A stretch of DNA of 64,000 nt from Pseudomonadota bacterium (GTDB lineage Bacteria; Pseudomonadota; Gammaproteobacteria; Burkholderiales; Rhodocyclaceae), in assembly GCA_029776255.1 (NCBI GenBank), contig JAKOTN010000061.1, positions 1 through 64,000 on the forward strand, read 5' to 3'. Shown piece after piece: positions 1 to 64,000 of the stretch (the first letter of the stretch is position 1; each line of letters begins with the position of its first letter). Made by a program: the position numbers and the translations under genes. The notes under the pieces are model-generated. The model was not told where the DNA came from and made no database searches. It saw only the letters and a program-made list of their open reading frames with translations.

Positions 1-590
1 TCGCCGCGCACCGGGCTTTCGTGATTGAAGAGAATACCGTTGCAGGCGTAGATGCCGTAGGCCTCGCGGTAATTGACGGTGATCCAGTAGGCGTACATCT
101 TGGCCACGGCGTAAGGGCTGCGCGGGTAGAAAGGCGTGGTTTCCTTTTGAGGATTTTCCTGAACCAGACCGTAGAGTTCCGAGGTGCTGGCCTGGTAGAA
201 ACGGGTCTTCTTTTCCAGCTTTAGGATGCGGATGGCTTCAAGTAAACGCAGGGCTCCTATACCGTCTGCATTGGCGGTGTATTCCGGTTCTTCGAAACTG
301 ACGGCCACGTGGCTTTGAGCGGCCAGGTTGTAGATCTCGTCCGGCTGCACCAACTGGATGATGCGGATCAGGCTGGTGGAATCGGTAAGGTCGCCGTGGT
401 GAAGAATGAATCGGCGGTCTGTTTCGTGTGGGTCCTGGTAGAGATGGTCGATGCGGTCGGTATTGAACAAGGACGAACGGCGCTTGATGCCGTGGACTTC
501 GTACCCCTTGTTCAATAACAACTCGGCCAGATAAGCGCCGTCCTGTCCAGTTACGCCGGTGATGAGGGCGACTTTTTTTAATTCCAACAT
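1..590 (-). CDS. gmd: GDP-mannose 4,6-dehydratase (partial, C-terminus beyond window)
   Basis: Converts GDP-D-mannose to GDP-4-keto-6-deoxymannose, the precursor of GDP-fucose, GDP-rhamnose and perosamine for polysaccharides; cytosolic short-chain dehydrogenase. Reading the minus strand from ATG at 590, the protein opens with [20 protein letters not shown], which carries the GxxGxxG NADP-binding loop. It continues with the family's [16 protein letters not shown] stretch, the STSELYG active-site segment and the YAVAK (YxxxK) catalytic motif. About 196 of the usual ~350-370 residues are present; the reading frame is still open at base 1. It lies 56 bp downstream of the tyrosine-kinase gene on the same strand and so belongs to the exopolysaccharide operon. 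Identification is very secure. Confidence 0.95.
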
Positions 591-646
591 TTATCGTGGT
601 CTCTAAAATTGAGGTTTCGCGTGTATCGCCCCGGTTTAAGCACCTG

Positions 647-2944
647 CTATTTTTTGTAGGAATAGCGATAGACGTAGCCTTTGTAGCCGTAGCGGTAGCG
701 TTGACGATCTGTATTCAGATCATTGAAAATAAACCCTTTTACCTGCACGCCCGCCTGATTGAGGCGCTTGACGGCCTGCTCCAGTTCTTGAATCGGCTGT
801 TTGCCGGCCCGCGCCACCACCAGGGTCGCCCCGACATGCCGACCGATGATCGCCGCATCGGAAACAGCGAGAATCGGCGGCGCATCGACAATCAGGGTGT
901 CAAAGCGCTGACCGAGTTCGAGCAACAGTTGCTCGAATCGCGGGTGCATCAGCAATTCGGAAGGATTCGGTGGAATGTGGCCGGTGGTGACAACGAAAAG
1001 ATTCGGCACCCGTGTGGCCTTGACGACTTCGTCGAGCGTGCTCTGACCGGCGATAAACTCGGAAACGCCCACCTCTCGTGGCAAACCGAACTCCTTATGG
1101 ATATGACCACGGCGCAAATCGCCATCGACAACAGCGATGCGTTTGCCGAGTTGTGCCAACACGGCACCCAGGTTTTTCGAGATGAAACTCTTGCCCAGGC
1201 CGGGGCTGGAACCGGTGATCAGCAGGGAACCGCGCTGCGCGTCGAGCATCGCGAAGTGCAGCGTGGTGCGCAGGCTGCGCAGACTTTCGACGGCGTCGTC
1301 ATCCGGCTGGCTGACAGCCAGCAATTCGCTGATGCTTTCGCCAGCGGTCACTTTGCGGCTCAGCAGCAGTTCCGCCTTGCTGTGCGGCACCGTGGCGTAC
1401 ACCGGCAACCCCAACTTGGTTTCGATGACTTCGGGGTCTTCCACCGCGACGCGCAGGGCACGGAGCACCCAGATGGTTAGCAGGCTGGTTAGCAAACCAA
1501 GTAATACCGAAATGCCTAAAATAGCGCCTGGCTTTGCACCGACAGGCTCCCGAGCAACAGCTGCGGTATCGATGACGCGCACATCACCCACGGTGCCGGC
1601 CTTGGAAACCTTGAGTTGTTGGGCGGTATTAAGTAGTTCAGTGTAAAGAGTGGTGGACACTTGAACATCGCGCGCCAAACGAAGCACGGTCTGCTGGGTG
1701 TCCGGCAGCTTGGAGACTTCGCCTTCAAACTGCTTACGGCGCTCGTTTAATCGAGCCAGCTTCGCGTCGACAGCCTGTATTGCCGGGTGCTCGGACGTAA
1801 AACGCTGACGCAGTTCTTCCCGCTCCTGCTTGAGTTTGAGTGCGGCGTCTTCAATTTCAACAACGGATTTCAGAACGCTTTGCGTTTCAATACTGAGATC
1901 GAGCGAACCCCGGCTTTGACGGTACTTATTATAGGCGGCCTCGGCAACGTCGAGTTGCGCCTTCAGCGAAGGCAACTGAGTTTCAAGAAACTTGAGTGTT
2001 TTTTCCGCCTCGGCCGAACGACGCTCGACATTTTGACGAACATATGTATTAAGGATCTCGTCAAGTACGATGCCGATTTTATCGTAGTCGCTCCCTTGCA
2101 ATCCCAATTCGATGACGCCCGATTTTTTTCCACGCTCCTTGACGGAGTAATTCGCGCGCAACTGAGCAATGGCGGATTCCTGCGATCGTTTGGTTATCAC
2201 GAATTCGGTTCCAGGCCGTGCCTTGAGTTGCGCCACGAAGATTGAAAAACCTTGCTTGCTGGCTCGAACACCAACCGTACCACTCAGCACGTTCTCTCCG
2301 GAGTTACTCATCAAGGTATAAGCGCTAGCGTCGCCCGCGACGAGAAGCAACGGCATATCGAGATACTGCCGAGGTACTTCAAGCCCATCAACCTGGATGA
2401 CTTCTCCACCCCAGGCGTAGCCGGCCAAACCTAAAAAAGGTGCGCTTGGTTCGGATTCGTGGTACCGGCGGAAAATTGCGCCACCGATCAGCGGAAAGGT
2501 TTTTGGTGCGACATTAATGTCGAGCTTGAGTTTGTCCACAACCCGGCCCAATACCAAGCGCGACGCCAGAATCTCCATTTCGGCGGAGACAGTAGTATCG
2601 TCTCCAAGCAAGGGTTGCAGTGCTTTTAATGAACCAACACCACTACTTTTCTCCTCAACCTGCAAAAGACCGTCGGCGCGGTAAACCGGCCTGGAAACAA
2701 ACATCACTACCAGACCGATCAACAAAGCTGCAACCGTTATCACAACGACGAGCCATCTGTACTCCATGATGGCGGCAACGATTTCGCCTATCGAAATTCC
2801 TTCGTTTTCATCCTCGAAAGCAACTTTGGAGGTATGTGTCATGCCACCGGACGATGCTGTGGTACCCGCGCTGAATTGATCTTGTTCCATGTATTGTCCG
2901 ATGTCACCCCAGGTTTTGTCGGGATACGAATTCCCGAATAACAT
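647..2944 (-). CDS. Wzc/EpsB-like polysaccharide co-polymerase with BY-type tyrosine autokinase
   Basis: An inner-membrane Wzz-type chain-length regulator fused to a cytosolic bacterial tyrosine kinase, controlling Wzy-dependent polymerisation and export. The 765-residue product has an N-terminal membrane segment (residues ~64-88) after a Wzz domain start, a long periplasmic coiled-coil/GNVR region, a second membrane segment near 480-500, and a kinase domain. The kinase has Walker A GSSPGLGKS at ~578, Walker A' VVDGDLRRG at ~606 and Walker B LIVDAPP at ~684. The C-terminus holds seven tyrosines in its last 18 residues, the autophosphorylation cluster. ATG at 2944 is used; an in-frame ATG at 2890 (MEQDQF) is equally plausible, as neither has a strong ribosome site. 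The Wza-like and phosphatase genes upstream complete the Wza-Wzb-Wzc set. Confidence 0.92.
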   Translation of the reverse strand: MLFGNSYPDKTWGDIGQYMEQDQFSAGTTASSGGMTHTSKVAFEDENEGISIGEIVAAIMEYRWLVVVITVAALLIGLVVMFVSRPVYRADGLLQVEEKSSGVGSLKALQPLLGDDTTVSAEMEILASRLVLGRVVDKLKLDINVAPKTFPLIGGAIFRRYHESEPSAPFLGLAGYAWGGEVIQVDGLEVPRQYLDMPLLLVAGDASAYTLMSNSGENVLSGTVGVRASKQGFSIFVAQLKARPGTEFVITKRSQESAIAQLRANYSVKERGKKSGVIELGLQGSDYDKIGIVLDEILNTYVRQNVERRSAEAEKTLKFLETQLPSLKAQLDVAEAAYNKYRQSRGSLDLSIETQSVLKSVVEIEDAALKLKQEREELRQRFTSEHPAIQAVDAKLARLNERRKQFEGEVSKLPDTQQTVLRLARDVQVSTTLYTELLNTAQQLKVSKAGTVGDVRVIDTAAVAREPVGAKPGAILGISVLLGLLTSLLTIWVLRALRVAVEDPEVIETKLGLPVYATVPHSKAELLLSRKVTAGESISELLAVSQPDDDAVESLRSLRTTLHFAMLDAQRGSLLITGSSPGLGKSFISKNLGAVLAQLGKRIAVVDGDLRRGHIHKEFGLPREVGVSEFIAGQSTLDEVVKATRVPNLFVVTTGHIPPNPSELLMHPRFEQLLLELGQRFDTLIVDAPPILAVSDAAIIGRHVGATLVVARAGKQPIQELEQAVKRLNQAGVQVKGFIFNDLNTDRQRYRYGYKGYVYRYSYKK

Positions 2945-3086
2945 TAAAAAATCAGATGCTTAAAAAACATTCTCACGCGGCGGAGAGGAAACCCGAGCAT
3001 TGTGGCCCAATTTTTCCAGCGCCTCTAAAATGGAGAGATTCGGAATCCATCGCGCCTTGGTACTTTGCGTTATGTTTCGATCCAAT

Positions 3087-4268
3087 CTATTGCCGCCCGC
3101 CAAAAAGCGGGTAACGCGTGCCACTGGTCAGGTTGAGCATGGTGGATGTGGGCAGAATGTTTGAAATCACGCGATTCCAGCGGACGATGTCGGCGGTATC
3201 GACGTAAACGATGTCGCGCGGCTTCAGCGGAAAGCGATCGGCCAACAGCATGGCGTCCGGCGAGCGTCCGTCGAGATGAAAAAGCTCCGGCGTATCGCTG
3301 TCGCTACGCATCACGTAAATCCAGCGCGGGCTGGCGCGGTCCTGATTGATGTGGCCGGCGTCGCCCAGGGCTTCCGCCAGTGTGGAGCGTTTTTTGTTCA
3401 TGACCATCGAACCCGGTTTCAGAACTTCGCCCAGCACGAAAATCTTGTTGTAACTGCGGTCGGAAACATTGAGGATATCCCCCGGTTCCAGCATGGCGTT
3501 TTGCTCCGTAGCGCCGTCTTCGTACATGGCCTGAATATCGACGCGATAGGTCGTGCCACGCCGGGTAAGCAGCACCCGGCTGTAATCGGCTTCGGCGGTG
3601 AAACCTCCGGCACGGTTAACCGCTTCCAGAACATTCATTGGAATATCGGTGATGTCCTGAGTGCCGGGTTTGGCGACCTCGCCGACGACATACACCCGTT
3701 TGCTGCGAAACTGGGCCATGCGGACATCGATTTGGACCTTCTCGATGTATTTGGCCAGTTTATTGGCCAGAATGTCGCGCACCTCGCGCGTGGTTTTACC
3801 GGCCACCTTGATCACGCCGACATAGGGATAAAAAATCGTTCCGTCTTCGGCGACCACCGTGCCCGCCTGTTCGGCGGTACGGAAGGTGCCGGCCGGCGTG
3901 GTCAGTTCCGGATGATCCCAAACGATGATTGAAATAATGTCTCCGGGCCCGAGTCGGTAATTGATCGCTTGTGCCGCGGGGTCGATTTGCGACGCCCGTG
4001 CCGGACTCATGCTGGCGCGGTTACCCACCGGTTGATTTGGGCGGGCGGCCTTGAACAGATCGATGATCAATTCAGCGGTGATCTGCCTGACCTTGATGTT
4101 CTCAGGAATGATGTCCTCGCCTTTTTGCACAGGCACCTTGACCTCCGATTGCTCGCCGGGCGAGTAGCTGCGATTGCCCGGCGACAGGGCGCAGGCAGAC
4201 AGCGAACCGACCAACAAACTGACTAACAGCAGCCGGGATTTCTTGGTCGTGGACACAGAATTGCTCAT
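3087..4268 (-). CDS. Wza-like polysaccharide export outer-membrane lipoprotein
   Basis: Forms the outer-membrane channel for capsule or exopolysaccharide export together with the co-polymerase kinase encoded downstream. The 393-residue product begins with a lipoprotein signal ending in the lipobox LSAC (Cys26). It has a poly-export domain from ~100 (YRLGPGDIISIIVWDHPELT) followed by SLBB-type repeats (VYVVGEVAKPGTQDI; IFVLGEVLKPGSM). ATG at 4268 is preceded by AAGGA at good spacing. The length matches the Wza/EpsA family (~360-400). It is separated by ~140 bp from the kinase gene and by ~220 bp from the phosphatase gene, so it may have its own promoter in that gap, which carries a 13-bp word shared with the PEP-CTERM gene promoter region. 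Confidence 0.92.
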   Translation of the reverse strand: MSNSVSTTKKSRLLLVSLLVGSLSACALSPGNRSYSPGEQSEVKVPVQKGEDIIPENIKVRQITAELIIDLFKAARPNQPVGNRASMSPARASQIDPAAQAINYRLGPGDIISIIVWDHPELTTPAGTFRTAEQAGTVVAEDGTIFYPYVGVIKVAGKTTREVRDILANKLAKYIEKVQIDVRMAQFRSKRVYVVGEVAKPGTQDITDIPMNVLEAVNRAGGFTAEADYSRVLLTRRGTTYRVDIQAMYEDGATEQNAMLEPGDILNVSDRSYNKIFVLGEVLKPGSMVMNKKRSTLAEALGDAGHINQDRASPRWIYVMRSDSDTPELFHLDGRSPDAMLLADRFPLKPRDIVYVDTADIVRWNRVISNILPTSTMLNLTSGTRYPLFGGRQ

Positions 4269-4485
4269 CCTTCAATCCTTTTCAACGCTTGTGAAGCCGT
4301 CCCCCCACATTGTCGGGGTGACGCCACCCTTTCACATCAACCCGTAGGGTGCAAATACCGTACTGGGAATTCCAATAAAGTAATGCATTGAGATCGACAT
4401 CAATGCAAAACATGCCTCGAATAACGCCAGACAATCTGGCACCCGTCCGCCAATGTAGGCCACACGACTCCCTTGTTAACACGGG
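4269..4485 (-). promoter_or_regulatory. Gap upstream of wza-like gene with a 13-bp shared word
   Basis: This 217-bp gap is richer in A+T than its surroundings and is the only place for a promoter of the wza-like gene. On the minus strand bases 4419 to 4407 read CGAGGCATGTTTT. The same 13 bases occur on the same strand at 7592 to 7580, upstream of the PEP-CTERM gene, at nearly the same distance from the start codon (about 139 and 150 bp). At 7575-7590 the word forms part of a sigma-54-like site; here GG and GC are only 8 bases apart instead of 10, so sigma-54 recognition is doubtful. No other signal was recognised. Confidence 0.4.
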
Positions 4486-4938
4486 CTAGACGTTGGCTCG
4501 AAATTTATCGAGCCACAACGCAATGGCGGCACGAATGAGCCGCAAGGCATCGACATGCGCCTGTTGTCCACGCCGGAAAGGATCCGGAATTTCGACATCC
4601 AGCCAATGTCCAAGCAAAAAAATTTTTCCGCGTGCCGCCGGATCGATATCCAAAACCTCCTGTCGATGGCGCTTTTCCATCACCAGCACCAGATTCGCCC
4701 AACGAAGTTGCTCCAGGGTCAGTTGGACAGATCGATGCGCCTTGAGATCAAGCCCGTCGGCCAGCAGTAACGCCTCCGTGGTTTCATCCGCGGGGTGATT
4801 CACCAAAGCACCGGTTCCCGCCGAACGTACCGCTCCCCGCCACGCCCGCCCGTTTTCGAGCTGCTGTCGCAGAATATATTCCGCGGCTGGGCTACGGCAG
4901 ATATTACCCGTACAAACGATAAGAATTTTATTAAACAA
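4486..4938 (-). CDS. low-molecular-weight protein-tyrosine phosphatase (Wzb/EpsP-like)
   Basis: Dephosphorylates the tyrosine cluster of the cognate autokinase and so sets the polymerisation/export cycle. The signature loop CTGNICRS (CX5R) sits near the N-terminus and the general-acid motif is seen in EIPDPFRRG near residue 120. There is no ATG in frame; TTG at 4938 gives MFNKILIVCTGN, which matches how family members begin, whereas TTG at 4965 would add nine residues. With the shorter start the product is 150 residues, normal for LMW-PTPs (~145-160). It follows the WecA-like gene by about 30 bp and is probably co-transcribed with it. Confidence 0.88.
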   Translation of the reverse strand: MFNKILIVCTGNICRSPAAEYILRQQLENGRAWRGAVRSAGTGALVNHPADETTEALLLADGLDLKAHRSVQLTLEQLRWANLVLVMEKRHRQEVLDIDPAARGKIFLLGHWLDVEIPDPFRRGQQAHVDALRLIRAAIALWLDKFRANV

Positions 4939-4968
4939 AATACAACTCAAACATCGGGAATACAAGTT

Positions 4969-6483
4969 CTACACTCGAACAACATTCGTCCCTCTTTTTT
5001 TGCGATTCACGACAGTCGTATAAATTGGCGTATTTTTTGATTTCACTCGCCGTTCTTTTCCACGCCGTGGATCTATTATCCGATTGTTCAAACGCGTCAC
5101 TCGCCGATCGTTTTCCCGATTACGTTGCATGAATAAACGCATTTGCAATTCGTGCCGGCCGGAAAAATGAATTTTAACTTGAGCCATGAGCCGCCTGATT
5201 TCCCCGACAGGCGCTTCATCTAGACCGCCATCGATTTCAATCAAGACATAAATGTTGGCGTCACCCGGTTTTCGGTGATCGACTTGATGAAGACTGAATC
5301 GGCAATCATAGTGACCCACCAATCTTTCAGCGAGCACATCGAGTATTTCCTTGGCGGCGTCCTTTTGAAAATAGCCGACGAAAACGCCTCGCGCGGGAAC
5401 AGGGATCAGTCCCAAGGCAGCGTTCAAACGACGAAGGTTGGGCACGAAATGCCAAGGTTGCAAAATAACGTAAAAATAAGTGGCGAAAACCGCGATAAAA
5501 AGCCAGAACATCACGTATTCCGGCACTCTCAGCCACAAACCGGAAATCCCGACAATTCCAAGAGCAAGCTGGAGCAGCGAGACGATGAGTACCGTATCGC
5601 TGACACTGAACCCAGCGCGGATAAACAGATGATGAAGATGGTTGCGGTCCGCGCGAAATGGCGACTTTCCCGACAGGATGCGTCGCAACATGACACTCAC
5701 GGTATCCATGAGCGGTATGGAAAAGAACCACAGAGCGGTCGCCGGCGTCATCGCCGGCCGATCGCCTTGCGAGAGGGCGATGAACAGCCAGGCGAATAGA
5801 AAACCAAGCAGCATACTGCCGTTGTCGCCAAGGAAAACCCGTGCCTGCTTGTTGGACGGGTACCGCAGATTGTAATAAAGGAAACCCGCGAGACCACCCA
5901 TGATGGCAACGACAACAATCAAATACGTCGTGTTCTGAGCCGCCGCGGCCACCAGCGCGATCAATGCCAGACTAATAAAAGACAACGAACCAGAAAGACC
6001 GTCGATACCATCGATCATATTCAGCGCATTGATCAGTCCGATGGTGGCAAACACGGTAAATGGTATGGCGAAAAAACCTAAATCAATTGGCTGCCAAGGA
6101 AAGATCCAACCTAAAGTAACGAGTTCGACTCCACCCCAGGAAACCATGCCAATCGCCACCACGGCTTGAATGACAAAACGGGTTTTGAATCCAAGATGCC
6201 ACAAGTCGTCGGCGAAGCCAGTGACAAACAGGACCATGGCACCGGCCGCGATGATCTGGACCGGATGTAGTAAAAGCTCGGGAAAACAAACAGAGCCATA
6301 ATAGAAAACGGCCAGCACAACCGCGATAAGACCGAAACCACCGACAAAAGGCGTACTGGCACCATGTTGCTTGTGCCCACCCGGATGATCCAGCACCCCC
6401 AAGCGCGTCGATAGAAACATCCCGAATCGTATGACGACACCTGAAATAACGACACACAAGCCAAAAAAAAGAGCCAAGGACAT
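4969..6483 (-). CDS. WecA/MraY-family undecaprenyl-phosphate glycosyl-1-phosphate transferase with C-terminal extension
   Basis: A polytopic inner-membrane enzyme that transfers a sugar-1-phosphate (GlcNAc-1-P in WecA) from a UDP-sugar to undecaprenyl phosphate, starting repeat-unit synthesis. Seen motifs are KQHGASTPFVGG near the N-terminus, NALNMIDGIDGLSGS (the Asp-rich Mg site), FLGDNGSMLLG, and the HLHHLF carbohydrate-recognition motif near 290. About ten or eleven hydrophobic segments end near residue 345. A polar extension of ~140 residues follows, ending in a very basic tail (DRRVTRLNNRIIDPRRGKER). E. coli WecA has 367 residues, so this domain is extra. ATG at 6483 is preferred over TTG at 6489. 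Confidence 0.88.
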   Translation of the reverse strand: MSLALFFGLCVVISGVVIRFGMFLSTRLGVLDHPGGHKQHGASTPFVGGFGLIAVVLAVFYYGSVCFPELLLHPVQIIAAGAMVLFVTGFADDLWHLGFKTRFVIQAVVAIGMVSWGGVELVTLGWIFPWQPIDLGFFAIPFTVFATIGLINALNMIDGIDGLSGSLSFISLALIALVAAAAQNTTYLIVVVAIMGGLAGFLYYNLRYPSNKQARVFLGDNGSMLLGFLFAWLFIALSQGDRPAMTPATALWFFSIPLMDTVSVMLRRILSGKSPFRADRNHLHHLFIRAGFSVSDTVLIVSLLQLALGIVGISGLWLRVPEYVMFWLFIAVFATYFYVILQPWHFVPNLRRLNAALGLIPVPARGVFVGYFQKDAAKEILDVLAERLVGHYDCRFSLHQVDHRKPGDANIYVLIEIDGGLDEAPVGEIRRLMAQVKIHFSGRHELQMRLFMQRNRENDRRVTRLNNRIIDPRRGKERRVKSKNTPIYTTVVNRKKRGTNVVRV

Positions 6484-6508
6484 GGCCAACCCCTATCGCG
6501 CGGCAGAC

Positions 6509-6540
6509 AAAAAAAAAGCCACAGTGCAACTAGACACTGT
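6509..6540 (-). terminator. Rho-independent terminator after PEP-CTERM gene
   Basis: On the minus strand a 6-bp stem (ACAGTG / CACTGT, 6540-6535 with 6526-6521) with an 8-base loop is followed after GGC by nine T residues (6517-6509). It lies 70 bp past the PEP-CTERM stop codon and just before the WecA-like start, separating the two transcripts. A second GC-rich stem (6561-6582, ten pairs, one G-U on this strand) sits between it and the stop but lacks a T-run. Confidence 0.65.
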
Positions 6541-6608
6541 CGATCGATTTTTTGGAATTAGGCGAGCGGCAAGCCGCCCGCCCTCAGTCGAACAACGTCG
6601 GCCGGAGA

Positions 6609-7430
6609 TCAGGCGCGACGACGGCGGGTCGCCAGCAAACCGAGCAGACCGGCGCCAAGCAACGCCAAACCAGCCGGTTCCGGAACACGCTGAACGTCGT
6701 AGTTGCCCGTGAAGGAAACCAAGTCGGCTGCAAACACACCCGAACGCGTCGCCCTGAAGCCATACAGATAACCCGGGTCGGAACCGTCGAAATTAACCTT
6801 GACCACCTCGCTGACCTGATGAAGACCGGTCAGCACTGGCGCGGAGGTGCCGGCACTGAGTGTGTTCAGGAATGCCGTGGCATCATACAAGCCAGCCAAG
6901 CCGACGGACAGCGTATTGCCGGTAACATCCACATAGGAAATGTTCGGGTCGCTGACCAGTTGCCACAAATAGCGCACGGATGCGCTCGGATCGACGTCTA
7001 CATTGAGGAAGTTGGTTAACGCCGTATTCAAGTTGGCCGCATTCAACTGGGTGCCGAAAGCGGAAACGGCGGCATCCTGGATATACCGAATGGCCAGGGC
7101 GTTGCTATTGCTGGTCCAGTCGGCATAAGTCAGGCTGCTCAGAGCGACATTATGGCCGTTGGCGATGCCGCTCAGGGTCGTGACCGGACCGCCAAATTTG
7201 CTCAGCTCGACGTTCCCGCCCGGTGCGGCGGCGCTGCCGCCCAGGGCGGTAGCGATATCGGCCGCCGTCGGCGCCGCCACCGGCGAGAGCAATCCGCCGG
7301 CTCCTTCCGCCCAAACGATGTAATTCCCTGTGATGGTGGCGCCGGTCAGCGCCGCCGCCGACGCGCCGACCGACGCGGCCATGATCACCGAGGCGGCCAG
7401 CGTTTTCATTTTAAATCCGAATGCACTCAC
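6609..7430 (-). CDS. PEP-CTERM (VPEP) sorting-domain surface protein
   Basis: A secreted protein carrying the exosortase recognition signal. The 273-residue product starts with an N-terminal signal peptide (hydrophobic stretch ~10-27, cleavage near ASAAA). It has a Ser/Thr/Asn-rich middle with no recognised catalytic domain, and ends with VPEP followed by a hydrophobic helix and the basic tail TRRRRA, the tripartite PEP-CTERM signal. Exosortase is expected to cut at PEP and pass the protein to the surface or exopolysaccharide; no exosortase gene lies in this window. GTG at 7430 is preferred because GGGAGAA precedes it at 6-7 bases; ATG at 7409 lacks this. The exopolysaccharide genes beside it fit the usual co-occurrence. 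Confidence 0.88.
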   Translation of the reverse strand: MSAFGFKMKTLAASVIMAASVGASAAALTGATITGNYIVWAEGAGGLLSPVAAPTAADIATALGGSAAAPGGNVELSKFGGPVTTLSGIANGHNVALSSLTYADWTSNSNALAIRYIQDAAVSAFGTQLNAANLNTALTNFLNVDVDPSASVRYLWQLVSDPNISYVDVTGNTLSVGLAGLYDATAFLNTLSAGTSAPVLTGLHQVSEVVKVNFDGSDPGYLYGFRATRSGVFAADLVSFTGNYDVQRVPEPAGLALLGAGLLGLLATRRRRA

Positions 7431-7574
7431 AAATTTCTCCCTAGAAGATGGCGATCAACACGCAGAATGACCAACCGAACCAAGAATCAAAGAAACACCA
7501 GAACTCAACCAAAAAAGGGTTTCTCGCGATGGAAATCGGCGGATGGCAGCCAGTAAATTTCCGGTGTGGTAAAA

Positions 7575-7590
7575 AGCAAAAAACATGCCT
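7575..7590 (-). promoter_or_regulatory. Putative sigma-54 (-24/-12) promoter for the PEP-CTERM gene
   Basis: Read on the minus strand, the site is AGGCATGTTTTTTGCT: GG and GC are separated by exactly ten bases, and it matches the RpoN consensus YTGGCAYR-N4-TTGCW except for its first two positions. It lies ~145 bp before the GTG start. The rest of the 443-bp gap (7431-7873) holds no recognised gene; a 7-bp hairpin (7854-7870) without T-run follows ispF. In some floc-forming Betaproteobacteria PEP-CTERM genes are known to need RpoN and the PrsK/PrsR two-component system, which makes this site plausible. Confidence 0.5.
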
Positions 7591-7873
7591 CGTATAGCAA
7601 GCAATTAAAAACAAATACTTTTTCCTGTTCGTTTTCGGCATTCTCCTGAAATTGTAAAAAATTGTAAAGAAACTCGACACTACCCGCGCTTCAGCGGCGT
7701 CGTCGGATCCGGGTGACGATCGGGCAGCGGTCGAAAACACCCCTGGCGAATGCCTGGCGAGCAGCGTCTCAGACCGGTAACGCACTTCGAAATGGAAATT
7801 GTCCCCGCCGTGGCGTGGCGAGCGGCAAGACGGCGCGGGAGAGAGGCGGGACGCAAGGCGCGCCGCCTTGGTT

Positions 7874-8350
7874 TCAGGAGGGACGCTCGATCAGGACCAC
7901 CGCTTCGGTGGCGATCCCCTCGCCGCGGCCAACGAAGCCCAGGCGTTCGGCGGTTTTCGCCTTGACGTTGACATCGCGTTCGGGAATCCCCAGATCGGCG
8001 GCGATGTTGGCGATCATTCGCGGCAAATGCGGCGCCATGCGCGGTTGCTGAACGATGATGGTGGCGTCCACGTTACCGACGCGCCAGCCGTCCGTGGTCA
8101 GCAAATCCATTGCCGCGCGCAACAGGCGGCGACTGTCGGCGCCACGAAAGCGCTCGTCGGTGTCGGGGAAGTGGCGCCCGATGTCGCCCAGCGCGGCCGC
8201 GCCGAGCAACGCGTCGGTGATGGCGTGCAACAAGGCGTCGGCATCCGAATGACCGAGCAAGCCGGCGTGGTGCGGAATCTCGACACCGCCGAGAATCAGC
8301 TTGCGCCCGGGCACCAGCGCGTGGATGTCGCAGCCCTGCCCGACGCGCAT
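7874..8350 (-). CDS. ispF: 2-C-methyl-D-erythritol 2,4-cyclodiphosphate synthase
   Basis: Fifth step of the non-mevalonate (MEP) isoprenoid pathway: closes CDP-ME-2-phosphate to MEcPP with release of CMP; homotrimeric cytosolic zinc enzyme. The 158-residue product starts [12 protein letters not shown], with the DxH zinc ligands, then [30 protein letters not shown] and the C-terminal [18 protein letters not shown]. The ATG at 8350 shares its A with the TGA of ispD (TGATG overlap), so translation is probably coupled. An upstream in-frame start at 8398 would add 16 unrelated residues and is rejected. dxr, another step of the pathway, is at 45.6-46.8 kb. Confidence 0.97.
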
Positions 8351-9048
8351 CACGGCGCCTGCCTCGCCCGTGCTTGAAGAATCGCTGCCGCCAACCACAA
8401 GTCGGCGGGATAGGTGACCTTGAGATTGCTGGCATCGCCGCGCACCAGACGCGGCCGGAAGCCGGCGGCTTCAACCGCCGACGCCTCGTCGCTGCCGCCG
8501 GAGTGGTCGGCCAAGGCTTGCGTGAGCAGGCCGTAGCGGAACATTTGCGGCGTCTGCGCCTGCCACAGACCCTCGCGCGCTTCGGTGGCGGCGACACGCT
8601 GCCGCGCATCGGCGCGTTTGACGGTGTCGGCCACCGGCACGGCCAAAATGCCGCCAACCGGGTCCGCCGCCAGTTCGTCGCACAAAGCGGTCAACATCGC
8701 GGGCGACACGCAGGGGCGCGCCGCGTCGTGCACCAGAATCCAGTCGTCGTCGTCCGCGGCCGTCGCCGCCGCCCGCAGACCGTTGCGCACGCTTTCGTAG
8801 CGGGTGGCACCGCCGCAATAAACGGTTTCAAGCTTGTGACCGAGCGCGCTCCAGTCATGGCACCGCCACCAAGGGTCATCCGGCGCCAGCACCACCCAGA
8901 CGCGTTCGATCCGCTCACAATCGCACAGCGCGACAAGACTGTGATAAATCAACGGCCGACCGGCCAGCGGCTGGTATTGTTTCGGCGTCTCGCCGCCGCA
9001 GCGGGAGCCGGTGCCGGCAGCGGGAACGATGGCGTAATAACTTTGCAT
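8350..9048 (-). CDS. ispD: 2-C-methyl-D-erythritol 4-phosphate cytidylyltransferase
   Basis: Third step of the MEP pathway: joins MEP and CTP to give CDP-ME. The 232-residue protein has the nucleotidyltransferase loop [20 protein letters not shown] at residues 6-25, the [10 protein letters not shown] motif near 105, and the C-terminal [10 protein letters not shown] segment typical of IspD. Its length is normal (~225-240). It forms an overlapping pair with ispF. The Memo gene is transcribed divergently; the 231-bp gap between them should hold both promoters, but no clear -35/-10 pair was identified. Confidence 0.96.
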
Positions 9049-9279
9049 CGGCCAATTTTAACGAATCTCGGGCATTGCGGCAGCGCCTTGACGAACGAAA
9101 CGCGGGTCCGGCGTTCCAATCCCGTCCGGGCACGATGGCAAGATCCGCCGCCTTCAGGCCGTTCAATTTCTTGGCTCAGGCGCAATATTCCGGGCGCGAC
9201 CACGCCGCGTTCGTCGCCGCCAAGGCTGCAACTGGGGCTACAATTACTGATCGTCAGGCAATTCGCCAAGGACTGCCCA

Positions 9280-10128
9280 ATGACCCGTTCCGCTCCCGAC
9301 TCAGCCTCCGATTCGGCCCCGTCTGTCCGTCCAGCCGCCGTCGCCGGCATGTTCTACCCCGGATCGGCGGCCGCGCTGACACGCGAATTGCGAGTGTTGC
9401 TTGAACGCGCGACGCCGCCGGCAGGCCCGCCACCAAAAGCGATCATCGCGCCGCACGCCGGTTATATCTATTCCGGACCGGTCGCGGCCAGCGTTTACGC
9501 CCCGCTGGCGAGCCGGCGCGGAATCGTCCGGCGCGTGATCCTGCTCGGTCCGACGCATCGCGTGGCGGTGGCTGGACTGGCTCTCCCCGCCGCCGGCGCC
9601 TTCGCGACGCCGCTGGGTACGGCGCCGGTCGATGGCGACGCCGCCGCCACCGTCGCCCAACTGCCGCAAGTGGCGGTCAGCGAAGAAGCGCACGCCTTCG
9701 AGCATTCGCTGGAAGTCCACCTGCCGTTCCTTCAAACGGTGCTGGCCGATTTCACGGTCTTGCCGCTGGCCGTCGGCCGCGCGACGGCAGCGCAGGTGGC
9801 GGACGTCCTGGATCGGGTGTGGGGCGGCGACGAGACGCTACTGGTGGTCAGTTCCGACCTTTCGCACTACCTGCCCTACGCCGCCGCGCGCGCCACCGAC
9901 GAAGCCACCGCGCGACGCATCCTCGCGCTCGATCCGCGAATCGACCACCGCGAAGCGTGCGGCGCGACCCCGATCAACGGTCTGCTGCTGGCGGCCGGTC
10001 GGCACGGCTTGCGCGCGCGACTGGTCGACCTGCGCAATTCCGGCGACACCGCCGGCGACAAATCGCGCGTCGTCGGCTACGGCGCGTTCACGTTCTCCGC
10101 CACGGGGGCCGGCGATGCGGTCCACTGA
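9280..10128 (+). CDS. AmmeMemoRadiSam system protein B (Memo family)
   Basis: A Memo-like protein related in fold to non-haem iron extradiol dioxygenases; its bacterial reaction is not established. The 282-residue product shows VRPAAVAGMFYPG near the N-terminus, the conserved APHAGYIYSG, HSLEVHLPFLQ and VVSSDLSHYLPY motifs that supply the metal-site His and Asp residues, and a final GYGAFTF. ATG at 9280 has AAGGA 7 bases upstream; the longer open frame before it reads through non-coding DNA antisense to ispD. It overlaps the AMMECR1 gene by 14 bp, and the trio Memo-AMMECR1-radical SAM is the conserved system named AmmeMemoRadiSam. Confidence 0.93.
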   Translation: MTRSAPDSASDSAPSVRPAAVAGMFYPGSAAALTRELRVLLERATPPAGPPPKAIIAPHAGYIYSGPVAASVYAPLASRRGIVRRVILLGPTHRVAVAGLALPAAGAFATPLGTAPVDGDAAATVAQLPQVAVSEEAHAFEHSLEVHLPFLQTVLADFTVLPLAVGRATAAQVADVLDRVWGGDETLLVVSSDLSHYLPYAAARATDEATARRILALDPRIDHREACGATPINGLLLAAGRHGLRARLVDLRNSGDTAGDKSRVVGYGAFTFSATGAGDAVH

Positions 10129-10666
10129 CGGCCTCGGCGCCCTCTTGCTGATCGTGGCCCGCAACGCCATCGGCGCGCGCTTCGGCGTTGCCGAACGCAC
10201 CACGGCACACGAACCGGAACTCGCCGAACCGGGAGCGACCTTCGTTACCTTGACCCAGGACGGCCGCTTGCGCGGCTGTATCGGCAGCCTCGACGCGCGA
10301 CGGCCGCTGGACCGCGATGTCGCCGAAAACGCGGTGGCGGCGGCCTTTCGCGACCCGCGCTTCCCGCCGCTGAGCGCCGGCGAGTTTCCGCGCACGCGGG
10401 TCGAAGTCTCCTTGCTGACGGCGGCCGAGGATTTCCCGGTCGCCGACGAAACCGATGCCCTCGCCCGCCTCCGTCCCGGCGTCGATGGCGTGATCCTCCG
10501 TTGCGGAAGTCGCCGCGCCACTTTCCTGCCGCAGGTCTGGGAACAGCTTCCCGCGCCGCGCGAATTCCTGGCGCAGCTCAAGCGCAAGGCCGGTCTGCCG
10601 ACCGATTTCTGGAGCGCGCAAATGTGCCTGGCGCGCTACGAAGTCAAGAAATGGAAAGAACCGTGA
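10115..10666 (+). CDS. AmmeMemoRadiSam system protein A (AMMECR1 family)
   Basis: An AMMECR1-domain protein of unknown biochemical role. The 183-residue product has TFVTLTQDGRLRGCIGSLD (the family's invariant LRGCIG), DVAENAVAAAFRDPRFPPL, and the C-terminal VWEQLPAPREFLAQLKRKAG segment. The start ATG at 10115 lies inside the Memo gene, giving a 14-bp overlap; the longer upstream open frame is a shadow of Memo. Its own end overlaps the radical SAM gene. The strict co-occurrence with Memo and radical SAM genes suggests a shared modification pathway, which is inference. Confidence 0.92.
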   Translation: MRSTDGLGALLLIVARNAIGARFGVAERTTAHEPELAEPGATFVTLTQDGRLRGCIGSLDARRPLDRDVAENAVAAAFRDPRFPPLSAGEFPRTRVEVSLLTAAEDFPVADETDALARLRPGVDGVILRCGSRRATFLPQVWEQLPAPREFLAQLKRKAGLPTDFWSAQMCLARYEVKKWKEP

Positions 10667-11775
10667 ACACCGAAAACAGTGGCGGAACGCCGAAGACGCC
10701 GGAATCCCGGCACCCCGGACGATGGTGGCATGCCATCGAGGAGGGAAGGATTCAATGCGACCTCTGCCCGCGCGACTGTCAGTTGCACGACGGTCAACGC
10801 GGCGCCTGTTTCGTCCGCCGCAACAGCGGCGGGCAAATGGAGCTCACGACGTACGGCCGTTCGTCGGGATTTTGCATCGACCCGATCGAGAAGAAACCGC
10901 TGAATCATTTTTACCCCGGTTCGTCGATCCTCTCCTTCGGCACCGCCGGTTGCAACCTGGTGTGCAAGTTCTGCCAGAACTGGGACATTTCCCGCTCCAG
11001 GAACACGGACCGGCTGCTCGACGCGGCCAGTCCGGACGGCATCGCCGCGGCCGCTGTCGCCTACAGTTCGCAATCGGTGGCCTTCACTTACAACGACCCG
11101 GTGATCTTCGCCGAGTACGCCATCGACACCGCGCTGGCGTGCCGGGAACGCGGCATCAAGACCGTCGCGGTCACCGCAGGCTACATCCACCCCGAACCGG
11201 CGCGCGAATTCTTCGCCGTGATGAATGCCGCCAACGTCGACCTCAAAGCCTTCAGCGACGCCTTCTACTTCAAACTCTGCGGCGGCCACCTTCAGCCGGT
11301 GCTCGACCTGTTGACCCACATTCATCACGACACCGCCTGCTGGCTGGAAATCACCACGCTGCTGATTCCCGGCCGCAACGACTCGACCGCCGAAATCAAG
11401 GCCCTCGCCGACTGGGTGGCGAGCGAACTCGGGCCGGACGTGCCACTGCATTTCACCGCCTTTCATCCCGACTGGAAAATGAACGATCTGCCGCCAACGC
11501 CGCCGTCGACGCTGTCGCACGCGCGACAAATCGCTCTCGACGCCGGTCTGCGCTACGTATACACCGGCAACGTCCGCGACACCGAGGGCGGCACCACCTT
11601 CTGCCCCAGTTGCCACGCGGCCCTGATCGAACGCGACCGCTACACCATCCGGCACCGCGACCTGCCGGCCGACGGTCGCTGCCCGCACTGCGGCACCCTG
11701 ATCGCCGGCCACTTCACCTCGTTTGGCAAGCCCTTCGGGCCGCGCCGGGTGCCCGTTCGCCTGGTGCGGCGATGA
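10651..11775 (+). CDS. AmmeMemoRadiSam system radical SAM enzyme (PflA-like)
   Basis: A radical S-adenosylmethionine enzyme related to pyruvate formate-lyase activating enzyme. The 374-residue product (from ATG 10651) has an N-terminal Cys set CDLCPRDC (C36, C39, C43) plus C53, the CxxxCxxC cluster motif in CNLVCKFCQNW (C101, C105, C108), and YNDPVIFAEY. The C-terminus has two CxxC pairs (CPSC, CPHC) that look like a zinc ribbon. GTG at 10663 overlaps the AMMECR1 stop as GTGA and is an alternative start that would remove four residues. Substrate unknown; a protein or peptide glycyl radical or Cα modification is possible. The hydrolase-like gene follows with an ATGA overlap. Confidence 0.92.
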   Translation: MERTVNTENSGGTPKTPESRHPGRWWHAIEEGRIQCDLCPRDCQLHDGQRGACFVRRNSGGQMELTTYGRSSGFCIDPIEKKPLNHFYPGSSILSFGTAGCNLVCKFCQNWDISRSRNTDRLLDAASPDGIAAAAVAYSSQSVAFTYNDPVIFAEYAIDTALACRERGIKTVAVTAGYIHPEPAREFFAVMNAANVDLKAFSDAFYFKLCGGHLQPVLDLLTHIHHDTACWLEITTLLIPGRNDSTAEIKALADWVASELGPDVPLHFTAFHPDWKMNDLPPTPPSTLSHARQIALDAGLRYVYTGNVRDTEGGTTFCPSCHAALIERDRYTIRHRDLPADGRCPHCGTLIAGHFTSFGKPFGPRRVPVRLVRR

Positions 11776-12452
11776 ACGACGGCATCGCCCTGCCGGGACG
11801 CACCGAAATCGTCATCGCCAGCGGCCGCGAGGCGCTACACGCGGTGCTGACGCTGCCGGCGGCCATCTCGGCGCTGGCGGTGCTAGCGCACGCCGGTTTC
11901 GCGCCGCGAACGCGCGACGACGCCCTGGCGGCGATTCTTCGCCACGCCGGCATCGGCACCCTGACGCTGGACCTGCTGACGCAAGGCGAGAAGCGCTTCG
12001 CCGACGTGCAACACAATGTCTCGCTGCTCGCCCGGCGCCTGCTCGACGCCTTGACCATGCTCAAGCACCGCACGCAGCAAGGCGAACTGCCGCTGTTGCC
12101 GATCGCCCTCTGTGCATTTGACGACTGCTCGCCGGTAGCGGTGCGCGTCGCCGCGCTGCGCGACCACGATGTCTTCGCGGTGGTCTGCCACAACGGCATG
12201 ATCGACCGTGCCGGCATGCTTTATCTGCGCTCGCTCGAATCGCCGCTGCTCGTCTTGCTCGACGACGACGACGACCGCCTGATCGCCAGCGGGCGCCGCG
12301 CGCTGCGTGAAGTCGCGTGTCAACAATCGCTGGTACTGGTCCCGGCCGCTGCCGAGTCGCCGCACAGCGCCGGCGCCTTCGAGGTCGTTGCCCGCGAAAC
12401 CGCGCGCTGGCTGGTCACCCACCGCCCCCGCCGGCAAGACGGCACGTCCTGA
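11772..12452 (+). CDS. small alpha/beta-hydrolase-like (dienelactone-hydrolase-like) protein in the AmmeMemoRadiSam operon
   Basis: A 226-residue protein without membrane segments. Its layout (LAVLAHAGFAPRTRDDALAA, GIGTLTLDLLTQGEKRF, then LLLVLLDDDDD-like and a C-terminal ARETARWLV helix) resembles alpha/beta-hydrolases of the dienelactone hydrolase group. The expected GxSxG nucleophile elbow is not visible: the region reads ALCAFDDCSPVAVRVAAL, so catalysis by the classical serine is doubtful. ATG at 11772 overlaps the radical SAM stop as ATGA, so it is almost surely co-translated with the trio. Function unknown; assignment rests on weak pattern similarity. Confidence 0.6.
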   Translation: MNDGIALPGRTEIVIASGREALHAVLTLPAAISALAVLAHAGFAPRTRDDALAAILRHAGIGTLTLDLLTQGEKRFADVQHNVSLLARRLLDALTMLKHRTQQGELPLLPIALCAFDDCSPVAVRVAALRDHDVFAVVCHNGMIDRAGMLYLRSLESPLLVLLDDDDDRLIASGRRALREVACQQSLVLVPAAAESPHSAGAFEVVARETARWLVTHRPRRQDGTS

Positions 12453-12535
12453 ACCGCCGCGTGGGCCAGGCGCCGTGACGGCGCGCGGCGCCAATGGAGC
12501 GGCCCGCGCCGTTCCACGGAAAATCGAACGATGGC

Positions 12536-12804
12536 TTACCGGACGGCTTCCCCGGCGGTCAGGGAAGCGACAGGCGCTTGCCAGCGCTGGCCGTCGAAGT
12601 GGACGATTTCCGGGTTTTCGCGCGTCGGATCGTCGTCGTCGAGCACCCGCACATTCACCGTGTAAAGCGCGGGCGCGGCCCGCGTCCGGTGAACACATGG
12701 ATTCCGCACCCGGGGCAAAAGTGGTGCTTGGCCACGCCGGACCCAAAACGATGGGTTGCCAGACTGTCTTTTCCCGACGGCAGTCGGAACGCGTGGGACA
12801 CACG
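12536..12804 (-). pseudogene. GFA-family (CENP-V / glutathione-dependent formaldehyde-activating) gene remnant
   Basis: On the minus strand, 12804 to ~12690 reads FRLPSGKDSLATHRFGSG then VAKHHFCPGCGIHVFTG, the second half of a GFA domain with its CPxC zinc ligands. The match then jumps to another frame with LYTVNVRVLDDDDP and EIVHFDGQRW, ending at TAA 12536, so there is a frameshift near 12680. The N-terminal half with the CHCG and CNCS zinc motifs is missing. The gene is therefore truncated and shifted. The rest of the 544-bp gap between the hydrolase and DUF2760 genes holds nothing recognised. Confidence 0.75.
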
Positions 12805-12996
12805 CGGCAAGCGGGCCGCGCCCTCTACCCGACGACGACGTAATGGTTTATATTGCACCGCAACAGAAACGCCGTTACAACCGGCGAGAGCCGTCGACCG
12901 CCGTCCGCCGGCCACTTGTCCGGCTTTCCCGTACCCGCGACCGCGCCTGACCGAACGTTCCCCGCCGCTCCGGCGGCAAACATCAGGAAACCACCC

Positions 12997-13578
12997 ATGA
13001 AACCAGCCAACCCCTCCCTGCCGCGTCGAATCGCCATTGCCATCGGCGCGTTTTTCAAGATCGTCGGCGACAGCGATTTCGCCGCCGGCGTCGACGCCCT
13101 GCGCACCGGCGATGCGCGGCGCGAGCCGCCGCCCGCACCGGCGCCAGCCTCGCCACCGCCGCCGGCGAGGCCGCCCGCCGCGCCGCCGCTCAAGGAAGCG
13201 GCGCCCGATGGCGCCTTGCAACTGCTCGGTTTGCTACAGCGCGAAGCGCGCTTCATCGATTTCATTCAGGAAGACGTCGCCGGTTATGGCGATGCCGATG
13301 TCGGCGCCGCCGCGCGCGTGGTCCATGCCGGCTGCCGCAAGGTGCTAAGCGACAATTTCGCCATCCGCGCCATCCGCGACGAGGCGGAAGGCAGCCGCCT
13401 GACCCTGCCGGAAGGCTTCGACGCCGCCGCGATCCGCGTCACCGGCAACGTGGTCGGACAGGCACCGTTCACGGGTAGCCTCACCCATCGCGGCTGGCGC
13501 GTGGTCGAAACGCGACTGCCCAAGCTGGCCGGCGGTCACGATCTGCGCATCGTCGCGCCGGCGGAGGTGGAACTATGA
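12997..13578 (+). CDS. DUF2760 family protein
   Basis: A 193-residue protein of unknown function. It has an N-terminal helix (PRRIAIAIGAFFKIVGD), a Pro/Ala-rich linker at ~45-65, and a conserved C-terminal domain (ALQLLGLLQREARFIDFIQED, then a region ending in GRDLRIVAPAEVEL-like residues). ATG at 12997 has AGGAAA at good spacing; the longer open frame upstream lacks homology-like sequence. Its TGA overlaps the ATG of the first Hsp70 gene (ATGA). DUF2760 genes are commonly found next to a pair of divergent Hsp70 genes, so it may be their partner or cofactor; this is inference. Confidence 0.85.
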   Translation: MKPANPSLPRRIAIAIGAFFKIVGDSDFAAGVDALRTGDARREPPPAPAPASPPPPARPPAAPPLKEAAPDGALQLLGLLQREARFIDFIQEDVAGYGDADVGAAARVVHAGCRKVLSDNFAIRAIRDEAEGSRLTLPEGFDAAAIRVTGNVVGQAPFTGSLTHRGWRVVETRLPKLAGGHDLRIVAPAEVEL

Positions 13579-15416
13579 GCGACGCCAGGTTTTCGATCGG
13601 TATCGATCTCGGCACCACGCATTGCGCGCTTTCCTATGTCGACCTCGCCGCCTGCGACGGCGAACGAGTCACGCAAGCCGTGCTGCCGGTGCCGCAACTG
13701 ACGGCGCCAGGCACGGTGGCGGCGCTCGGTCTGCTGCCCTCGTTCATCTACCTGCCGCACGCCAGCGAACTGGCGGCCGGCGATCTGGCGCTGCCGTGGC
13801 GCGACGATCTGGATCACGCCGTCGGTGAAATGGCCCGCGGCCGTGGCGCGGCGACGCCGATCCGTCTGGTGTCCAGCGCCAAGAGCTGGCTGTGCCACGC
13901 CGGCGTCGACCGGCGCGCGGCGATCCTGCCCGCCGACGCGCCGCCGGAAGTGGCGCGCCTGTCGCCGCTCGACGCCTCGCTGCGTTACCTGAGCCACTTG
14001 CGCGCCGCCTGGGATCAGGCCCACCCCGAGGCGCCCTTCGGCGAGCAGGAAATCGTGGTCACCATCCCGGCCTCCTTCGATCCGGCGGCCCGCGAACTGA
14101 CCGCCGAGGCGGCGCGCACCGCCGGCGGCGAGCGGCTGATCCTGCTGGAAGAGCCGCAGGCGGCGCTATACAGTTGGATCGAGAAAAGCGGCGGCGGCTG
14201 GCGGAAGCAGGTGCGGCCGGGCGAGATCATTCTGGTGGTCGACGTCGGCGGCGGCACCAGCGACTTCTCGCTGATCGCCGTTGTCGAACGCGACGGCGCG
14301 CTCGAACTGCACCGCGTCGCCGTCGGCGAGCACATCCTGCTCGGCGGCGACAACATGGATCTGGCGCTGGCTTACGCCGTCGCCGCCAAGCTGGCGACCC
14401 AGGGTCACACGCTGGACGCCTGGCAACTGCGCGCGCTGACGCACGCCTGCCGAAGCGCCAAGGAAACGCTGCTCAACGATGAACGGGTCGATGCCGTGCC
14501 GCTGCTCATCGCCAGTCGCGGCGCCAAGCTGATCGGCGGTTCGCTGCGTAGCGAACTGACCCGCGACGAACTCGGCGCCACCCTGCTCGACGGTTTCTTC
14601 CCGCCGGCGTCCATCGCCGACCGGCCGCGAGGTCGCGGCCGCGCCGGTCTGACCCAACTCGGCCTGCCCTACGCGCAGGATGCCGCCGTCACCCGCCATC
14701 TGGCCGCTTTTCTGGCCCGGCAAGTGGCCGCCACCGCCGAACTCGAGGGTTTCGGCGGCGAACGGCCGGCGGGCGCCACCTTTCTTCATCCGACCGCCGT
14801 GCTGTTCAATGGCGGCGTCTTCAAATCCGCGCTGCTCGCCGACCGCACGCTGACGACGATCAACGCCTGGCTGGCGGCCGAAAACGCCCCGGCGGCGCGC
14901 TTGCTCGACGGCGCCGATCTCGATCTTGCCGTCGCCCGCGGCGCCGCCTACTACGGATACGTCCGCCGCGGACAGGGCGTGCGCATCCGCGGCGGCACGG
15001 CGCGCGCCTATTACGTGGCCATCGAATCGGCGATGCCGGCCGTTCCCGGCGTCCAGCCGCCGGTGCAAGCGCTGTGTCTGGCGCCCTTCGGCATGGAGGA
15101 AGGCAGCGAGGCGGCACTACCGACGCAGGAATTCGGCCTGGTGGTCGGCGAACCGGTGCGTTTCCGCTTCTTCGGCTCGTCCGTCCGCCGTCAGGACGCC
15201 GTCGGCACGCTGCTCGACGAGTGGTCCGCCGACGAGCTGCAGGAACTGGACGAAATCCAGACCACGCTGCCCAGCGAGGGCCGCGCCGCCGGCGAGGTGG
15301 TGCGCGTCCGTCTGCACGCGCGCGTGACCGAGGCCGGCACGCTCGAACTCGAAGCACTGCCGCACGACGACAGCGCCCGCTGGAAAGTGGAGTTCGACGT
15401 GCGCGGCGGCGACTGA
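13575..15416 (+). CDS. Hsp70-family protein (divergent DnaK-like, first of pair)
   Basis: A 613-residue ATPase-type protein. It shows the phosphate-1 motif IGIDLGTTHCALSYVDL at residues ~4-20, phosphate-2 VVDVGGGTSDFSLI near 220, GGDNMDLALA and the adenosine motif LFNGGVFKSALL near 412. The C-terminal ~140 residues form a short beta-rich domain (RVRLHARVTEAGTLELEAL) instead of a full DnaK peptide-binding domain with lid. It is not DnaK or HscA, and no J-protein or GrpE gene is adjacent. Translationally coupled to the DUF2760 gene and followed 56 bp later by a second Hsp70 gene. Client proteins unknown. Confidence 0.9.
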   Translation: MSDARFSIGIDLGTTHCALSYVDLAACDGERVTQAVLPVPQLTAPGTVAALGLLPSFIYLPHASELAAGDLALPWRDDLDHAVGEMARGRGAATPIRLVSSAKSWLCHAGVDRRAAILPADAPPEVARLSPLDASLRYLSHLRAAWDQAHPEAPFGEQEIVVTIPASFDPAARELTAEAARTAGGERLILLEEPQAALYSWIEKSGGGWRKQVRPGEIILVVDVGGGTSDFSLIAVVERDGALELHRVAVGEHILLGGDNMDLALAYAVAAKLATQGHTLDAWQLRALTHACRSAKETLLNDERVDAVPLLIASRGAKLIGGSLRSELTRDELGATLLDGFFPPASIADRPRGRGRAGLTQLGLPYAQDAAVTRHLAAFLARQVAATAELEGFGGERPAGATFLHPTAVLFNGGVFKSALLADRTLTTINAWLAAENAPAARLLDGADLDLAVARGAAYYGYVRRGQGVRIRGGTARAYYVAIESAMPAVPGVQPPVQALCLAPFGMEEGSEAALPTQEFGLVVGEPVRFRFFGSSVRRQDAVGTLLDEWSADELQELDEIQTTLPSEGRAAGEVVRVRLHARVTEAGTLELEALPHDDSARWKVEFDVRGGD

Positions 15417-15472
15417 ACGCCCGTGGGTTCGCCGCCCGCCGGCGGCCGCCTTCCCGCACCGGACCCGGAACC

Positions 15473-18280
15473 ATGAAAAAACCCTACATCGTCGGCATCG
15501 ATCTCGGAACCAGCAACACCGTGGTCGCTTACGCGGCGCCCGGCAAGCGGGAGGTCGAGTTGCTCGAAATCGAGCAACTGGTCGGCCCGGGCCAGGTCGC
15601 CGCCCGGCCGCTGCTGCCGTCGGTACGCTACCACCCGGCGGACGGTGAAATCGCCGCCGGCGATCTGCAACTGCCATGGCCAGCGGCCGACGGCGGCGAA
15701 CCGGTGCTTACCGGCCGTCTGGCGCTGGACCTCGGCGCGCAGGTTCCCGGCCGGCTGGTGACCAGCGCCAAGAGCTGGCTGTCGCACGGCTCGGTGGACC
15801 GCACGGCGCCGATCCTGCCCTGGGGAGCCGACGACGACGTGCTCAAGGTGTCGCCGGTCGACGCCAGCGCCAGCTATCTGGCGCACGTGCGCGCCGCCTG
15901 GCGGCACCGCTTTCCGCACGCGCCGCTCGAACAGCAACAGGTGATTCTCACCGTGCCCGCCTCCTTCGACGACGGCGCGCGCACCCTGACGCTGACCGCC
16001 GCCCGGCAGGCCGGCCTGCCCAACCCGCGCCTGCTCGAAGAACCGCAGGCGGCGGTGTACGACTGGCTGTTCCGCCATCGGGAAACGCTCGCCGACGAAC
16101 TGGCCGGCACCCGCCTGCTGTTGGTCTGCGACGTCGGCGGCGGCACCACCGACCTGACGCTGATACAGGTGACGTTCGAGGACGGCGTCCCGCGATTGAC
16201 CCGCATCGGCGTCGGCGACCACCTGATGCTCGGCGGCGACAACATGGATCTGGCGCTAGCGCACCTCGTCGAATCGCGCTTGCCGGCCAGCGAGGGCCGC
16301 CTGTCGGCGGCGCGTTTTTCGCAACTCAACGCCCGCTGCCGCGTCGCCAAGGAACAACTGCTGGCCGCGGGCGCGCCGGACGCGGCGGCGCTGACCCTGC
16401 TCGGCGGCGGCGCGCGCCTGATCGGCGGCGCGCGGTCCGTCGAAGTCCGCCGCGAGGAAGTCGCGCGCCTGATCGTCGAGGGCTTCTTCCCGCGCGTGGC
16501 GCCCGACGAAGCGCCTCGGCAACGGCAGGCGGCGATCGTCGAATTCGGCCTGCCCTACCCCGCCGATCCGGCGATCACCCGCCACATTGCCGCCTTTCTC
16601 CGGCGGCACGCGCACGCCTCGCGACAGGCGCTGGCCGAGGGTGGCGAGGAGAACGACGAAGGCGACGACGCGACGCGACCGCCGATTCCCGACACCCTGC
16701 TGTTCAACGGCGGCGTGTTCCGCGCCGAGGCGCTGGCCGAACGCCTGCGCGAGACGCTCGGCGAATGGCGCGGCGCGCCCTTGCGGGTGCTGCACAACGA
16801 CAACCCCGATATCGCCGTGGCGCGCGGCGCGGTGGCTTACGCCCTGGTTCGCCAGGGTCACGGGCAGCGCATCGGCGGCGGCTCGGCGCGCAGTTATTTC
16901 CTGGTGCTCGACGACGGCGGAAAAGAACGCGGCATCTGCCTGCTGCCGCGCGGCAGCGAGGAAGGACACGAAATCCGTTTGCCGGAGCGCACCTTCAGTC
17001 TCCGGCTCGGGCAACCGGTACGCTTCCATCTCGCCTCCTCGGTCGCCGACACGCCGTACCGCCCGGGCGACATCGCCGCGCTCGGCGACGACACCGTCCG
17101 CCTGCCGCCGATCGCCACCGTCGTCCAGGCGCCGGCCGGCGGCGCACAACGCGAGGTGCGCGTGCAACTCACCGCCACCATGACCGAAATCGGCACCCTG
17201 GAACTCCACTGCGTCGGCGTCGAGGACCCGACCCGCCGCTGGCGACTCGAATTCCAGTTGCGCGGCGAACACGGTCAGACGCCCGCCCAGGCGACGCTGC
17301 CGCCACGCTTCGCCGACGCCGTGCGCTGGATCGACCGCATTTTCGGCGCCAGCTCGCAACCGGTGGAGTGCAAGGATGTCCGGCGTCTGCGCGGACAGCT
17401 CGAACATCTGCTGGGCAAGCGCGACGACTGGGACATGCCGCTGCTGCGCGCGCTTTTCGACGCCCTGCTGCAACGCGCGCGCCGCCGCCGGCGCTCCGCC
17501 GAACACGAACGGCTGTGGCTCAATCTCGCCGGCTACTGCCTGCGTCCCGGCCTGGGCGACGCGCTCGACGACTGGCGGATCGAACAACTCGCGGCGCTTC
17601 TGCCGCAAGGCATCCAATACGTCAATGAAAGCCAGAACTGGTCGGAATGGTGGACCTTCTGGCGGCGCGCGGCCGGCGGCCTGTCGCCGGAAACGCAGGA
17701 AAAGCTCCTGGCCGACATCGCGCCCTGGCTGCATGGCGACTGCGGCAAGACCCGCGGTCGCCTCGCCCCGGCCATCGCCGGCAGTCACGACGACATGCTG
17801 CGTCTGGCCGCCTCGCTGGAACGGCTGCCGATCGAGCGCAAGATCGCGCTCGGCGACGCCTTGCGCCACCGGCTGCGCAAGCCAAACGAGAAGCCGCTCG
17901 GCTGGTGGGCATTGGGACGCCTCGGCGCGCGCCGCGCGCTCCACGGCAGCGCCCACCAGGTCGTCCCGCCAGAGATCGCCGGCCGCTGGCTGGAAGACGT
18001 GTTGCAGCTCGACTGGAAAAAGGTCGAACCGGCCGCTTTCACCGCCACGCAGATCGCCCGCCTGACCGGCGACCGTTCGCGCGATCTCCCCGACGATCTT
18101 CGTCAGCGGGTGCTGGCGCGGCTGCACGCCGCCAACGCCGCCGCCAGCTGGCAGGAACAGGTGCGGACCGTCGTCGAACTCGACAAAGCCGATGAACGGC
18201 GTGCTTTCGGCGAATCCCTGCCAGCCGGCCTGCGGCTGCTGCCCGAACGGCAAGGTCGAGATAATCAATTAAATAATTAA
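15473..18280 (+). CDS. Hsp70-family protein with long C-terminal extension (DUF3731-type)
   Basis: A 935-residue divergent Hsp70. The ATPase half has VGIDLGTSNTVVAYA at ~5, LVCDVGGGTTDLTLIQV near 220, GGDNMDLALAHLVESRLP and LFNGGVFRAEAL near 410. It is followed by a beta-domain like that of its neighbour (VRVQLTATMTEIGTLELHCV) and then ~330 extra residues rich in Arg, Trp and Leu (SEWWTFWRRAAGGLSPETQE; KPLGWWALGRLGARRALHGS), matching the C-terminal DUF3731-type domain of this group. ATG at 15473 is chosen because the ATPase fold starts there. The last six codons and the stop come from an AT-rich palindrome unlike the rest of the gene. Confidence 0.9.
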   Translation: MKKPYIVGIDLGTSNTVVAYAAPGKREVELLEIEQLVGPGQVAARPLLPSVRYHPADGEIAAGDLQLPWPAADGGEPVLTGRLALDLGAQVPGRLVTSAKSWLSHGSVDRTAPILPWGADDDVLKVSPVDASASYLAHVRAAWRHRFPHAPLEQQQVILTVPASFDDGARTLTLTAARQAGLPNPRLLEEPQAAVYDWLFRHRETLADELAGTRLLLVCDVGGGTTDLTLIQVTFEDGVPRLTRIGVGDHLMLGGDNMDLALAHLVESRLPASEGRLSAARFSQLNARCRVAKEQLLAAGAPDAAALTLLGGGARLIGGARSVEVRREEVARLIVEGFFPRVAPDEAPRQRQAAIVEFGLPYPADPAITRHIAAFLRRHAHASRQALAEGGEENDEGDDATRPPIPDTLLFNGGVFRAEALAERLRETLGEWRGAPLRVLHNDNPDIAVARGAVAYALVRQGHGQRIGGGSARSYFLVLDDGGKERGICLLPRGSEEGHEIRLPERTFSLRLGQPVRFHLASSVADTPYRPGDIAALGDDTVRLPPIATVVQAPAGGAQREVRVQLTATMTEIGTLELHCVGVEDPTRRWRLEFQLRGEHGQTPAQATLPPRFADAVRWIDRIFGASSQPVECKDVRRLRGQLEHLLGKRDDWDMPLLRALFDALLQRARRRRRSAEHERLWLNLAGYCLRPGLGDALDDWRIEQLAALLPQGIQYVNESQNWSEWWTFWRRAAGGLSPETQEKLLADIAPWLHGDCGKTRGRLAPAIAGSHDDMLRLAASLERLPIERKIALGDALRHRLRKPNEKPLGWWALGRLGARRALHGSAHQVVPPEIAGRWLEDVLQLDWKKVEPAAFTATQIARLTGDRSRDLPDDLRQRVLARLHAANAAASWQEQVRTVVELDKADERRAFGESLPAGLRLLPERQGRDNQLNN

Positions 18281-18293
18281 TTTAATTGATTAT
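18261..18293. terminator. AT-rich palindrome between convergent genes, possible bidirectional terminator
   Basis: Two perfect 14-bp arms (18261-18274 and 18280-18293, ATAATCAATTAAAT and its complement) flank a 5-base loop. The first arm and loop encode the last residues of the Hsp70 protein (DNQLNN), and the stop TAA is at 18278-18280. The clostripain-like gene ends 13 bp further on from the other side. The stem is nearly all A-T, weak as a terminator but symmetrical, and stands out sharply from its GC-rich flanks. Confidence 0.4.
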
Positions 18294-18305
18294 ATTAAAC
18301 AACGC

Positions 18306-19655
18306 TCACGCGTGATAGGCCGCCAGCAGTTCGCTCCAGTGCGTGTCCCTGGCAAAACTCAGTTCGCGGTAATACGGCGAAACGCGCTGCCAGCCCGGGG
18401 GGATCAGATACACCGAGAGTCCGGCCAGTCCGTCGAACCACTCGCCGCGATGCCGCTCGGCGAGGATGGCACCGGCGCCTGGCTGAAGCGCCCGCCGGCA
18501 GGCGGTCGCCGCCTGACGCAAGGCCGGGGAGGCGCCGGCCGCCGCCGCGAGTTCGCTGACCAGCGAACCGATATCCCAAAGATGCCAGTCGAACTTGTTT
18601 GGCTGGCGCTGGCCCTGCCGTGTTTCCCGCTGCCGAGTGGCGTACTGCGCCGCCCACAGGATGTCGGCCAGCGCGCCGGAAGGAGTACCGAATGAGGTGC
18701 CGGGGGCTTCAGCCGGACGGCACAGGGCCATTGCCAGGGCGTCGATCGCACGGGCCGTTTCGCCGATCCGGCCGAGATCGACCGCCACCTTGGTCACGTC
18801 GCCGTTGGCGGGCGGATTGGCGGCGTAGTACTCGCCGTAGCGTTCGACGGCCCGGCGCGCCAGATCGGCGCCATTCTGCGCCGGACAGGCGCACAGATCG
18901 CCGAAAATCGCGCCGTAGGGCCAACTGTGTCCGGGAACCAGTTCTTCGGACGCGACGAGGTAACGCACCGCGTGACGCAATTCGTAGGCCACTTCGACGT
19001 TGGCCATCAGGCAGGCGTCCATGCCCAGGAATTCGAGCGGCCGGTCGACGAAAGCGGCGATCTGGCCGGCGACGCGCGCCAGTTCGAGCGTATCGAGCGA
19101 ATGGCCGCTGCCGTCGTCGAAGAGGATGGCGCGCTCGGCGGCGCGCGCGGGGGACAACAGCGTGCGCAGCGTCGACCGGAACAAGGCCCGGCTGCCGGCG
19201 GCGGCCGAGCGTTCCTTCGCTTCGCGGCCGTCGACGGCCTGGCGCGGCGACGCGTCCGCCGTCACGGCGCCCGACTTCACGCGCTCGCCGGCGTCCAAGC
19301 GCGCAATCTCCGCCGGCTCCCAACCGGAGCCGTGGCTCCACAAGATCAGACCGTGGCGTTCGGCCGGGTATTGAGCGAACAGCCAGCGCGCGGTGGCCAG
19401 CAACTGTTCGGCATCGCCGGAATCGACATCGCCCAGCATTTCCTGGCTGGCGACGAATCCGGGATCGCCGATCACGTAGCGCGCCGCGGCGCCGGCATGC
19501 CGCTCGGGCAACAGTCCGTCGTAGAGCACGCCATGCAGCACTTGCGGACGGCTGCCGACAGTGAGAATTTCGAACAAGCTCTTCCTGCCCATCGCCGACA
19601 GATTGTTATGCGCCGCGATGTAGGTGAGGATCGTCCACTCCCGTCGTTGCGTCAT
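18306..19655 (-). CDS. clostripain-family (C11) cysteine peptidase-like protein
   Basis: A 449-residue protein of the caspase-related clan CD. It starts MTQRREWTILTYIAAHNNL, the family's conserved opening, and has the catalytic His in HGLILWSHGSGWEP near residue 100 and the Cys in LEFLGMDACLMANVEVAYEL near 215. No signal peptide is seen, so it may be cytosolic or processed otherwise. ATG at 19655 is chosen from the family's start; the much longer open frame upstream is a shadow of the TonB-like gene. It lies 38 bp downstream of that gene on the same strand and is probably co-transcribed with it. Substrate unknown; Arg/Lys cleavage is typical of clostripains. Confidence 0.85.
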   Translation of the reverse strand: MTQRREWTILTYIAAHNNLSAMGRKSLFEILTVGSRPQVLHGVLYDGLLPERHAGAAARYVIGDPGFVASQEMLGDVDSGDAEQLLATARWLFAQYPAERHGLILWSHGSGWEPAEIARLDAGERVKSGAVTADASPRQAVDGREAKERSAAAGSRALFRSTLRTLLSPARAAERAILFDDGSGHSLDTLELARVAGQIAAFVDRPLEFLGMDACLMANVEVAYELRHAVRYLVASEELVPGHSWPYGAIFGDLCACPAQNGADLARRAVERYGEYYAANPPANGDVTKVAVDLGRIGETARAIDALAMALCRPAEAPGTSFGTPSGALADILWAAQYATRQRETRQGQRQPNKFDWHLWDIGSLVSELAAAAGASPALRQAATACRRALQPGAGAILAERHRGEWFDGLAGLSVYLIPPGWQRVSPYYRELSFARDTHWSELLAAYHA

Positions 19656-19693
19656 CGGCGTCTCCTTGGTCGGGATTTCAGGGGCGAGCCGCG

Positions 19694-20512
19694 TCAATCG
19701 TCCAGATTGAACTGTATCGGCACCTCCGCCAGCGACTCGACCGCTTCGTCGCCGCGCCGCGCCGGCACAAAGCGCCAGCGCTCGACGGCGGCGCGCGCCG
19801 CCTCGTCCAGCCGCGAAAAACCGCTCGACTGCTTGACCGCCACCGCCACCGGCAAACCCTGCGCGCTGACCCGCACCCGCAGCACCACCCGCCCTTCCTG
19901 ACCCAGGCGGCGCGACGCGTCGGGGTAGGCGGGACGGGGATTGTGCAGATAGGCGACGTCGAAGCGCGCGGCGACCAAGGGCAATGACGGCGCGGCGGCC
20001 GGCGGTTCGGCCGGCGCCGAAGGGCGCGCCGCCGGCGGCGCGACGGCAACGGTCGCCGGGTTGGCGTTGGCGAGTCGGGCGGTATCGACGGTTTCCGCGT
20101 TTTCGGCCACCGCCAACACCCGCGCAGATGGCAGCGCTTTCGCCGGCAGCGTCGCGACGCGCCCGACCGTTTTCACCGGCGTTTTCACCGGCGTTTGTGC
20201 CGCTTGTGCCGCTTGTGGCGTATGCCGCGTTTGGGGCACTTGCGGCGTTTGCGGCGACGGCGCCGCCGCCGGCCGCAGCGGCGCGTCGATCACGCGCACC
20301 TGCAAGGCCGGCGGCACCGCCGGCATCGGCGACCTTTCCAAGACCGCGAAAGCGAACACCAACGCTCCCAGATGTGCGCCGGCGATCGCGAGCGCGAAGG
20401 CGCCGCGCCGCCACCACGGCGGACGGCGCGGTGCCGGAAAACGGTAATACACCGGCGGATTTTGACAGGCCGTTTCGCTCAACAGGGGCTCGCGAGGCGG
20501 GAAAAGCGCCAT
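19694..20512 (-). CDS. TonB-family energy transducer
   Basis: Couples the proton-motive force sensed by ExbB/ExbD to outer-membrane transporters. The 272-residue product has a basic N-terminus, one membrane helix at ~40-60 (GAFALAIAGAHLGALVFAFA), a long Pro/Ala/Thr-rich periplasmic linker with PQTPQVPQT-like repeats, and a C-terminal TonB domain (RPAYPDASRRLGQEGRVVLR; SSGFSRLDEAARAAVERWRF). ATG at 20512 is chosen; a further 33 residues upstream would be unlike the family. No exbB, exbD or TonB-dependent receptor gene is nearby. It is divergent from thpR with a 70-bp gap. Confidence 0.9.
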   Translation of the reverse strand: MALFPPREPLLSETACQNPPVYYRFPAPRRPPWWRRGAFALAIAGAHLGALVFAFAVLERSPMPAVPPALQVRVIDAPLRPAAAPSPQTPQVPQTRHTPQAAQAAQTPVKTPVKTVGRVATLPAKALPSARVLAVAENAETVDTARLANANPATVAVAPPAARPSAPAEPPAAAPSLPLVAARFDVAYLHNPRPAYPDASRRLGQEGRVVLRVRVSAQGLPVAVAVKQSSGFSRLDEAARAAVERWRFVPARRGDEAVESLAEVPIQFNLDD

Positions 20513-20582
20513 TTTATGCCTCCGCCACCGATGCACTTCGCTTTTCGTCGCCCGTCGGCGCGCCGGGCGCGATAATGCGCGC

Positions 20583-21128
20583 ATGTCGCCTACCGACCCG
20601 CCGACCGCCACGCTGAAAGACGCATCGCCAGCGCGCCTTTTTCTCGCCCTCTGGCCGACGCCGGCGCTCGACGCGCGACTCGGCGGCTACCGGCGGCAGT
20701 GCCTCTGGCCGAAAAGCGCCATCCCGGTGCGGACCGACCGTCTGCATCTGACCTTGCATTTCATCGGCGCCGTCGACCACTGGCGGCTCGGCGAGGTCGC
20801 CGCCGGCCTGCGTGTCGAGGTGGAGCCGTTCGAACTGATTCTCCGCCGGGCGGCGATCTGGCCGAACGGCGTCGCGGTGCTGCAAACCGCCGAAACGCCG
20901 GCAGCCTTGCACCGATTGCACGCGCGGCTCGGCGATGCGCTGCGCGCGCTCGACCTGCCGGTCGAAAAACGGACTTTCCGCCCGCACCTGACCCTCGCCC
21001 GCCGCGCGCTCGGCGCCACCTTGCCGAGCGTGACGCCGCCCTTGCGCTGGCCGGTCGCCGATTACCGGCTGGTGGCGTCGACGCTCGGCGCCGGCGGCGG
21101 CTACCGCCTCGTGAAACGCTACGCCTGA
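20583..21128 (+). CDS. thpR: RNA 2',3'-cyclic phosphodiesterase (LigT/ThpR family)
   Basis: A 2H-phosphoesterase that opens 2',3'-cyclic phosphates on RNA ends. The 181-residue product has RLFLALWPTP near 18, and the two catalytic HxTx motifs HLTLHF (~58) and HLTLAR (~139). The length matches the family (~175-190). The first 15 residues are unlike most relatives, which begin near the RLFLALWP segment, but ATG at 20583 is the only reasonable start. It stands alone between the divergent TonB-like gene and the EamA transporter. Confidence 0.9.
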   Translation: MSPTDPPTATLKDASPARLFLALWPTPALDARLGGYRRQCLWPKSAIPVRTDRLHLTLHFIGAVDHWRLGEVAAGLRVEVEPFELILRRAAIWPNGVAVLQTAETPAALHRLHARLGDALRALDLPVEKRTFRPHLTLARRALGATLPSVTPPLRWPVADYRLVASTLGAGGGYRLVKRYA

Positions 21129-21308
21129 AATCCCGTCGGCGGCGACGCGAAAGGAAAGACAAGGCGCGGAGCAAGGCGACAAAGTGGTCGCGATTTCAAC
21201 GCCGGCGCAATCAGCGCCAGCGCAATTCCCGCCCGATTCCGGCACAATGACGCCCTTGCCAACTCTCCTCCGGGCGCCTTCAGTGTCGCGGCCGGAAGCG
21301 CCCCCACC

Positions 21309-22247
21309 ATGTCGCACCGCCTAGCCGTCGCCCTGATGGTGCTGGTCACGCTCCTGTGGAGCATCGCCGGTGTCGTCGCCCGCCATCTCGAATTCGCCAC
21401 CGGTTTCGAGGTCACTTTCTGGCGCAGCCTGTTCAACGCGCTGGCGCTGAGCGTCGCGCTGACCGCCATGCGCGGCGGGCGGTGGCGCGACGCGCGCGGC
21501 GACGGCCTGTGGACCTGCTTGCGGCGCGCATCGTGGCCCTTGTGGCTTTCCGGCGTCTGCTGGTCGGTGATGTTCACCGCCTTCATGCTGGCGATCACGC
21601 TGACGACGGTGGCCAATGTGCTGGTGACGATGGCCATCGGCCCGCTGCTCACCGCGCTGTTCGCCCGCCTTTTCCTGCGCCACCGCTTGCCGGCGCGAAC
21701 CTGGCTGGCGATTGCCGTCGCCGGCGCCGGCATCGCCTGGATGTTCGGCCAGGAAGCGCGCGGCGGCCTGTCGCTGACCGGCACCGTCGTCGCTCTGGCC
21801 GTGCCGTTCGCGGCGGCGTTGAATTTCACGATGATGCAGCACGTCGGGCACCGGACGCCTGACGACGATGCGCAGCGGCAGGATTTGTTGCCGGCGGTGT
21901 TGATCGGCGCCGTGCTGTCGGCGTTATTCACCTTGCCATTCGCCCACCCTTTCCACGCCTCGGCGCGCGATCTCGGACTGCTGGCGCTGCTCGGCGGCGT
22001 GCAGCTGGCGATTCCCTGTCTGCTGGTGGTTCGCCTGTCGCGCGTTCTGCCGGCGCCGGAAATCGCGCTGCTCGGCCTGCTTGAAGTGGTCTTCGGCGTC
22101 ACCTGGGCCTGGCTGGGCGCCGGCGAACGACCGTCCGCGAGCACCCTGGGCGGCGGCGCGCTGGTGTTAACGGCGCTGATCGCCAACGAGACGCTGGCCC
22201 TGCTGCGCGTCCGCGCCCCCGGCGTGGCGGCGGGCGACGGCGTTTGA
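21309..22247 (+). CDS. DMT-superfamily (EamA) transporter
   Basis: An inner-membrane carrier of 312 residues with about ten hydrophobic helices in two EamA repeats. Features are LVTLLWSIAGVVARHLE with the family's first helix, FWRSLFNALALS, TVANVLVTMAIGPLLTALFA, and the second-repeat ALLGLLEVVFGVTWAWLGAG with the conserved E and W. Substrate cannot be told from the sequence; relatives export amino acids and other metabolites. It precedes purT by 96 bp on the same strand; functional link unknown. Confidence 0.88.
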   Translation: MSHRLAVALMVLVTLLWSIAGVVARHLEFATGFEVTFWRSLFNALALSVALTAMRGGRWRDARGDGLWTCLRRASWPLWLSGVCWSVMFTAFMLAITLTTVANVLVTMAIGPLLTALFARLFLRHRLPARTWLAIAVAGAGIAWMFGQEARGGLSLTGTVVALAVPFAAALNFTMMQHVGHRTPDDDAQRQDLLPAVLIGAVLSALFTLPFAHPFHASARDLGLLALLGGVQLAIPCLLVVRLSRVLPAPEIALLGLLEVVFGVTWAWLGAGERPSASTLGGGALVLTALIANETLALLRVRAPGVAAGDGV

Positions 22248-22343
22248 CGGCCCGACGGGCGGCACGGGGATTGCCGCCAAATCGCGCTTCGCTTCGTTGA
22301 TTTTTTTAACTTGGTCAATAGTCCGCCACCACAGGAAGAACGC

Positions 22344-23567
22344 ATGAATATCGGAACCCCGCTCTCCCCCGGCGCCTTGCGCGTGATGCTGCTCGGCGCC
22401 GGCGAACTCGGCAAGGAAGTGATCATCGCCTTGCAACGGCTCGGCGTCGAAACCATCGCCGTCGACCGTTACGCCAACGCGCCCGGCCAACAGGTGGCGC
22501 ATCGCGCGCATGTCATCGCCATGACCGACGGCGCGGCGCTGCGCGCGCTGATCGACCGTGAACGGCCGCACATCGTGGTGCCGGAAATCGAGGCCATCGC
22601 CACCGAGGTGCTGGCGGACATCGAGGCAGCCGGACAGGCCGAGGTGATTCCCTGCGCCCGCGCCGCGCAATTGACGATGAACCGCGAGGGAATCCGCCGC
22701 CTGGCGGCCGAGGAACTCGGCCTGCCGACCTCGCCCTATCGTTTCGCCGATTCGCTGGCGGCGCTGCGGGCGGCCATCGCCGGGGCAAGCGACGAGCAAG
22801 GCATCGGCTACCCGTGCATCGTCAAGCCAGTGATGTCGTCGTCGGGAAAGGGGCAATCGATGGTGCGCGAGCCGGACGACGTGCAACGCGCCTGGGATTA
22901 CGCCGCCAGCGGTGGCCGGGTCGATCAGGGCCGGGTGATCGTCGAGGGCGTCATCGATTTCGACTACGAAATCACCCTGCTCACCGTGCGGGCGCGCACC
23001 GCCGACGGCACCATCGGCACCGCCTTTTGCGAGCCGATCGGTCATCTCCAGGTCGAGGGCGATTACGTGGAATCGTGGCAGCCGCAGGCGATGAGCGCCG
23101 GCGCGTTGGCCCGCGCCCGCGAAATCGCCGCCACCGTCACCGGCGCGCTCGGCGGCCGCGGCATTTTCGGCGTCGAGTTGTTCATCAAGGGCGACGAGGT
23201 GTGGTTTTCGGAAGTCAGCCCGCGACCGCACGACACCGGCCTGGTCACGCTGTGCTCGCAGCGCTTTTCGGAGTTCGAACTGCACGCCCGCGCCATTCTC
23301 GGTCTGCCGGTCGACACCAGTCTGCGCGAAGCGGGCGCCTCGGCGGTGATTTATGGCGGCGTCGAGGCCGCCGGCATCGCTTTCGCCGGTCTGGCCGAGG
23401 CCTTGTCGATACCGCGAAGCGACTTGCGCCTGTTCGGCAAACCCGAGTCGTTCCGCAAACGGCGGATGGGGGTGGCGGTGGCCAACGGCGACGATGTCGA
23501 CCAGGCACGCGAACGCGCCAAACAGGTGGCCAGCCGGGTCAGGCCGGAACGCAACCCGCCGGGCTGA
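22344..23567 (+). CDS. purT: formate-dependent phosphoribosylglycinamide formyltransferase
   Basis: ATP-grasp enzyme of purine synthesis that makes formyl-GAR from GAR, formate and ATP, the folate-independent alternative to PurN. The 407-residue product shows [40 protein letters not shown], the ATP-grasp loop [12 protein letters not shown] near 165, and [20 protein letters not shown] at 22344 has AGGAAG upstream and gives a family-typical start and length (~390-400); the ATG at 22311 adds eleven unrelated residues. The small Cys protein gene ends 25 bp beyond on the opposite strand. Confidence 0.96.
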
Positions 23568-23591
23568 TCGCCGGCGCGGATGGCGTGGCGC

Positions 23592-23804
23592 TCACGCCGT
23601 CGAAGTCTCCGGCCCGTCGTCGCCGTTTTCACCGTCCCCGGCAAGACGGGCCTGCTTTTCCCGCAGGCGCCGGTTCTTGTCGTCGCTGCTCATGAAATAG
23701 TAGCGACCGGCGAGAACGCAGCCCTTCATCCCCGGATCGCAAGGCAGATCGTCGATCTTGGCGCAACGGCCGTTGACCTCGTGCGGACACCCCCAGGACG
23801 CCAT
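23592..23804 (-). CDS. small four-cysteine protein, unknown function
   Basis: A 70-residue protein beginning MASWGCPHEVNGRC with four cysteines at 6, 14, 22 and 29, followed by a charged helical tail (DDKNRRLREKQARL). The spacing suggests a small metal or redox site. ATG at 23804 is preceded by GAGGAGGAAG, a very strong ribosome site, which supports expression. Similar short proteins starting with a WGCPHE-like motif occur in related Betaproteobacteria as far as I recall; no function is known. It is convergent with purT. Confidence 0.7.
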   Translation of the reverse strand: MASWGCPHEVNGRCAKIDDLPCDPGMKGCVLAGRYYFMSSDDKNRRLREKQARLAGDGENGDDGPETSTA

Positions 23805-23976
23805 GCTTCCTCCTCGACAAACGGCCGTGGCCGGCAACGCCCGACGGCGCGGGCAAGCCCCCGATTATGCGGCCTGAGAGGCAAAACACAACACCCCGGC
23901 GGACGACAGGAAACACTTGATCGACGCGTCGATGCGAGGCAAGGTACGCGCGTCGCCACTCACCGGGAAAAACGCC

Positions 23977-25584
23977 ATGCCCATCCATCGCCACGCCCTT
24001 ATCTTGTCGGCCACGTTGTCCGCCCTGAGCGCCGCCGCGCCGTGCCAATCCGCGCTCGCCGCCGAGCCGGAGCTTGCCAGACTTCCCCGGCACGCGCTGG
24101 TGATCGGCAACAGCCGCTACCCGGTGGGAGAACTGATCAACCCGCGCCACGATGCGCAAGCGATCGCCGAACGACTTCGCCTCGCCGGTTTTTCGGTCGA
24201 TTTGCAGCTCGACACCGACCGCCGCGGCCTGCAAGACGCGATCCGTCAATGGAGCGAACGCCTGCGCCGCGACAGGGGCGTCGGCGTGTTTTACTACGCC
24301 GGCCACGGCGTGCAACTCAACTGGCGAAATTTCCTGGTGCCGGTGGACGCCAAAATACGCGGCAAGGAAGACATTCAAGCCGAGGCCGTCGATCTCGGCA
24401 CCTTGATCGACGGCATCGGGCGGGCGCGCAACGCGCTGAATATCGTCATCCTCGACGCCTGCCGCAACAACCCCTTCGGCGCCGATTTCCGCGTCGACGA
24501 CAAGGGGCTGTCGCAACTCGACGCGCCGGTGGGCACCCTGCTGGCCTTCGCCACCGCCCCCGGAAACACCGCCGAGGACGGCGACGGCAGCCACGGGCTG
24601 TACACCGATCACTTGCTGAAGGAAATGCAGGTCCCGGGCGCGGCGGTCGAAGAGGTTTTCAAGCGGGTGCGCTTGTCGGTGCGGCGCGGTTCGCAAGGCG
24701 CGCAGATTCCCTGGGAAAGCACCTCCCTCGAAAACGAATTTTCCTTTCTGCCCGGCCCGGCTGGCCGCGACGCAGGCAAGGCGGAGAAGGAATTCGCCGC
24801 CGATCTGGCGGCCTGGCAACAGTTGCGCGTCGACGGATCGGTCGAACAACTGGAAGCGTTCATCCGCCAACGCCCGCAAGGCAAATTCGCCGAACTGGCG
24901 CAATTCCGCCTCGACCAGCGGCTGGCGGCGCAAGGCGAGCGGCCGGTCCGGCCAATCCAGCCGCTACCGGCCCGACAGGCGGAAGTGTGCGTGCCGGGCG
25001 GCATCGCGCCCCATACCGGCTCGCCGGTGCCTTTCCAGCCTGGCGAGCGCTACGGCTATCGCCGGCTGGATCTTCTCACCGCCACCGAGAAGGATCGCTT
25101 CGCGCTCACCGTGCGCCGGATCGACGGCGACGAGGTGTTCTTCGACGACGGCCAGACCGTCACCGACCGTTTCGGCAACAATGTCCGCGCGCCCGACGGC
25201 CGGCAATGGACCCCTTACCAATTCTTCATCGACGACTATCAGGTCGGCAAACGCTGGCAGGCGCAATTCGTGGTCACCCGGGCGGATGGACGGCGGACGA
25301 GCAGCACTTTCGACCTGCGGGTCGTCGACCGGGAACGGATCACCCTGCCCGCCGGAACTTTCGACGCGTTTCGCATCGAAGCGCGCGGCACCAACCTCGG
25401 CGACGGCAGCACCCTGGAACAGACCGCCTGGGTCGCTCCCGACAAGATGCGGCGTTTTCTGGCCCTGGAAACCGTGATCCGTCAAGGCGGCAAAGCGGTC
25501 TCCGGCGAGCGCATCGAACTGGTCGAGCACCGCGCGGCCGCTGGCGCCGCCCCCGCCGCCACGACCTGGCGATCGACGTATTGA
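23977..25584 (+). CDS. secreted caspase-like (C14, orthocaspase) protein with C-terminal beta domain
   Basis: A 535-residue protein with a signal peptide (to about residue 29, SALAAE) followed by a caspase p20-like domain. It shows HALVIGNSRYPVGELINPRH, VGVFYYAGHGVQ with catalytic His110, and NIVILDACRNNPF with catalytic Cys162. The dyad is intact. A helical linker at ~265-310 follows, then ~200 residues of beta-rich sequence (FQPGERYGYRRLDLL; EVFFDDGQTVTDRFGNNVRA; ITLPAGTFDAFRIEARGTNL) with no recognised family. ATG at 23977 is chosen because it begins the signal peptide. Location is likely periplasmic or extracellular. Confidence 0.88.
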   Translation: MPIHRHALILSATLSALSAAAPCQSALAAEPELARLPRHALVIGNSRYPVGELINPRHDAQAIAERLRLAGFSVDLQLDTDRRGLQDAIRQWSERLRRDRGVGVFYYAGHGVQLNWRNFLVPVDAKIRGKEDIQAEAVDLGTLIDGIGRARNALNIVILDACRNNPFGADFRVDDKGLSQLDAPVGTLLAFATAPGNTAEDGDGSHGLYTDHLLKEMQVPGAAVEEVFKRVRLSVRRGSQGAQIPWESTSLENEFSFLPGPAGRDAGKAEKEFAADLAAWQQLRVDGSVEQLEAFIRQRPQGKFAELAQFRLDQRLAAQGERPVRPIQPLPARQAEVCVPGGIAPHTGSPVPFQPGERYGYRRLDLLTATEKDRFALTVRRIDGDEVFFDDGQTVTDRFGNNVRAPDGRQWTPYQFFIDDYQVGKRWQAQFVVTRADGRRTSSTFDLRVVDRERITLPAGTFDAFRIEARGTNLGDGSTLEQTAWVAPDKMRRFLALETVIRQGGKAVSGERIELVEHRAAAGAAPAATTWRSTY

Positions 25585-25624
25585 TTTTTTGACTATCGAC
25601 CCGAGGCTCGGAAAAGCATCCGCG

Positions 25625-25641
25625 CCGTCGCGCGGCGACGG
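25625..25641. terminator. GC-rich hairpin between convergent caspase-like and MCP genes
   Basis: A perfect 7-bp stem (CCGTCGC / GCGACGG) with a 3-base loop lies in the 82-bp gap between two converging stop codons. No T-run follows on either strand, so it may act as a weak or Rho-assisted terminator. Confidence 0.3.
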
Positions 25642-25666
25642 GCGGGCGCCGGAACGCGCGGCAGGC

Positions 25667-27298
25667 TCACCACCGGAAACGCTCGACCACCTGACGCATG
25701 CTCCCCGACAAATCCATCAGCGTGCGCGAGTTGGCCGCCAGTTCTTCCACCGTCGCGCTGTTTTCTTCCGCCAGTTGAGCGACCGTCTCCATGGTCTTGG
25801 CCAGATTCTGGCTGGCCAGGCGCTGCTCGCTCAACGCGGTGTTGATCTTGCTGATCGCGCCCAACGCCTCGCCGGCACCGCGTTGAACCTCACCGATGAT
25901 GGTTCTTGTCTTGTCCGCGCTTTCCGTCGCGCCGCCGACACTTTGCTGACTGCCCGTCATGCTGCTGACCACGCGTTCCGATTTACCCTGGATGGAATGG
26001 ATCATCTGGGTGATTTCCTGGGCGGAATTTGTCGTGCGTTCGGCGAGCTTGCGCACTTCATCCGCCACCACGGCGAAGCCACGCCCGCTTTCACCGGCGC
26101 GCGCCGCTTCGATGGCCGCGTTGAGAGCCAGCAGGTTGGTCTGGTCGGCGACTTCGCGGATGACCGTCACGATATTGCCGATGTTGGTCACCTCCTCCTT
26201 CAAGGTCGCCATTTCATCGCAGGTCTGACGAACGGAATCATGGACGCTGTCGATGCAAGCAACCGAATCCCGCACGTTGGACGCCCCCTGTTCAGTCAGC
26301 TTGCCGGCCTGCGAGGCCTGGCGCGACGCGTCGTTGGCGTTTTCCGACACGTGGTCGATGCTGACCGACAATTCCTCCAGCGTCGCCGAGGCCGCCGCGG
26401 TGGAATCGGCCTGCCGCTGCACGCTCGTCGCCACCTGTTCGGACGTGCTGGCCAGTTCCAGCGCCGAACTATTCACTTGGAAAGCGCTAGCGCGCACTTC
26501 CTCGAGCGCGGCGATCAGCTTGGTGCGCATGGTTTCCTGGGTGTTGATCAGGTGACCGAATTCCGTGCGCGCGGGCAGCAGCAGCAGATTTTTATTCGGT
26601 GAGAAATCGCCATCGGCGATCCGTTCATTCTGGCGCACCACCAACGCCACCTGGTTGGACAACGATTTGCCGAGCGTGACGGCAATCGCCACCCCGATCG
26701 CCACGGAAATCGTCGCGAAAGTGATCATCATGGTCCTGATGCCGGAGTAAGTGCTTTTGGCATCCTGAAGTGATTTATCCATGGACTCGGACTGATACTT
26801 GTTCATTTCCTCCAGGGCAGCCATATAAACATCGTTTGCCGGCGCGAACTCCGCTTTCAAAAAGGCGGTGGCCTCGGTATCGTTATTGGCCGTGAGCAGC
26901 GGATACATTTTGTCATAGGCGGCGGAAAGGCGATCCCTGGCCGCGAGGATATTAGCGTGAAGCTCCTTTCCTTTCGGCGTATGCAACATGGCTTCAATTT
27001 TACGTAGCGCCTCGGTATTCTCCCGCCGGAAGGCGCGGATGTCCTGAATGTATTTTTCAACTTCCGCCGTATCGCTGCTTAATATGGCACCTCGAATCGT
27101 GCGTCCATTAACGAGGGAGCGCTTTATCATTTCGTTACCCAACATTACTTTCGGATACCTTTCATCGCCTATCTCGTTCAGATCATTCATGATCTGGTTG
27201 ATTTTCATTAATCCGAGAACCGATGTGGCGATCATCAACAAAAGAATGGCGGCGAATCCAGCGCCAATTTTTTCACCGATTTTCAGACTATTGAACAT
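25667..27298 (-). CDS. methyl-accepting chemotaxis protein
   Basis: An inner-membrane chemoreceptor of 543 residues: first membrane helix ~10-30, a periplasmic four-helix-bundle-type sensor domain (~35-185, with [20 protein letters not shown]), a second helix ~190-212, HAMP, and a cytoplasmic signalling coiled coil. The hairpin tip reads [20 protein letters not shown] followed by [18 protein letters not shown], the CheA/CheW-binding sequence. The C-terminus lacks the NWETF-type pentapeptide used by CheR in enteric receptors. ATG at 27298. No chemotaxis genes or sigma-28 promoter were found next to it; the ligand is unknown. Confidence 0.93.
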
Positions 27299-27661
27299 TT
27301 AGCGAATTCCTTTCAACAAATAGTCGCCACTCACAAAATCGAAGAGTTGACGAGAAAAGCACTTGGCAAACAGATACATAAAACCTGAAAAAATCCACTC
27401 CCCCATGGGTTCGGACCACGTCGATCCACTTCTTTCCGCGACACCTTCCTCAACCAGAAAAATGGAGGTCCATTGATGACTATAGTCCGCCCTGTCGTCT
27501 TTGCCGGATGATTTGTCGGCAAGTGATCGCGCAACGATTTCCCGGCCGGCGAGCGATGAATGGCCGGTACCACAAGAGGGGCCACCCACCAGCGGACGCG
27601 GCGGAGAAAACCCTCGAAGTCGAGGTGCTATCATTGCCACCTTTTTCACGGCCCGCCGCCA
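27299..27661. other. Divergent intergenic region, no gene recognised
   Basis: A 363-bp gap between the divergent MCP and phospholipid operon starts. Several short open frames cross it but none has family features or a convincing ribosome site. The promoters of both units must lie here; I could not pick out a reliable -35/-10 pair. Confidence 0.5.
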
Positions 27662-28276
27662 ATGAGCTTATATCGCTTGAAGCCGCGCTTTCAGGCCCTG
27701 CTGCGACCGGCGGCACGCACGCTGCATGGCGCCGGAATCAGCGCCAACCAAGTGACGCTGGGCACCTGCGCGGTTTCCGTCGCCCTGGGCGCCGTCTTGA
27801 CCGCCGCCGCCCTCGCCGGCAAGCCGGCGTGCTTTCTGCTGCTACCGGCGTGGCTGCTGTTGCGCATGGCGTTCAACGCCATCGACGGCTTGCTGGCCCG
27901 CGAGTTCGCGCAAGCGTCGGCGCTCGGCGCGTATCTCAACGAACTTTGCGATGTCGTCGCCGACGCCGCGCTGTACCTGCCGTTCGCCTGCTTGCCGGGA
28001 GGAACGTGGCCGGCGTTGCTGGTCATTTTTCTGGCGAATCTGTCGGAAATGGCCGGCGTTCTCGGCGCGCTCGCCGGCGGCGGGCGACGCAACGACGGGC
28101 CGATGGGCAAAAGCGACCGGGCGCTGGCTTTCGGCGCCTTCGGCTTGCTGCTGGGCGTGGGCGTCGATGGCGAGGCCTGGCTACCCTGGGCGCTGACGGT
28201 GGTTGCCGCCTTGTTGCTGCCGACCATTGTCGGCCGGGTCAAGAACGGACTCGCGAACGGCGGTGGCCAGACATGA
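27662..28276 (+). CDS. CDP-alcohol phosphatidyltransferase family protein
   Basis: An integral membrane enzyme expected to exchange CMP of CDP-diacylglycerol for an alcohol. The 204-residue product has about six hydrophobic helices and the family signature as DGLLAREFAQASALG then AYLNELCD. In the canonical DGxxAR-x8-GxxxD-xxxD pattern the third acidic position, an Asp, is Asn here, while the first and last Asp are kept. ATG at 27662 follows a purine-poor leader; the longer upstream frame is not family-like. It is the first gene of a five-gene run with 1-4 bp overlaps at most junctions. The alcohol acceptor is unknown. Confidence 0.85.
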   Translation: MSLYRLKPRFQALLRPAARTLHGAGISANQVTLGTCAVSVALGAVLTAAALAGKPACFLLLPAWLLLRMAFNAIDGLLAREFAQASALGAYLNELCDVVADAALYLPFACLPGGTWPALLVIFLANLSEMAGVLGALAGGGRRNDGPMGKSDRALAFGAFGLLLGVGVDGEAWLPWALTVVAALLLPTIVGRVKNGLANGGGQT

Positions 28277-30048
28277 ATGACACGGTGGAGAAAAACGAGA
28301 TGCGCGCGGCACACGAACGGGAATTCATCACTCACGACGGCAGCCCCTTGTTTTACCGCTACTGGCCGCCGCTCGACGCGTCGCGCCCGGCACGAGGCGC
28401 GGTGGTGCTGCTGCACCGCGGTCATGAGCATTCGGGGCGGTTGCAGCATGTGGTCGACGAACTGGCGCTCGACGATTTCGCGCTCTTCGCCTGGGACGCG
28501 CGTGGGCACGGGCGCTCGCCCGGCGTGCGTGGCGACAGCCCGAGCCTTGGCGCCTCGGTGAAGGATATCGACACGTTCGTCCGGCACATCGCCAGCGCCC
28601 ACGCCATCGATCCGGCCGATCTGGTGATGCTTGGCCAAAGCGTCGGCGCGGTGCTGGCGGCGACCTGGGCGCACGATTACGCGCCGCCGATCCGGGGTCT
28701 GGTGCTCACCGCGCCGGCGTTCAAGGTCAAACTCTACGTGCCGCTGGCGCGCCCGGGACTGGCCCTGTTGCAGCGCCTGCGCGGCAACTTTTTCATCACC
28801 TCCTACGTCAAGGCGAAATTCCTGACCCACGATCCGCAACGGGTACGCTCTTACGATACCGACCCGTTGATCACCCGCTCGATTTCGGCGCGCGTGCTGC
28901 TCGGCCTCTTCGACGCCGCCGAACGGGTGATCGCCGACGCCCGGGCGATCCGTCTGCCGACACAGTTACTGATCTCGGGCAGCGACTGGGTGGTGCACCG
29001 CGCGCCGCAGGAGGCGTTCTTCGACGCCTTGGGTTCGCCGATCAAGGAACGCCACCTGCTGCCCGGTTTTCTGCACGACACGCTCGGCGAGCGCGACCGT
29101 CGCGTGGCGCTCGACAAGATCCGCGCCTTCATCGAGCGGCTGTTCGTCAATCCGCCGGCGGCGGATTCGCTGCGGCAGGCGCACCATTATGGCTACACCG
29201 CCGACGAGGAACGCCGGCTGCGCGAACCGCTGCCGCCGCTGTCGCTCCGCCAGATCCACTTCGCGGCGACGCGCTGGGCCATGCGCCGCCTCGGGCGTCT
29301 TGCCGAAGGCATTCGCATCGGCCTGGACACCGGCTTCGATTCGGGCGACAGCCTGGATTACGTGTATCGCAACCAAGCGCGCGGCCAGTTGGGGATCGGT
29401 CGCCTGATCGACCGCAACTACCTCGACGCCATCGGCTGGCGCGGCATCCGCGTCCGACGGCAACACCTGGTGCGCGCCATCGTCGCCGCCGCGCGGGCGC
29501 TGCACGGCACGGACGGCCTGCGTCTGGTGGACATCGCCGCCGGTCAGGGCCGCTATGTCCTCGACGCCCTCGCCCAGCTGCCCGAGCCGCCGCGATCGGT
29601 GCTGCTGCGCGATTTCAACGAACGCACCGTCGCGCAAGGCCGGACGCTGGCCGCCGAACAAGGGCTGAGCGACCGGGTGCGTTTCGAAATCGGCGACGCC
29701 TTCGACGAGGAAGGGCTCGCGGCGCTGAACCCGCGCCCCAATCTGGCCATCGTTTCCGGCCTCTACGAATTGTTCGCCGACAACGACCGGGTTGAGCGCT
29801 CGCTGCGCGGCCTCGGCCGCGCCGTCGCCAGCGGCGGTTACCTGATCTACACTGGCCAGCCCTGGCATCCGCAGATCGAACTGATCGCCCGCACGCTGAC
29901 CAGCCATCGCGGCCAGCAGGCGTGGGTGATGCGCCGACGCACGCAGGGCGAGCTGGATGAACTGGTGCGCGGCGCCGGGTTCGAGAAGATCGAACAGTGG
30001 ATCGACGAGTGGGGAATCTTCACCGTCTCGCTCGCCCGGCGGCGTTGA
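28273..30048 (+). CDS. bifunctional alpha/beta-hydrolase / class I SAM-dependent methyltransferase
   Basis: A 591-residue fusion. The N-terminal half is a monoacylglycerol-lipase-like serine hydrolase: VVLLHRGHEHSGR (oxyanion region), WDARGHGRSPG, nucleophile Ser123 in LGQSVGAVL, and a late His in LLPGFLHDTLGER. The C-terminal half has the SAM-binding motif I LVDIAAGQGRYVLDAL near residue 417, LLRDFNERTV, and a final ARTLTSHRGQQAWVMRRRTQ to GGxFxxIEQW-like end. ATG at 28273 overlaps the previous stop (ATGA). Known as a conserved fusion annotated only by its domains; combined lipase/methyltransferase action on a lipid is inferred from the neighbours. Confidence 0.9.
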   Translation: MNDTVEKNEMRAAHEREFITHDGSPLFYRYWPPLDASRPARGAVVLLHRGHEHSGRLQHVVDELALDDFALFAWDARGHGRSPGVRGDSPSLGASVKDIDTFVRHIASAHAIDPADLVMLGQSVGAVLAATWAHDYAPPIRGLVLTAPAFKVKLYVPLARPGLALLQRLRGNFFITSYVKAKFLTHDPQRVRSYDTDPLITRSISARVLLGLFDAAERVIADARAIRLPTQLLISGSDWVVHRAPQEAFFDALGSPIKERHLLPGFLHDTLGERDRRVALDKIRAFIERLFVNPPAADSLRQAHHYGYTADEERRLREPLPPLSLRQIHFAATRWAMRRLGRLAEGIRIGLDTGFDSGDSLDYVYRNQARGQLGIGRLIDRNYLDAIGWRGIRVRRQHLVRAIVAAARALHGTDGLRLVDIAAGQGRYVLDALAQLPEPPRSVLLRDFNERTVAQGRTLAAEQGLSDRVRFEIGDAFDEEGLAALNPRPNLAIVSGLYELFADNDRVERSLRGLGRAVASGGYLIYTGQPWHPQIELIARTLTSHRGQQAWVMRRRTQGELDELVRGAGFEKIEQWIDEWGIFTVSLARRR

Positions 30049-30059
30049 ACCGGCGCGAC

Positions 30060-31412
30060 ATGCCCGACGGCAGCGAGGGCGCGGAACGCCGGCCATGGCG
30101 GCGCGCGCTGGTCTGGCTGGCCGTGCTCGGGCCGTTTTTCTTCGCCAGTTACGGTCTGGCGACCTGGGTCAGCAGCCGGCGGGCAGAGCTCGGCGACATC
30201 GCCACCGTCGCCTTCGCCTGGGAACGGGCGATTCCGTTCGTCCCGTGGACCATCGTTCCGTATTGGTCCATCGATCTCTTCTACGGCCTGTCGCTGCTGC
30301 TGTGCGCGACGCGGCGGCAGCTCGACACGCACGTCGCACGCCTGCTGGCGACGCAGATTCTGGCGGTAAGCTGCTTTCTGCTGTTTCCCTTGCGCTGCAC
30401 CTTTGTTCGCGGCGAGGTCGACGGCGTCTTCGGCTGGCTGTTCGCCACGCTGAACGGTTTCGACCAACCGTTCAATCAGGCGCCCTCGCTGCACATCGCG
30501 CTGCTGGTCGTCCTCCTGCAACTTTACCTGGCTGTCCTGCCGCGCCAGTGGCACTGGCCGGCGCGTGCCTGGGCGCTGCTGATCGGCGTGTCGGTGCTGA
30601 CCACCTGGCAACACCAGTTTTTCGACATCCCGACCGGCCTGTGGCTGGGGTGCTTCGCCGTGTGGCTGTTCCCGGACACCGGCGACTCGCCGCTGCGCCG
30701 CGCCGCCTGGACCGGCGACACCCGCCGCCGCCGGCTGGCCGCCGCGTATCTGGGAGGCGCGCTGGTCGCCGGCGCCTTGGCGCTCGCCGTCGGCGGCGGC
30801 GGACTCTGGTTGCTGTGGCCGGCGGGCGCGCTGCTGATGGTCGCCGCGATCCACCTGTTTTTCGATGGCGCCGCTTTCGGCAAGCGCACCGACGGCTCGA
30901 CGCCGCTGGCCGCGCGCGTCCTGCTCGCCCCGTATCAGTGGGGCGCGCGACTGAATGCCCGTTGGTGGACGCGCCGTCTCGCCGCCGCCGCCGAAATCGC
31001 CCCCGGCGTGTGGCTGGGGCGCCTGCCGACCGCCGCCGAACGGCGACGATGGCACGGAACCGTCGTCGATCTGTGCGCCGAATTGCCGTGCCCGGCGCCG
31101 GGCTTAGAACACGTGGCGATACCGATGCTCGATCTGGTGCCGCCGACGCCGGCACAGCTCGATCAGGCGACGGGCGCGATCGACGACGCGCTGCATTCCG
31201 GCCGCCCGGTTCTGGTGTGCTGCGCGCTCGGCCTCGCCCGCGGTGCGTTGACGGCCGCCGCGTGGCTGCTGCGCAGCGGCGCGGCGACCACCGGCGAAGA
31301 GGCGGTGGAACGGGTGCGGCGCGCGCGTCCGTCGGTCGTCCTCGGCTTGCGGGACATCGCGCTGCTCGACGCCTGGCATCGGCACGCGCGGGCCACGGAC
31401 GCCGTCGGCTGA
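30060..31412 (+). CDS. PAP2 phosphatase / dual-specificity phosphatase fusion
   Basis: A 450-residue membrane protein. The first ~290 residues have about eight hydrophobic helices and a PAP2-type active site (PSLHIAL and the HQFFD motif, as in lipid phosphate phosphatases and inositol-phosphorylceramide-synthase relatives). The last ~150 residues form a dual-specificity phosphatase domain with the CX5R loop CALGLAR (Cys388, Arg394) and general-acid region VPMLDLVPPT-like. Such DSPs include the phosphatidylglycerophosphate phosphatase PTPMT1. It starts 11 bp after the previous gene and overlaps the next as TGATG. A role in dephosphorylating a lipid intermediate is inferred. Confidence 0.88.
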   Translation: MPDGSEGAERRPWRRALVWLAVLGPFFFASYGLATWVSSRRAELGDIATVAFAWERAIPFVPWTIVPYWSIDLFYGLSLLLCATRRQLDTHVARLLATQILAVSCFLLFPLRCTFVRGEVDGVFGWLFATLNGFDQPFNQAPSLHIALLVVLLQLYLAVLPRQWHWPARAWALLIGVSVLTTWQHQFFDIPTGLWLGCFAVWLFPDTGDSPLRRAAWTGDTRRRRLAAAYLGGALVAGALALAVGGGGLWLLWPAGALLMVAAIHLFFDGAAFGKRTDGSTPLAARVLLAPYQWGARLNARWWTRRLAAAAEIAPGVWLGRLPTAAERRRWHGTVVDLCAELPCPAPGLEHVAIPMLDLVPPTPAQLDQATGAIDDALHSGRPVLVCCALGLARGALTAAAWLLRSGAATTGEEAVERVRRARPSVVLGLRDIALLDAWHRHARATDAVG

Positions 31413-31834
31413 TGGAGAACCGCCGCGCCATCGCCGATCTGGCCGTCGGCGCCTGCCGCGCGGGTCGCCCGCTGGCCGTCGCCGCGCTGGCGCTGACGCT
31501 ACTCGCCGTCGGCATCGCCGGCGTCGGCCACCCGCCTCTTCCCGGCAAGCTGCTGTGGTCATCCGTCGCCCTGACCGGCGTACCGGCGCTCTATCTGGCG
31601 GCGCGCCTGGAGATCGATGGCCATCTTTTTGCCCGCCTTGCCGACGCGCCCGACGAGGCGAACGCCCTGACGGCCCTCGACGAGGCGCTGCGCGCGCTCG
31701 GCCCGCGCGATGGCGCGACCGCCGGCCGTTCGCTGGCCGTGCGCGCGCGCGGCGTTTTCGGCCTGCTGCGGCGACTCGGCGGAGTGCTGACCGCGCAACT
31801 GGCGTTATCGATCGCTGGAGTCTGGTTCGGATGA
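31412..31834 (+). CDS. small membrane protein in phospholipid operon, unknown
   Basis: A 140-residue protein with two hydrophobic segments near the N-terminus (VAALALTLLAVGIAGVG at ~23-39 and LLWSSVALTGVPALYLAARL at ~48-67) and one at the C-terminus (VLTAQLALSIAGVWFG). No family is recognised. Overlaps with both neighbours (TGATG at its start, ATGA at its end) show it is a real coupled gene. A subunit or accessory role for the phosphatase or cytidylyltransferase is possible but unsupported by motifs. Confidence 0.75.
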   Translation: MENRRAIADLAVGACRAGRPLAVAALALTLLAVGIAGVGHPPLPGKLLWSSVALTGVPALYLAARLEIDGHLFARLADAPDEANALTALDEALRALGPRDGATAGRSLAVRARGVFGLLRRLGGVLTAQLALSIAGVWFG

Positions 31835-32802
31835 CGCCCCCTCTGCTGCCGTCGCTGGAGGCCGACGCCTGGCGGCTGGTCGCCGGTGTCGCCTCGGTGC
31901 TGGTGGTCGCCTCCTCGATCGGCGCGCTGTTGGCGCGGACCCTGGCACGCGCGCCGGCGGACAGTCAAGCGCGACCGCTGATCGACAACCTCAACCAACG
32001 CATCAAAGCCTGGTGGATCATTGCCGGCAGTGTCGGACTGGCACTGCTCGGCGGCTCGGGCGGCGTCGCGCTGCTGTTCGCGCTGGCGTCGCTACAGGCG
32101 CTGCGCGAATTCCTGCCGGTCGCCGCCGACCGGCCGACCCGCCTGCGGCAATGGGGTGTCGTGGCCGCGTTTGTACCGCTACAGTATTTTCTGGCCTGGC
32201 GCGGCGAGGCGGCGTTCACCCTGCTGATTCCCCTCGCCGTGGCGCTGGGCACGCCCTTGCTGGGCGTGCTGTCCGGCGATGCTCCCCGCTTCCTGCGCCG
32301 TCACGGCAACCTGGCGGGCGGTCTGCTGATCTGTGTGTTCGCCATTTCGCACCTCCCGGCCCTGCTGACCCTGCGTCTCCCCGGTTACGACAAAAGCGCG
32401 GCCTACCTGCTGGTTTTCCTGCTGATCGTCGTTCAGGCCAGCGACGTGCTGCAATATCTGTGGGGCAAGCTGGCCGGTCGCCACCCGATCGCGCCCCGCG
32501 TATCGCCGGCGAAAACCGTCGAGGGAACGATCGGCGGCCTGCTCAGCGCCAGTGCGCTCGGTGCCGGCCTGTCGGCGATCACGCCGTTCTCCCCGGCACA
32601 GGCGCTGGCCATCGCCTTGCTGCTGACCGCGCTGGGTTTTGCTGGCGGATTGGCGCTATCGGCCGTCAAACGCCATCGCGGCATCAAGGACTGGGGGCGC
32701 CTGCTCCCCGGCCACGGTGGCGTGCTCGATCGGCTGGACTCGCTTTACCTCTCGGCGCCGGCTTTTTATTACCTGCTGCGCCACGCCTGGGGAAGCGGCT
32801 AA
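31831..32802 (+). CDS. phosphatidate cytidylyltransferase-like protein (second CdsA)
   Basis: Makes CDP-diacylglycerol from phosphatidate and CTP. The 323-residue product has about eight membrane helices and the family signature near the C-terminus: SAVKRHRGIKDWGRLLPGHG then GVLDRLDS. The essential cdsA is present elsewhere (46.8-47.6 kb), so this is a paralogue dedicated to this operon. It would supply the CDP-lipid used by the phosphatidyltransferase encoded four genes upstream. ATG at 31831 overlaps the preceding stop (ATGA). Confidence 0.9.
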   Translation: MTPPLLPSLEADAWRLVAGVASVLVVASSIGALLARTLARAPADSQARPLIDNLNQRIKAWWIIAGSVGLALLGGSGGVALLFALASLQALREFLPVAADRPTRLRQWGVVAAFVPLQYFLAWRGEAAFTLLIPLAVALGTPLLGVLSGDAPRFLRRHGNLAGGLLICVFAISHLPALLTLRLPGYDKSAAYLLVFLLIVVQASDVLQYLWGKLAGRHPIAPRVSPAKTVEGTIGGLLSASALGAGLSAITPFSPAQALAIALLLTALGFAGGLALSAVKRHRGIKDWGRLLPGHGGVLDRLDSLYLSAPAFYYLLRHAWGSG

Positions 32803-32813
32803 GCGACCGCTTC
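32792..32813 (+). terminator. Hairpin at the end of the phospholipid operon
   Basis: A perfect 7-bp stem (GAAGCGG / CCGCTTC) with an 8-base loop spans the stop codon of the CdsA-like gene. No T-run follows; termination activity is a guess. Confidence 0.3.
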
Positions 32814-32831
32814 ACCGTAAACGGCCGGGCG

Positions 32832-33440
32832 TCAGGCGCGCCGCCGGCCCAGAACGCGCCCGAGCAACACGCCAAGCAGCAAGCCGGCGACCGCCGCGCC
32901 GCCGCCGGCGTACCACAGCGCATTTTTCGCCTCGGCGAGCAGCGAGTTGGTGAAGACGTTCGACGACAGATGCAGCGAAATCACTTTCCACTGCCCGTCG
33001 ATCCTCGCCGAGGTGGAACTCCAGTTCGAGTGCAGCCGGAACGGCCCACGGGCGACCGGGAAAAACTCATCTTCCATCGTTCCGTCGGCCACGGCGACAT
33101 CGCCGTTGCCCAGGAAACGCGCCGAAGCGGCGACCTTGGCCGCGGTCAGATAGCGGTCGAGAATCCGCTGGTCGCCCTTGAGCATCCGCTGATAGTACGC
33201 CTTGATCTCGGCATGCCCGCGCGACACTTCGCCGTTGAGCCAGGTAACGGTCGCCGCCGGATCCATTTGCGCCACCATCCGGTCGATGTCCTGCGCATTG
33301 ATGCTGGCTTCGATTTCCCGGAACACCTTGAGCAGGGCTTGCCGGTCCGCCGCGTGCGGATCGACATCGTCGGCGAACGCCTCGCCGACACCGGCAATGG
33401 CGAGAAAAAGGGCAAAAATCATGGCCAGCACGGATCGCAT
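32832..33440 (-). CDS. secreted/membrane SnoaL-like (NTF2-fold) protein
   Basis: A 202-residue protein with a signal peptide (MRSVLAMIFALFLAIAGVGE, cleavage near AFA), an NTF2-fold DUF4440-type domain (LLKVFREIEASINAQDIDRM; VTWLNGEVSRGHAEI; WSSTSARIDGQWKVISLHLS), and a C-terminal membrane helix (AGGGAAVAGLLLGVLLG) with a basic end GRRRA. ATG at 33440 has GGGAGAA upstream. The C-terminal helix plus RRRA tail looks like an anchor or sorting signal but has no PEP motif. Function unknown. Confidence 0.8.
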   Translation of the reverse strand: MRSVLAMIFALFLAIAGVGEAFADDVDPHAADRQALLKVFREIEASINAQDIDRMVAQMDPAATVTWLNGEVSRGHAEIKAYYQRMLKGDQRILDRYLTAAKVAASARFLGNGDVAVADGTMEDEFFPVARGPFRLHSNWSSTSARIDGQWKVISLHLSSNVFTNSLLAEAKNALWYAGGGAAVAGLLLGVLLGRVLGRRRA

Positions 33441-33531
33441 CGGTTCTCCCTTCACGAAGTTGTCTTGAACGCCGGTCAATGATAGCCCGACGCCGTACCA
33501 TCGAGCGCATTTTGCCAGTCCCGGCCGAAAA

Positions 33532-33660
33532 CTAGCGAACCCTCTCGATCGGCAATTCAAGGACCACAACGGTACCCTGAATATTCCCCGGCTCGATAGT
33601 CAACTTGCCGGCGTGTCTCTCGGCGCGCTCCCGCATGTTTTTCAGGCCACGCCCGAATTG
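33532..33660 (-). pseudogene. C-terminal remnant of a NarX-type histidine kinase
   Basis: On the minus strand this stretch reads GRGLKNMRERAERHAGKLTI, then IQGTVVVLELPIERVR and TAG at 33532. That is the G-box end of the HATPase domain of NarX/DegS-like sensor kinases. All upstream kinase sequence is missing: the frame meets a stop within ten bases of 33660, where the transposase remnant begins. The kinase was evidently cut by insertion followed by deletion. Confidence 0.75.
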
Positions 33661-33666
33661 TGTGCG

Positions 33667-33911
33667 TCAAGTGATGCGAAAAGGTTTTTGGTAATCGGCT
33701 GATATTTTTGCGCTGTCGGTAACGTGGAGGGCGTGGCCCGTAGCGGCGCCGACAGCGCGTGACCACTTGAGACGACCAGTCTCAATAACTCCTGTTTCTG
33801 TTCCGCGAGGAACGTCATGTTCAGATCGGTTATCTTCAACAAGCCAGGGTTCATGTGTCTCGACGCACAGGGCGCGAATCAAGCGCAGGCAAGACTCGGT
33901 GTTGGGGAAAA
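33667..33911 (-). pseudogene. IS256-family transposase C-terminal remnant
   Basis: Read on the minus strand from 33911, the frame gives RFIFPNTESCLRLIRALCVE then THEPWL, the conserved C-terminal region of IS256/mutator transposases. It then shifts to another frame giving LNMTFLAEQKQELLRL, the family's tail, so there is a small indel near 33830. The rest of the gene is absent because the IS3-family element starts at 33912. The fragment directly abuts the histidine-kinase remnant. Confidence 0.7.
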
Positions 33912-34167
33912 TGAATCGCCCCGGGAATTGAGGAGGTTCCATTACCTGAGAGAATGGAGCCATGAGCAAGACGAACAAATATTCCCCGGAAGTCAGAGAG
34001 CGTGCTGTACGGTTGGTCCAGGAAGCACGCAAGGATTACCCCTCGCTGTGGTCGGCGGTCGAGTCAATTGCCCCGAAGATTGGCTGCGCAGCGGTTACGC
34101 TGCACGAGTGGGTCAAGAAACACGAATTCGATACCGGCGTGCGTGATGGCATTCCGACTGCCGAGCG
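33912..34167 (+). mobile_element. Left end of an IS3-family element with truncated orfA
   Basis: The sequence from 33912 (TGAATCGCCCCGGG) resembles IS3-family terminal repeats. It is followed by an ATG at 33962 that encodes [20 protein letters not shown] and an HTH region ([20 protein letters not shown]), the start of an IS3-type OrfA. The protein breaks off after TAER at 34167, exactly where the left inverted repeat of the IS481-family element begins. No orfB or right end is found on the far side, so the remainder was lost. Confidence 0.8.
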
Positions 34168-35390
34168 TGTAGAAGTTCAGACTTGATCTGACAGTAGGGC
34201 CTTGCCAAAGGGGTGGGGTTACCCGTTTTGATAGAGGTGCTAGAGGTGCGAATCTTTATCGAAACGGCGCGCTGGCGCCAAGGAGTAACCCCATGAGTAG
34301 TCTCAACCAGAATGTCGTTCGTCACAAGATCGGCCTGCTGAATCTGGCCATCGAGTTGGGCAACGTCTCGAAGGCCTGCAAGGTGATGGGCCTGTCCCGC
34401 GATACTTTCTATCGTTACCAGAATGCCGTGGCCGACGGCGGAATCGAGGCGCCGTTCGAAGCCAGTCGGCGCCAACCGACTCCGAAGAACCGCGTGGAAG
34501 AAGCCACGGAAACGGCCGTGATTGCCTACGCTACCGAGCAACCGGCTCACGGACAGGTGCGCGTGAGCAACGAATCGCGCCAGCGTGGCCTCTTCGTTTC
34601 ACCGTCGGGGGGGCGTTCCATTTGGCCACGCAACGATCGGGCCTCGTTCAAACGACGACTGGTCGCGCTGGAAAAGCAGGTTGTCGAGCACGGCATTGTG
34701 CGGACCGATGCCCAGATTGCTGCCCTGGAGAGGAAGCAAGAGGACGACATCGCGCACGGCGAGATTGAAACCGCCCACCCCGGCTATCTTGGGTCACAGG
34801 ACACGTTTTACGTCGACGCCATCAAGGGCGTTGGCCGGATCTACCAGCAGACCTTCGTCGATACCTACAGCAAGGTCGCCATGGCCAAGCTCTACACGAC
34901 CAAGACGCCGATCACCGCTGCTGACCTGTTGAACGACCGGGTGTTGCCGTTCTTTGAGGAACACGGCATGGGCGTCATCCGCATGCTGACGGATCGCGGC
35001 ACTGAGTATTGCGGCAAGCCGGAAACGCACGATTACCCGCTCTATCTGGCCTTGAACGACATCGAGCACACCAAGACCAAGGCGCGACATCCGCGGACGA
35101 ACGGCATCCGCGAGCGATTCCACAAGACCCTCTTGCAGGAGTTTTATCAGGTGGCATTTCGCCGCAAGCTCTACCTGTCCCTGGAAGAGCTACAGACCGA
35201 CCTCGATGCCTGGCTGGCCTACTACAACCACGAGCGAACCCATCAGGGTAAGATGTGTTGCGGACGCACGCCTCCGCAAACACTGATTTCAGGAAAGGAG
35301 GCGTGGAAGGAAAAAGTCCAGAACCTACATCGATCTGACAATCGGGCACCGTCAAAACGGGGACTGTCAGATCGGGTCGCGACTTCCACA
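34168..35390 (+). mobile_element. IS481-family insertion sequence, 1.22 kb
   Basis: Left and right 28-bp terminal repeats (34168-34195 and 35363-35390) are inverted copies with six mismatches; the inner 11 bases (GATCTGACAGT) are identical. Between them lies one transposase gene. The left repeat interrupts the IS3 orfA. No matching direct repeat flanks the element, which fits a later deletion on the right side that also removed the rest of the IS3 element. Confidence 0.8.
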
Positions 35391-35555
35391 TTTGTCGGTC
35401 ATGCTGAACGTTGGGCATCATGGACTCAACCCGAGAATTTCACCCATGACGAAGAAATCTCTCGCACTGTTGGTCGCGGTTGTAGCTTTACCCTTCACCG
35501 CATTCGCTATCGTTTTTCCTGGCCCAACATCCTGCCTTCTTGTCGGCGCTTCTGA
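34293..35555 (+). CDS. IS481-family DDE transposase (3' end runs beyond the IS)
   Basis: A 420-residue open frame. Residues 1-345 are a typical transposase of this group: N-terminal HTH (KACKVMGLSRDTFYRYQNAV), then the rve/DDE core with YVDAIKGVGRIYQQTFVDTY, MLTDRGTEYCG and NGIRERFHKTLLQEF, and the end FRRKLYLSLEELQTDLDAWL then YYNHERTHQGKMC. From about residue 347 the frame runs through the right terminal repeat and ~165 bp of host DNA before a stop. Relatives stop just before the repeat, so the native stop appears lost. The core residues are intact; activity is uncertain. Confidence 0.85.
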   Translation: MSSLNQNVVRHKIGLLNLAIELGNVSKACKVMGLSRDTFYRYQNAVADGGIEAPFEASRRQPTPKNRVEEATETAVIAYATEQPAHGQVRVSNESRQRGLFVSPSGGRSIWPRNDRASFKRRLVALEKQVVEHGIVRTDAQIAALERKQEDDIAHGEIETAHPGYLGSQDTFYVDAIKGVGRIYQQTFVDTYSKVAMAKLYTTKTPITAADLLNDRVLPFFEEHGMGVIRMLTDRGTEYCGKPETHDYPLYLALNDIEHTKTKARHPRTNGIRERFHKTLLQEFYQVAFRRKLYLSLEELQTDLDAWLAYYNHERTHQGKMCCGRTPPQTLISGKEAWKEKVQNLHRSDNRAPSKRGLSDRVATSTFVGHAERWASWTQPENFTHDEEISRTVGRGCSFTLHRIRYRFSWPNILPSCRRF

Positions 35556-36153
35556 CCGAAACCATCTTTCGCCCCCTCCGTTTTCATCTGTCGATTCAGC
35601 GGTCAATCAAGCAGCCTCGCAGCAGTTGATCGATGAAGCTCGAAAGCGCGTTGAGGCGACCTTCGGCAAGCCCGCTGCAAAGCCAATTGTCGTGTTCCTC
35701 GGAAGCTCTGATCGCATTGGTCCGTTCAGACTAAACGCTTATGGAAGCACGCAGTTTGTAGGAAAAAGGGCTTGCGTAATCATCGGAACCAAGGGCGGAT
35801 CTGTTGATATCGTTGCGCACGAACTCATGCACGCCGAGCTGTATCATCGCGTGGGCCCTCTGAAGTACTTTCTGGAGGTGCCCACTTGGTTCGATGAAGG
35901 TGTGGCAATGCAGGTGGATTTTCGATCCCGCTACGTTCTTAGCGCCAACGATGCCGCAGATGCGCAACGTGTGCGTGAATTGACTACCGCATCCAAATTC
36001 TTTGTTGCCGATGATGACGCGCTCACATTGAACTATTCGTTTGCCAAGCACGAGGTATCGAAGTGGCTCTCGGTTGTTGGCGGTGATACGCTGTACTCAC
36101 GCCTCGCAAGGGTTAGGTCTGGCGAGCCGCTTGCGGAGATTCTCGCGCGGTGA
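35446..36153 (+). CDS. secreted zinc-metallopeptidase-like protein (HExxH)
   Basis: A 235-residue protein with a signal peptide (MTKKSLALLVAVVALPFTAF). The gluzincin-type motif VAHELMHAELYHRVG (HExxH) sits near residue 125 and is followed by WFDEGVAMQV, a plausible third zinc ligand Glu ~25 residues later. Relatives in the peptidase MA-like group share this layout. Codon use and base composition look less GC-rich than the flanking genes and it sits beside insertion sequences, so transfer is likely. It overlaps the run-on 3' end of the transposase frame in another frame. Substrate unknown. Confidence 0.75.
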   Translation: MTKKSLALLVAVVALPFTAFAIVFPGPTSCLLVGASDRNHLSPPPFSSVDSAVNQAASQQLIDEARKRVEATFGKPAAKPIVVFLGSSDRIGPFRLNAYGSTQFVGKRACVIIGTKGGSVDIVAHELMHAELYHRVGPLKYFLEVPTWFDEGVAMQVDFRSRYVLSANDAADAQRVRELTTASKFFVADDDALTLNYSFAKHEVSKWLSVVGGDTLYSRLARVRSGEPLAEILAR

Positions 36154-36558
36154 CGCCTAAACATGTGATAAGACTGGTGAAGAGAGTGTCGGCAAGAGCC
36201 TGATTTCGATTCCAGCAAGAGAAATGACGACTGGGTGGCTCTTGGACTATCTTTTCGAGGAATCGAAACGTTATTTCGGGGCTTTTATCGTCTATTCGTG
36301 CGAGTAAGACGGCCGTTCCAGGCAGGCGTTATCCTCGGAATGGCAGGTTCGCGATTGACCAGAGTCAGTTGGTTGCGTTTGGCAGGGAAATCATCCGACG
36401 ACGGATCGCCGCGGGAAGCGGTGTGGTTCAAACGAATCGACACGGACGCCAAAATCGTTCGCCCACCAAAAGGCCGCGCTTGAATTCGATCTGAATTTTT
36501 CGCTGAGGACGCCATCGTCCCGTTCCGGAACGCGGCAAAATTCAGCCGCGAGGAATCC
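36154..36558. other. Intergenic region with a nested inverted-repeat structure
   Basis: Nothing gene-like was recognised in this 405-bp gap; an 82-codon open frame at 36235-36483 has no family features. Near its right side, arms CGCTGAGGA (36501-36509) and TCCTCAGCG (36556-36564) enclose a palindrome CGTTCCGGAACG (36521-36532) and a hairpin CGCGGC / GCCGCG (36531-36550), forming a foldable ~64-base unit that overlaps the end of the rRNA methyltransferase gene. It may serve as its terminator. Confidence 0.4.
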
Positions 36559-37380
36559 TCAGCGACGTGAAACGGTCGTGGGATCCACCGAGGCATCGGC
36601 CGCCCGGCGTTGCCGGACGGTTTCGAAAAGGCAAACCGCCGCCGCGGCCGCGACATTCAGCGATTCCACGGCGCCGGGCATCGGGATACACAGCCGCAGT
36701 TGCGTCGCGGCCGCCACCGCGGGACGCACGCCCTGCCCTTCGCTGCCGAAGACCCACGCCAGCGGTCCCGTCAGATCGATGGCATAGAGACTGTGGGCAT
36801 CGCTCAGGGCGGTGGTGACGGTCCGCCCTCGATAGGCAGCGAGAAATGCCGCCAAATCGATGTTTTCGTGCGGATCGAGAAAAAAATGCGCGCCCATCGC
36901 CGCGCGCAGCGTCTTCGGCGACCATGCTTGCGCGCAATCGGCGGACAGCAGGACTTGGCGGAAGCCGGCCGCCGCCGCGCTGCGCAGCAAGGCGCCGAGG
37001 TTGCCAGGATCCTGAACGCCGTCGACCAAAACGCTGTCGGCGCTGTCGTCGAGCGGGCACGGCGGCGGCGGCTTGGCGACGGCCATGATGCCGCTCGGGG
37101 AATCGACCACCGTCAGTTCGTTGAACAGCGCGTCGGCGAGCACGGTGACGACGGTCGTCCGACACGCCGCACCCGCCAGATAAGCGGCGATCTCGGCCCG
37201 GCTGGCGCCACTGTCGCTGACGAGCAGTTCGTCGGGTATGCCGACCCGCTGGCGATAGGCGTCGACCAGATGCATGCCGTCGAGCAGCAGCAGACCGCTT
37301 TTTCGTCGCTCGCGGCCGCTTTGCAGAAGTTTCCTGAGCGCCTTGAAGTGCGGGTTGTCGCGCGAGGCGATCCGTTTCAT
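36559..37380 (-). CDS. TrmH/SpoU-family RNA methyltransferase
   Basis: A SPOUT-fold 2'-O-ribose methyltransferase of 273 residues. It has the N-terminal substrate-binding domain ([40 protein letters not shown]) and the SPOUT motifs [32 protein letters not shown] and [19 protein letters not shown]. The target RNA site cannot be told from the sequence (RlmB- or TsnR-like). ATG at 37380 overlaps the rnhB stop (ATGA), placing it at the 3' end of the bamA-lpx operon, a position held by other genes in E. coli. Confidence 0.92.
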
Positions 37381-37970
37381 GGCGCGAGCAGCCGGGCGAC
37401 CGGCCCAAAGCCGCGCCGGTGTTCCGGTGTCGCGCCGTGCTCGCGCAGGGCCGCGAGGTGCCCGGCGGTCGGATAACCCATGTGCCGATCGAAACCGTAT
37501 TGCGGATAGGCGGCGTGCATTTCGCGCATGCCGGCATCGCGCACCGTCTTGGCCAGAATCGATGCCGCGGCGATCGCCGCGATCTTGCCGTCGCCGCCGA
37601 CAATGGCGGTGACGGGGTACGGCACGGGCGGACAACGGTTGCCGTCGACCAGCACCTGCCGCGGAATCAGGCCTTGGGCGTCGACGAGTCCGGCGACCGC
37701 GCGTTGCATGGCCAGCAGGCTGGCGTGCAGGATGTTGAGACGGTCGATTTCGGCGACGCTGGCTTCGGCCACCGCCCAGGCCAGTGCCTTGGCGCGAATG
37801 TCGATAGCCAGTGCCTCGCGCCGTTTGGCGGACAATTTTTTCGAATCGTTCAAGCCATCGATCGGCGCATTGGGATCGAGAATCACCGCGGCGGCCACCA
37901 CCGGTCCGGCCAGCGGTCCGCGTCCGGCCTCGTCGACGCCGCAAACCAGATCGTCAAATCCCTGCAACAT
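37377..37970 (-). CDS. rnhB: ribonuclease HII
   Basis: Cleaves RNA in RNA-DNA hybrids and single ribonucleotides in DNA. The 197-residue product shows [20 protein letters not shown] with the catalytic Asp-Glu pair near residues 16-17, the conserved [15 protein letters not shown], and the late Asp in DGNRCPP and in [19 protein letters not shown]. The length is typical (~195-215). It overlaps lpxB by 17 bp, conserving the lpxB-rnhB order of E. coli. Confidence 0.96.
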
Positions 37971-39135
37971 GATGCGTGCTGGCGACCAGCGGCAGGTGGT
38001 CGATCACCGCGGCGGCGGCTTTTTCGGCGGCGTTCTGCCGCAGTTGCAGATGCATCGCGTGAAACAGCGCCTTGATCCGCTCGCAGACCGGTTTGTCGGC
38101 GTAAAGGTTGAGCAGCGCCTGCGCCAGATTTTCCGGCGTGGCGTCGTCCTGGATGAATTCAGGAACGACGAACTGGCCGGCCAGAACATTCGGCAGGCCG
38201 ACGTAGGGCAAGTAGCCCATGCGCCGCATCAGCCGATACGACAGCGGCGCCATTTTGTAAACGATGGCCATCGGCCGTTTCAGCAACGCCGCTTCCAGGG
38301 TGGCGGTACCGCTGGCCACCAGAACGATGTCGGCGGCCATCATCGCCTGATGGGCGTGACCGAACAACAGACGAATCGGCAACTCGGTCGCCTGGCATCG
38401 GTGCCGCGCCGCCTCGAAAAGCTGGCGCGTTTCGCGTGTCGCCAGTGGCACGAGGAAAACCGCTTCCGGAAGTTCGGCGTGGATCAAACGCGCCGTTTCA
38501 ATGAAGGTGTCGGCCATGTAGCGCAGTTCCGACTGGCGACTACCGGGCAGCAGCGCGAAAACCGGTTCGTGCGCGGCCAGCGCGAGCAGATTGCGAGCGC
38601 CGTCACGGCCGTCCGCCAGCGGTAGCATGTCGGCCAGGGGATGGCCGACATAGCTGACCGGAATCCCCTGTTTCTCGTACAGCGGCGCTTCAAAAGGAAA
38701 CAAGGCCAATACGCGCGAAACCGCCGCGCCGATTTTATGAATCCGGCCCCCACGCCACGCCCAAATCGACGGGCCGACATAATGGATGCTTGGAATGCCG
38801 CGTTTCTTGAGCGCTTTTTCCAGACTGAGATTGAAATCCGGCGCGTCGACGCCGATGAACACATCGGGCGGTTCGGCGATCAGTCGACGTTTGAGATCGC
38901 GCCGAATGCCGGCGATTTCGCGATAGTGCCGAAGCACTTCAACATAACCGCGCACCGCCAACTTTTCCAGCGGATACCAGGCATCGAAACCCCTACCCAC
39001 CATCTTCGGACCGCCAACGCCGTAAAAAACCGCGCCCGGCAACCGCGCGCGGAGCGCCTGGATCAATTGGCTGGCCAACAGATCGCCGGAGGCCTCGCCG
39101 GCCACCATGGCGATCCGGACCGCCCGCGCGGTCAT
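37954..39135 (-). CDS. lpxB: lipid-A-disaccharide synthase
   Basis: Joins UDP-2,3-diacylglucosamine and lipid X to form the lipid A disaccharide; membrane-associated GT-B glycosyltransferase. The 393-residue product begins [20 protein letters not shown] and contains [59 protein letters not shown] and [23 protein letters not shown] at 39135 overlaps the lpxA stop (ATGA). The long in-frame extension before it is a shadow of lpxA. A typical length confirms it is complete. Confidence 0.97.
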
Positions 39136-39902
39136 CGAATAATGCCGCGCTTCGAGACGGCCAGGAAGTCGACCAGCGGCTGAACCTCGGGATGCAGCAG
39201 CGCTTCGTCTTGCAGTTTTGCGCGAGCCTCGTCGAGCATCAAACCGGATTTGTAGAGCGTGCGGTACGCGCGCTTCAGCGCCAGCAAGGCATCGGGCGAA
39301 AACCCGCGCCGCTTGAGACCTTCGGCATTGATCCCGAAAGGACTGGCGGTATTGCCGGCGGCCATCACGAACGGTGGGATATCCTGCAGGACAACCGTCC
39401 CGACAGCGGTCATGGTGTGCGCGCCAACGCGGCAGAATTGGTGCACGCCGGTATAACCGCCGAGAATCGCCCAGTCGTCGATATGCACGTGGCCGGCCAA
39501 TTGGGCGTTGTTGGCGAACACCGTGCGGCTGCCGACCTGACAATCGTGGGCGATGTGCACGTAAGCCATGATCCAGTTATCGTCGCCGACGCGGGTAATC
39601 CCGACATCTTGCGCGGTGCCGACATTGAAGGTGCAGAATTCGCGAATGGTATTGCGGTCGCCGATTTCCAGGCAAGTCGGTTCGCCATTGTATTTTTTGT
39701 CCTGCGGCGCTTCGCCGAGCGAACAGAACTGATAGATGCGGTTGTCGCAACCAATGCGGGTACGGCCGGTGATCACCACATGCGGTCCGATCACCGTGTT
39801 ATCGCCGATTTCCACATGCTCGCCGATGATCGAATAAGGACCGACCGATACATTGACACCCAGTCGCGCGCCCGAATGAATGATTGCCGTTTGATGGATC
39901 AT
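39132..39902 (-). CDS. lpxA: UDP-N-acetylglucosamine acyltransferase
   Basis: First step of lipid A synthesis: transfers a 3-hydroxyacyl chain from ACP to UDP-GlcNAc. The 256-residue left-handed beta-helix protein has hexapeptide repeats from the start ([20 protein letters not shown]), the catalytic His in [13 protein letters not shown] (~120), [20 protein letters not shown], and the C-terminal helical [23 protein letters not shown] at 39902 gives the family start MIHQTAIIH and a 19-bp gap after fabZ; ATG at 39932 would overlap fabZ and add ten residues. Confidence 0.97.
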
Positions 39903-39921
39903 GGTCGTCGTCGCCCGTGAA

Positions 39922-40368
39922 TCAGGCGACATCGCGCTTGGCGCACATCAATTCCGCCTCGGCGACGATCTCGCCATCCACCCGGGCCTCGGCCTTGTAT
40001 TTCCAGATGCCGCGCATCTGACGCTGGATTTGAACGTGCAGATGCAGTTGATCGCCCGCCGTAACCGGTTTCTTGAAACGCGCGTTATCGATGCCGACAA
40101 AATAGAAAACCGAATTGGCGTCCGGCTTGGCGCCCATGGTCTTGAACGACAGAATCCCGGCGGCTTGCGCCAGCGCCTCCATGATCAATACCCCCGGCAT
40201 TACCGGATGATGCGGGAAATGGCCGGTGAAAAACGGTTCGTTGATGGTCACGTTCTTGTAGGCGTGGATGCTCTTCCCAACCTCGAAATCGACGACACGA
40301 TCGACCAACAGGAAAGGGTAACGATGCGGAAGGTGTTCGAGGATTTGGTGTATATCCATGTCTTTCAA
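39922..40368 (-). CDS. fabZ: 3-hydroxyacyl-ACP dehydratase
   Basis: Dehydrates 3-hydroxyacyl-ACP in fatty acid elongation and competes with LpxA for 3-hydroxyacyl-ACP. The 148-residue hot-dog protein has [20 protein letters not shown] and the active-site helix region [20 protein letters not shown] with the catalytic His, then [13 protein letters not shown]. The length is typical. It overlaps lpxD by 4 bp and is followed by lpxA, the conserved order. Confidence 0.97.
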
Positions 40369-41396
40369 GACGTTTTCTCCATCAATTCGAGTTTTTTCTC
40401 AAGTTCAGCGACCCGGTCGGCGAGTTTTGCCAGACGCTTGATCTGAGCCGCGTTATGTAGCCACTCCTGATGCTCCTCCAGCGGGAAAATGCTGGTGTAC
40501 TGCCCTGGCCGCCGCAGGCTCCTGGTGACCATGGTGCCGGCGGAGACATGCACATCGTCGGCCAATTCCAAGTGTCCGATAATCATGCCCGCACCGCCGA
40601 CGGTGCAGCGTTTGCCGATCCGAGTGCTGCCGGCAATCCCAACACAACCCGCCAAGGCGGTGTGCTCGCCCAATTGCACGTTGTGCCCGACCTGAATCTG
40701 GTTGTCGAGTTTGACGCCATCGGCGATCACCGTGTCGTCCAGCGCGCCGCGGTCGATCGAGGTATTGGCGCCGATTTCGACATCGTCGCCGATCACTACC
40801 CGGCCGATCTGAGGAATCTTGACCCAACGCTCGCCGTCCTTGGCAAAACCGAAACCGTCGGCGCCGATGATCGCCCCGGCGTGAATGATCGCCCGCCGAC
40901 CGATCACACAGTCGTGATAGACAACGACATTCGGATAGACAATCGAATCGTCGCCAATCGAAACACCGTCGCCAATCACGCAACCCGGGTGAATGGTCAC
41001 GTTTTCACCCATGGTCACCGCCTTGCCGATGATGGCGTTCTCGCCGACACAGGCCGACCGCGGCAACTCGGAACGAACCACCGCCCCGGCACGCACACCC
41101 GGCGCGACGCGGCGCGGCGGATTGAGCAGCGAGGCCACTCGCGCGTAATAGGCGTAAGCATTCGGATGAACGATACGCGCTAGCGCGGTAGCGTCAACGA
41201 ACCGTGGCGAAACGATCACCGCCGCCGCCTTGGTATGCCGCAACTGGTCGCGAAACTTCGGATTGGCGAGAAAGGCGATCTGGTGGGATTTGGCCGACTG
41301 CAAGCTGGCGACTTGCGACACCACGAGCGAGCCGTCGCCTTCGAGCGTTCCACCAAGACGGGCGACAATCTCGTCTAGGCGCAGACCTCCTGGCAC
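40365..41396 (-). CDS. lpxD: UDP-3-O-(3-hydroxyacyl)glucosamine N-acyltransferase
   Basis: Third step of lipid A synthesis: adds the N-linked 3-hydroxyacyl chain. The 343-residue product has the N-terminal uridine-binding domain ([20 protein letters not shown]) and a hexapeptide-repeat beta-helix ([40 protein letters not shown] with the catalytic His), then [20 protein letters not shown]. It starts with GTG at 41396; no ATG is available, and an AGGAGG lies just inside this start, so the true start may differ slightly. The length fits the family (~340-347). Confidence 0.95.
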
Positions 41397-41421
41397 TTCG
41401 ATTCCGGGAATCCGTTATACC

Positions 41422-41937
41422 TTATTTGGCATCGGACAGGGCTTTGATCACCTTGTCGGTAATATCCAGCTTCGGGCTTACCCACACCACGTCCTGGACG
41501 ATCAAATCGTATTTTTCGCTGTCGGCCAATTGCTTGATCGCTTTGTTGGCTTTTTCGATGATTGCCGCGTTCTCTTCGTTTTGGCGAAGATTGAGATCTT
41601 CGCGGAATTCACGCTGTTTGCGCTGGAAATCCCTCGACAACTCGCCGAGATCCTTTTCCTTGGTGCGGCGCTCCGTTTCGCTCATGGTCAAGGCGTTTTT
41701 CTCGAGCGACTCCTGCAAACCCTGCACCTGCTTCGCCAGACGCTGCAAATCCTGATCACGTTTGGAGAACTCCTGCTCGATCTTCTTCGCCGCCCTGACG
41801 GCCGCTGGCGCGTCGCGGAAAAGACGCTGGGTATTAACGTAACCCACCTTCAGTTGATCCACCGCCGACGCGTAAGACACCGGCAGCGAGGCAATCATTG
41901 CAACCAGCAGCCTGGCAATCGTCTTCTTCAAACTCAT
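41422..41937 (-). CDS. OmpH/Skp-family periplasmic chaperone
   Basis: Binds unfolded outer-membrane proteins in the periplasm and delivers them to the Bam complex. The 171-residue product has a signal peptide (LLVAMIASLPVSYASA) followed by a beta-strand core (LKVGYVNTQRLFRDAPAAVR) and two long coiled-coil arms (KKIEQEFSKRDQDLQRLAKQ; RDFQRKQREFREDLNLRQNE). It sits 9 bp after bamA, the conserved position of skp. Confidence 0.93.
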   Translation of the reverse strand: MSLKKTIARLLVAMIASLPVSYASAVDQLKVGYVNTQRLFRDAPAAVRAAKKIEQEFSKRDQDLQRLAKQVQGLQESLEKNALTMSETERRTKEKDLGELSRDFQRKQREFREDLNLRQNEENAAIIEKANKAIKQLADSEKYDLIVQDVVWVSPKLDITDKVIKALSDAK

Positions 41938-41946
41938 TCTCCTGAA

Positions 41947-44229
41947 TTAAAAAGTCGTTCCTAACTGGAACTGAAACTTTTGAAGTTTATCATTACTTTT
42001 TTCGTTGATCGGTTGCCCGAGGCTGAATTTCAATGGACCCAGCGGTGAAATCCAGGCTGCCGCGATGCCGTAGGACATCCGCAAGCCATCGCTGGACAAG
42101 GTGTACTGATCGGTGAACACGTTGCCGGCATCGAAGAACGGCCCGAAGCGGAAAGATTTGTCGAATCCAGGCAAGGGCAGCAGCAACTCGCTATTGAACA
42201 CCACCTTGCGCGTTCCGCCGAGACGGGTATCGGGATACAGCGGATTGACCGGACCCAGGCTCGCCGTATCGTAGCCGCGTACCGAACTCACGCCGCCGGC
42301 ATAGAAATTCTTGTAGAACGGCAGGGATTGTCCCTGCAACCCCTTCGCATAGCCCAGATCGGCGTTGAGCATCAGCACGATATCCTTGGTGATTGGAAAA
42401 TAATGCTGATGCTGGTACGTCAGGCGATAAAAAGACAGGTCAAGTCCCGGAATAGCGACTTCGATTCCCGCGCGCTGCAAGCCGCCGGTCGTTGGATAAA
42501 TGGCGCTATTACGAGTATCGCTGGTCCACGAAACGGTCGCTGGCAAGGTAATGTTCGATTTACCAAACTCTTTCTGAAAATCGATATACTGAACCGGCGT
42601 CGCCTCGGTAACGGGGGAAATATCGATTTTGGTCTGATCGATGGCTAAACCGACATTAATCGTTTCCTTTTCGGCGATGGGAAAACCAAAACGAATGCCA
42701 CCGCCAGTCGATTGCGACTTGAAGGCATAACCCAAAGTCGTTGGGTTGACATTTTTATGATAAAAGTCAAAACCTTGGCTGATGCCGTCGACCGTGAAGT
42801 AAGGATTGGTGTAGTTCAAACCGATGGTGCGATTCAGTTTGCCGGTATTCATTTGCAACGACAGGAACTTGCCGCTGCCGAAAATGTTGGCTTGCGATAT
42901 CGAGCCGGAAAGAATGAGCTTTTCGGAACTCGAATAACCAGCCCCCACGGAGATATTGCCGGTCGATTTTTCCGTGACATTGACGTTGACATCGACTTGA
43001 TCGATAGTGCCCGGCACCGGTGGGGTTTCGACATTGACTTCGGAAAAATAATCGGTCTTGTCGATCCGCTGGCGGGAGGCGGCGACGCGGTCGGCGTCGT
43101 ACCAGGCACCTTCCATCTGGCGCATTTCCTGACGGATCACTTCGTCGCGTGTTTTCGAGTTGCCGGTAATGTTGATTCTGCGGACATACGCGCGTTTTCC
43201 GGGATCGACGAAAATAGTGAAGGCGACTTGCCGTTTTTCCTTGTCGACATCCGGCGAGGCGTTGACATTGGCGAACGCGTATCCTTGCGCACCGAGTCGG
43301 TCGCCGATGGCCTTGGTGCTCTCGTTGAGCTTTTCCCGCGAGAAGACATCACCCGGCTTGACCTTGACCGAACGGCGGAACTCTTCCTCCGACAAAATCA
43401 GCTCACCGGCCAGCTTGACCGACGACACCAGATAACGGTCCCCTTCATTGACGCTTACCGTGATGTAGATATCCTTCTTGTCGGGGCTGATCGACACCTG
43501 GGTCGATTCGATATTGAATTCCAGATAACCGCGATCGAGATAATACGAGCGCAAGGTTTCGAGGTCGGCCGTAAGCTTCTGTTTCGAATACTGGTCGTTC
43601 TTTGAAAACCAACTAGTCCAGTTGGTCGTCTTCAATTGCAGCGCTCCGAGAAGATCCTTTTCCTTCATCGCCTGCACGCCGACGATGTTGATCTGCTTGA
43701 TCCTCGCGGCTTCACCTTCGTCGATATTGAAGTTGATCGCCACCCGATTCCTGTCCAGCGGCGTGATGGTAGTGGTAATGGCCACCCCGTAACGCCCCCT
43801 GGCAAGATACTGGCGCTTCAGCTCCTGTTCGGCCTTTTCAAGCGTGCCACGGTCGAAAGTTCGCGAGACGGCGACACCGATTTCCTTCAGACCCTTGATC
43901 AATTGGTCTTTTTCAAATTCCTTGAGACCAACGAAGTCGATTTGCGCGACCGCTGGGCGTTCCTCGAGAACGACGATCAGCACGCTACCGTCTATCTCGA
44001 TGCGTACATCCTTGAAAAAACCGGTCGCGAACAGCGTTTTGATCGCTTGCGCCGCTTTCTCGTCGGTCATCGTCTCGCCGACCTTGACCGGCAAGTAGCT
44101 GAAAACGGTTCCGGCTTCAACGCGTTGAATGCCTTCGAGGCGAATGTCGGAGACGGTGAACGCGTCCATCGCCATCGCGCCTGATGCAAAAAGGGTCGCC
44201 ACAACACCTGCGAGCAGGTTTTTCTTCAT
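41947..44229 (-). CDS. bamA: outer-membrane assembly factor BamA
   Basis: Central Omp85 protein that inserts beta-barrels into the outer membrane. The 760-residue precursor has a signal peptide (MKKNLLAGVVATLFASGAMA), five POTRA domains across ~25-425 (FTVSDIRLEGIQRVEAGTVF opens the first), and a 16-strand barrel including the conserved VRGYDTASLGP loop motif. It ends with the outer-membrane signature Phe (FQFQLGTTF). ATG at 44229 starts the signal peptide; the 15 residues upstream are rejected. It lies 4 bp after rseP. Confidence 0.97.
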   Translation of the reverse strand: MKKNLLAGVVATLFASGAMAMDAFTVSDIRLEGIQRVEAGTVFSYLPVKVGETMTDEKAAQAIKTLFATGFFKDVRIEIDGSVLIVVLEERPAVAQIDFVGLKEFEKDQLIKGLKEIGVAVSRTFDRGTLEKAEQELKRQYLARGRYGVAITTTITPLDRNRVAINFNIDEGEAARIKQINIVGVQAMKEKDLLGALQLKTTNWTSWFSKNDQYSKQKLTADLETLRSYYLDRGYLEFNIESTQVSISPDKKDIYITVSVNEGDRYLVSSVKLAGELILSEEEFRRSVKVKPGDVFSREKLNESTKAIGDRLGAQGYAFANVNASPDVDKEKRQVAFTIFVDPGKRAYVRRINITGNSKTRDEVIRQEMRQMEGAWYDADRVAASRQRIDKTDYFSEVNVETPPVPGTIDQVDVNVNVTEKSTGNISVGAGYSSSEKLILSGSISQANIFGSGKFLSLQMNTGKLNRTIGLNYTNPYFTVDGISQGFDFYHKNVNPTTLGYAFKSQSTGGGIRFGFPIAEKETINVGLAIDQTKIDISPVTEATPVQYIDFQKEFGKSNITLPATVSWTSDTRNSAIYPTTGGLQRAGIEVAIPGLDLSFYRLTYQHQHYFPITKDIVLMLNADLGYAKGLQGQSLPFYKNFYAGGVSSVRGYDTASLGPVNPLYPDTRLGGTRKVVFNSELLLPLPGFDKSFRFGPFFDAGNVFTDQYTLSSDGLRMSYGIAAAWISPLGPLKFSLGQPINEKSNDKLQKFQFQLGTTF

Positions 44230-44233
44230 GAAT

Positions 44234-45601
44234 TCAGCCGGAAAACAATCGATTGATGTCGTTATAGAAGGCAAAAGCCATTAACATGATCAGAAGCGCC
44301 AGACCGATCTGCTGACCAGCTTCCATCGCCCTCTCCGAGAGCGGCTTTCTCCTGACGATTTCGACGAGATAATACAACAAATGCCCACCGTCCAGAATCG
44401 GGATCGGCAGCAGGTTCAAGACTCCCAGGCTGATGCTGACCAGCGCCATGAACTTGAGATAGGAGTCCGCTCCCAATTTCGCCGATTGCCCGGCATAGTC
44501 GGCAATGGTTACCGGACCACTGATGTTTCGCCAGGAGACTTCGCCGGTAAACATCTTGCCGATCATCACTAAGGTGAACGACGATTTACTCCAGGTTTCG
44601 GCCAGCGCCTTGGTAAAAGCCTGCCCGGGATCGTAATCGACATGGATCATCAGTTGGTCGCGAGACGGCCCGTTGTCGCGCGGCGCGACGCCAATTCGGC
44701 CGATTTTCTGACCTCGCTCGTCAACCGACGCTGGAATCACGGTAATCTCGAGATGTTCGCCGTCACGAAGGACCTCCAGGGCAAGCTTTTTTCCGGGAGC
44801 GGCGCGAATACGTTGCACGACATCGTCCCAGTTTTCGACCAGGCGCGCGTCGATCGCCAGAATCTCGTCGTCTGGACGCAAGCCGGCGCGGTCGGCGATA
44901 CCATTTGCCATCACTTTGGCCAACACGGCGGGTAACACCGGCCGAAAAAGCCGAAATCCCAGCATTTCCATTGGATCGCCCTGCCAGCCGGCACGCCGGA
45001 CCGCCGAGACATCCAGTCGGCGAGTAGCGATCTCATCGCGGCCGTTGATCACCTCCAGAGTGACCTCATCCTGCTCTGCCGCCTGTTCCAGCAAAGTCCA
45101 ACGCAGGTCCTGCCACGTTTGAATGCGTTCATCGCCGATCTTGCGCACGAGTTCACCGTTTTCAAGACCGGCGGCCGCGGCGGCGCTGTTGGCCATTGGC
45201 GTGCCGAGAATGGGTTTGATCTCCAGCGAACCCTGCCAGAACAGTCCCCAATACAGCAAAATCGCCAACGCAAAATTCGCCAGCGGGCCAGCGGCAACGA
45301 TCACCATCCGGCGCCAAACCGATTGTCTGTTGAAGCTGCGAGACAGTTCTTCGGTGGACACTGGGCCTTCGCGTTCGTCGAGCATCTTGACGTAGCCGCC
45401 CAGTGGAAAGGCGGCAATCGCCCATTCGGTGCCATCCCTCCCCAAGCGCCTGGACCACAGCGGCCGCCCGAAACCGATCGAAAAACGCAAGACCTTTACC
45501 CCCAGGCGGCGAGCGGCGAGGTAGTGTCCCAATTCGTGAAAAACAATCAGCACCCCCAATACCAAGGCGAAAGCAGACAAGTAAAACAAGAATTTAGTCA
45601 T
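44234..45601 (-). CDS. rseP: site-2 protease RseP (RIP zinc metalloprotease)
   Basis: Intramembrane protease that cuts anti-sigma factor RseA and residual signal peptides. The 455-residue product has HELGH (His22-Glu23-His26) in the first membrane helix, two PDZ domains in the periplasmic part (~115-300; [20 protein letters not shown]), and the second active-site motif [19 protein letters not shown] near 395. ATG at 45601 overlaps the dxr stop (ATGA). Length typical (~450). Confidence 0.96.
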
Positions 45602-46803
45602 TTCCGTGCCAGCTTGGTCATGCAATGCGCCGCCATGTCGCGCGCACGGCGATCGGCTTCCAGAACGTCCGCCAGCGATTCAAGCGCCACACCGGCCGGA
45701 ATACGGTCCATTACCTCGGCGCTAACACGGGGAATCGCGGTAAATCCGATTTTCCGATCAAGAAAGGCTTGCACCGCCACTTCGTTGGCGGCGTTGAGCG
45801 TCGCCGATGCACTCCCGCCGTCGCGCAGCGCGCGATAGGCAAGCGCCAGACACGGAAAGCGTTGCAGGTCGGGCGGCTCGAATTGCAAGGACGCCACCTG
45901 AAACAGATCCAGCGGAGCGACCCCGGCAGCGATACGGTGCGGGTAGGCCAGCGCATGAGCAATTGGCGTGCGCATGTCTGGATTGCCCAATTCGGCGATG
46001 ACCGAACCGTCGGCATATTGAACCAGCGAATGCACGATACTTTGTGGGTGAATCACCACCTGAATCTTCTCGGCGGGAACATTGAACAGCCAATGCGCTT
46101 CGATAAGCTCCAGACCTTTATTCATCATGGTCGCCGAATCGACCGAGATTTTCCGGCCCATCACCCAGTTTGGATGCGCACAGGCCTGCTCGGGTGTGAC
46201 CGAGACCAGATCGGCGACGGTCCTGGCGCGAAACGGGCCTCCCGAGGCGGTGAGCCATAAACCGAGCACTCCGCTCGCCGTCGGGTCGCCGGCATAATCC
46301 CTGGGCAGGGACTGAAAAATGGCGTTGTGCTCGCTATCGATCGGCAGCAGAGTAGCGCCATTGTCGCGGACAGCGCGCATGAACACCGCCCCGGCCATCA
46401 CCAAGGCCTCTTTGTTGGCCAGCAGGATTTTCTTGCCGGCGACCGCCGCCGCCAACGTCGATGGCAGACCGGCGGCACCGACGATGGCGGCCATCACCAC
46501 ATCGACGTCGGGCAGTTCCGCCATGCGAACCAGTGCCGCCGGACCATGCGCGACGGCCGTGGCGCATCCGGCAGCTTTCAAACGGCTGGCCAATGTCTCC
46601 GCCAACAAAGGATCGCCGACAACGGCATGGCGTGGCTGAAATTCGAGGCACTGCGCGAACAGGCGGTCGACCTGCCGGTGAGCGCAAAGCGCAACCACCC
46701 GGTAGCGCCCGCAATGGCGCCGCACCACGTCGAGAGTGTTGACGCCGATCGATCCTGTCGATCCCAGAATCGTCAAATTTTGCACGTTCGCCGACAAACT
46801 CAT
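45598..46803 (-). CDS. dxr: 1-deoxy-D-xylulose 5-phosphate reductoisomerase
   Basis: Second step of the MEP isoprenoid pathway: converts DXP to MEP with NADPH. The 401-residue product has the NADPH loop [52 protein letters not shown] with metal ligands Asp and Glu, LTASGGPFR and the flexible loop [23 protein letters not shown] at 46803 overlaps the cdsA stop (ATGA); the long extension upstream is a cdsA shadow. ispD and ispF of the same pathway are at 7.9-9.0 kb. Confidence 0.97.
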
Positions 46804-47645
46804 CTGGATGTCGCCATCAACCAGATCATGGCGACAAACGGCAAGGTTGAGGTCAGACTGTCGATCCGGTCGAGCATGCCACCGTGGCCGGGCAAAATAG
46901 CGCTGCTGTCCTTCAAACCGGCCTGACGTTTGAGTAGCGACTCGAACAAGTCGCCGATAATGCTGATTGCCGTCACCGCCACCAGTAGCAACAGCAGCAA
47001 CAGACTGTTTTCCGTCAATACCGCCGGAAGCTTCGAGGACATCAAAAAACCATAGGCGACCACGGCGATGCCGCCGCCAATCGCGCCCTCCCAGGTCTTT
47101 CCAGGGCTGATGGCAGGCGCCAGCTTGTGCTTGCCAAAACGACGCCCGGCGAAATATGCACCGGTATCCGCCAGCCAGACGATCATCATGACCGCCAAAA
47201 GGAGAGTGGGTCCCGCCTGTCGCAATTGCAGCAGCGCCAGCCAGGCCGGCATCAGCAATAGCAAGCCAGTGCCCAAACCAAGCACCGGTGTCGCTAAAGA
47301 CCAGCGCTTGTTCAGCCAGACCGGAACGATGGCCACCCAAAAAAAGGTAGCCGGCAGGAAAAACCAGGCACCGAGACGCCATGCGGCAGCCCTGAATTCA
47401 CTTTCCGTTCCCAGACCGACCGCCGCCGGCTGGAGAATGCCGATCCCCGCGCACAACACCGCCAGCAGGAGTGACAGCGCGATCCGAGTCATGCCACCGA
47501 GACGCATCAGCGCCCCCCACTCCCAAGCCGCCACGGCAAGTACCGCGGTGACGAACAGCAACCACGCCACCGGAGGCAAATAGAAAAGCGCGCAGAAAAA
47601 TGCTACGAAAAGAATGGCCGCAGTGATGACCCGCGTCCTGAGCAT
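46800..47645 (-). CDS. cdsA: phosphatidate cytidylyltransferase
   Basis: Makes CDP-diacylglycerol for all phospholipids. The 281-residue membrane protein has about eight helices and ends with the family signature [20 protein letters not shown] then [10 protein letters not shown]. It begins directly after the uppS stop (TAGATG) and overlaps dxr, as in the standard uppS-cdsA-dxr order. A second, more divergent copy is at 31.8-32.8 kb. Confidence 0.96.
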
Positions 47646-48428
47646 CTAGACACAACCCTGCGGCAAGACAGTTGGCGCGCCGGCTTCCAGTTGCTCGCTC
47701 GTTCGGCCAAAGCGACGCTCCCTCTGGCGATACCAGGTAAGCGCTCCGTCAAAAGCCGCTTCGTCGAATTCCGGCCATAACACGTCTGTAAAGTACAACT
47801 CCGAATAGGCGAGTTGCCAAAGTAGGAAATTGCTGATCCGCTGTTCGCCACCGGTACGGATGAACAAATCCGGCTCCGGCGCGTAACTCATCGACAAATA
47901 CGGGGTGAGATCGTTTTCCGTCCACGGCACACGCTTCTCTGGATCGCCGAGCAGCATCTTGTTGACCGCTTGCAACATGTCCCAGCGCCCGCCGTAATTG
48001 GCGGCGACGGTCAGAATCAATCGGTTGTTGGCGGCTGTGCGCTGCTCGGACGAACGAATCAAGGCCTGCAGATCCGGATCGAAGCGCGTCAAATCGCCAA
48101 CCACGCGCAAACGCACACCATTGCGATCAAGTCGGGTGACTTCTTCTTTCAGCGCGCGCACGAAAAGCTGCATCAACAAGGAGACTTCCTCTTGCGGACG
48201 CCGCCAATTTTCAGAGCTGAAGGCAAAAAGTGTCAGGTATTCGATGCCTCGTTCCAGGCATCCCTTGACCGTTGCACGAACCGTCTCGACACCGCGACGA
48301 TGGCCGGCAAAACGAGGCAACAAGCGCTTCTTGGCCCACCGTCCGTTACCGTCCATGATGATCGCCACATGCCGAGGCACGGCCGATATGGTCGGAACAT
48401 CTCGAGTCGAACTGGCGAAAAGCGCCAT
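47646..48428 (-). CDS. uppS: undecaprenyl diphosphate synthase
   Basis: Adds eight isoprene units in cis to farnesyl diphosphate to make the C55 carrier for peptidoglycan, O-antigen and exopolysaccharide. The 260-residue product has [15 protein letters not shown] with the catalytic Asp near residue 26, [14 protein letters not shown], and the C-terminal [20 protein letters not shown]-like motif with [14 protein letters not shown]. It also supplies the lipid substrate of the WecA-like enzyme at 5-6.5 kb. Confidence 0.97.
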
Positions 48429-48451
48429 GATGATTGATCTTTCGGTGACGG

Positions 48452-49012
48452 CTAAATGGCCATCAGCTCGGTTTCCTTGTGACTGAGCTGCTTATCGACT
48501 TCCGCAACATAGCGATCGGTAAGCTTCTGAATTTCATCCTGGGCGCGATGCTCGTCGTCCTCGGAGCACTCCTTGTGTTTGAGCATTTCTTTCAGCGTAG
48601 CGATGGCATCGCGCCGCAAATTGCGTACCGCCACCTTCGCGCCCTCGCCTTCGCCCTTCACGACCTTGATCAGATCGCGCCGCCGCTCTTCCGTCAACGG
48701 TGGCATCGGCACTCGGATCAACTCACCCTGTGTCGCCGGATTGAGGCCCAGATCGGAATCGCGAATGGCTTTCTCGACTTTTGCCGCCATGCCCTTTTCC
48801 CAAGTCTGAACCCCGAGCGTGCGCGCGTCGATCAAGGTGACATTGGCGACAGTGTTGATTGGCACGAGAGAACCGTAGTATTCAACCTGCACATGATCCA
48901 GCAGACCGGTATGCGCGCGACCGGTGCGGACCTTGGCCAGATCGACCTTGAGCGTCTCAAGGGTTCGCTGCATTTTGTGTTCGGCGACCTTCTTCACTTC
49001 AGCTATGGACAT
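48452..49012 (-). CDS. frr: ribosome recycling factor
   Basis: Splits post-termination ribosomes with EF-G. The 186-residue product has the classical RRF features: [40 protein letters not shown] and the C-terminal [23 protein letters not shown] at 49012 (MSIAEVKK) is chosen from the family's start; the six-residue-longer start at 49030 overlaps pyrH. The order pyrH-frr-uppS is conserved. Confidence 0.97.
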
Positions 49013-49023
49013 CGAAATCTCCG

Positions 49024-49746
49024 TCAGCAATAGACCAACGTGCCTTCTTTTTCACCCAGGGTAACGCGCTTCAACGCACCCGGTTTGAAGATGGAAAAGA
49101 CATTGATCGGCAACTTCTGGTCACGGCAGAGTGCGAAAGCCGTCGCATCCATGACCGCGAGATTTTGTGCGATCGCCTCGTCGAAGCTGATTCGATCATA
49201 GCGGGTGGCGTGCGGGTCCTTTTTGGGATCCGCCGAGTAGATGCCGTCGACCTTGGTCGCCTTGAGAACAATTTCAGCACCTATTTCAGCACCACGCAAG
49301 GCGGCAGCGGTATCGGTGGTAAAAAAAGGATTGCCGGTACCGGCGGCGAAGATGACCGTACGCCCTTGTTCGAGGTAACGAATGGCCTTGCCGCGAATGT
49401 AAGGCTCAACCACCTGCTCGATATTCAAGGCCGATTGCACCCGGGAGGTCATACCAGCGGCACGCATGGCATCGTGCAGCGCCAAACCATTCATGACCGT
49501 CGCCAACATGCCCATGTAGTCCGCTTGAGCGCGATCCATGCCGGTAGCGGCGGGGGCGACACCACGGAAGATGTTCCCCCCCCCGATAACCACGCCGACC
49601 TGCACACCCATATCGACAATCACCTTGATCTCCGCGACGATTTCGGAGATGGTTTGCCGGTTGATCCCGTAAGCATCGCCACCCATCAGGGCTTCGCCTG
49701 AAATCTTGAGCAGGATACGTTTGTATCGCGGCACGTTGTCGGACAT
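49024..49746 (-). CDS. pyrH: UMP kinase
   Basis: Phosphorylates UMP to UDP; hexameric amino-acid-kinase-fold enzyme regulated by GTP and UTP. The 240-residue product has [50 protein letters not shown] and [23 protein letters not shown] at 49746 and length are typical. It lies 55 bp after tsf. Confidence 0.97.
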
Positions 49747-49801
49747 GGGTGTCAGTCTCCTTTTTCGGTCAAGACGATGAGTCGTCGTCGATTACATATG
49801 G

Positions 49802-50695
49802 CTACTTTTGCGCGGCCGCGGCCTGGGCGGCCACCTCGGCGGCGAAATCGTTGGACCGCTTGGCCAAGCCTTCGCCAACGACGAACAACGTGAAGCCGGC
49901 AACCGACGCACCCTTGGCCTTGAGTAACTGCGAAATCGTCTGCTTGCCGTCTTCGGCCTTGACGAACACCTGCCCAAGCAGGGTAACCTCATTGAGGAAT
50001 TTCTGCACTGAACCATCGGCGATCTTTTCAATCATTGCTTCCGGTTTGCCGGCTTCTCGCGCCTTTTCGATCGCAATGCGTCGCTCGCTTTCAATCAGAT
50101 CGGCAGCCACACCCGTTGCATCCAGGGCCTTCGGTTTGGTGGCAGCGATATGCATCGCCAAGTCCTTGCCCAACTGATCGTCACCGCCGATGCAATCCAC
50201 CAGGACACCGATCTTGGCGCCGCCGTGAATATACGAGGCCAGCTTTCCTTGCGCTTCAATGCGGACGAAACGGCGGATGGACATGTTCTCGCCGATTTTG
50301 CCGACGAGAGCCGTGCGCGTCGATTCGACAGTACCCTCACCAAGCGGCAGCGCCGACAAGGCGGCGACATCGGCCGGATTGTTGTCGGCGACCAAGGCGG
50401 CGCAGTCGCCAGCGAGTTTCAGGAAATCGTCGTTTTTGGCGACGAAGTCCGTTTCGCAATTGATTTCGATCAACGACCCAAGCGCGCCGTCCGCCGTACG
50501 CTGAATCGCCACGACACCTTCAGCCGTGATCCGGGTCGCCGCCTTGCTGGCTTTCGAGCCAAGCTTGACACGGAGAATTTCCTCCGCCTTGCCCATGTCG
50601 CCATCGGCTTCCGCCAGCGCGCGCTTGCACTCCATCATTGGCGCGTCGGTTCTCTCGCGCAGTTCCTTGACCATGTTCGCGGTAATTGCCGCCAT
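49802..50695 (-). CDS. tsf: translation elongation factor Ts
   Basis: Nucleotide exchange factor for EF-Tu. The 297-residue product has the N-terminal UBA-like domain ([20 protein letters not shown] with the conserved [12 protein letters not shown] contact), [13 protein letters not shown] near 80, and the dimerisation and C-terminal modules ([18 protein letters not shown]). ATG at 50695 gives the normal start [13 protein letters not shown]. It follows rpsB after a 122-bp gap containing an attenuator-like hairpin. Confidence 0.97.
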
Positions 50696-50714
50696 TTCAT
50701 TCTCCACTCACAAA

Positions 50715-50737
50715 CGCGGCCGGAAGCCCCGGCCGCG
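50715..50737 (-). terminator. Attenuator-like hairpin between rpsB and tsf
   Basis: A perfect 9-bp GC stem (CGCGGCCGG / CCGGCCGCG) with a 5-base loop, followed on the minus strand by TTTGTG. It lies ~20 bp before the tsf start. In E. coli the rpsB-tsf gap also holds a partial terminator that lowers tsf expression; a similar role here is inferred. Confidence 0.45.
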
Positions 50738-50817
50738 CCTTATTACTGAACACATTCAGACAGCTCGCGGCCAATCGGTCGCCACCCTTTTTCCGGCGAC
50801 AAATTGCAGCGCCGCCG

Positions 50818-51561
50818 TCACTCGTCGCCCGCTTCCTCGATAAATTCGTCGCCGGACACGGCATCGAGAATTTCTTCAACAAACTGACTACGCCCTTCGA
50901 GCACGGCATCCGCCACGCCACGGGCGTAAAGACGGATCGCGCGCGAGGAGTCGTCGTTACCGGGAATCACATAATCGACACCGTTCGGCGAATGATTGGT
51001 ATCCACCACGGCCACAACCGGAATGCCAAGCTTGTTGGCTTCGGTAATGGCGATCTTGTGATAGCCGACGTCGATCACGAACAACGCATCGGGTAACGAG
51101 GCCATTTCCTTGATGCCGCCGATCGACTTGTGCATCTTGTCGAGTTCGCGCGTCAGCATCAAAGCCTCTTTTTTGCCAAGCCGGTCAAGCGAACCGTCTT
51201 CGCACATACTCTCCATTTCTTTCAATCGCTTGGTCGACTGTTTAATGGTTTTGAAGTTGGTCAACATGCCGCCCAGCCAACGCTGTTCGACAAAAGGCGA
51301 GGCACAGCGAGTGGCCTCCTCGGCCATGATTTCGCGAGCTTGCCGCTTGGTGCCAACAAACAGGATGTTGCCTTTGTTGGCCGACAGCTTGCGAACGAAG
51401 CTCATCGCTTCGTTATATTTGGCCAGCGTCTTTTCGAGGTTGACGATATGAATCTTGTTGCGGGCGCCAAAAATGTACGGCGCCATTTTTGGGTTCCAAA
51501 ATCGTGTTTGATGGCCGAAATGGACACCGGCCTCAAGCATCTGTCGCATCGTTGTAGACAT
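50818..51561 (-). CDS. rpsB: 30S ribosomal protein S2
   Basis: Binds 16S rRNA and S1 on the small subunit. The 247-residue product starts [20 protein letters not shown] and has [46 protein letters not shown] and [23 protein letters not shown] at 51561 is chosen from the family's start; the 57-residue upstream frame is the 5' leader. It opens the long minus-strand operon rpsB-tsf-pyrH-frr-uppS-cdsA onwards. Confidence 0.98.
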
Positions 51562-51916
51562 GCGTTTTGACTTTCCTATCAGGGTTGGACCACCATTCGC
51601 CCAGCTACAGCCCGCCTCGTTTCGACGGCGGACACCCTTGAACAGGCGAATGTGCGTAATAAGACGCCCCTGGCGGGAGCGCCCCACGCGTCGTTGGGAC
51701 GCGTGATCAAATTCGCTGGCGCGAGCCAGCAAAAGTCCGCCATGGTACCATTAAGAAGCTCGAAATTTCAATTCCCAAGCCACTTCCTGAGTTCTTGGTA
51801 CAGTCTTTGACTGATTGCGCGCCAGGGCAGCGGCGCCCGGTCTTCGAAGTTCGCCTCCGGCGTCGAGTCGCTCTTTTCGTTTTTTCTTCCACTCCCTCCG
51901 GTACCGATACCATCGC
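51562..51916. other. rpsB leader and divergent rpsB/map control region
   Basis: 355 bp without a gene between the divergent rpsB and map starts. On the minus strand a leader of roughly 180 bases precedes rpsB and contains a strong hairpin (CGCGTC / GACGCG around 51689-51705) and other GC-rich stems. Autoregulation of rpsB by S2 through such a leader is known in Proteobacteria; whether this leader does so cannot be told by eye. No protein is supported here although short frames exist. Confidence 0.45.
51742..51771 (-). promoter_or_regulatory. Putative sigma-70 promoter of rpsB
   Basis: On the minus strand TTGAAA (51771-51766) and TACCAT (51747-51742) are spaced by 18 bases, about 180 bp before the rpsB start. 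The match to -35/-10 consensus is 5/6 and 4/6. Confidence 0.4.
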
Positions 51917-52723
51917 ATGAGCATTTCACTGAAAACCCCTGACGAGATCGCGGCCATGCGTGTCGCCGGCCAACTGACGGCCGAGGTTCTTGATTACATT
52001 ACGCCTTATGTTCAAGCTGGAATCACCACCGACGAAATCGACCGCCTCTGTCACGACTATATGGTCAATGTGCAACAGAGCATTCCCGCACCATTGAATT
52101 ACGCTCCACCAGGCTATCAGCCCTACCCGAAATCGATTTGCTCTTCGATCAACCACCAGGTTTGCCATGGTGTTCCTGGCGAGCGCCAGCTGCGGAATGG
52201 CGACATTGTCAATCTCGACGTCACGGTCATCAAAAACGGCTACCACGGCGACAGCAGCCGGATGTATCACGTTGGCGAAACTTCGCTGCAAGCGAAGCGA
52301 CTGTGCGAAGTGACCTTTGAATGCCTCTGGCTGGGCATTACCCGGGTTCGAGCCGGCGCCCATCTCGGCGACGTCGGCCACGCCATCCAACGTCACGCCG
52401 AACAATCGGGCTACTCCGTTGTTCGCGAATTTTGCGGGCACGGTATCGGCGCGAAATTCCATGAAGAACCGCAAGTGCTTCACTATGGTCGACCGCACAC
52501 CGGCATCCGTCTGGAGGCCGGCATGGTATTCACCATCGAACCGATGATCAATGCCGGAAAAGCGGCCATCAAGACCATGGCCGACGGCTGGACCATCGTC
52601 ACCAAGGATCACAGTCTGTCGGCGCAGTGGGAACACACCATTCTGGTCACCGAAACAGGTTATGAAGTCTTGACCACATCGGCTGGTAGCCGCCAAAAAC
52701 CCGACTGGATTGGCGCGACGTGA
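51917..52723 (+). CDS. map: methionine aminopeptidase, type I
   Basis: Removes N-terminal Met from new proteins; cytosolic dimetal enzyme. The 268-residue product has the five metal-ligand regions: [20 protein letters not shown] (two Asp), [19 protein letters not shown] (His), [10 protein letters not shown] (Glu) and [13 protein letters not shown] (Glu). ATG at 51917; the longer open frame starting at 51815 is leader sequence. It is divergent from rpsB and overlaps glnD at TGATG, both conserved arrangements. Confidence 0.97.
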
Positions 52724-55305
52724 TGCCTGACGCCTGCCTGGACCGCACCGCGCTTATCGGCCGATACAAACCCGCGTTACAAGCCGGACAAGCGGCTATT
52801 CGGCAACACTATCTTGCCGAAGGAGACGCTTCGCGACTATTGGGCGAGCGCTGCCAACTCATTGACGACGTATTTCGCGATTTGTGGCAGGCGCTGGCCT
52901 TGCCCGCCTCGCTGGCTTTGGTGGCGGTCGGTGGCTACGGACGAGGCGAACTTTACCCGGCGTCGGACGTCGATCTGCTGTTGCTGTTGCCGGCGTCTCC
53001 CGACGAAGGCTTGACGGAAAAACTGGAACAGGCCGTCGCTCTTTTTTTTGACATCGGTCTGGAAGTCGCGCCCAGCGTGCGCACCGTCGACGAATGCTGC
53101 CAAGCGGCGTCCGACGACCTGACGATACAAACCGCCTTGCTGGAAGCGCGGCTGCTCGCCGGAAATGCGGCGCTGTTCCAAGAATTCATCGTCGCAAGAC
53201 AGAAAAACATTGATCCGCGTGCTTTTTTCGAAGCAAAGCGCAAGGAGCAGGACGAACGCCATTTGCGCTTCCAGCACTCGCCGTATAGTTTGGAGCCCAA
53301 TTGCAAGGAAGCTCCCGGTGGCTTGCGGGACTTGCACATGATCCTGTGGATCGCGCGCGCCGCCGGTTACGGCCAAACCTGGGAAGATCTCGCGCGCCAC
53401 GGCTTCATCACCGCCGAAGAAGAGGAAACCTTGCGGCGCAGCGTTGCCTTCCTACAGCAATTACGCACCCGTTTGCATCTGCACGCCGGTCGCCGCGAAG
53501 ATCGCCTGCTATTCGACTATCAAACGGCACTGGCCGAACAAATGGGTTATCAAGCAACGGCAACCCGTCGCGCCAGCGAACGCCTGATGCAGAAATACTA
53601 CCGAACGGCAAAAGACGTCACGCAAATCAATACCATACTGTTACTGAACATCGGCGCCGCGATTTCCCCCCCGCCGGATTTGCCGCCACTTCCGATTGAC
53701 GAAAACTTCCAGAACATGCATGACCTGCTCGACGTGGTCGACGACAGCGTTTTCGACAGGGAACCGGGACTGATGCTGGAAGCGTTCCTGTTGATGCAGA
53801 AACATCCGGAACTTCAGGGAATGACCGCAAAAACCTTGCGCGCCCTGTGGCACGCCCGCACGCGGATCGACGACGACTTCCGCCGGTCACCGCGAAATCG
53901 CGCCCGCTTCATCGACATTTTTCAGCAACCACGAGGCGTGCTGCATGAAATTCGGCGAATGAACCAATTCGGCGTTCTGGGCCGCTATCTACCGAATTTC
54001 GGCAAGATCGTCGGTCAAATGCAGCATGACTTGTTTCACATCTACACCGTCGACCAGCATATCCTGCAAGTGCTACGCAACCTGCGTCGTTTCCTGGCCG
54101 CCGAATTCGCGCACGAATACCCATTGTGCAGCGAATTGATGGAAGGCTTCCCCAATCGCTGGGTGCTTTATATCGCCGCACTGTTCCACGACATCGCCAA
54201 GGCGCGCGGCGGCGACCACTCCAAACTCGGCGCCGTCGATGCCGAAATATTCTGCACGGACCACGGCCTCGATGCCACCGACACCGAGCTTGTCGTCTGG
54301 CTGGTTCGCCAACATTTGCTGATGTCCAATGTGGCCCAAAAACAGGACATCGCCGATCCCGACGTGATTTGTGCTTTTGCCGCCACCGTCGGCGACGAAA
54401 GGCATCTCACGGCGCTGTACTTGTTCACCGTCGCCGACATTCGTGGCACCAGCCCAAAAGTCTGGAATACCTGGAAAGGACAACTTCTCGAGCAACTTTT
54501 CAGAAGCACCTGTCGCACCCTGCTATCCGGCGGGCAAGCACCGGTAAAACAGGGCCTGATAGAGGAACGGCAGCAGCAGGCGTTAGGTTTGTTACGTTAT
54601 TTCGCCCTCCCCGACACGGTTCAGGAACGGCTGTGGAAACAACTCGACGCGGTGTATTTCCTGCGCCACTCCGCCGAGGAGATCGCCTGGCACACGCGCG
54701 CACTGCACTACCGCACCCGTATCGAGGAACCCGTGGTAAAAGCGCGGGTCAATCCGCAAGGCGAAGGGCTGGAGGTCATGATCTATACCCGCGACCAGCG
54801 AGACCTGTTCGGGCGCGTCGTCGGCTTCTTCAGCCGTGCCGGCTACACCATCGTCGACGCGAAAATACACACCACTCGGCATGGTTATGCCCTGGACAGC
54901 TTCATGCTTCTCGATCTCAGCGACCGCGGCAGCGACCGCGCCATGATCAGCTACATCGAGCACGAGTTACACTCGCGTCTGCTACGCCAAACGCCACCGG
55001 AAGCCCCCGGCGGGGGACGTATTTCGCGGCAAGTCAAGCACTTTCCAATCCAGCCGGCAGTCACCATCGAGCCGGACGAAAAAGGCCTGCACTACGTACT
55101 CTCGATTAGCGCCGCCGATCGTCCCGGGCTGCTTTACGCCATTGCCATGGCACTGGCGGCGCACGGCGCCAACCTGCACACGGCCAAGATTTCGACCCTC
55201 GGCGAGCGGGTCGAGGACACCTTTCTGATCAGCGGCGGCGACCTCGGCAACTCCGCCAGCCGCATCAAGCTGGAAACCGAACTTCTCGAACGCCTGAAGC
55301 TCTGA
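52723..55305 (+). CDS. glnD: bifunctional uridylyltransferase/uridylyl-removing enzyme
   Basis: Senses glutamine and adds or removes UMP on PII proteins, controlling nitrogen metabolism and indirectly NtrC/sigma-54 programmes. The 860-residue product has the nucleotidyltransferase motif [20 protein letters not shown] (Asp82, Asp84), an HD domain ([18 protein letters not shown] near 487), and two C-terminal ACT domains ([40 protein letters not shown]). ATG at 52723 shares bases with the map stop (TGATG); GTG at 52720 is an alternative. Length normal (~850-890). Confidence 0.97.
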
Positions 55306-55480
55306 GCTTTCCACCTGCGAAGCGAGTTGGCATAATTCCGTCCGGACAAATTGCAGAAACCCGTCATATAGCAGCATTCAAAGTGTCGGTTTCTTTTACA
55401 CCCTCATCTCTCCACTCCGTCGAAAGTTTGCCGATTTTCAACAACCGAATAATTTAGTTGATTTTTTTGTGAATTGAATT

Positions 55481-55497
55481 TTTGGCATAATTATTGC
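55481..55497 (+). promoter_or_regulatory. Sigma-54 promoter, full consensus match
   Basis: TTGGCATAATTATTGCT fits every position of the RpoN -24/-12 consensus YTGGCAYR-N4-TTGCW. It lies ~214 bp upstream of the small Tat-signal protein gene and is the only candidate promoter in the 405-bp gap after glnD (55306-55710), which is unusually AT-rich and otherwise empty. The word TTGGCATAATT also occurs at 55327-55337 without a -12 element. An enhancer-binding activator would be needed; its site was not identified. Confidence 0.65.
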
Positions 55498-55710
55498 TTA
55501 TAATAACAACAGGCGAAACTCGGAACGGAAAAATACTGGAAATAGACTTCCAGCCGCTTTTCAGGCCGACAACGTGACGAAATGCACGCGCTATTCCTAT
55601 TCTGAAAACTAGAATCCATGGGCCGGTACTGAAGTCGAAGTGATGATGCGCCGAGATCTGGTGGTACCGAAATGTTTCGATAAAGTTCGCAGCCATGTGG
55701 AGCAACATCA

Positions 55711-56157
55711 ATGATGAAAACTATTAAAACTATGGGCAAAGAATCCGCATCGATGGAAGTATCTCGAGACGAAAACGTGGTAAGCGGGCCTGGAATCTCG
55801 TCCGCTGATCTGCGTCGGCGCAATTTGGTCCGCGGCGCGGTGGCTTTCGCGCCGTTGGTTTTGACCTTGCGGAGCGGCGCACTGGCAGCCGCTTCTTGCA
55901 CCGGCGCCAAAATCGTGAACATCCCGGCCAGCGGAAATTTCACAACCTCCAGCAGTTCCGATGTTTGTATCCCCGAAGCGGATATTTGCCCAGGTGCGCC
56001 GCTCACGGGTACGACAAAAATCGTCACGCACACCGAAACGAAAATTCCCGTGACTTCGGTCGGTGGCGGTTTATATCGTTGCGACAAACCGACTGGCGGC
56101 TACTACACGGGTAACATGGCGATCCTTAGCTCGCACTCCGCCGCATCCATTGTTTAA
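55711..56157 (+). CDS. small exported protein with Tat-like signal, candidate substrate of the kinase cluster
   Basis: A 148-residue protein with an N-terminal polar leader (~33 residues), a twin-arginine-like motif RRRNLVRG, and a hydrophobic stretch AVAFAPLVLTL ending near GALAAAS. The mature part is ~88 residues, rich in Thr, Ser and Gly with four cysteines (CTGAK, VCIPEADIC, YRCDK). No family was recognised. GGAG lies 8 bases before ATG 55711; ATG at 55714 is also possible. It is the first gene after the sigma-54 site and precedes the PqqD-like/kinase/nucleotidyltransferase genes by 219 bp, so it is the natural candidate for their protein substrate. That link is inference. Confidence 0.65.
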   Translation: MMKTIKTMGKESASMEVSRDENVVSGPGISSADLRRRNLVRGAVAFAPLVLTLRSGALAAASCTGAKIVNIPASGNFTTSSSSDVCIPEADICPGAPLTGTTKIVTHTETKIPVTSVGGGLYRCDKPTGGYYTGNMAILSSHSAASIV

Positions 56158-56263
56158 AACTTTCTTTATTTTCTATCGCTAGCCGGCTGTCGAACATTCG
56201 AGACTGAATCGACTCCGGCAGTGCCCGTGACCGAAACCGCACAGTGACACTTCGTCAGGGTGT

Positions 56264-56294
56264 TTGACACACCCTTCGCACGAACCGCTATAAA
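56264..56294 (+). promoter_or_regulatory. Possible sigma-70 promoter before the PqqD-like gene
   Basis: TTGACA (56264-56269) and TATAAA (56289-56294) are spaced by 19 bases, slightly long. They lie ~83 bp before the PqqD-like start and could give basal expression of the enzyme genes independent of sigma-54. Confidence 0.4.
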
Positions 56295-56376
56295 CTAGCG
56301 ACATCTGGGTTGGAATGAGAGAGATGTTGCTCGGCGTATCCCCACTGGCCGTTTTTGTGCGATCAAAAAAAATCCA

Positions 56377-56667
56377 ATGCTCCTGCTTCCGGCCGGCACG
56401 CGCCTGATCTGGCAGAAGTGCGACGAACTGTATTTCGTCTATCAACCTTCATCCACCGAGACGCACGTTTTTAACGAAACCTCGGCGACGATCATCGCCT
56501 GCCTGAAAACGGAACCGTTGTCGATGGTGTCTTTAAGAGAGCGGACAGAAACGGCTCTCGGTCTTTCCATTGGCGAACTCGAAACGGAAGAATTCACCTT
56601 CGCCGTGGTGCGGCTCGAGGAACTGGGGTTGATCGATTTCGACGACGAGCCGATTGTTGCTCGATGA
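56377..56667 (+). CDS. PqqD-like peptide-binding protein (HPr-rel-A system)
   Basis: A 96-residue protein with the winged-helix/RRE layout of PqqD: beta-strands in LYFVYQPSSTETHVFNETSA, then helices TIIACLKTEPLSMVSLRERT and FAVVRLEELGLIDF. PqqD and RRE domains hold the leader of a peptide for modifying enzymes. It matches the member NCBI calls the HPr-rel-A system PqqD family peptide chaperone, always paired with an HprK-related kinase. The start ATG 56377 has no clear ribosome site. Its TGA overlaps the kinase ATG (ATGA). Identification is by length, pattern and neighbour. Confidence 0.8.
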   Translation: MLLLPAGTRLIWQKCDELYFVYQPSSTETHVFNETSATIIACLKTEPLSMVSLRERTETALGLSIGELETEEFTFAVVRLEELGLIDFDDEPIVAR

Positions 56668-57581
56668 TCGTTGCCGACCTGTCTATTGCGGATTTTGAAC
56701 GGTGCGTGGCAAGGCATGGCCTGCCGATCCGCTTTGGCCCCTTCAATTTGCGTATTCGTTCCGATCTGGAAACGTTCACGTCGGTTGCGCATCGGCTTTA
56801 CGCTCCGTACCCGCTGTTCGAAGCGCAGGAAATCAGCGATTTTCACGTCCAGATCACGCGTCCGCGCGGGTTACGCGGCTGGATTCGCCGGCAGGCCTGC
56901 TTTGCCGTCGATGGACATTTCCCTTTCGCGCCGTATACCGTTGAGCACGCTTTTCCCGCGCTGGAATGGGGTATCAACTGGTGCGTCGCGACGCGCTCGC
57001 ACCATCTGTTGATGCTGCACGCGGCGGGCGTCGAGCGCGACGGACACGCCATTCTGTTCCCCGCTTCACCCGGCGACGGCAAATCCACGTTGTGTACCGC
57101 GTTGGTTCACTCTGGATGGCGGTTGCTGTCCGATGAATTCGGTCTGGTGCGGCCGGAAGACGGCCTGTTGTTGCCGCTGCCGCGTGTGATTCCGCTAAAA
57201 AACGAGTCGATCAAGGTCATCAGGCGCTTCCGACCGGAAGCGGTCATGGGGCCGGCCTTCCTGGAAACCCGCAAGGGTACGGTGGTGCATGTCCAGCCGC
57301 CGGAGGATAGCATCCGGCGAGCACAGGAAACCGCCAAACCGCGTTGGCTGGTGTTCCCGCGCTGGATCGCCGACGCGCCCTTGACGCTGACGGAAATACC
57401 CAAAAGCCAGGCTTTTCTGATGGTTGCCAGTAACGCCTTCAATTATGAAGTGCTCGACCAGACCGCGTTTCAGCTGGTCATCGACATGGTGCGTAGCTGC
57501 GATTGCTTTTCACTGAGTTATTCGAAACTCGACGAGGCGATCGCCGCGCTCGACGACCTGAGCGGGCGCGTCGATGCGTGA
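56664..57581 (+). CDS. HprK-related kinase A
   Basis: A 305-residue protein related to the C-terminal kinase domain of HPr kinase/phosphorylase. Seen are HAAGVERDGHAILFPASPGD with the following GKST forming Walker A at ~133-142, the acidic LLSDEFGLV at ~154-162 (catalytic/Mg region), and LPRVIPLKNESIKVIRRF. No HPr or PTS gene is near, and the N-terminal HprK domain is absent, so HPr is not the expected substrate. Homologous kinases phosphorylate the C-terminal Ser of some lasso peptides (PadeK-type). It overlaps both neighbours and so forms one unit with the PqqD-like and nucleotidyltransferase genes. Confidence 0.85.
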   Translation: MIVADLSIADFERCVARHGLPIRFGPFNLRIRSDLETFTSVAHRLYAPYPLFEAQEISDFHVQITRPRGLRGWIRRQACFAVDGHFPFAPYTVEHAFPALEWGINWCVATRSHHLLMLHAAGVERDGHAILFPASPGDGKSTLCTALVHSGWRLLSDEFGLVRPEDGLLLPLPRVIPLKNESIKVIRRFRPEAVMGPAFLETRKGTVVHVQPPEDSIRRAQETAKPRWLVFPRWIADAPLTLTEIPKSQAFLMVASNAFNYEVLDQTAFQLVIDMVRSCDCFSLSYSKLDEAIAALDDLSGRVDA

Positions 57582-58719
57582 CATGAACGCCCAGATCCGG
57601 CGCGCGCACCGGCTTTTGCTCGACGCCATCAAAACGCCGGAAAACCTGCCCACCTTGCCCCCCGCCGACTGGGAACTGCTGTTACGCGTCGCCCGCCGCG
57701 TCAGAGTTCTGGGACGCATCGAATCCGACCTTGCCCGCGGGGATTTGCTCGGCCGGATTCCACCTCGCGCGGCCAAGCATTTGCGCGCGGCCGGCAACGT
57801 GATCGCGCATCGAAAGACGCTGGTGAGTTGGGAGGTAAACCGCCTTCTTTGGGCGCTCAAGGGCAGCGATGTGCCGCTGATCCTGCTGAAAGGCACGGGT
57901 TATCTCCTCGCCGACTTGCCGCCGGCGCGCGGCCGCATCTTTGCCGATGTCGACCTGCTGGTTCCGGAGGAACGACTGGGTGAAATCGAGGCCCGGCTGC
58001 TCGAAGTCGGCTGGTTCCGAACGCAGATCGATCCTTACGACGATCGGTATTACCGTGTATGGATGCATGAGATTCCGCCGCTCCGTCATCAGGAACGCGG
58101 AACCGAAATCGACATTCATCATCGCTTGCTGCCAAAAACCAGCCGCCTGGACTCCAACCCGGCCACATTATTCGCCGCCGCCAGACCCTTGGCCGATCCG
58201 CGCCTGCGGGTTCTCGCGCCCGCCGACATGGTGCTGCATGCTCTGGTGCACCTCTTCCTGGAAGGCGATCCCGACGAGGGATTGCGGCTCCGCGATTTGA
58301 TCGATGTGCATGACTTGCTCGGCCACTTCGGCCAACAGCCCGGTTTTTGGGACAATCTGCCGCCACGGGCGCGCGAGTTGGGTTTCGAGCGCCCGCTGTA
58401 CTACGGCCTGACACATGCGCAAGCCCTTTTCGCGACGCCGATCCCCGCGTCGGTATTGCAACACCTCAAGGACGCCGCGCCAATCTGGCCCGTCCGGGCA
58501 CTGATGGCCCGCCTGATCGACCTTGCCTTGTTGCCTGGGCACCCGGACTACCCTTCCCGCCGGGCAGCCCTGGCGCGCTGGCTGCTTTACGCCCGCGCGC
58601 ACTGGCTGCGAATGCCCGCCGGCCTGCTCGCCAAACACCTCGCCCGCAAACTGTGGCTGCGTTTCCGGGGTGCCCGGAAGCGGATCGACCTGTCGCAGCT
58701 CGATCTCAAGCAGCAATAA
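57574..58719 (+). CDS. uncharacterised nucleotidyltransferase family protein (PF14907-type)
   Basis: A 381-residue protein with the degenerate Pol-beta-like nucleotidyltransferase pattern ILLKGTGYLLADLPPARGRI then FADVDLLVPEE: Lys106-Gly107 and the metal Asp pair 125/127, then EIDIHHRLL as the possible third acidic strand. The remainder is helical (LHALVHLFLEGDPDEGLRLR). It overlaps the kinase gene by 8 bp. Related genes accompany kinase-tailored lasso peptide clusters and HPr-rel-A loci; the transferred group and acceptor are unknown. It ends 58 bp before the dnaE2 start. Confidence 0.82.
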   Translation: MRDMNAQIRRAHRLLLDAIKTPENLPTLPPADWELLLRVARRVRVLGRIESDLARGDLLGRIPPRAAKHLRAAGNVIAHRKTLVSWEVNRLLWALKGSDVPLILLKGTGYLLADLPPARGRIFADVDLLVPEERLGEIEARLLEVGWFRTQIDPYDDRYYRVWMHEIPPLRHQERGTEIDIHHRLLPKTSRLDSNPATLFAAARPLADPRLRVLAPADMVLHALVHLFLEGDPDEGLRLRDLIDVHDLLGHFGQQPGFWDNLPPRARELGFERPLYYGLTHAQALFATPIPASVLQHLKDAAPIWPVRALMARLIDLALLPGHPDYPSRRAALARWLLYARAHWLRMPAGLLAKHLARKLWLRFRGARKRIDLSQLDLKQQ

Positions 58720-58737
58720 GAATTTCGGCACGGCTGC

Positions 58738-58783
58738 CGGCATGGTGATATACTGTACATAAAAACAGTATATCACCATGCCG
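58738..58783. repeat. 46-bp perfect inverted repeat spanning the dnaE2 start codon
   Basis: Arms of 19 bp (58738-58756, CGGCATGGTGATATACTGT, and its exact complement at 58765-58783) flank an 8-base spacer ACATAAAA. The inner part is the LexA box; the outer part includes the ATG of dnaE2 at 58778-58780. It can form a cruciform in DNA, and in any transcript starting upstream a hairpin that would bury the start codon. Confidence 0.9.
58753..58768 (+). promoter_or_regulatory. LexA (SOS) box of dnaE2
   Basis: CTGTACATAAAAACAG fits the CTGT-N8-ACAG LexA operator. It lies 9 bp before the dnaE2 ATG, so the promoter must overlap it and the mRNA leader is very short or starts upstream. dnaE2 genes are commonly LexA-controlled. 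Confidence 0.85.
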
Positions 58784-61700
58784 AACGCCCTGCCCGACTA
58801 TGCCGAACTGCATTGCTGCTCGAACTTTTCCTTCCTGCGCGGCGCCTCGCACCCGGAAGAACTGGTGGAACACGCGCAGGCGCTTGGCTACAGCGCGCTG
58901 GCGATCACCGACGAAGCGTCCCTGGCGGGCGTGGTCCGCGCGCACAAGGCCGCGGCGGCCTGTGGCCTGAAATTGCTGATCGGCGCCGAGTTCCGCGCCG
59001 ATTTTTCCACCCACGCCGCTGCCAGCAAGGCGTGCGGCAGCGTTTGCCGCCTGGTCTTGCTGGCACAAAACCGTGCCGGTTACGGCAATCTGTCGGCATT
59101 GATCACGCTGACGCGCAGACGCTCCGCCAAAGGCGAGTACCGCCTGTGCCGCCACGATCTCGAAAACATCGCCGCCGGCGCCTTACCGGGCAGCGGCGCC
59201 GTTCCCGACTGTCTGGCGCTCTGGGTACCGGCAGAGGACGCCACGGCGGCGGACGGCCGCTGGCTGGCGGCGCGCTTTCCCGGCCGTTGCTGGCTGGCGG
59301 TCGAACTGCATTGCGGGCCCGACGACGCCGGTCGTCTGGCGAGATTGCTCGAACTGGCCAAAGCCAGCGGTCTACCAGCGGTCGCCGCCGGCGACGCGCA
59401 CATGCACCGGCGCGCCCGCCGCCCGTTGCAGGATCTGTTGACCGCGATCCGTCTCAAGAACACCGTTTTTGCCGCCGGCCACGCCCTTTTCGCCAACGGC
59501 GAACGCCACTTGCGCACGCGCCTGCGGCTGGCGCGTCTCTACCCGCCGGCACTGCTGGCCGAAACACGGCGAATCGCCGAGCGCTGCGATTTCACTCTCG
59601 ACGAACTGCGCTACGAATACCCCGACGAAGTCGTCCCGCATGGCCAGACGGCGACCTCCTTTCTGTGCGCCGAGGTGGAAAGAGGCTTGCGTCGCCGTTA
59701 TCCCGGCGGCGTGCCGACGACAGTCCGGGAACGTGTGCGGCATGAACTGCAACTGATCGGCGAACTCGCCTACGAACCCTATTTTTTGACCGTCTACGAC
59801 ATCGTCAATTTTGCCCGCCGCCGCCAGATTCTCTGTCAGGGGCGCGGCTCGGCGGCCAACTCGGCGGTGTGTTACGCACTGGGAATCACCGAAGTCGATC
59901 CGGCGCGCTCGCAATTGCTGTTCGAACGCTTTATTTCACGCGAGCGCGGCGAGCCGCCCGATATCGATGTCGACTTCGAGCACGGGCGTCGCGAGGAGGT
60001 CATCCAGTACCTCTACGCCAAATACGGGCGCCAACGCGCCGCGTTGACGGCCACGGTGATCACCTATCGCACCCGTGGCGCGCTACGCGACACCGGCCGC
60101 GCCCTCGGCTTCGACACGGCGCAAATCGACGCGCTGAGCGCTTCCCTGGCATGGTGGGACCGGCGCGAACAATTGCCGGCCCGCCTGGCCGCGGTCGGTC
60201 TCGACCCGGCGGCGCCACGGGTCGCCAAATGGCTGACCCTGGCCGAATCGCTGCGCGGCTTTCCGCGACATCTGTCGCAGCACGTCGGCGGCTTCGTCAT
60301 TTCACGCGGTCCGCTGGCCCGGCTGGCGCCGATCGAAAACGCCGCGATGCCGGAACGCACCGTCATCCAGTGGGACAAGGACGATCTGGACGCTCTCGGG
60401 CTGCTGAAAATCGACGTGCTCGCCCTGGGAATGTTGTCGGCGATTCACCGCGCCCTCGATCTGGTCGGTCGCCGGATCGAGGACATTCCGCCGGAAGACC
60501 CGGCCGTCTATGACATGCTCTGCATCGCCGACACCATCGGCGTTTTCCAGATCGAATCGCGGGCTCAGATGGCCATGCTGCCGCGCCTGCGGCCACGCAA
60601 TTTTTACGATCTGGTGATCGAAGTGGCGCTGGTACGACCCGGCCCGATCCAGGGCGACATGGTTCACCCCTATCTGCGCCGCCGGCACGGCCAAGAAGCG
60701 ATCGAGGCGATGCGTCCGGAAATCGCCGCCGTGCTTGGCCGTACCTTCGGCGTGCCGATATTCCAGGAGCAGGTGATGGAACTGGCGGTGGTCGCCGCCG
60801 GTTTCACTCCTGGCGAAGCCGACCGTCTGCGCCGTGCGATGGCCGCCTGGCGACGCAAGGGCGGTCTTGAGCCGTTTGAACAAAAACTGATCGCCGGCAT
60901 GCGCGAGCGCGGCTACCCGCGGGATTTCGCCGCGCGGATTTGCGCGCAGATCCGCGGCTTCGGCGAATACGGCTTCCCCGAATCGCACGCCGCCTCCTTC
61001 GCCCTGCTGGTCTACGTATCGGCCTGGTTGAAACGCCATCACCCGGCGGCGTTTCTCTGCGCGCTGCTCAACAGCCAACCGATGGGTTTTTATTCGCCGT
61101 CGCAACTGGTGCAGGATGCGCGCCGCCACGGCGTGGCGGTCCATCCGGTCGCCGTCGAGGCCAGCGACTGGGAAGCACGCCTCGAAAATGAACTGGCAAC
61201 GGGCGCCCCGGCGGTCCGGCTGGGTTTGCACAGCATCGCCGGCTTCGCGGCCAGCGCCGCCGCGCGCCTGGTCGACGCCCGCCGCCAACAAACTTTCACC
61301 AGCGTCGCCGATCTGGCGACACGCGCGCGGCTGGCACAACGGGAACTCGACCTTCTGGCGACCGCCGGCGCGCTGTCCGGACTCGCCGGTCACCGCCGGC
61401 AAGCCGCCTGGATCGCCAGCGGTGTTTCGTTCCAAGCCGATTTGTTGCGCGACAGCGTGGTGCCGGAGGAGGACGCCGAGCTGGCAGCGCCGTCGGAGGC
61501 GGACGATCTGGTCGCCGATTATGCCAGCAGCGGCCTGACTCTCGGCCAGCATCCGCTCGTGCTGCTGCGTCCCCGACTGGCGGCGCAGCGCTTCGCCGCC
61601 GCCGGCGAACTACGGCAAGCCGCCGATCGGCAACTGCTGCGCACCGCCGGCATCGTCACCTGCCGGCAACGGCCAGGCACGGCCAGCGGCATCGTTTTCG

Positions 61701-61912
61701 TCACACTGGAGGATGAAACCGGCCTGGCCAACATCGTGGTCCATGCCCGGCTGGTCGAAAGGCAGCGCCGGGAATTGCTCGGTGCGCGGCTACTCGGCGT
61801 TTTCGGGCAGGTTCAGCGCGCTGGCGAAGTCGTCCATCTGGTCGCCAAGCGCCTGGTCGATCTCTCGCCGCTCCTCGGCCGTCTGCCGACGAGCAGCCGG
61901 AATTTTCACTGA
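58778..61912 (+). CDS. dnaE2: error-prone DNA polymerase DnaE2 (ImuC)
   Basis: A C-family polymerase for damage-induced mutagenic translesion synthesis. The 1044-residue product has the PHP domain (YAELHCCSNFSFLRGASHPE; LGYSALAITDEASLAGVV), the polymerase catalytic Asp triad in GEPPDIDVDFEHGRREE near 395, the RPGPIQGDMVHPYLRRRHG fingers region near 625, an HhH region and a C-terminal OB fold (GIVTCRQRPGTASGIVFVTL). Length typical (~1030-1080). ATG at 58778 has no ribosome site. The usual partners imuA and imuB are not adjacent; it stands alone between the nucleotidyltransferase gene and convergent rimO. Confidence 0.97.
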   Translation: MPNALPDYAELHCCSNFSFLRGASHPEELVEHAQALGYSALAITDEASLAGVVRAHKAAAACGLKLLIGAEFRADFSTHAAASKACGSVCRLVLLAQNRAGYGNLSALITLTRRRSAKGEYRLCRHDLENIAAGALPGSGAVPDCLALWVPAEDATAADGRWLAARFPGRCWLAVELHCGPDDAGRLARLLELAKASGLPAVAAGDAHMHRRARRPLQDLLTAIRLKNTVFAAGHALFANGERHLRTRLRLARLYPPALLAETRRIAERCDFTLDELRYEYPDEVVPHGQTATSFLCAEVERGLRRRYPGGVPTTVRERVRHELQLIGELAYEPYFLTVYDIVNFARRRQILCQGRGSAANSAVCYALGITEVDPARSQLLFERFISRERGEPPDIDVDFEHGRREEVIQYLYAKYGRQRAALTATVITYRTRGALRDTGRALGFDTAQIDALSASLAWWDRREQLPARLAAVGLDPAAPRVAKWLTLAESLRGFPRHLSQHVGGFVISRGPLARLAPIENAAMPERTVIQWDKDDLDALGLLKIDVLALGMLSAIHRALDLVGRRIEDIPPEDPAVYDMLCIADTIGVFQIESRAQMAMLPRLRPRNFYDLVIEVALVRPGPIQGDMVHPYLRRRHGQEAIEAMRPEIAAVLGRTFGVPIFQEQVMELAVVAAGFTPGEADRLRRAMAAWRRKGGLEPFEQKLIAGMRERGYPRDFAARICAQIRGFGEYGFPESHAASFALLVYVSAWLKRHHPAAFLCALLNSQPMGFYSPSQLVQDARRHGVAVHPVAVEASDWEARLENELATGAPAVRLGLHSIAGFAASAAARLVDARRQQTFTSVADLATRARLAQRELDLLATAGALSGLAGHRRQAAWIASGVSFQADLLRDSVVPEEDAELAAPSEADDLVADYASSGLTLGQHPLVLLRPRLAAQRFAAAGELRQAADRQLLRTAGIVTCRQRPGTASGIVFVTLEDETGLANIVVHARLVERQRRELLGARLLGVFGQVQRAGEVVHLVAKRLVDLSPLLGRLPTSSRNFH

Positions 61913-61923
61913 ACCGCCACGAC

Positions 61924-63243
61924 TCAATCGTCAACCGTCTCGGCGTAAAGGTCGTGTTCATCGGCGTCAACAATTCGCACGCGCAGCAGATCGCCAGGCG
62001 CGGCATCGAAATAGTCGTTGACGAAGACCAGCCCATCGATTTCCGGCGCGTCGGCCATCGAGCGGGCGACGACGCCTTCCTCATCGACCTCGTCGACCAG
62101 CACGTCGATCTCGCGCCCGATCTTGGCGGCCAACCGTTCCGCCGAAATATCCTCCTGCAATTCCATCAAGCGCTGCCGACGTTCCTCGCGGATCGCCTCG
62201 GGAACGGCGTCGGGCAACGCGTTGGCTGCCGCGCCATCGACCGGCGAATAAGCGAAACAGCCGACGCGATCCAGGCGCGCTTCGGCGAGGAAAGCCAGCA
62301 ATTCCTCGAACTCGGCCTCGGTTTCGCCCGGAAAACCGGTAATGAAGGTGCTGCGTATCGTCACCTCTGGACAAATGGCGCGCCACGCCTTGATCCGCTG
62401 CAGGTTGTTTTCGGCGCTCGCCGGCCGCCGCATGGCGCCGAGAATACGGGCGTTGGCATGCTGGAAAGGCACATCGAGATAAGGCAGGATTTTGCCTTCG
62501 GCCATCAGCGGCAGCAGCGCATCCACCGTCGGATAGGGGTAGACGTAATGCAGGCGCACCCAGATTCCCAGTTCCGCCAGCGCCTCGCAGAGTTCGCGCA
62601 GCCGGGTTCGGAGGGGACGGCCCCCGACAAAGCCGGTGCGGTATTTGACATCGACGCCGTACGCGCTGGTGTCCTGCGAAATGACCAGCAATTCGCGCAC
62701 GCCCGCCGCGGCCAGCGTCTCCGCTTCTTGCAGTACCTCGCCGATCGGCCTGCTGACCAACGGGCCGCGCATCGATGGAATGATGCAGAAGGTACAGGCG
62801 TGATTGCAGCCTTCGGAAATTTTCAGGTAGGCGAAATGCGGCGGCGTCAATTTAACGCCTTGCGGCGGCAGCAGGCTGGTCAACGGGTCGTGCGGCTGCG
62901 GCAAATGCGCATGCACGTGCCGCAACACCTCGTCGGCGGCATGCGGACCGGTGACGGCCAGGACCCGTGGGTGCGCCTGACGAATGAGTTCTTCGCGCGC
63001 GCCCAGACAACCGGTAACGACAACCTTGCCGTTTTCGTTCAAGGCCTCGCCGATGGCCTCCAGCGACTCATCGACGGCGGCGTCGATAAAACCGCAGGTA
63101 TTGACGACAACCAGATCCGCGCCTTCATAGGAAGGCGCGATCAGATAGCCCTCGGCGCGCAGTTTGCTGAGAATCAACTCGGAATCGACGAGGGCTTTCG
63201 GGCAGCCAAGGGAAACGAAACCGATCTTTTTCGGGTGGGTCAT
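61924..63243 (-). CDS. rimO: ribosomal protein S12 methylthiotransferase
   Basis: Radical SAM enzyme that methylthiolates the conserved Asp of ribosomal protein S12. The 439-residue product has the N-terminal UPF0004 domain with Cys14, Cys50 and Cys79 for the auxiliary cluster ([31 protein letters not shown]), the radical SAM motif [11 protein letters not shown] (Cys146, 150, 153), [20 protein letters not shown], and a C-terminal TRAM domain ([20 protein letters not shown]). Convergent with dnaE2, stops 11 bp apart. Confidence 0.97.
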
Positions 63244-63390
63244 GACTTCTCGCTGTGCTTGACCGAGTCAATGTGCCGGCGGCGAGGCGAAATCATCGAC
63301 CCACCGACCGCAAAGCCTCCGTGAATGGCGCGGCAGGCGTGCCTGACGAACGGAGGAATGAAAAGGAATGGCGCGCACGGAATGGAAAAA

Positions 63391-63594
63391 TTACCGGCGG
63401 CTTCGCGCGGTCAGCGCCAACAACAGGAAAAAGCATCCGACGACCACAAGCGCAACGCCAAGATGCAGCAGCGTTGTCAATTGAAAACCGCCAAGGTAAA
63501 ACCTGTCCTGCAAACGGGTGATACCGGCCACGAGACAAGACAACAGACCGGCCAAACCGGCCAAGCGCCCCACCAACAACAACAAACTTTCCAT
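63391..63594 (-). CDS. small two-helix membrane protein, unknown
   Basis: A 67-residue protein with two hydrophobic segments (LLLLVGRLAGLAGLLSCLVA and LLHLGVALVVVGCFFLLLAL) and a basic end ARSRR. ATG at 63594 has AGGGG at 9-base spacing. No family is recognised with certainty; the hydrophobic layout and ribosome site support a real gene. Confidence 0.6.
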   Translation of the reverse strand: MESLLLLVGRLAGLAGLLSCLVAGITRLQDRFYLGGFQLTTLLHLGVALVVVGCFFLLLALTARSRR

Positions 63595-63947
63595 TTTCCG
63601 TACCCCTACAGCGGGAAATCATGACTCTGGCGCGATCGTCGGCATGAGAACGACGATGGCAGAAAAAGAATCGGCGCGACCGCGTCGCGCCCATGCCAAC
63701 TGGCGTGCCCGATTGTAAGCGAGAGCGCCGCCGAGTGAAACAAGCGATTTCGGTGCGGAATTTTCACGCCGATTCAAGACCGCGCGCGGTCGTCACCAGT
63801 CGGCGCGTCAAACCGCGGAACGCTTGGTCAAGCGAATCCGCGTGTTAGCATTGCCGGGCAACGCGAACATCACGCTTCCACTGTTCCGGCGGGCAACGGC
63901 GAAACGTTTCTCACGCCCGCCGCGCCCCCCCTGCAGGAGGTCCGTCA
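63595..63947. other. Intergenic region, no gene recognised
   Basis: 353 bp between the divergent small membrane protein gene and the partial gene at the window end. Short frames cross it but none shows family features. A promoter for the rightward gene should lie here; none was identified with confidence. Confidence 0.45.
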
Positions 63948-64000
63948 ATGAACGACAATCCGACACCCGTCACCGACAAGCGCGCCAGCCGCCTCCCCGA
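63948..64000 (+). CDS. Start of an unidentified gene (truncated by window end)
   Basis: ATG at 63948 is preceded by CAGGAGG at 7 bases, a near-perfect ribosome site, and the frame MNDNPTPVTDKRASRLPE stays open to the last base. Seventeen codons are too few to name it. Confidence 0.55.
   Translation, partial: MNDNPTPVTDKRASRLP

Follow-up and report, generated by a model that had tools for sequence, protein, structure and literature searches.

Background

The B1 protein of lasso peptide clusters is a PqqD-like binder. In phosphorylated lasso clusters the kinase targets a C-terminal Ser of the precursor, and hexoses are present on this phospho-Ser only with PsmN, whose role may be a nucleotidylation followed by the action of a host glycosyltransferase (PMC9266682). 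In NCBIfam, a kinase and a PqqD-like protein are already named together as the "HPr-rel-A system"; neither this term nor "HprK-related kinase A" was found in the literature searched. The PEP-CTERM genes are preceded by a 17-nt motif 1 with TTTACA at its 3' end, and the consulted parts of the article giving an account of their regulon make no mention of a kinase cassette (PMC1569441).

The window, i.e. the whole stretch of 64,000 nucleotides that was analysed, holds a four-gene cassette at 55711-58719, composed of the genes for a small exported protein (SP), a PqqD-like protein, an HprK-related kinase and a PF14907 enzyme (NTase), with a sigma-54 site upstream. A sequence-only reading had taken SP for the partner and probable substrate of these enzymes, recognised by the PqqD-like protein, phosphorylated and perhaps nucleotidylated or glycosyl-phosphorylated. 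To this the present analysis adds a predicted Tat-type export of SP and its division into classes, a PrsR-type box, a link with exosortase and PEP-CTERM proteins, and the name that NCBI already gives to the kinase/PqqD pair.

Organization of the cassette

The features of the cassette, all on the forward strand, are the following:

55384..55400, +, PrsR-type box, motif 1 of PEP-CTERM genes, TGTCGGTTTCTTTTACA, like the boxes before PEP-CTERM genes of the host genome
55483..55498, +, sigma-54 -24/-12 site TGGCAT-N5-TTGCT (GG at 55484-85, GC at 55496-97)
55711..56157, +, small exported protein SP (P0001, 148 aa), candidate substrate, no match in Pfam, NCBIfam or PADLOC
55711..55890, +, SP residues 1-60, N-terminal extension and predicted Tat-type signal, LRRRNLVRGAVAFAPLVLTLRSGALAA, pLDDT below 50
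55891..56154, +, SP residues 61-148, mature domain, predicted as beta-rich with a short C-terminal helix
56119..56154, +, SP C-terminal motif AILSSHSAASIV, with S140 and S146 (codon 56146-56148) as candidate acceptors
56377..56667, +, PqqD-like protein (P0002, 96 aa), TIGR04353 "HPr-rel-A system PqqD family peptide chaperone"
56664..57581, +, HprK-related kinase A (P0003, 305 aa), TIGR04352, active-site residues conserved
57574..58719, +, PF14907 nucleotidyltransferase-like enzyme NTase (P0004, 381 aa), PF14907 profile

The tight overlap of the last three genes noticed in the sequence-only reading was recovered (4 nt between the PqqD-like and kinase genes, 8 nt between the kinase and NTase genes), and its family assignments held, with 47.7 bits for P0002 against TIGR04353 (cut-off 35), 408.8 bits for P0003 against TIGR04352 (cut-off 200) and 191.3 bits for P0004 against PF14907 (cut-off 31.2). 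P0002 had no match to Pfam PqqD, and P0003 fell below the cut-off of the HPr kinase model TIGR00679 (10.2 bits, E 0.31, cut-off 240). The Walker A motif of the kinase is intact, as had been claimed: G139, K140, S141 and T142 are conserved in 89/89 sequences, together with H119, D157, E158 and K204. K106, G107, D125, D127, D180, H182 and H183 of the NTase are likewise conserved in 82/82. By profile the NTase is missing from 7 of the 89 loci, a point against a modification of SP. In PDB sequence searches with P0001, P0003 and P0004, no match fell below E 0.19. An AbiEii toxin-antitoxin or defence reading was rejected, PF08843 reaching 14.2 bits (cut-off 22.5) and PADLOC giving no match at E<=1.

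That the sigma-54 site drives one transcript for the whole cassette is something we only infer, since 219 nt lie between the SP and PqqD genes, a gap that also counts against the modification of SP by the downstream enzymes. Six neighbouring genes were scanned over 49.8-63.2 kb, namely tsf, rpsB, map, glnD, an error-prone polymerase gene and rimO; in agreement with the initial description, none of them encodes a lasso cyclase, a leader protease, HPr or a PTS component.

A constant partner of the kinase/PqqD pair

The kinase family is common, yet unnamed in the literature searched: the TIGR04352 cut-off was exceeded in at least 59 of 150 genomes drawn from the family and at least 42 of 370 drawn from the class, among up to 15 and up to 6 candidates scored per genome, respectively. 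Eighty-nine kinase loci were retained, leaving out L063 (kinase at a contig end) and L001, L002 and L007 (own genome); they include L051 and L054, cassettes of the cultured relatives Dechloromonas denitrificans and Rhodocyclus tenuis and duplicates of L011 and L010, which also stand within the 85 loci of the promoter count, but outside the tree.

A lack of co-occurrence of SP with the kinase/PqqD pair in related genomes had been set beforehand as a refutation of the sequence-only reading, and the comparison did not refute it. SP was found upstream of the PqqD gene, or of its place, at 88 of the 89 loci, the contig of the remaining one beginning within SP, and also in 3/3 further genomes of the same genus. 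The automatic SP picker returned nothing for L008, L030 and L061; the latter two were resolved from reading frames, L061 having a masked stretch between SP and kinase. Profile A2 (SPG class) matched in 36 of 150 genomes, and 36/36 matches lay on the same strand, 375-786 nt upstream of the kinase, among up to 19 candidates scored per genome, so that SPs elsewhere may be missed. For profile A1, with up to 25 candidates per genome and the same reservation, 18/19 matches adjoin a kinase on comparison by eye with the kinase matches, 17 of these covering only the N-terminal/signal part. On the kinase tree (87 rows) the SP labels, set by eye with SPG as the default for rows outside the other lists (60 rows), require 4 changes, the fewest possible, against a mean of 25.7 after shuffling. 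The partnership between SP and the PqqD/kinase pair is thus well supported, and the small protein does belong with the pair, as first proposed.

Features of the exported protein

In SP, a twin arginine (LRRRNLVRG... in P0001) is followed by a hydrophobic stretch, as in Tat substrates, for which the consensus is SRRxFLK. The pattern is present in 85/86 automatically picked SPs; in the remaining one (L076) the RR is separated from the hydrophobic stretch by a longer gap. In the N-terminal alignment, which was anchored on the run of basic residues, part of the arginine conservation is by construction. Pfam TAT_signal did not match P0001 at E<=1, a point against the proposed maturation route, and gave 10.1 bits for a relative (L026), below its cut-off of 22.7. 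A TatC gene is present in the host genome. The sequence of the export signal suggests a Tat type, and cleavage would take place near residue 60. Ahead of the twin arginine the sequence shows little conservation, in contrast to the leader of a typical RiPP, and this argues against modification by these enzymes.

The AlphaFold2 model of P0001, built from 13 sequences, is confident only over about residues 61-140 (block mean pLDDT 72-89, compared with <50 for residues 1-60 and 63 for residues 141-148). As neither Foldseek against the PDB (nothing below E 0.15) nor VIA-align (no Z above 3.6) gave a significant match, no fold is claimed. The model of the SPG class (locus L045, 8 sequences) was poor, with a pLDDT of 44. 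None of five SPs scanned exceeded any Pfam or NCBIfam cut-off.

In the alignment of ACC-type SPs, C63, C86, C93 and C124 of the mature domain are invariant, and so are S140 and S146 (13/13), yet at least one residue follows S146. The C-terminal Ser motif is found in the ACC and SCW types and in some NTase-less types, and is missing from the SPG class, where the most conserved serines come directly after the signal in an alignment of 43 rows sorted by pattern, one of them an ACC-type protein (L038). No one acceptor residue is therefore common to all classes, a further point against the modification of SP. A serine or threonine followed by F/W/L/I/M/Y occurs in the last six residues of 39/87 SPs versus 724/4300 interior windows, and in 10/89 kinases, 6/83 PqqD-like proteins and 3/82 NTases; a universal C-terminal Ser/Thr rule was rejected, this feature being enriched but not universal, and it was kept as class-specific only. 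A possible CxxS common to SPs was also noticed by eye.

Link with the exosortase/PEP-CTERM regulon

The sigma-54 site reported before SP in the sequence-only reading agrees with the consensus at 11/11 scored positions. A site of at least 9/11 occurs upstream of SP in 69/85 loci, compared with 11/170 reverse-complement or single-base-shuffled controls and 113/850 dinucleotide shuffles; the site is therefore beyond chance. L087, with a short upstream region, is outside this count. A wrong frame at L057 was kept in the promoter (no sigma-54 site), N-terminal, SPG and shuffle counts, and replaced in the C-terminal Ser/Thr count. A sigma-54 site with TTTACA 46-115 nt further up was found in 54/85 loci, versus 1/170 controls and 3/850 dinucleotide shuffles, box-to-site distances being recounted over 55 pairs.

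At the cassette, the signature is TGTCGG-N5-TTTACA plus the -24/-12 element, with 89 nt from TTTACA to GG; the spacer of about 81 nt lies within the 32-92 nt that, with the 17-nt motif 1 and the -24/-12 element, delimit the PrsR/sigma-54 regulon. The pattern TTTACA-N58-88-TGGCA-N6-TTGC retrieved only the cassette's own site in the host genome. Eleven genes of this genome match TIGR02595 (PEP-CTERM) at E<=0.1, and the SP gene is not one of them; hence the count of 11 below. Upstream regions were resolved for 9 of these 11 genes (L102 and L103 gave no frame), and four of the six scanned (L094, L096, L098 and L099) have the box and the sigma-54 site, at L098 separated by 114 nt, beyond the usual range; the gene of L102, rescanned as L122, has both as well. 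PrsK is located at most 2 kb from SP at L052 and L059. An exosortase is present in 57 of 59 kinase-positive genomes of the family versus 25 of 91 kinase-negative ones, two kinase-positive genomes having no exosortase match, and the Fisher value overstates this link as genomes are not independent samples. Membership of the cassette in the exosortase/PEP-CTERM regulon is the best explanation of these observations.

Proposed role and alternative explanations

We favour as fairly probable that the PqqD-like protein and the kinase, with the NTase where present, modify SP before Tat export, the cassette serving to mature an exported protein. SP would be made in the cytoplasm with its Tat-type signal, held by the PqqD-like protein, probably through its N-terminal leader, and presented to the kinase for phosphorylation, the likeliest acceptor being a conserved serine, which in this class would be S146 or S140 near the C-terminus. 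A further addition to the phosphate would then probably be made by the PF14907 enzyme. Folded and modified, SP would exit via the Tat pore when PrsR and sigma-54 switch on the PEP-CTERM surface proteins, and this joint activation is why it may act in the exopolysaccharide matrix or in its assembly.

Alternatively, the kinase and the PF14907 enzyme could act on a sugar or nucleotide of an exopolysaccharide pathway, SP being an unmodified periplasmic partner of the product. Nucleotide-sugar genes do adjoin some loci (wecB at L045, TviB/TviC-like at L060) and the exosortase co-occurrence fits, but the overlap of a PqqD-family peptide-binding gene with the kinase gene favours a peptide as the substrate, the SP classes follow the kinase tree and none of the flanking genes scanned in the window is a sugar gene; we hold this explanation to be unlikely, with some weight left to it. 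A signalling module, in which the kinase targets a regulatory protein encoded elsewhere and SP is an exported co-regulated output or sensor, could draw on the distant relation to HPr kinase seen in the TIGR00679 score. It appears improbable given the lack of HPr/PTS among the scanned flanking genes and the three SP classes found at one site behind glnD in four genomes of one genus: as different SP/kinase pairs occupy this site, the partner seems to travel with the kinase.

Cutting of SP to a small secreted natural product by a RiPP pathway would suit the association of PqqD-like protein, kinase and NTase known from phosphorylated lasso clusters, and locus L090, where the signal is followed by no more than about 13 residues. 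Yet neither cyclase nor leader protease is among the flanking genes scanned, the mature part of P0001 is predicted as a folded domain, SPG-class SPs mostly have about 200 residues and Tat export suits folded proteins, which together make this pathway very improbable. Returning to the modification of SP before export, a more specific and rather doubtful form of it is that the kinase and the PF14907 enzyme jointly attach a sugar, through a phosphodiester, to a serine of the Tat-exported protein, which would then be an anchor or primer for exosortase-associated exopolysaccharide; if true, bacteria would have a way of producing phosphoglycosylated matrix proteins in their cytoplasm.

The cassette suggests a little-studied way to mark a protein chemically before its export. 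With a constant exported partner and a regulon, a named but unexplained system becomes a testable one, raising the questions of what exosortase bacteria, including floc and biofilm formers, do to this protein ahead of its export, and whether whole exported proteins, too, can be substrates of RiPP-style tailoring enzymes.

Comparison with known systems

The likeness to the lasso systems (paeninodin PadeK, pseudomycoidin PsmK/PsmN) invoked in the sequence-only reading stands for the enzymes, an HprK-like kinase with conserved His-Lys-Asp and an NTase homologue, and for the PqqD-like binder; ACC-type SPs also have a conserved Ser near the C-terminus, with at least one residue after it. It is incomplete at the fourth kinase residue: the lasso motif is His-Lys-Asp-Asp, whereas here H119, K140 and D157 are followed by E158, a Glu (89/89). 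Lasso clusters also have a cyclase and a leader protease, neither found among the flanking genes scanned, and the partner here differs from a lasso precursor in having a Tat-type signal and a domain that is predicted to fold. HPr kinase/phosphorylase presumably shares the Walker A motif and the catalytic His/Asp in the same order, and differs by the failed TIGR00679 cut-off and the lack of HPr among the scanned neighbours. With the PrsK/PrsR regulon of the PEP-CTERM/exosortase (XrtA) system, the cassette has in common the kind of 17-nt box, the sigma-54 site, the genomes and sometimes a nearby PrsK, while SP differs from PEP-CTERM proteins by its lack of a PEP-CTERM match and its Tat-type signal. 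To the HPr-rel-A system it corresponds in the kinase and PqqD-like protein, which exceed both cut-offs (TIGR04352 and TIGR04353) and have overlapping genes; the names of these models state no substrate, and the five SPs scanned fall outside the Pfam and NCBIfam families.

Composition of the cassette and its constant small protein

In the window, the cassette lies between glnD, on its upstream side, and an error-prone polymerase gene, and comprises four genes:

55711-56157, +, small exported protein (SP), after glnD and first gene of the cassette
56377-56667, +, PqqD-like gene, in NCBIfam part of the 'HPr-rel-A system'
56664-57581, +, HprK-related kinase, NCBIfam name 'HprK-related kinase A'
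57574-58719, +, PF14907 gene (nucleotidyltransferase-like enzyme, NTase)

The source genome is Candidatus Accumulibacter-like: the closest named relatives of the kinase belong mostly to Accumulibacter and Propionivibrio (71-76% identity). The 219-nt gap between the SP and PqqD-like genes (56158-56376) exceeds that of most loci compared and might harbour a second promoter or control element.

The comparison relied on 89 kinase loci: 30 of 31 loci from a search for kinase relatives, 29 from a family search, 29 from a class search and the window. The family search gave 60 kinase matches over the cut-off in 59 of 150 genomes and the class search found the kinase over the cut-off in 42 of 370 genomes; only the best 30 of each, one being the window, were retained as loci, and the 89 are therefore the top-scoring loci and not every kinase locus. 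In 88 of these best-scoring loci an ORF with a twin-arginine signal precedes the PqqD gene or its place, and in the 89th (L008) the contig begins within the SP ORF; this ORF is likewise found in three further genomes of the window's genus. The PqqD gene was recognised by profile in 83 of the 89 loci. Among those lacking a match (L020, L030, L052, L053, L060 and L061), L030 has a PqqD-like frame recognisable by eye, and an ORF of 86-108 aa occupies this place in L052, L053 and L060. The NTase was found by profile in 82 of the 89 loci and not in L046-L049, L084, L090 and L092, the flanks being short in L047 and L084.

The SPs fall into several types, whose names were coined in this analysis:

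ACC class (window SP): SCTG after the signal; C-terminal AILSSxSAxSL
SPG class: about 200 aa; SPGYWK...VAALLNA
SCW class: SCWNS or SCLAS near the C-terminus
Type without NTase: tails CYTSF, CLTSF, CNASL and others

An SPG-class profile matched at least 36 of the 150 family genomes, at one place per genome (up to 19 candidates scored in each), and each of the 36 matches listed is followed, 375-786 nt downstream and in the same orientation, by a TIGR04352 kinase. An ACC-type profile matched at least 19 of 150 genomes (up to 25 candidates scored in each); 18 of the 19 matches listed, including the window's own, adjoin the kinase by coordinates, the other 17 being limited to the region around the signal (positions 10-92 of 157). 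The remaining match, in genome G071, is a 36-aa frame with a stop (E 9e-4). The SP-kinase pairing is specific, the signal region of the SP seems to be a mark of the kinase system, and the partnership with the PqqD-like protein and kinase proposed in the sequence-only reading is well supported.

Matched classes of SP and kinase

In a kinase tree of 87 rows built by a quick method, the ACC and SCW classes each form a single clade (SH-aLRT 99 and 98), and the rows without NTase do not (three changes). The five SP labels require four changes on this tree, the minimum possible, versus 25.7 for shuffled labels. The class distribution is not explained by simple species descent, because the ACC clade takes in two records titled Methylococcaceae (L043 and L044) and the window's genus also holds an SPG-type SP (G079, kinase 43% identical to the window's) and SCW-type SPs (G018 and G125, kinases 40% identical).

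In these three genomes, as in the window's own, the cassette is flanked upstream by glnD, the window GlnD sharing 84, 84 and 80% identity with those of L108, L109 and L110. These three loci and positions 52720-58719 of the window display three SP/kinase classes behind glnD, thus distinct matched pairs at one site, as if entire cassettes had been exchanged in place.

Regulation and the exosortase context

According to passages of Haft and others (PMC1569441), proteobacterial PEP-CTERM genes have an upstream sigma-54 site and, separated from it by a 32-92 nt spacer, a 17-nt motif with TTTACA at its end, an arrangement tied there to PrsK and PrsR; a passage on an Aquincola strain reports that RpoN is needed for a PEP-CTERM gene (PMC9850573). 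Of 85 loci, 69 have a sigma-54 site upstream of the SP with a score of 9/11 or better (11/170 and 113/850 in controls), and 54 have, in addition, TTTACA at a distance of 46-115 nt further upstream (1/170 and 3/850). The distances between both elements (n=55) cluster near 70, 81 and 91 nt, in steps of about one helical turn, with a best period of 10.6 bp and a resultant of 0.72 (0.73 for the 43 left after removal of ACC loci and duplicates). In 20,000 uniform draws the periodicity seen for 54 of the distances was never attained, a figure inflated by related loci. When sites were selected on TTTACA only, the sequence ahead of it mostly starts with TGTC (T in 43, G in 52, T in 51 and C in 51 of 55 site pairs), and the consensus becomes TGTCGG-N5-TTTACA.

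The window's genome encodes PrsR (TIGR02915, 733 bits; cut-off 503) and contains 11 occurrences of TGTSGR-N5-TTTACA, versus 2 for the reversed control. One precedes the SP and six precede genes with a PEP-CTERM-like tail, including L116, which has no sigma-54 site in range. Another (L112, G000:C5:30894-30910) precedes an exported-looking ORF of 86 aa without such a tail, one (L121) lies by coordinates inside a PEP-CTERM gene frame and may be a chance occurrence, and no ORF was found at the two near contig ends. The window itself also carries a PEP-CTERM gene (6615-7679, minus strand; 273-aa ORF), which has both a TGTCGA-N5-TTTACA box and a sigma-54-like site of its own.

Exosortase (PF09721, E<=0.001) was detected in 57 of 59 family genomes with the kinase over the TIGR04352 cut-off, counting G114, whose match is under the Pfam cut-off, and in 25 of 91 without it (Fisher 6e-19, uncorrected for kinship). 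Both genes lie 11-22 kb apart by coordinates in G135, G080, G019 and G008, and exosortase and cassette are on separate contigs in the window's genome. Ten neighbouring genes were scanned: L052 and L059 have PrsK close to the cassette, L060 has an XrtA-system ATPase-like gene (290 bits, under the 324.5 cut-off) and L045 has wecB, the others being less telling.

Putative maturation and comparison with known systems

The kinase residues H119, G139-K140-S141-T142, D157, E158 and K204 are conserved in 89/89 loci, and K106-G107, D125, D127, D180, H182 and H183 of the NTase in 82/82; judged from these residues, both enzymes look active. Across 13 of the 15 aligned ACC proteins, S140 and S146, both within the final nine residues of the window SP, are the sole invariant serines in the mature part, leaving aside those at the cleavage site. 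In the SPG alignment (43 rows, one being a mis-sorted ACC protein), two post-signal serine positions are each conserved in 42/43 and one asparagine in 43/43. The window SP is predicted to be disordered over residues 1-60 and, with confidence, beta-rich over 61-140, its last eight residues being modelled as a short helix from 141 (mean confidence 63); no matching fold was found in the PDB. In L090 (787-1011), where no NTase was found, the SP has only about 13 residues after the signal (GSACISCNASLI) and is a possible minimal substrate.

The most economical account is maturation of the SP in the cytoplasm followed by Tat export. The PqqD-like protein and the kinase would act on it there, the NTase, where present, would act next, and the SP would then be exported by Tat within the PEP-CTERM/exopolysaccharide response. 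The window's genome has a TatC gene, and this route would suit an SP folded and modified beforehand. The loci that lack the NTase suggest phosphorylation as the central step, with the NTase as a supplement.

Full-text searches, which covered only a minority of subscription journals and no bioRxiv preprints, returned no paper for 'HPr-rel-A' or 'HprK-related kinase A', nor for any two of exosortase, PqqD and HprK together. PqqD together with HPr kinase led to three lasso-peptide papers. The kinases of phosphorylated lasso peptides have a His-Lys-Asp-Asp motif, whereas in the kinases compared here the fourth residue is Glu.
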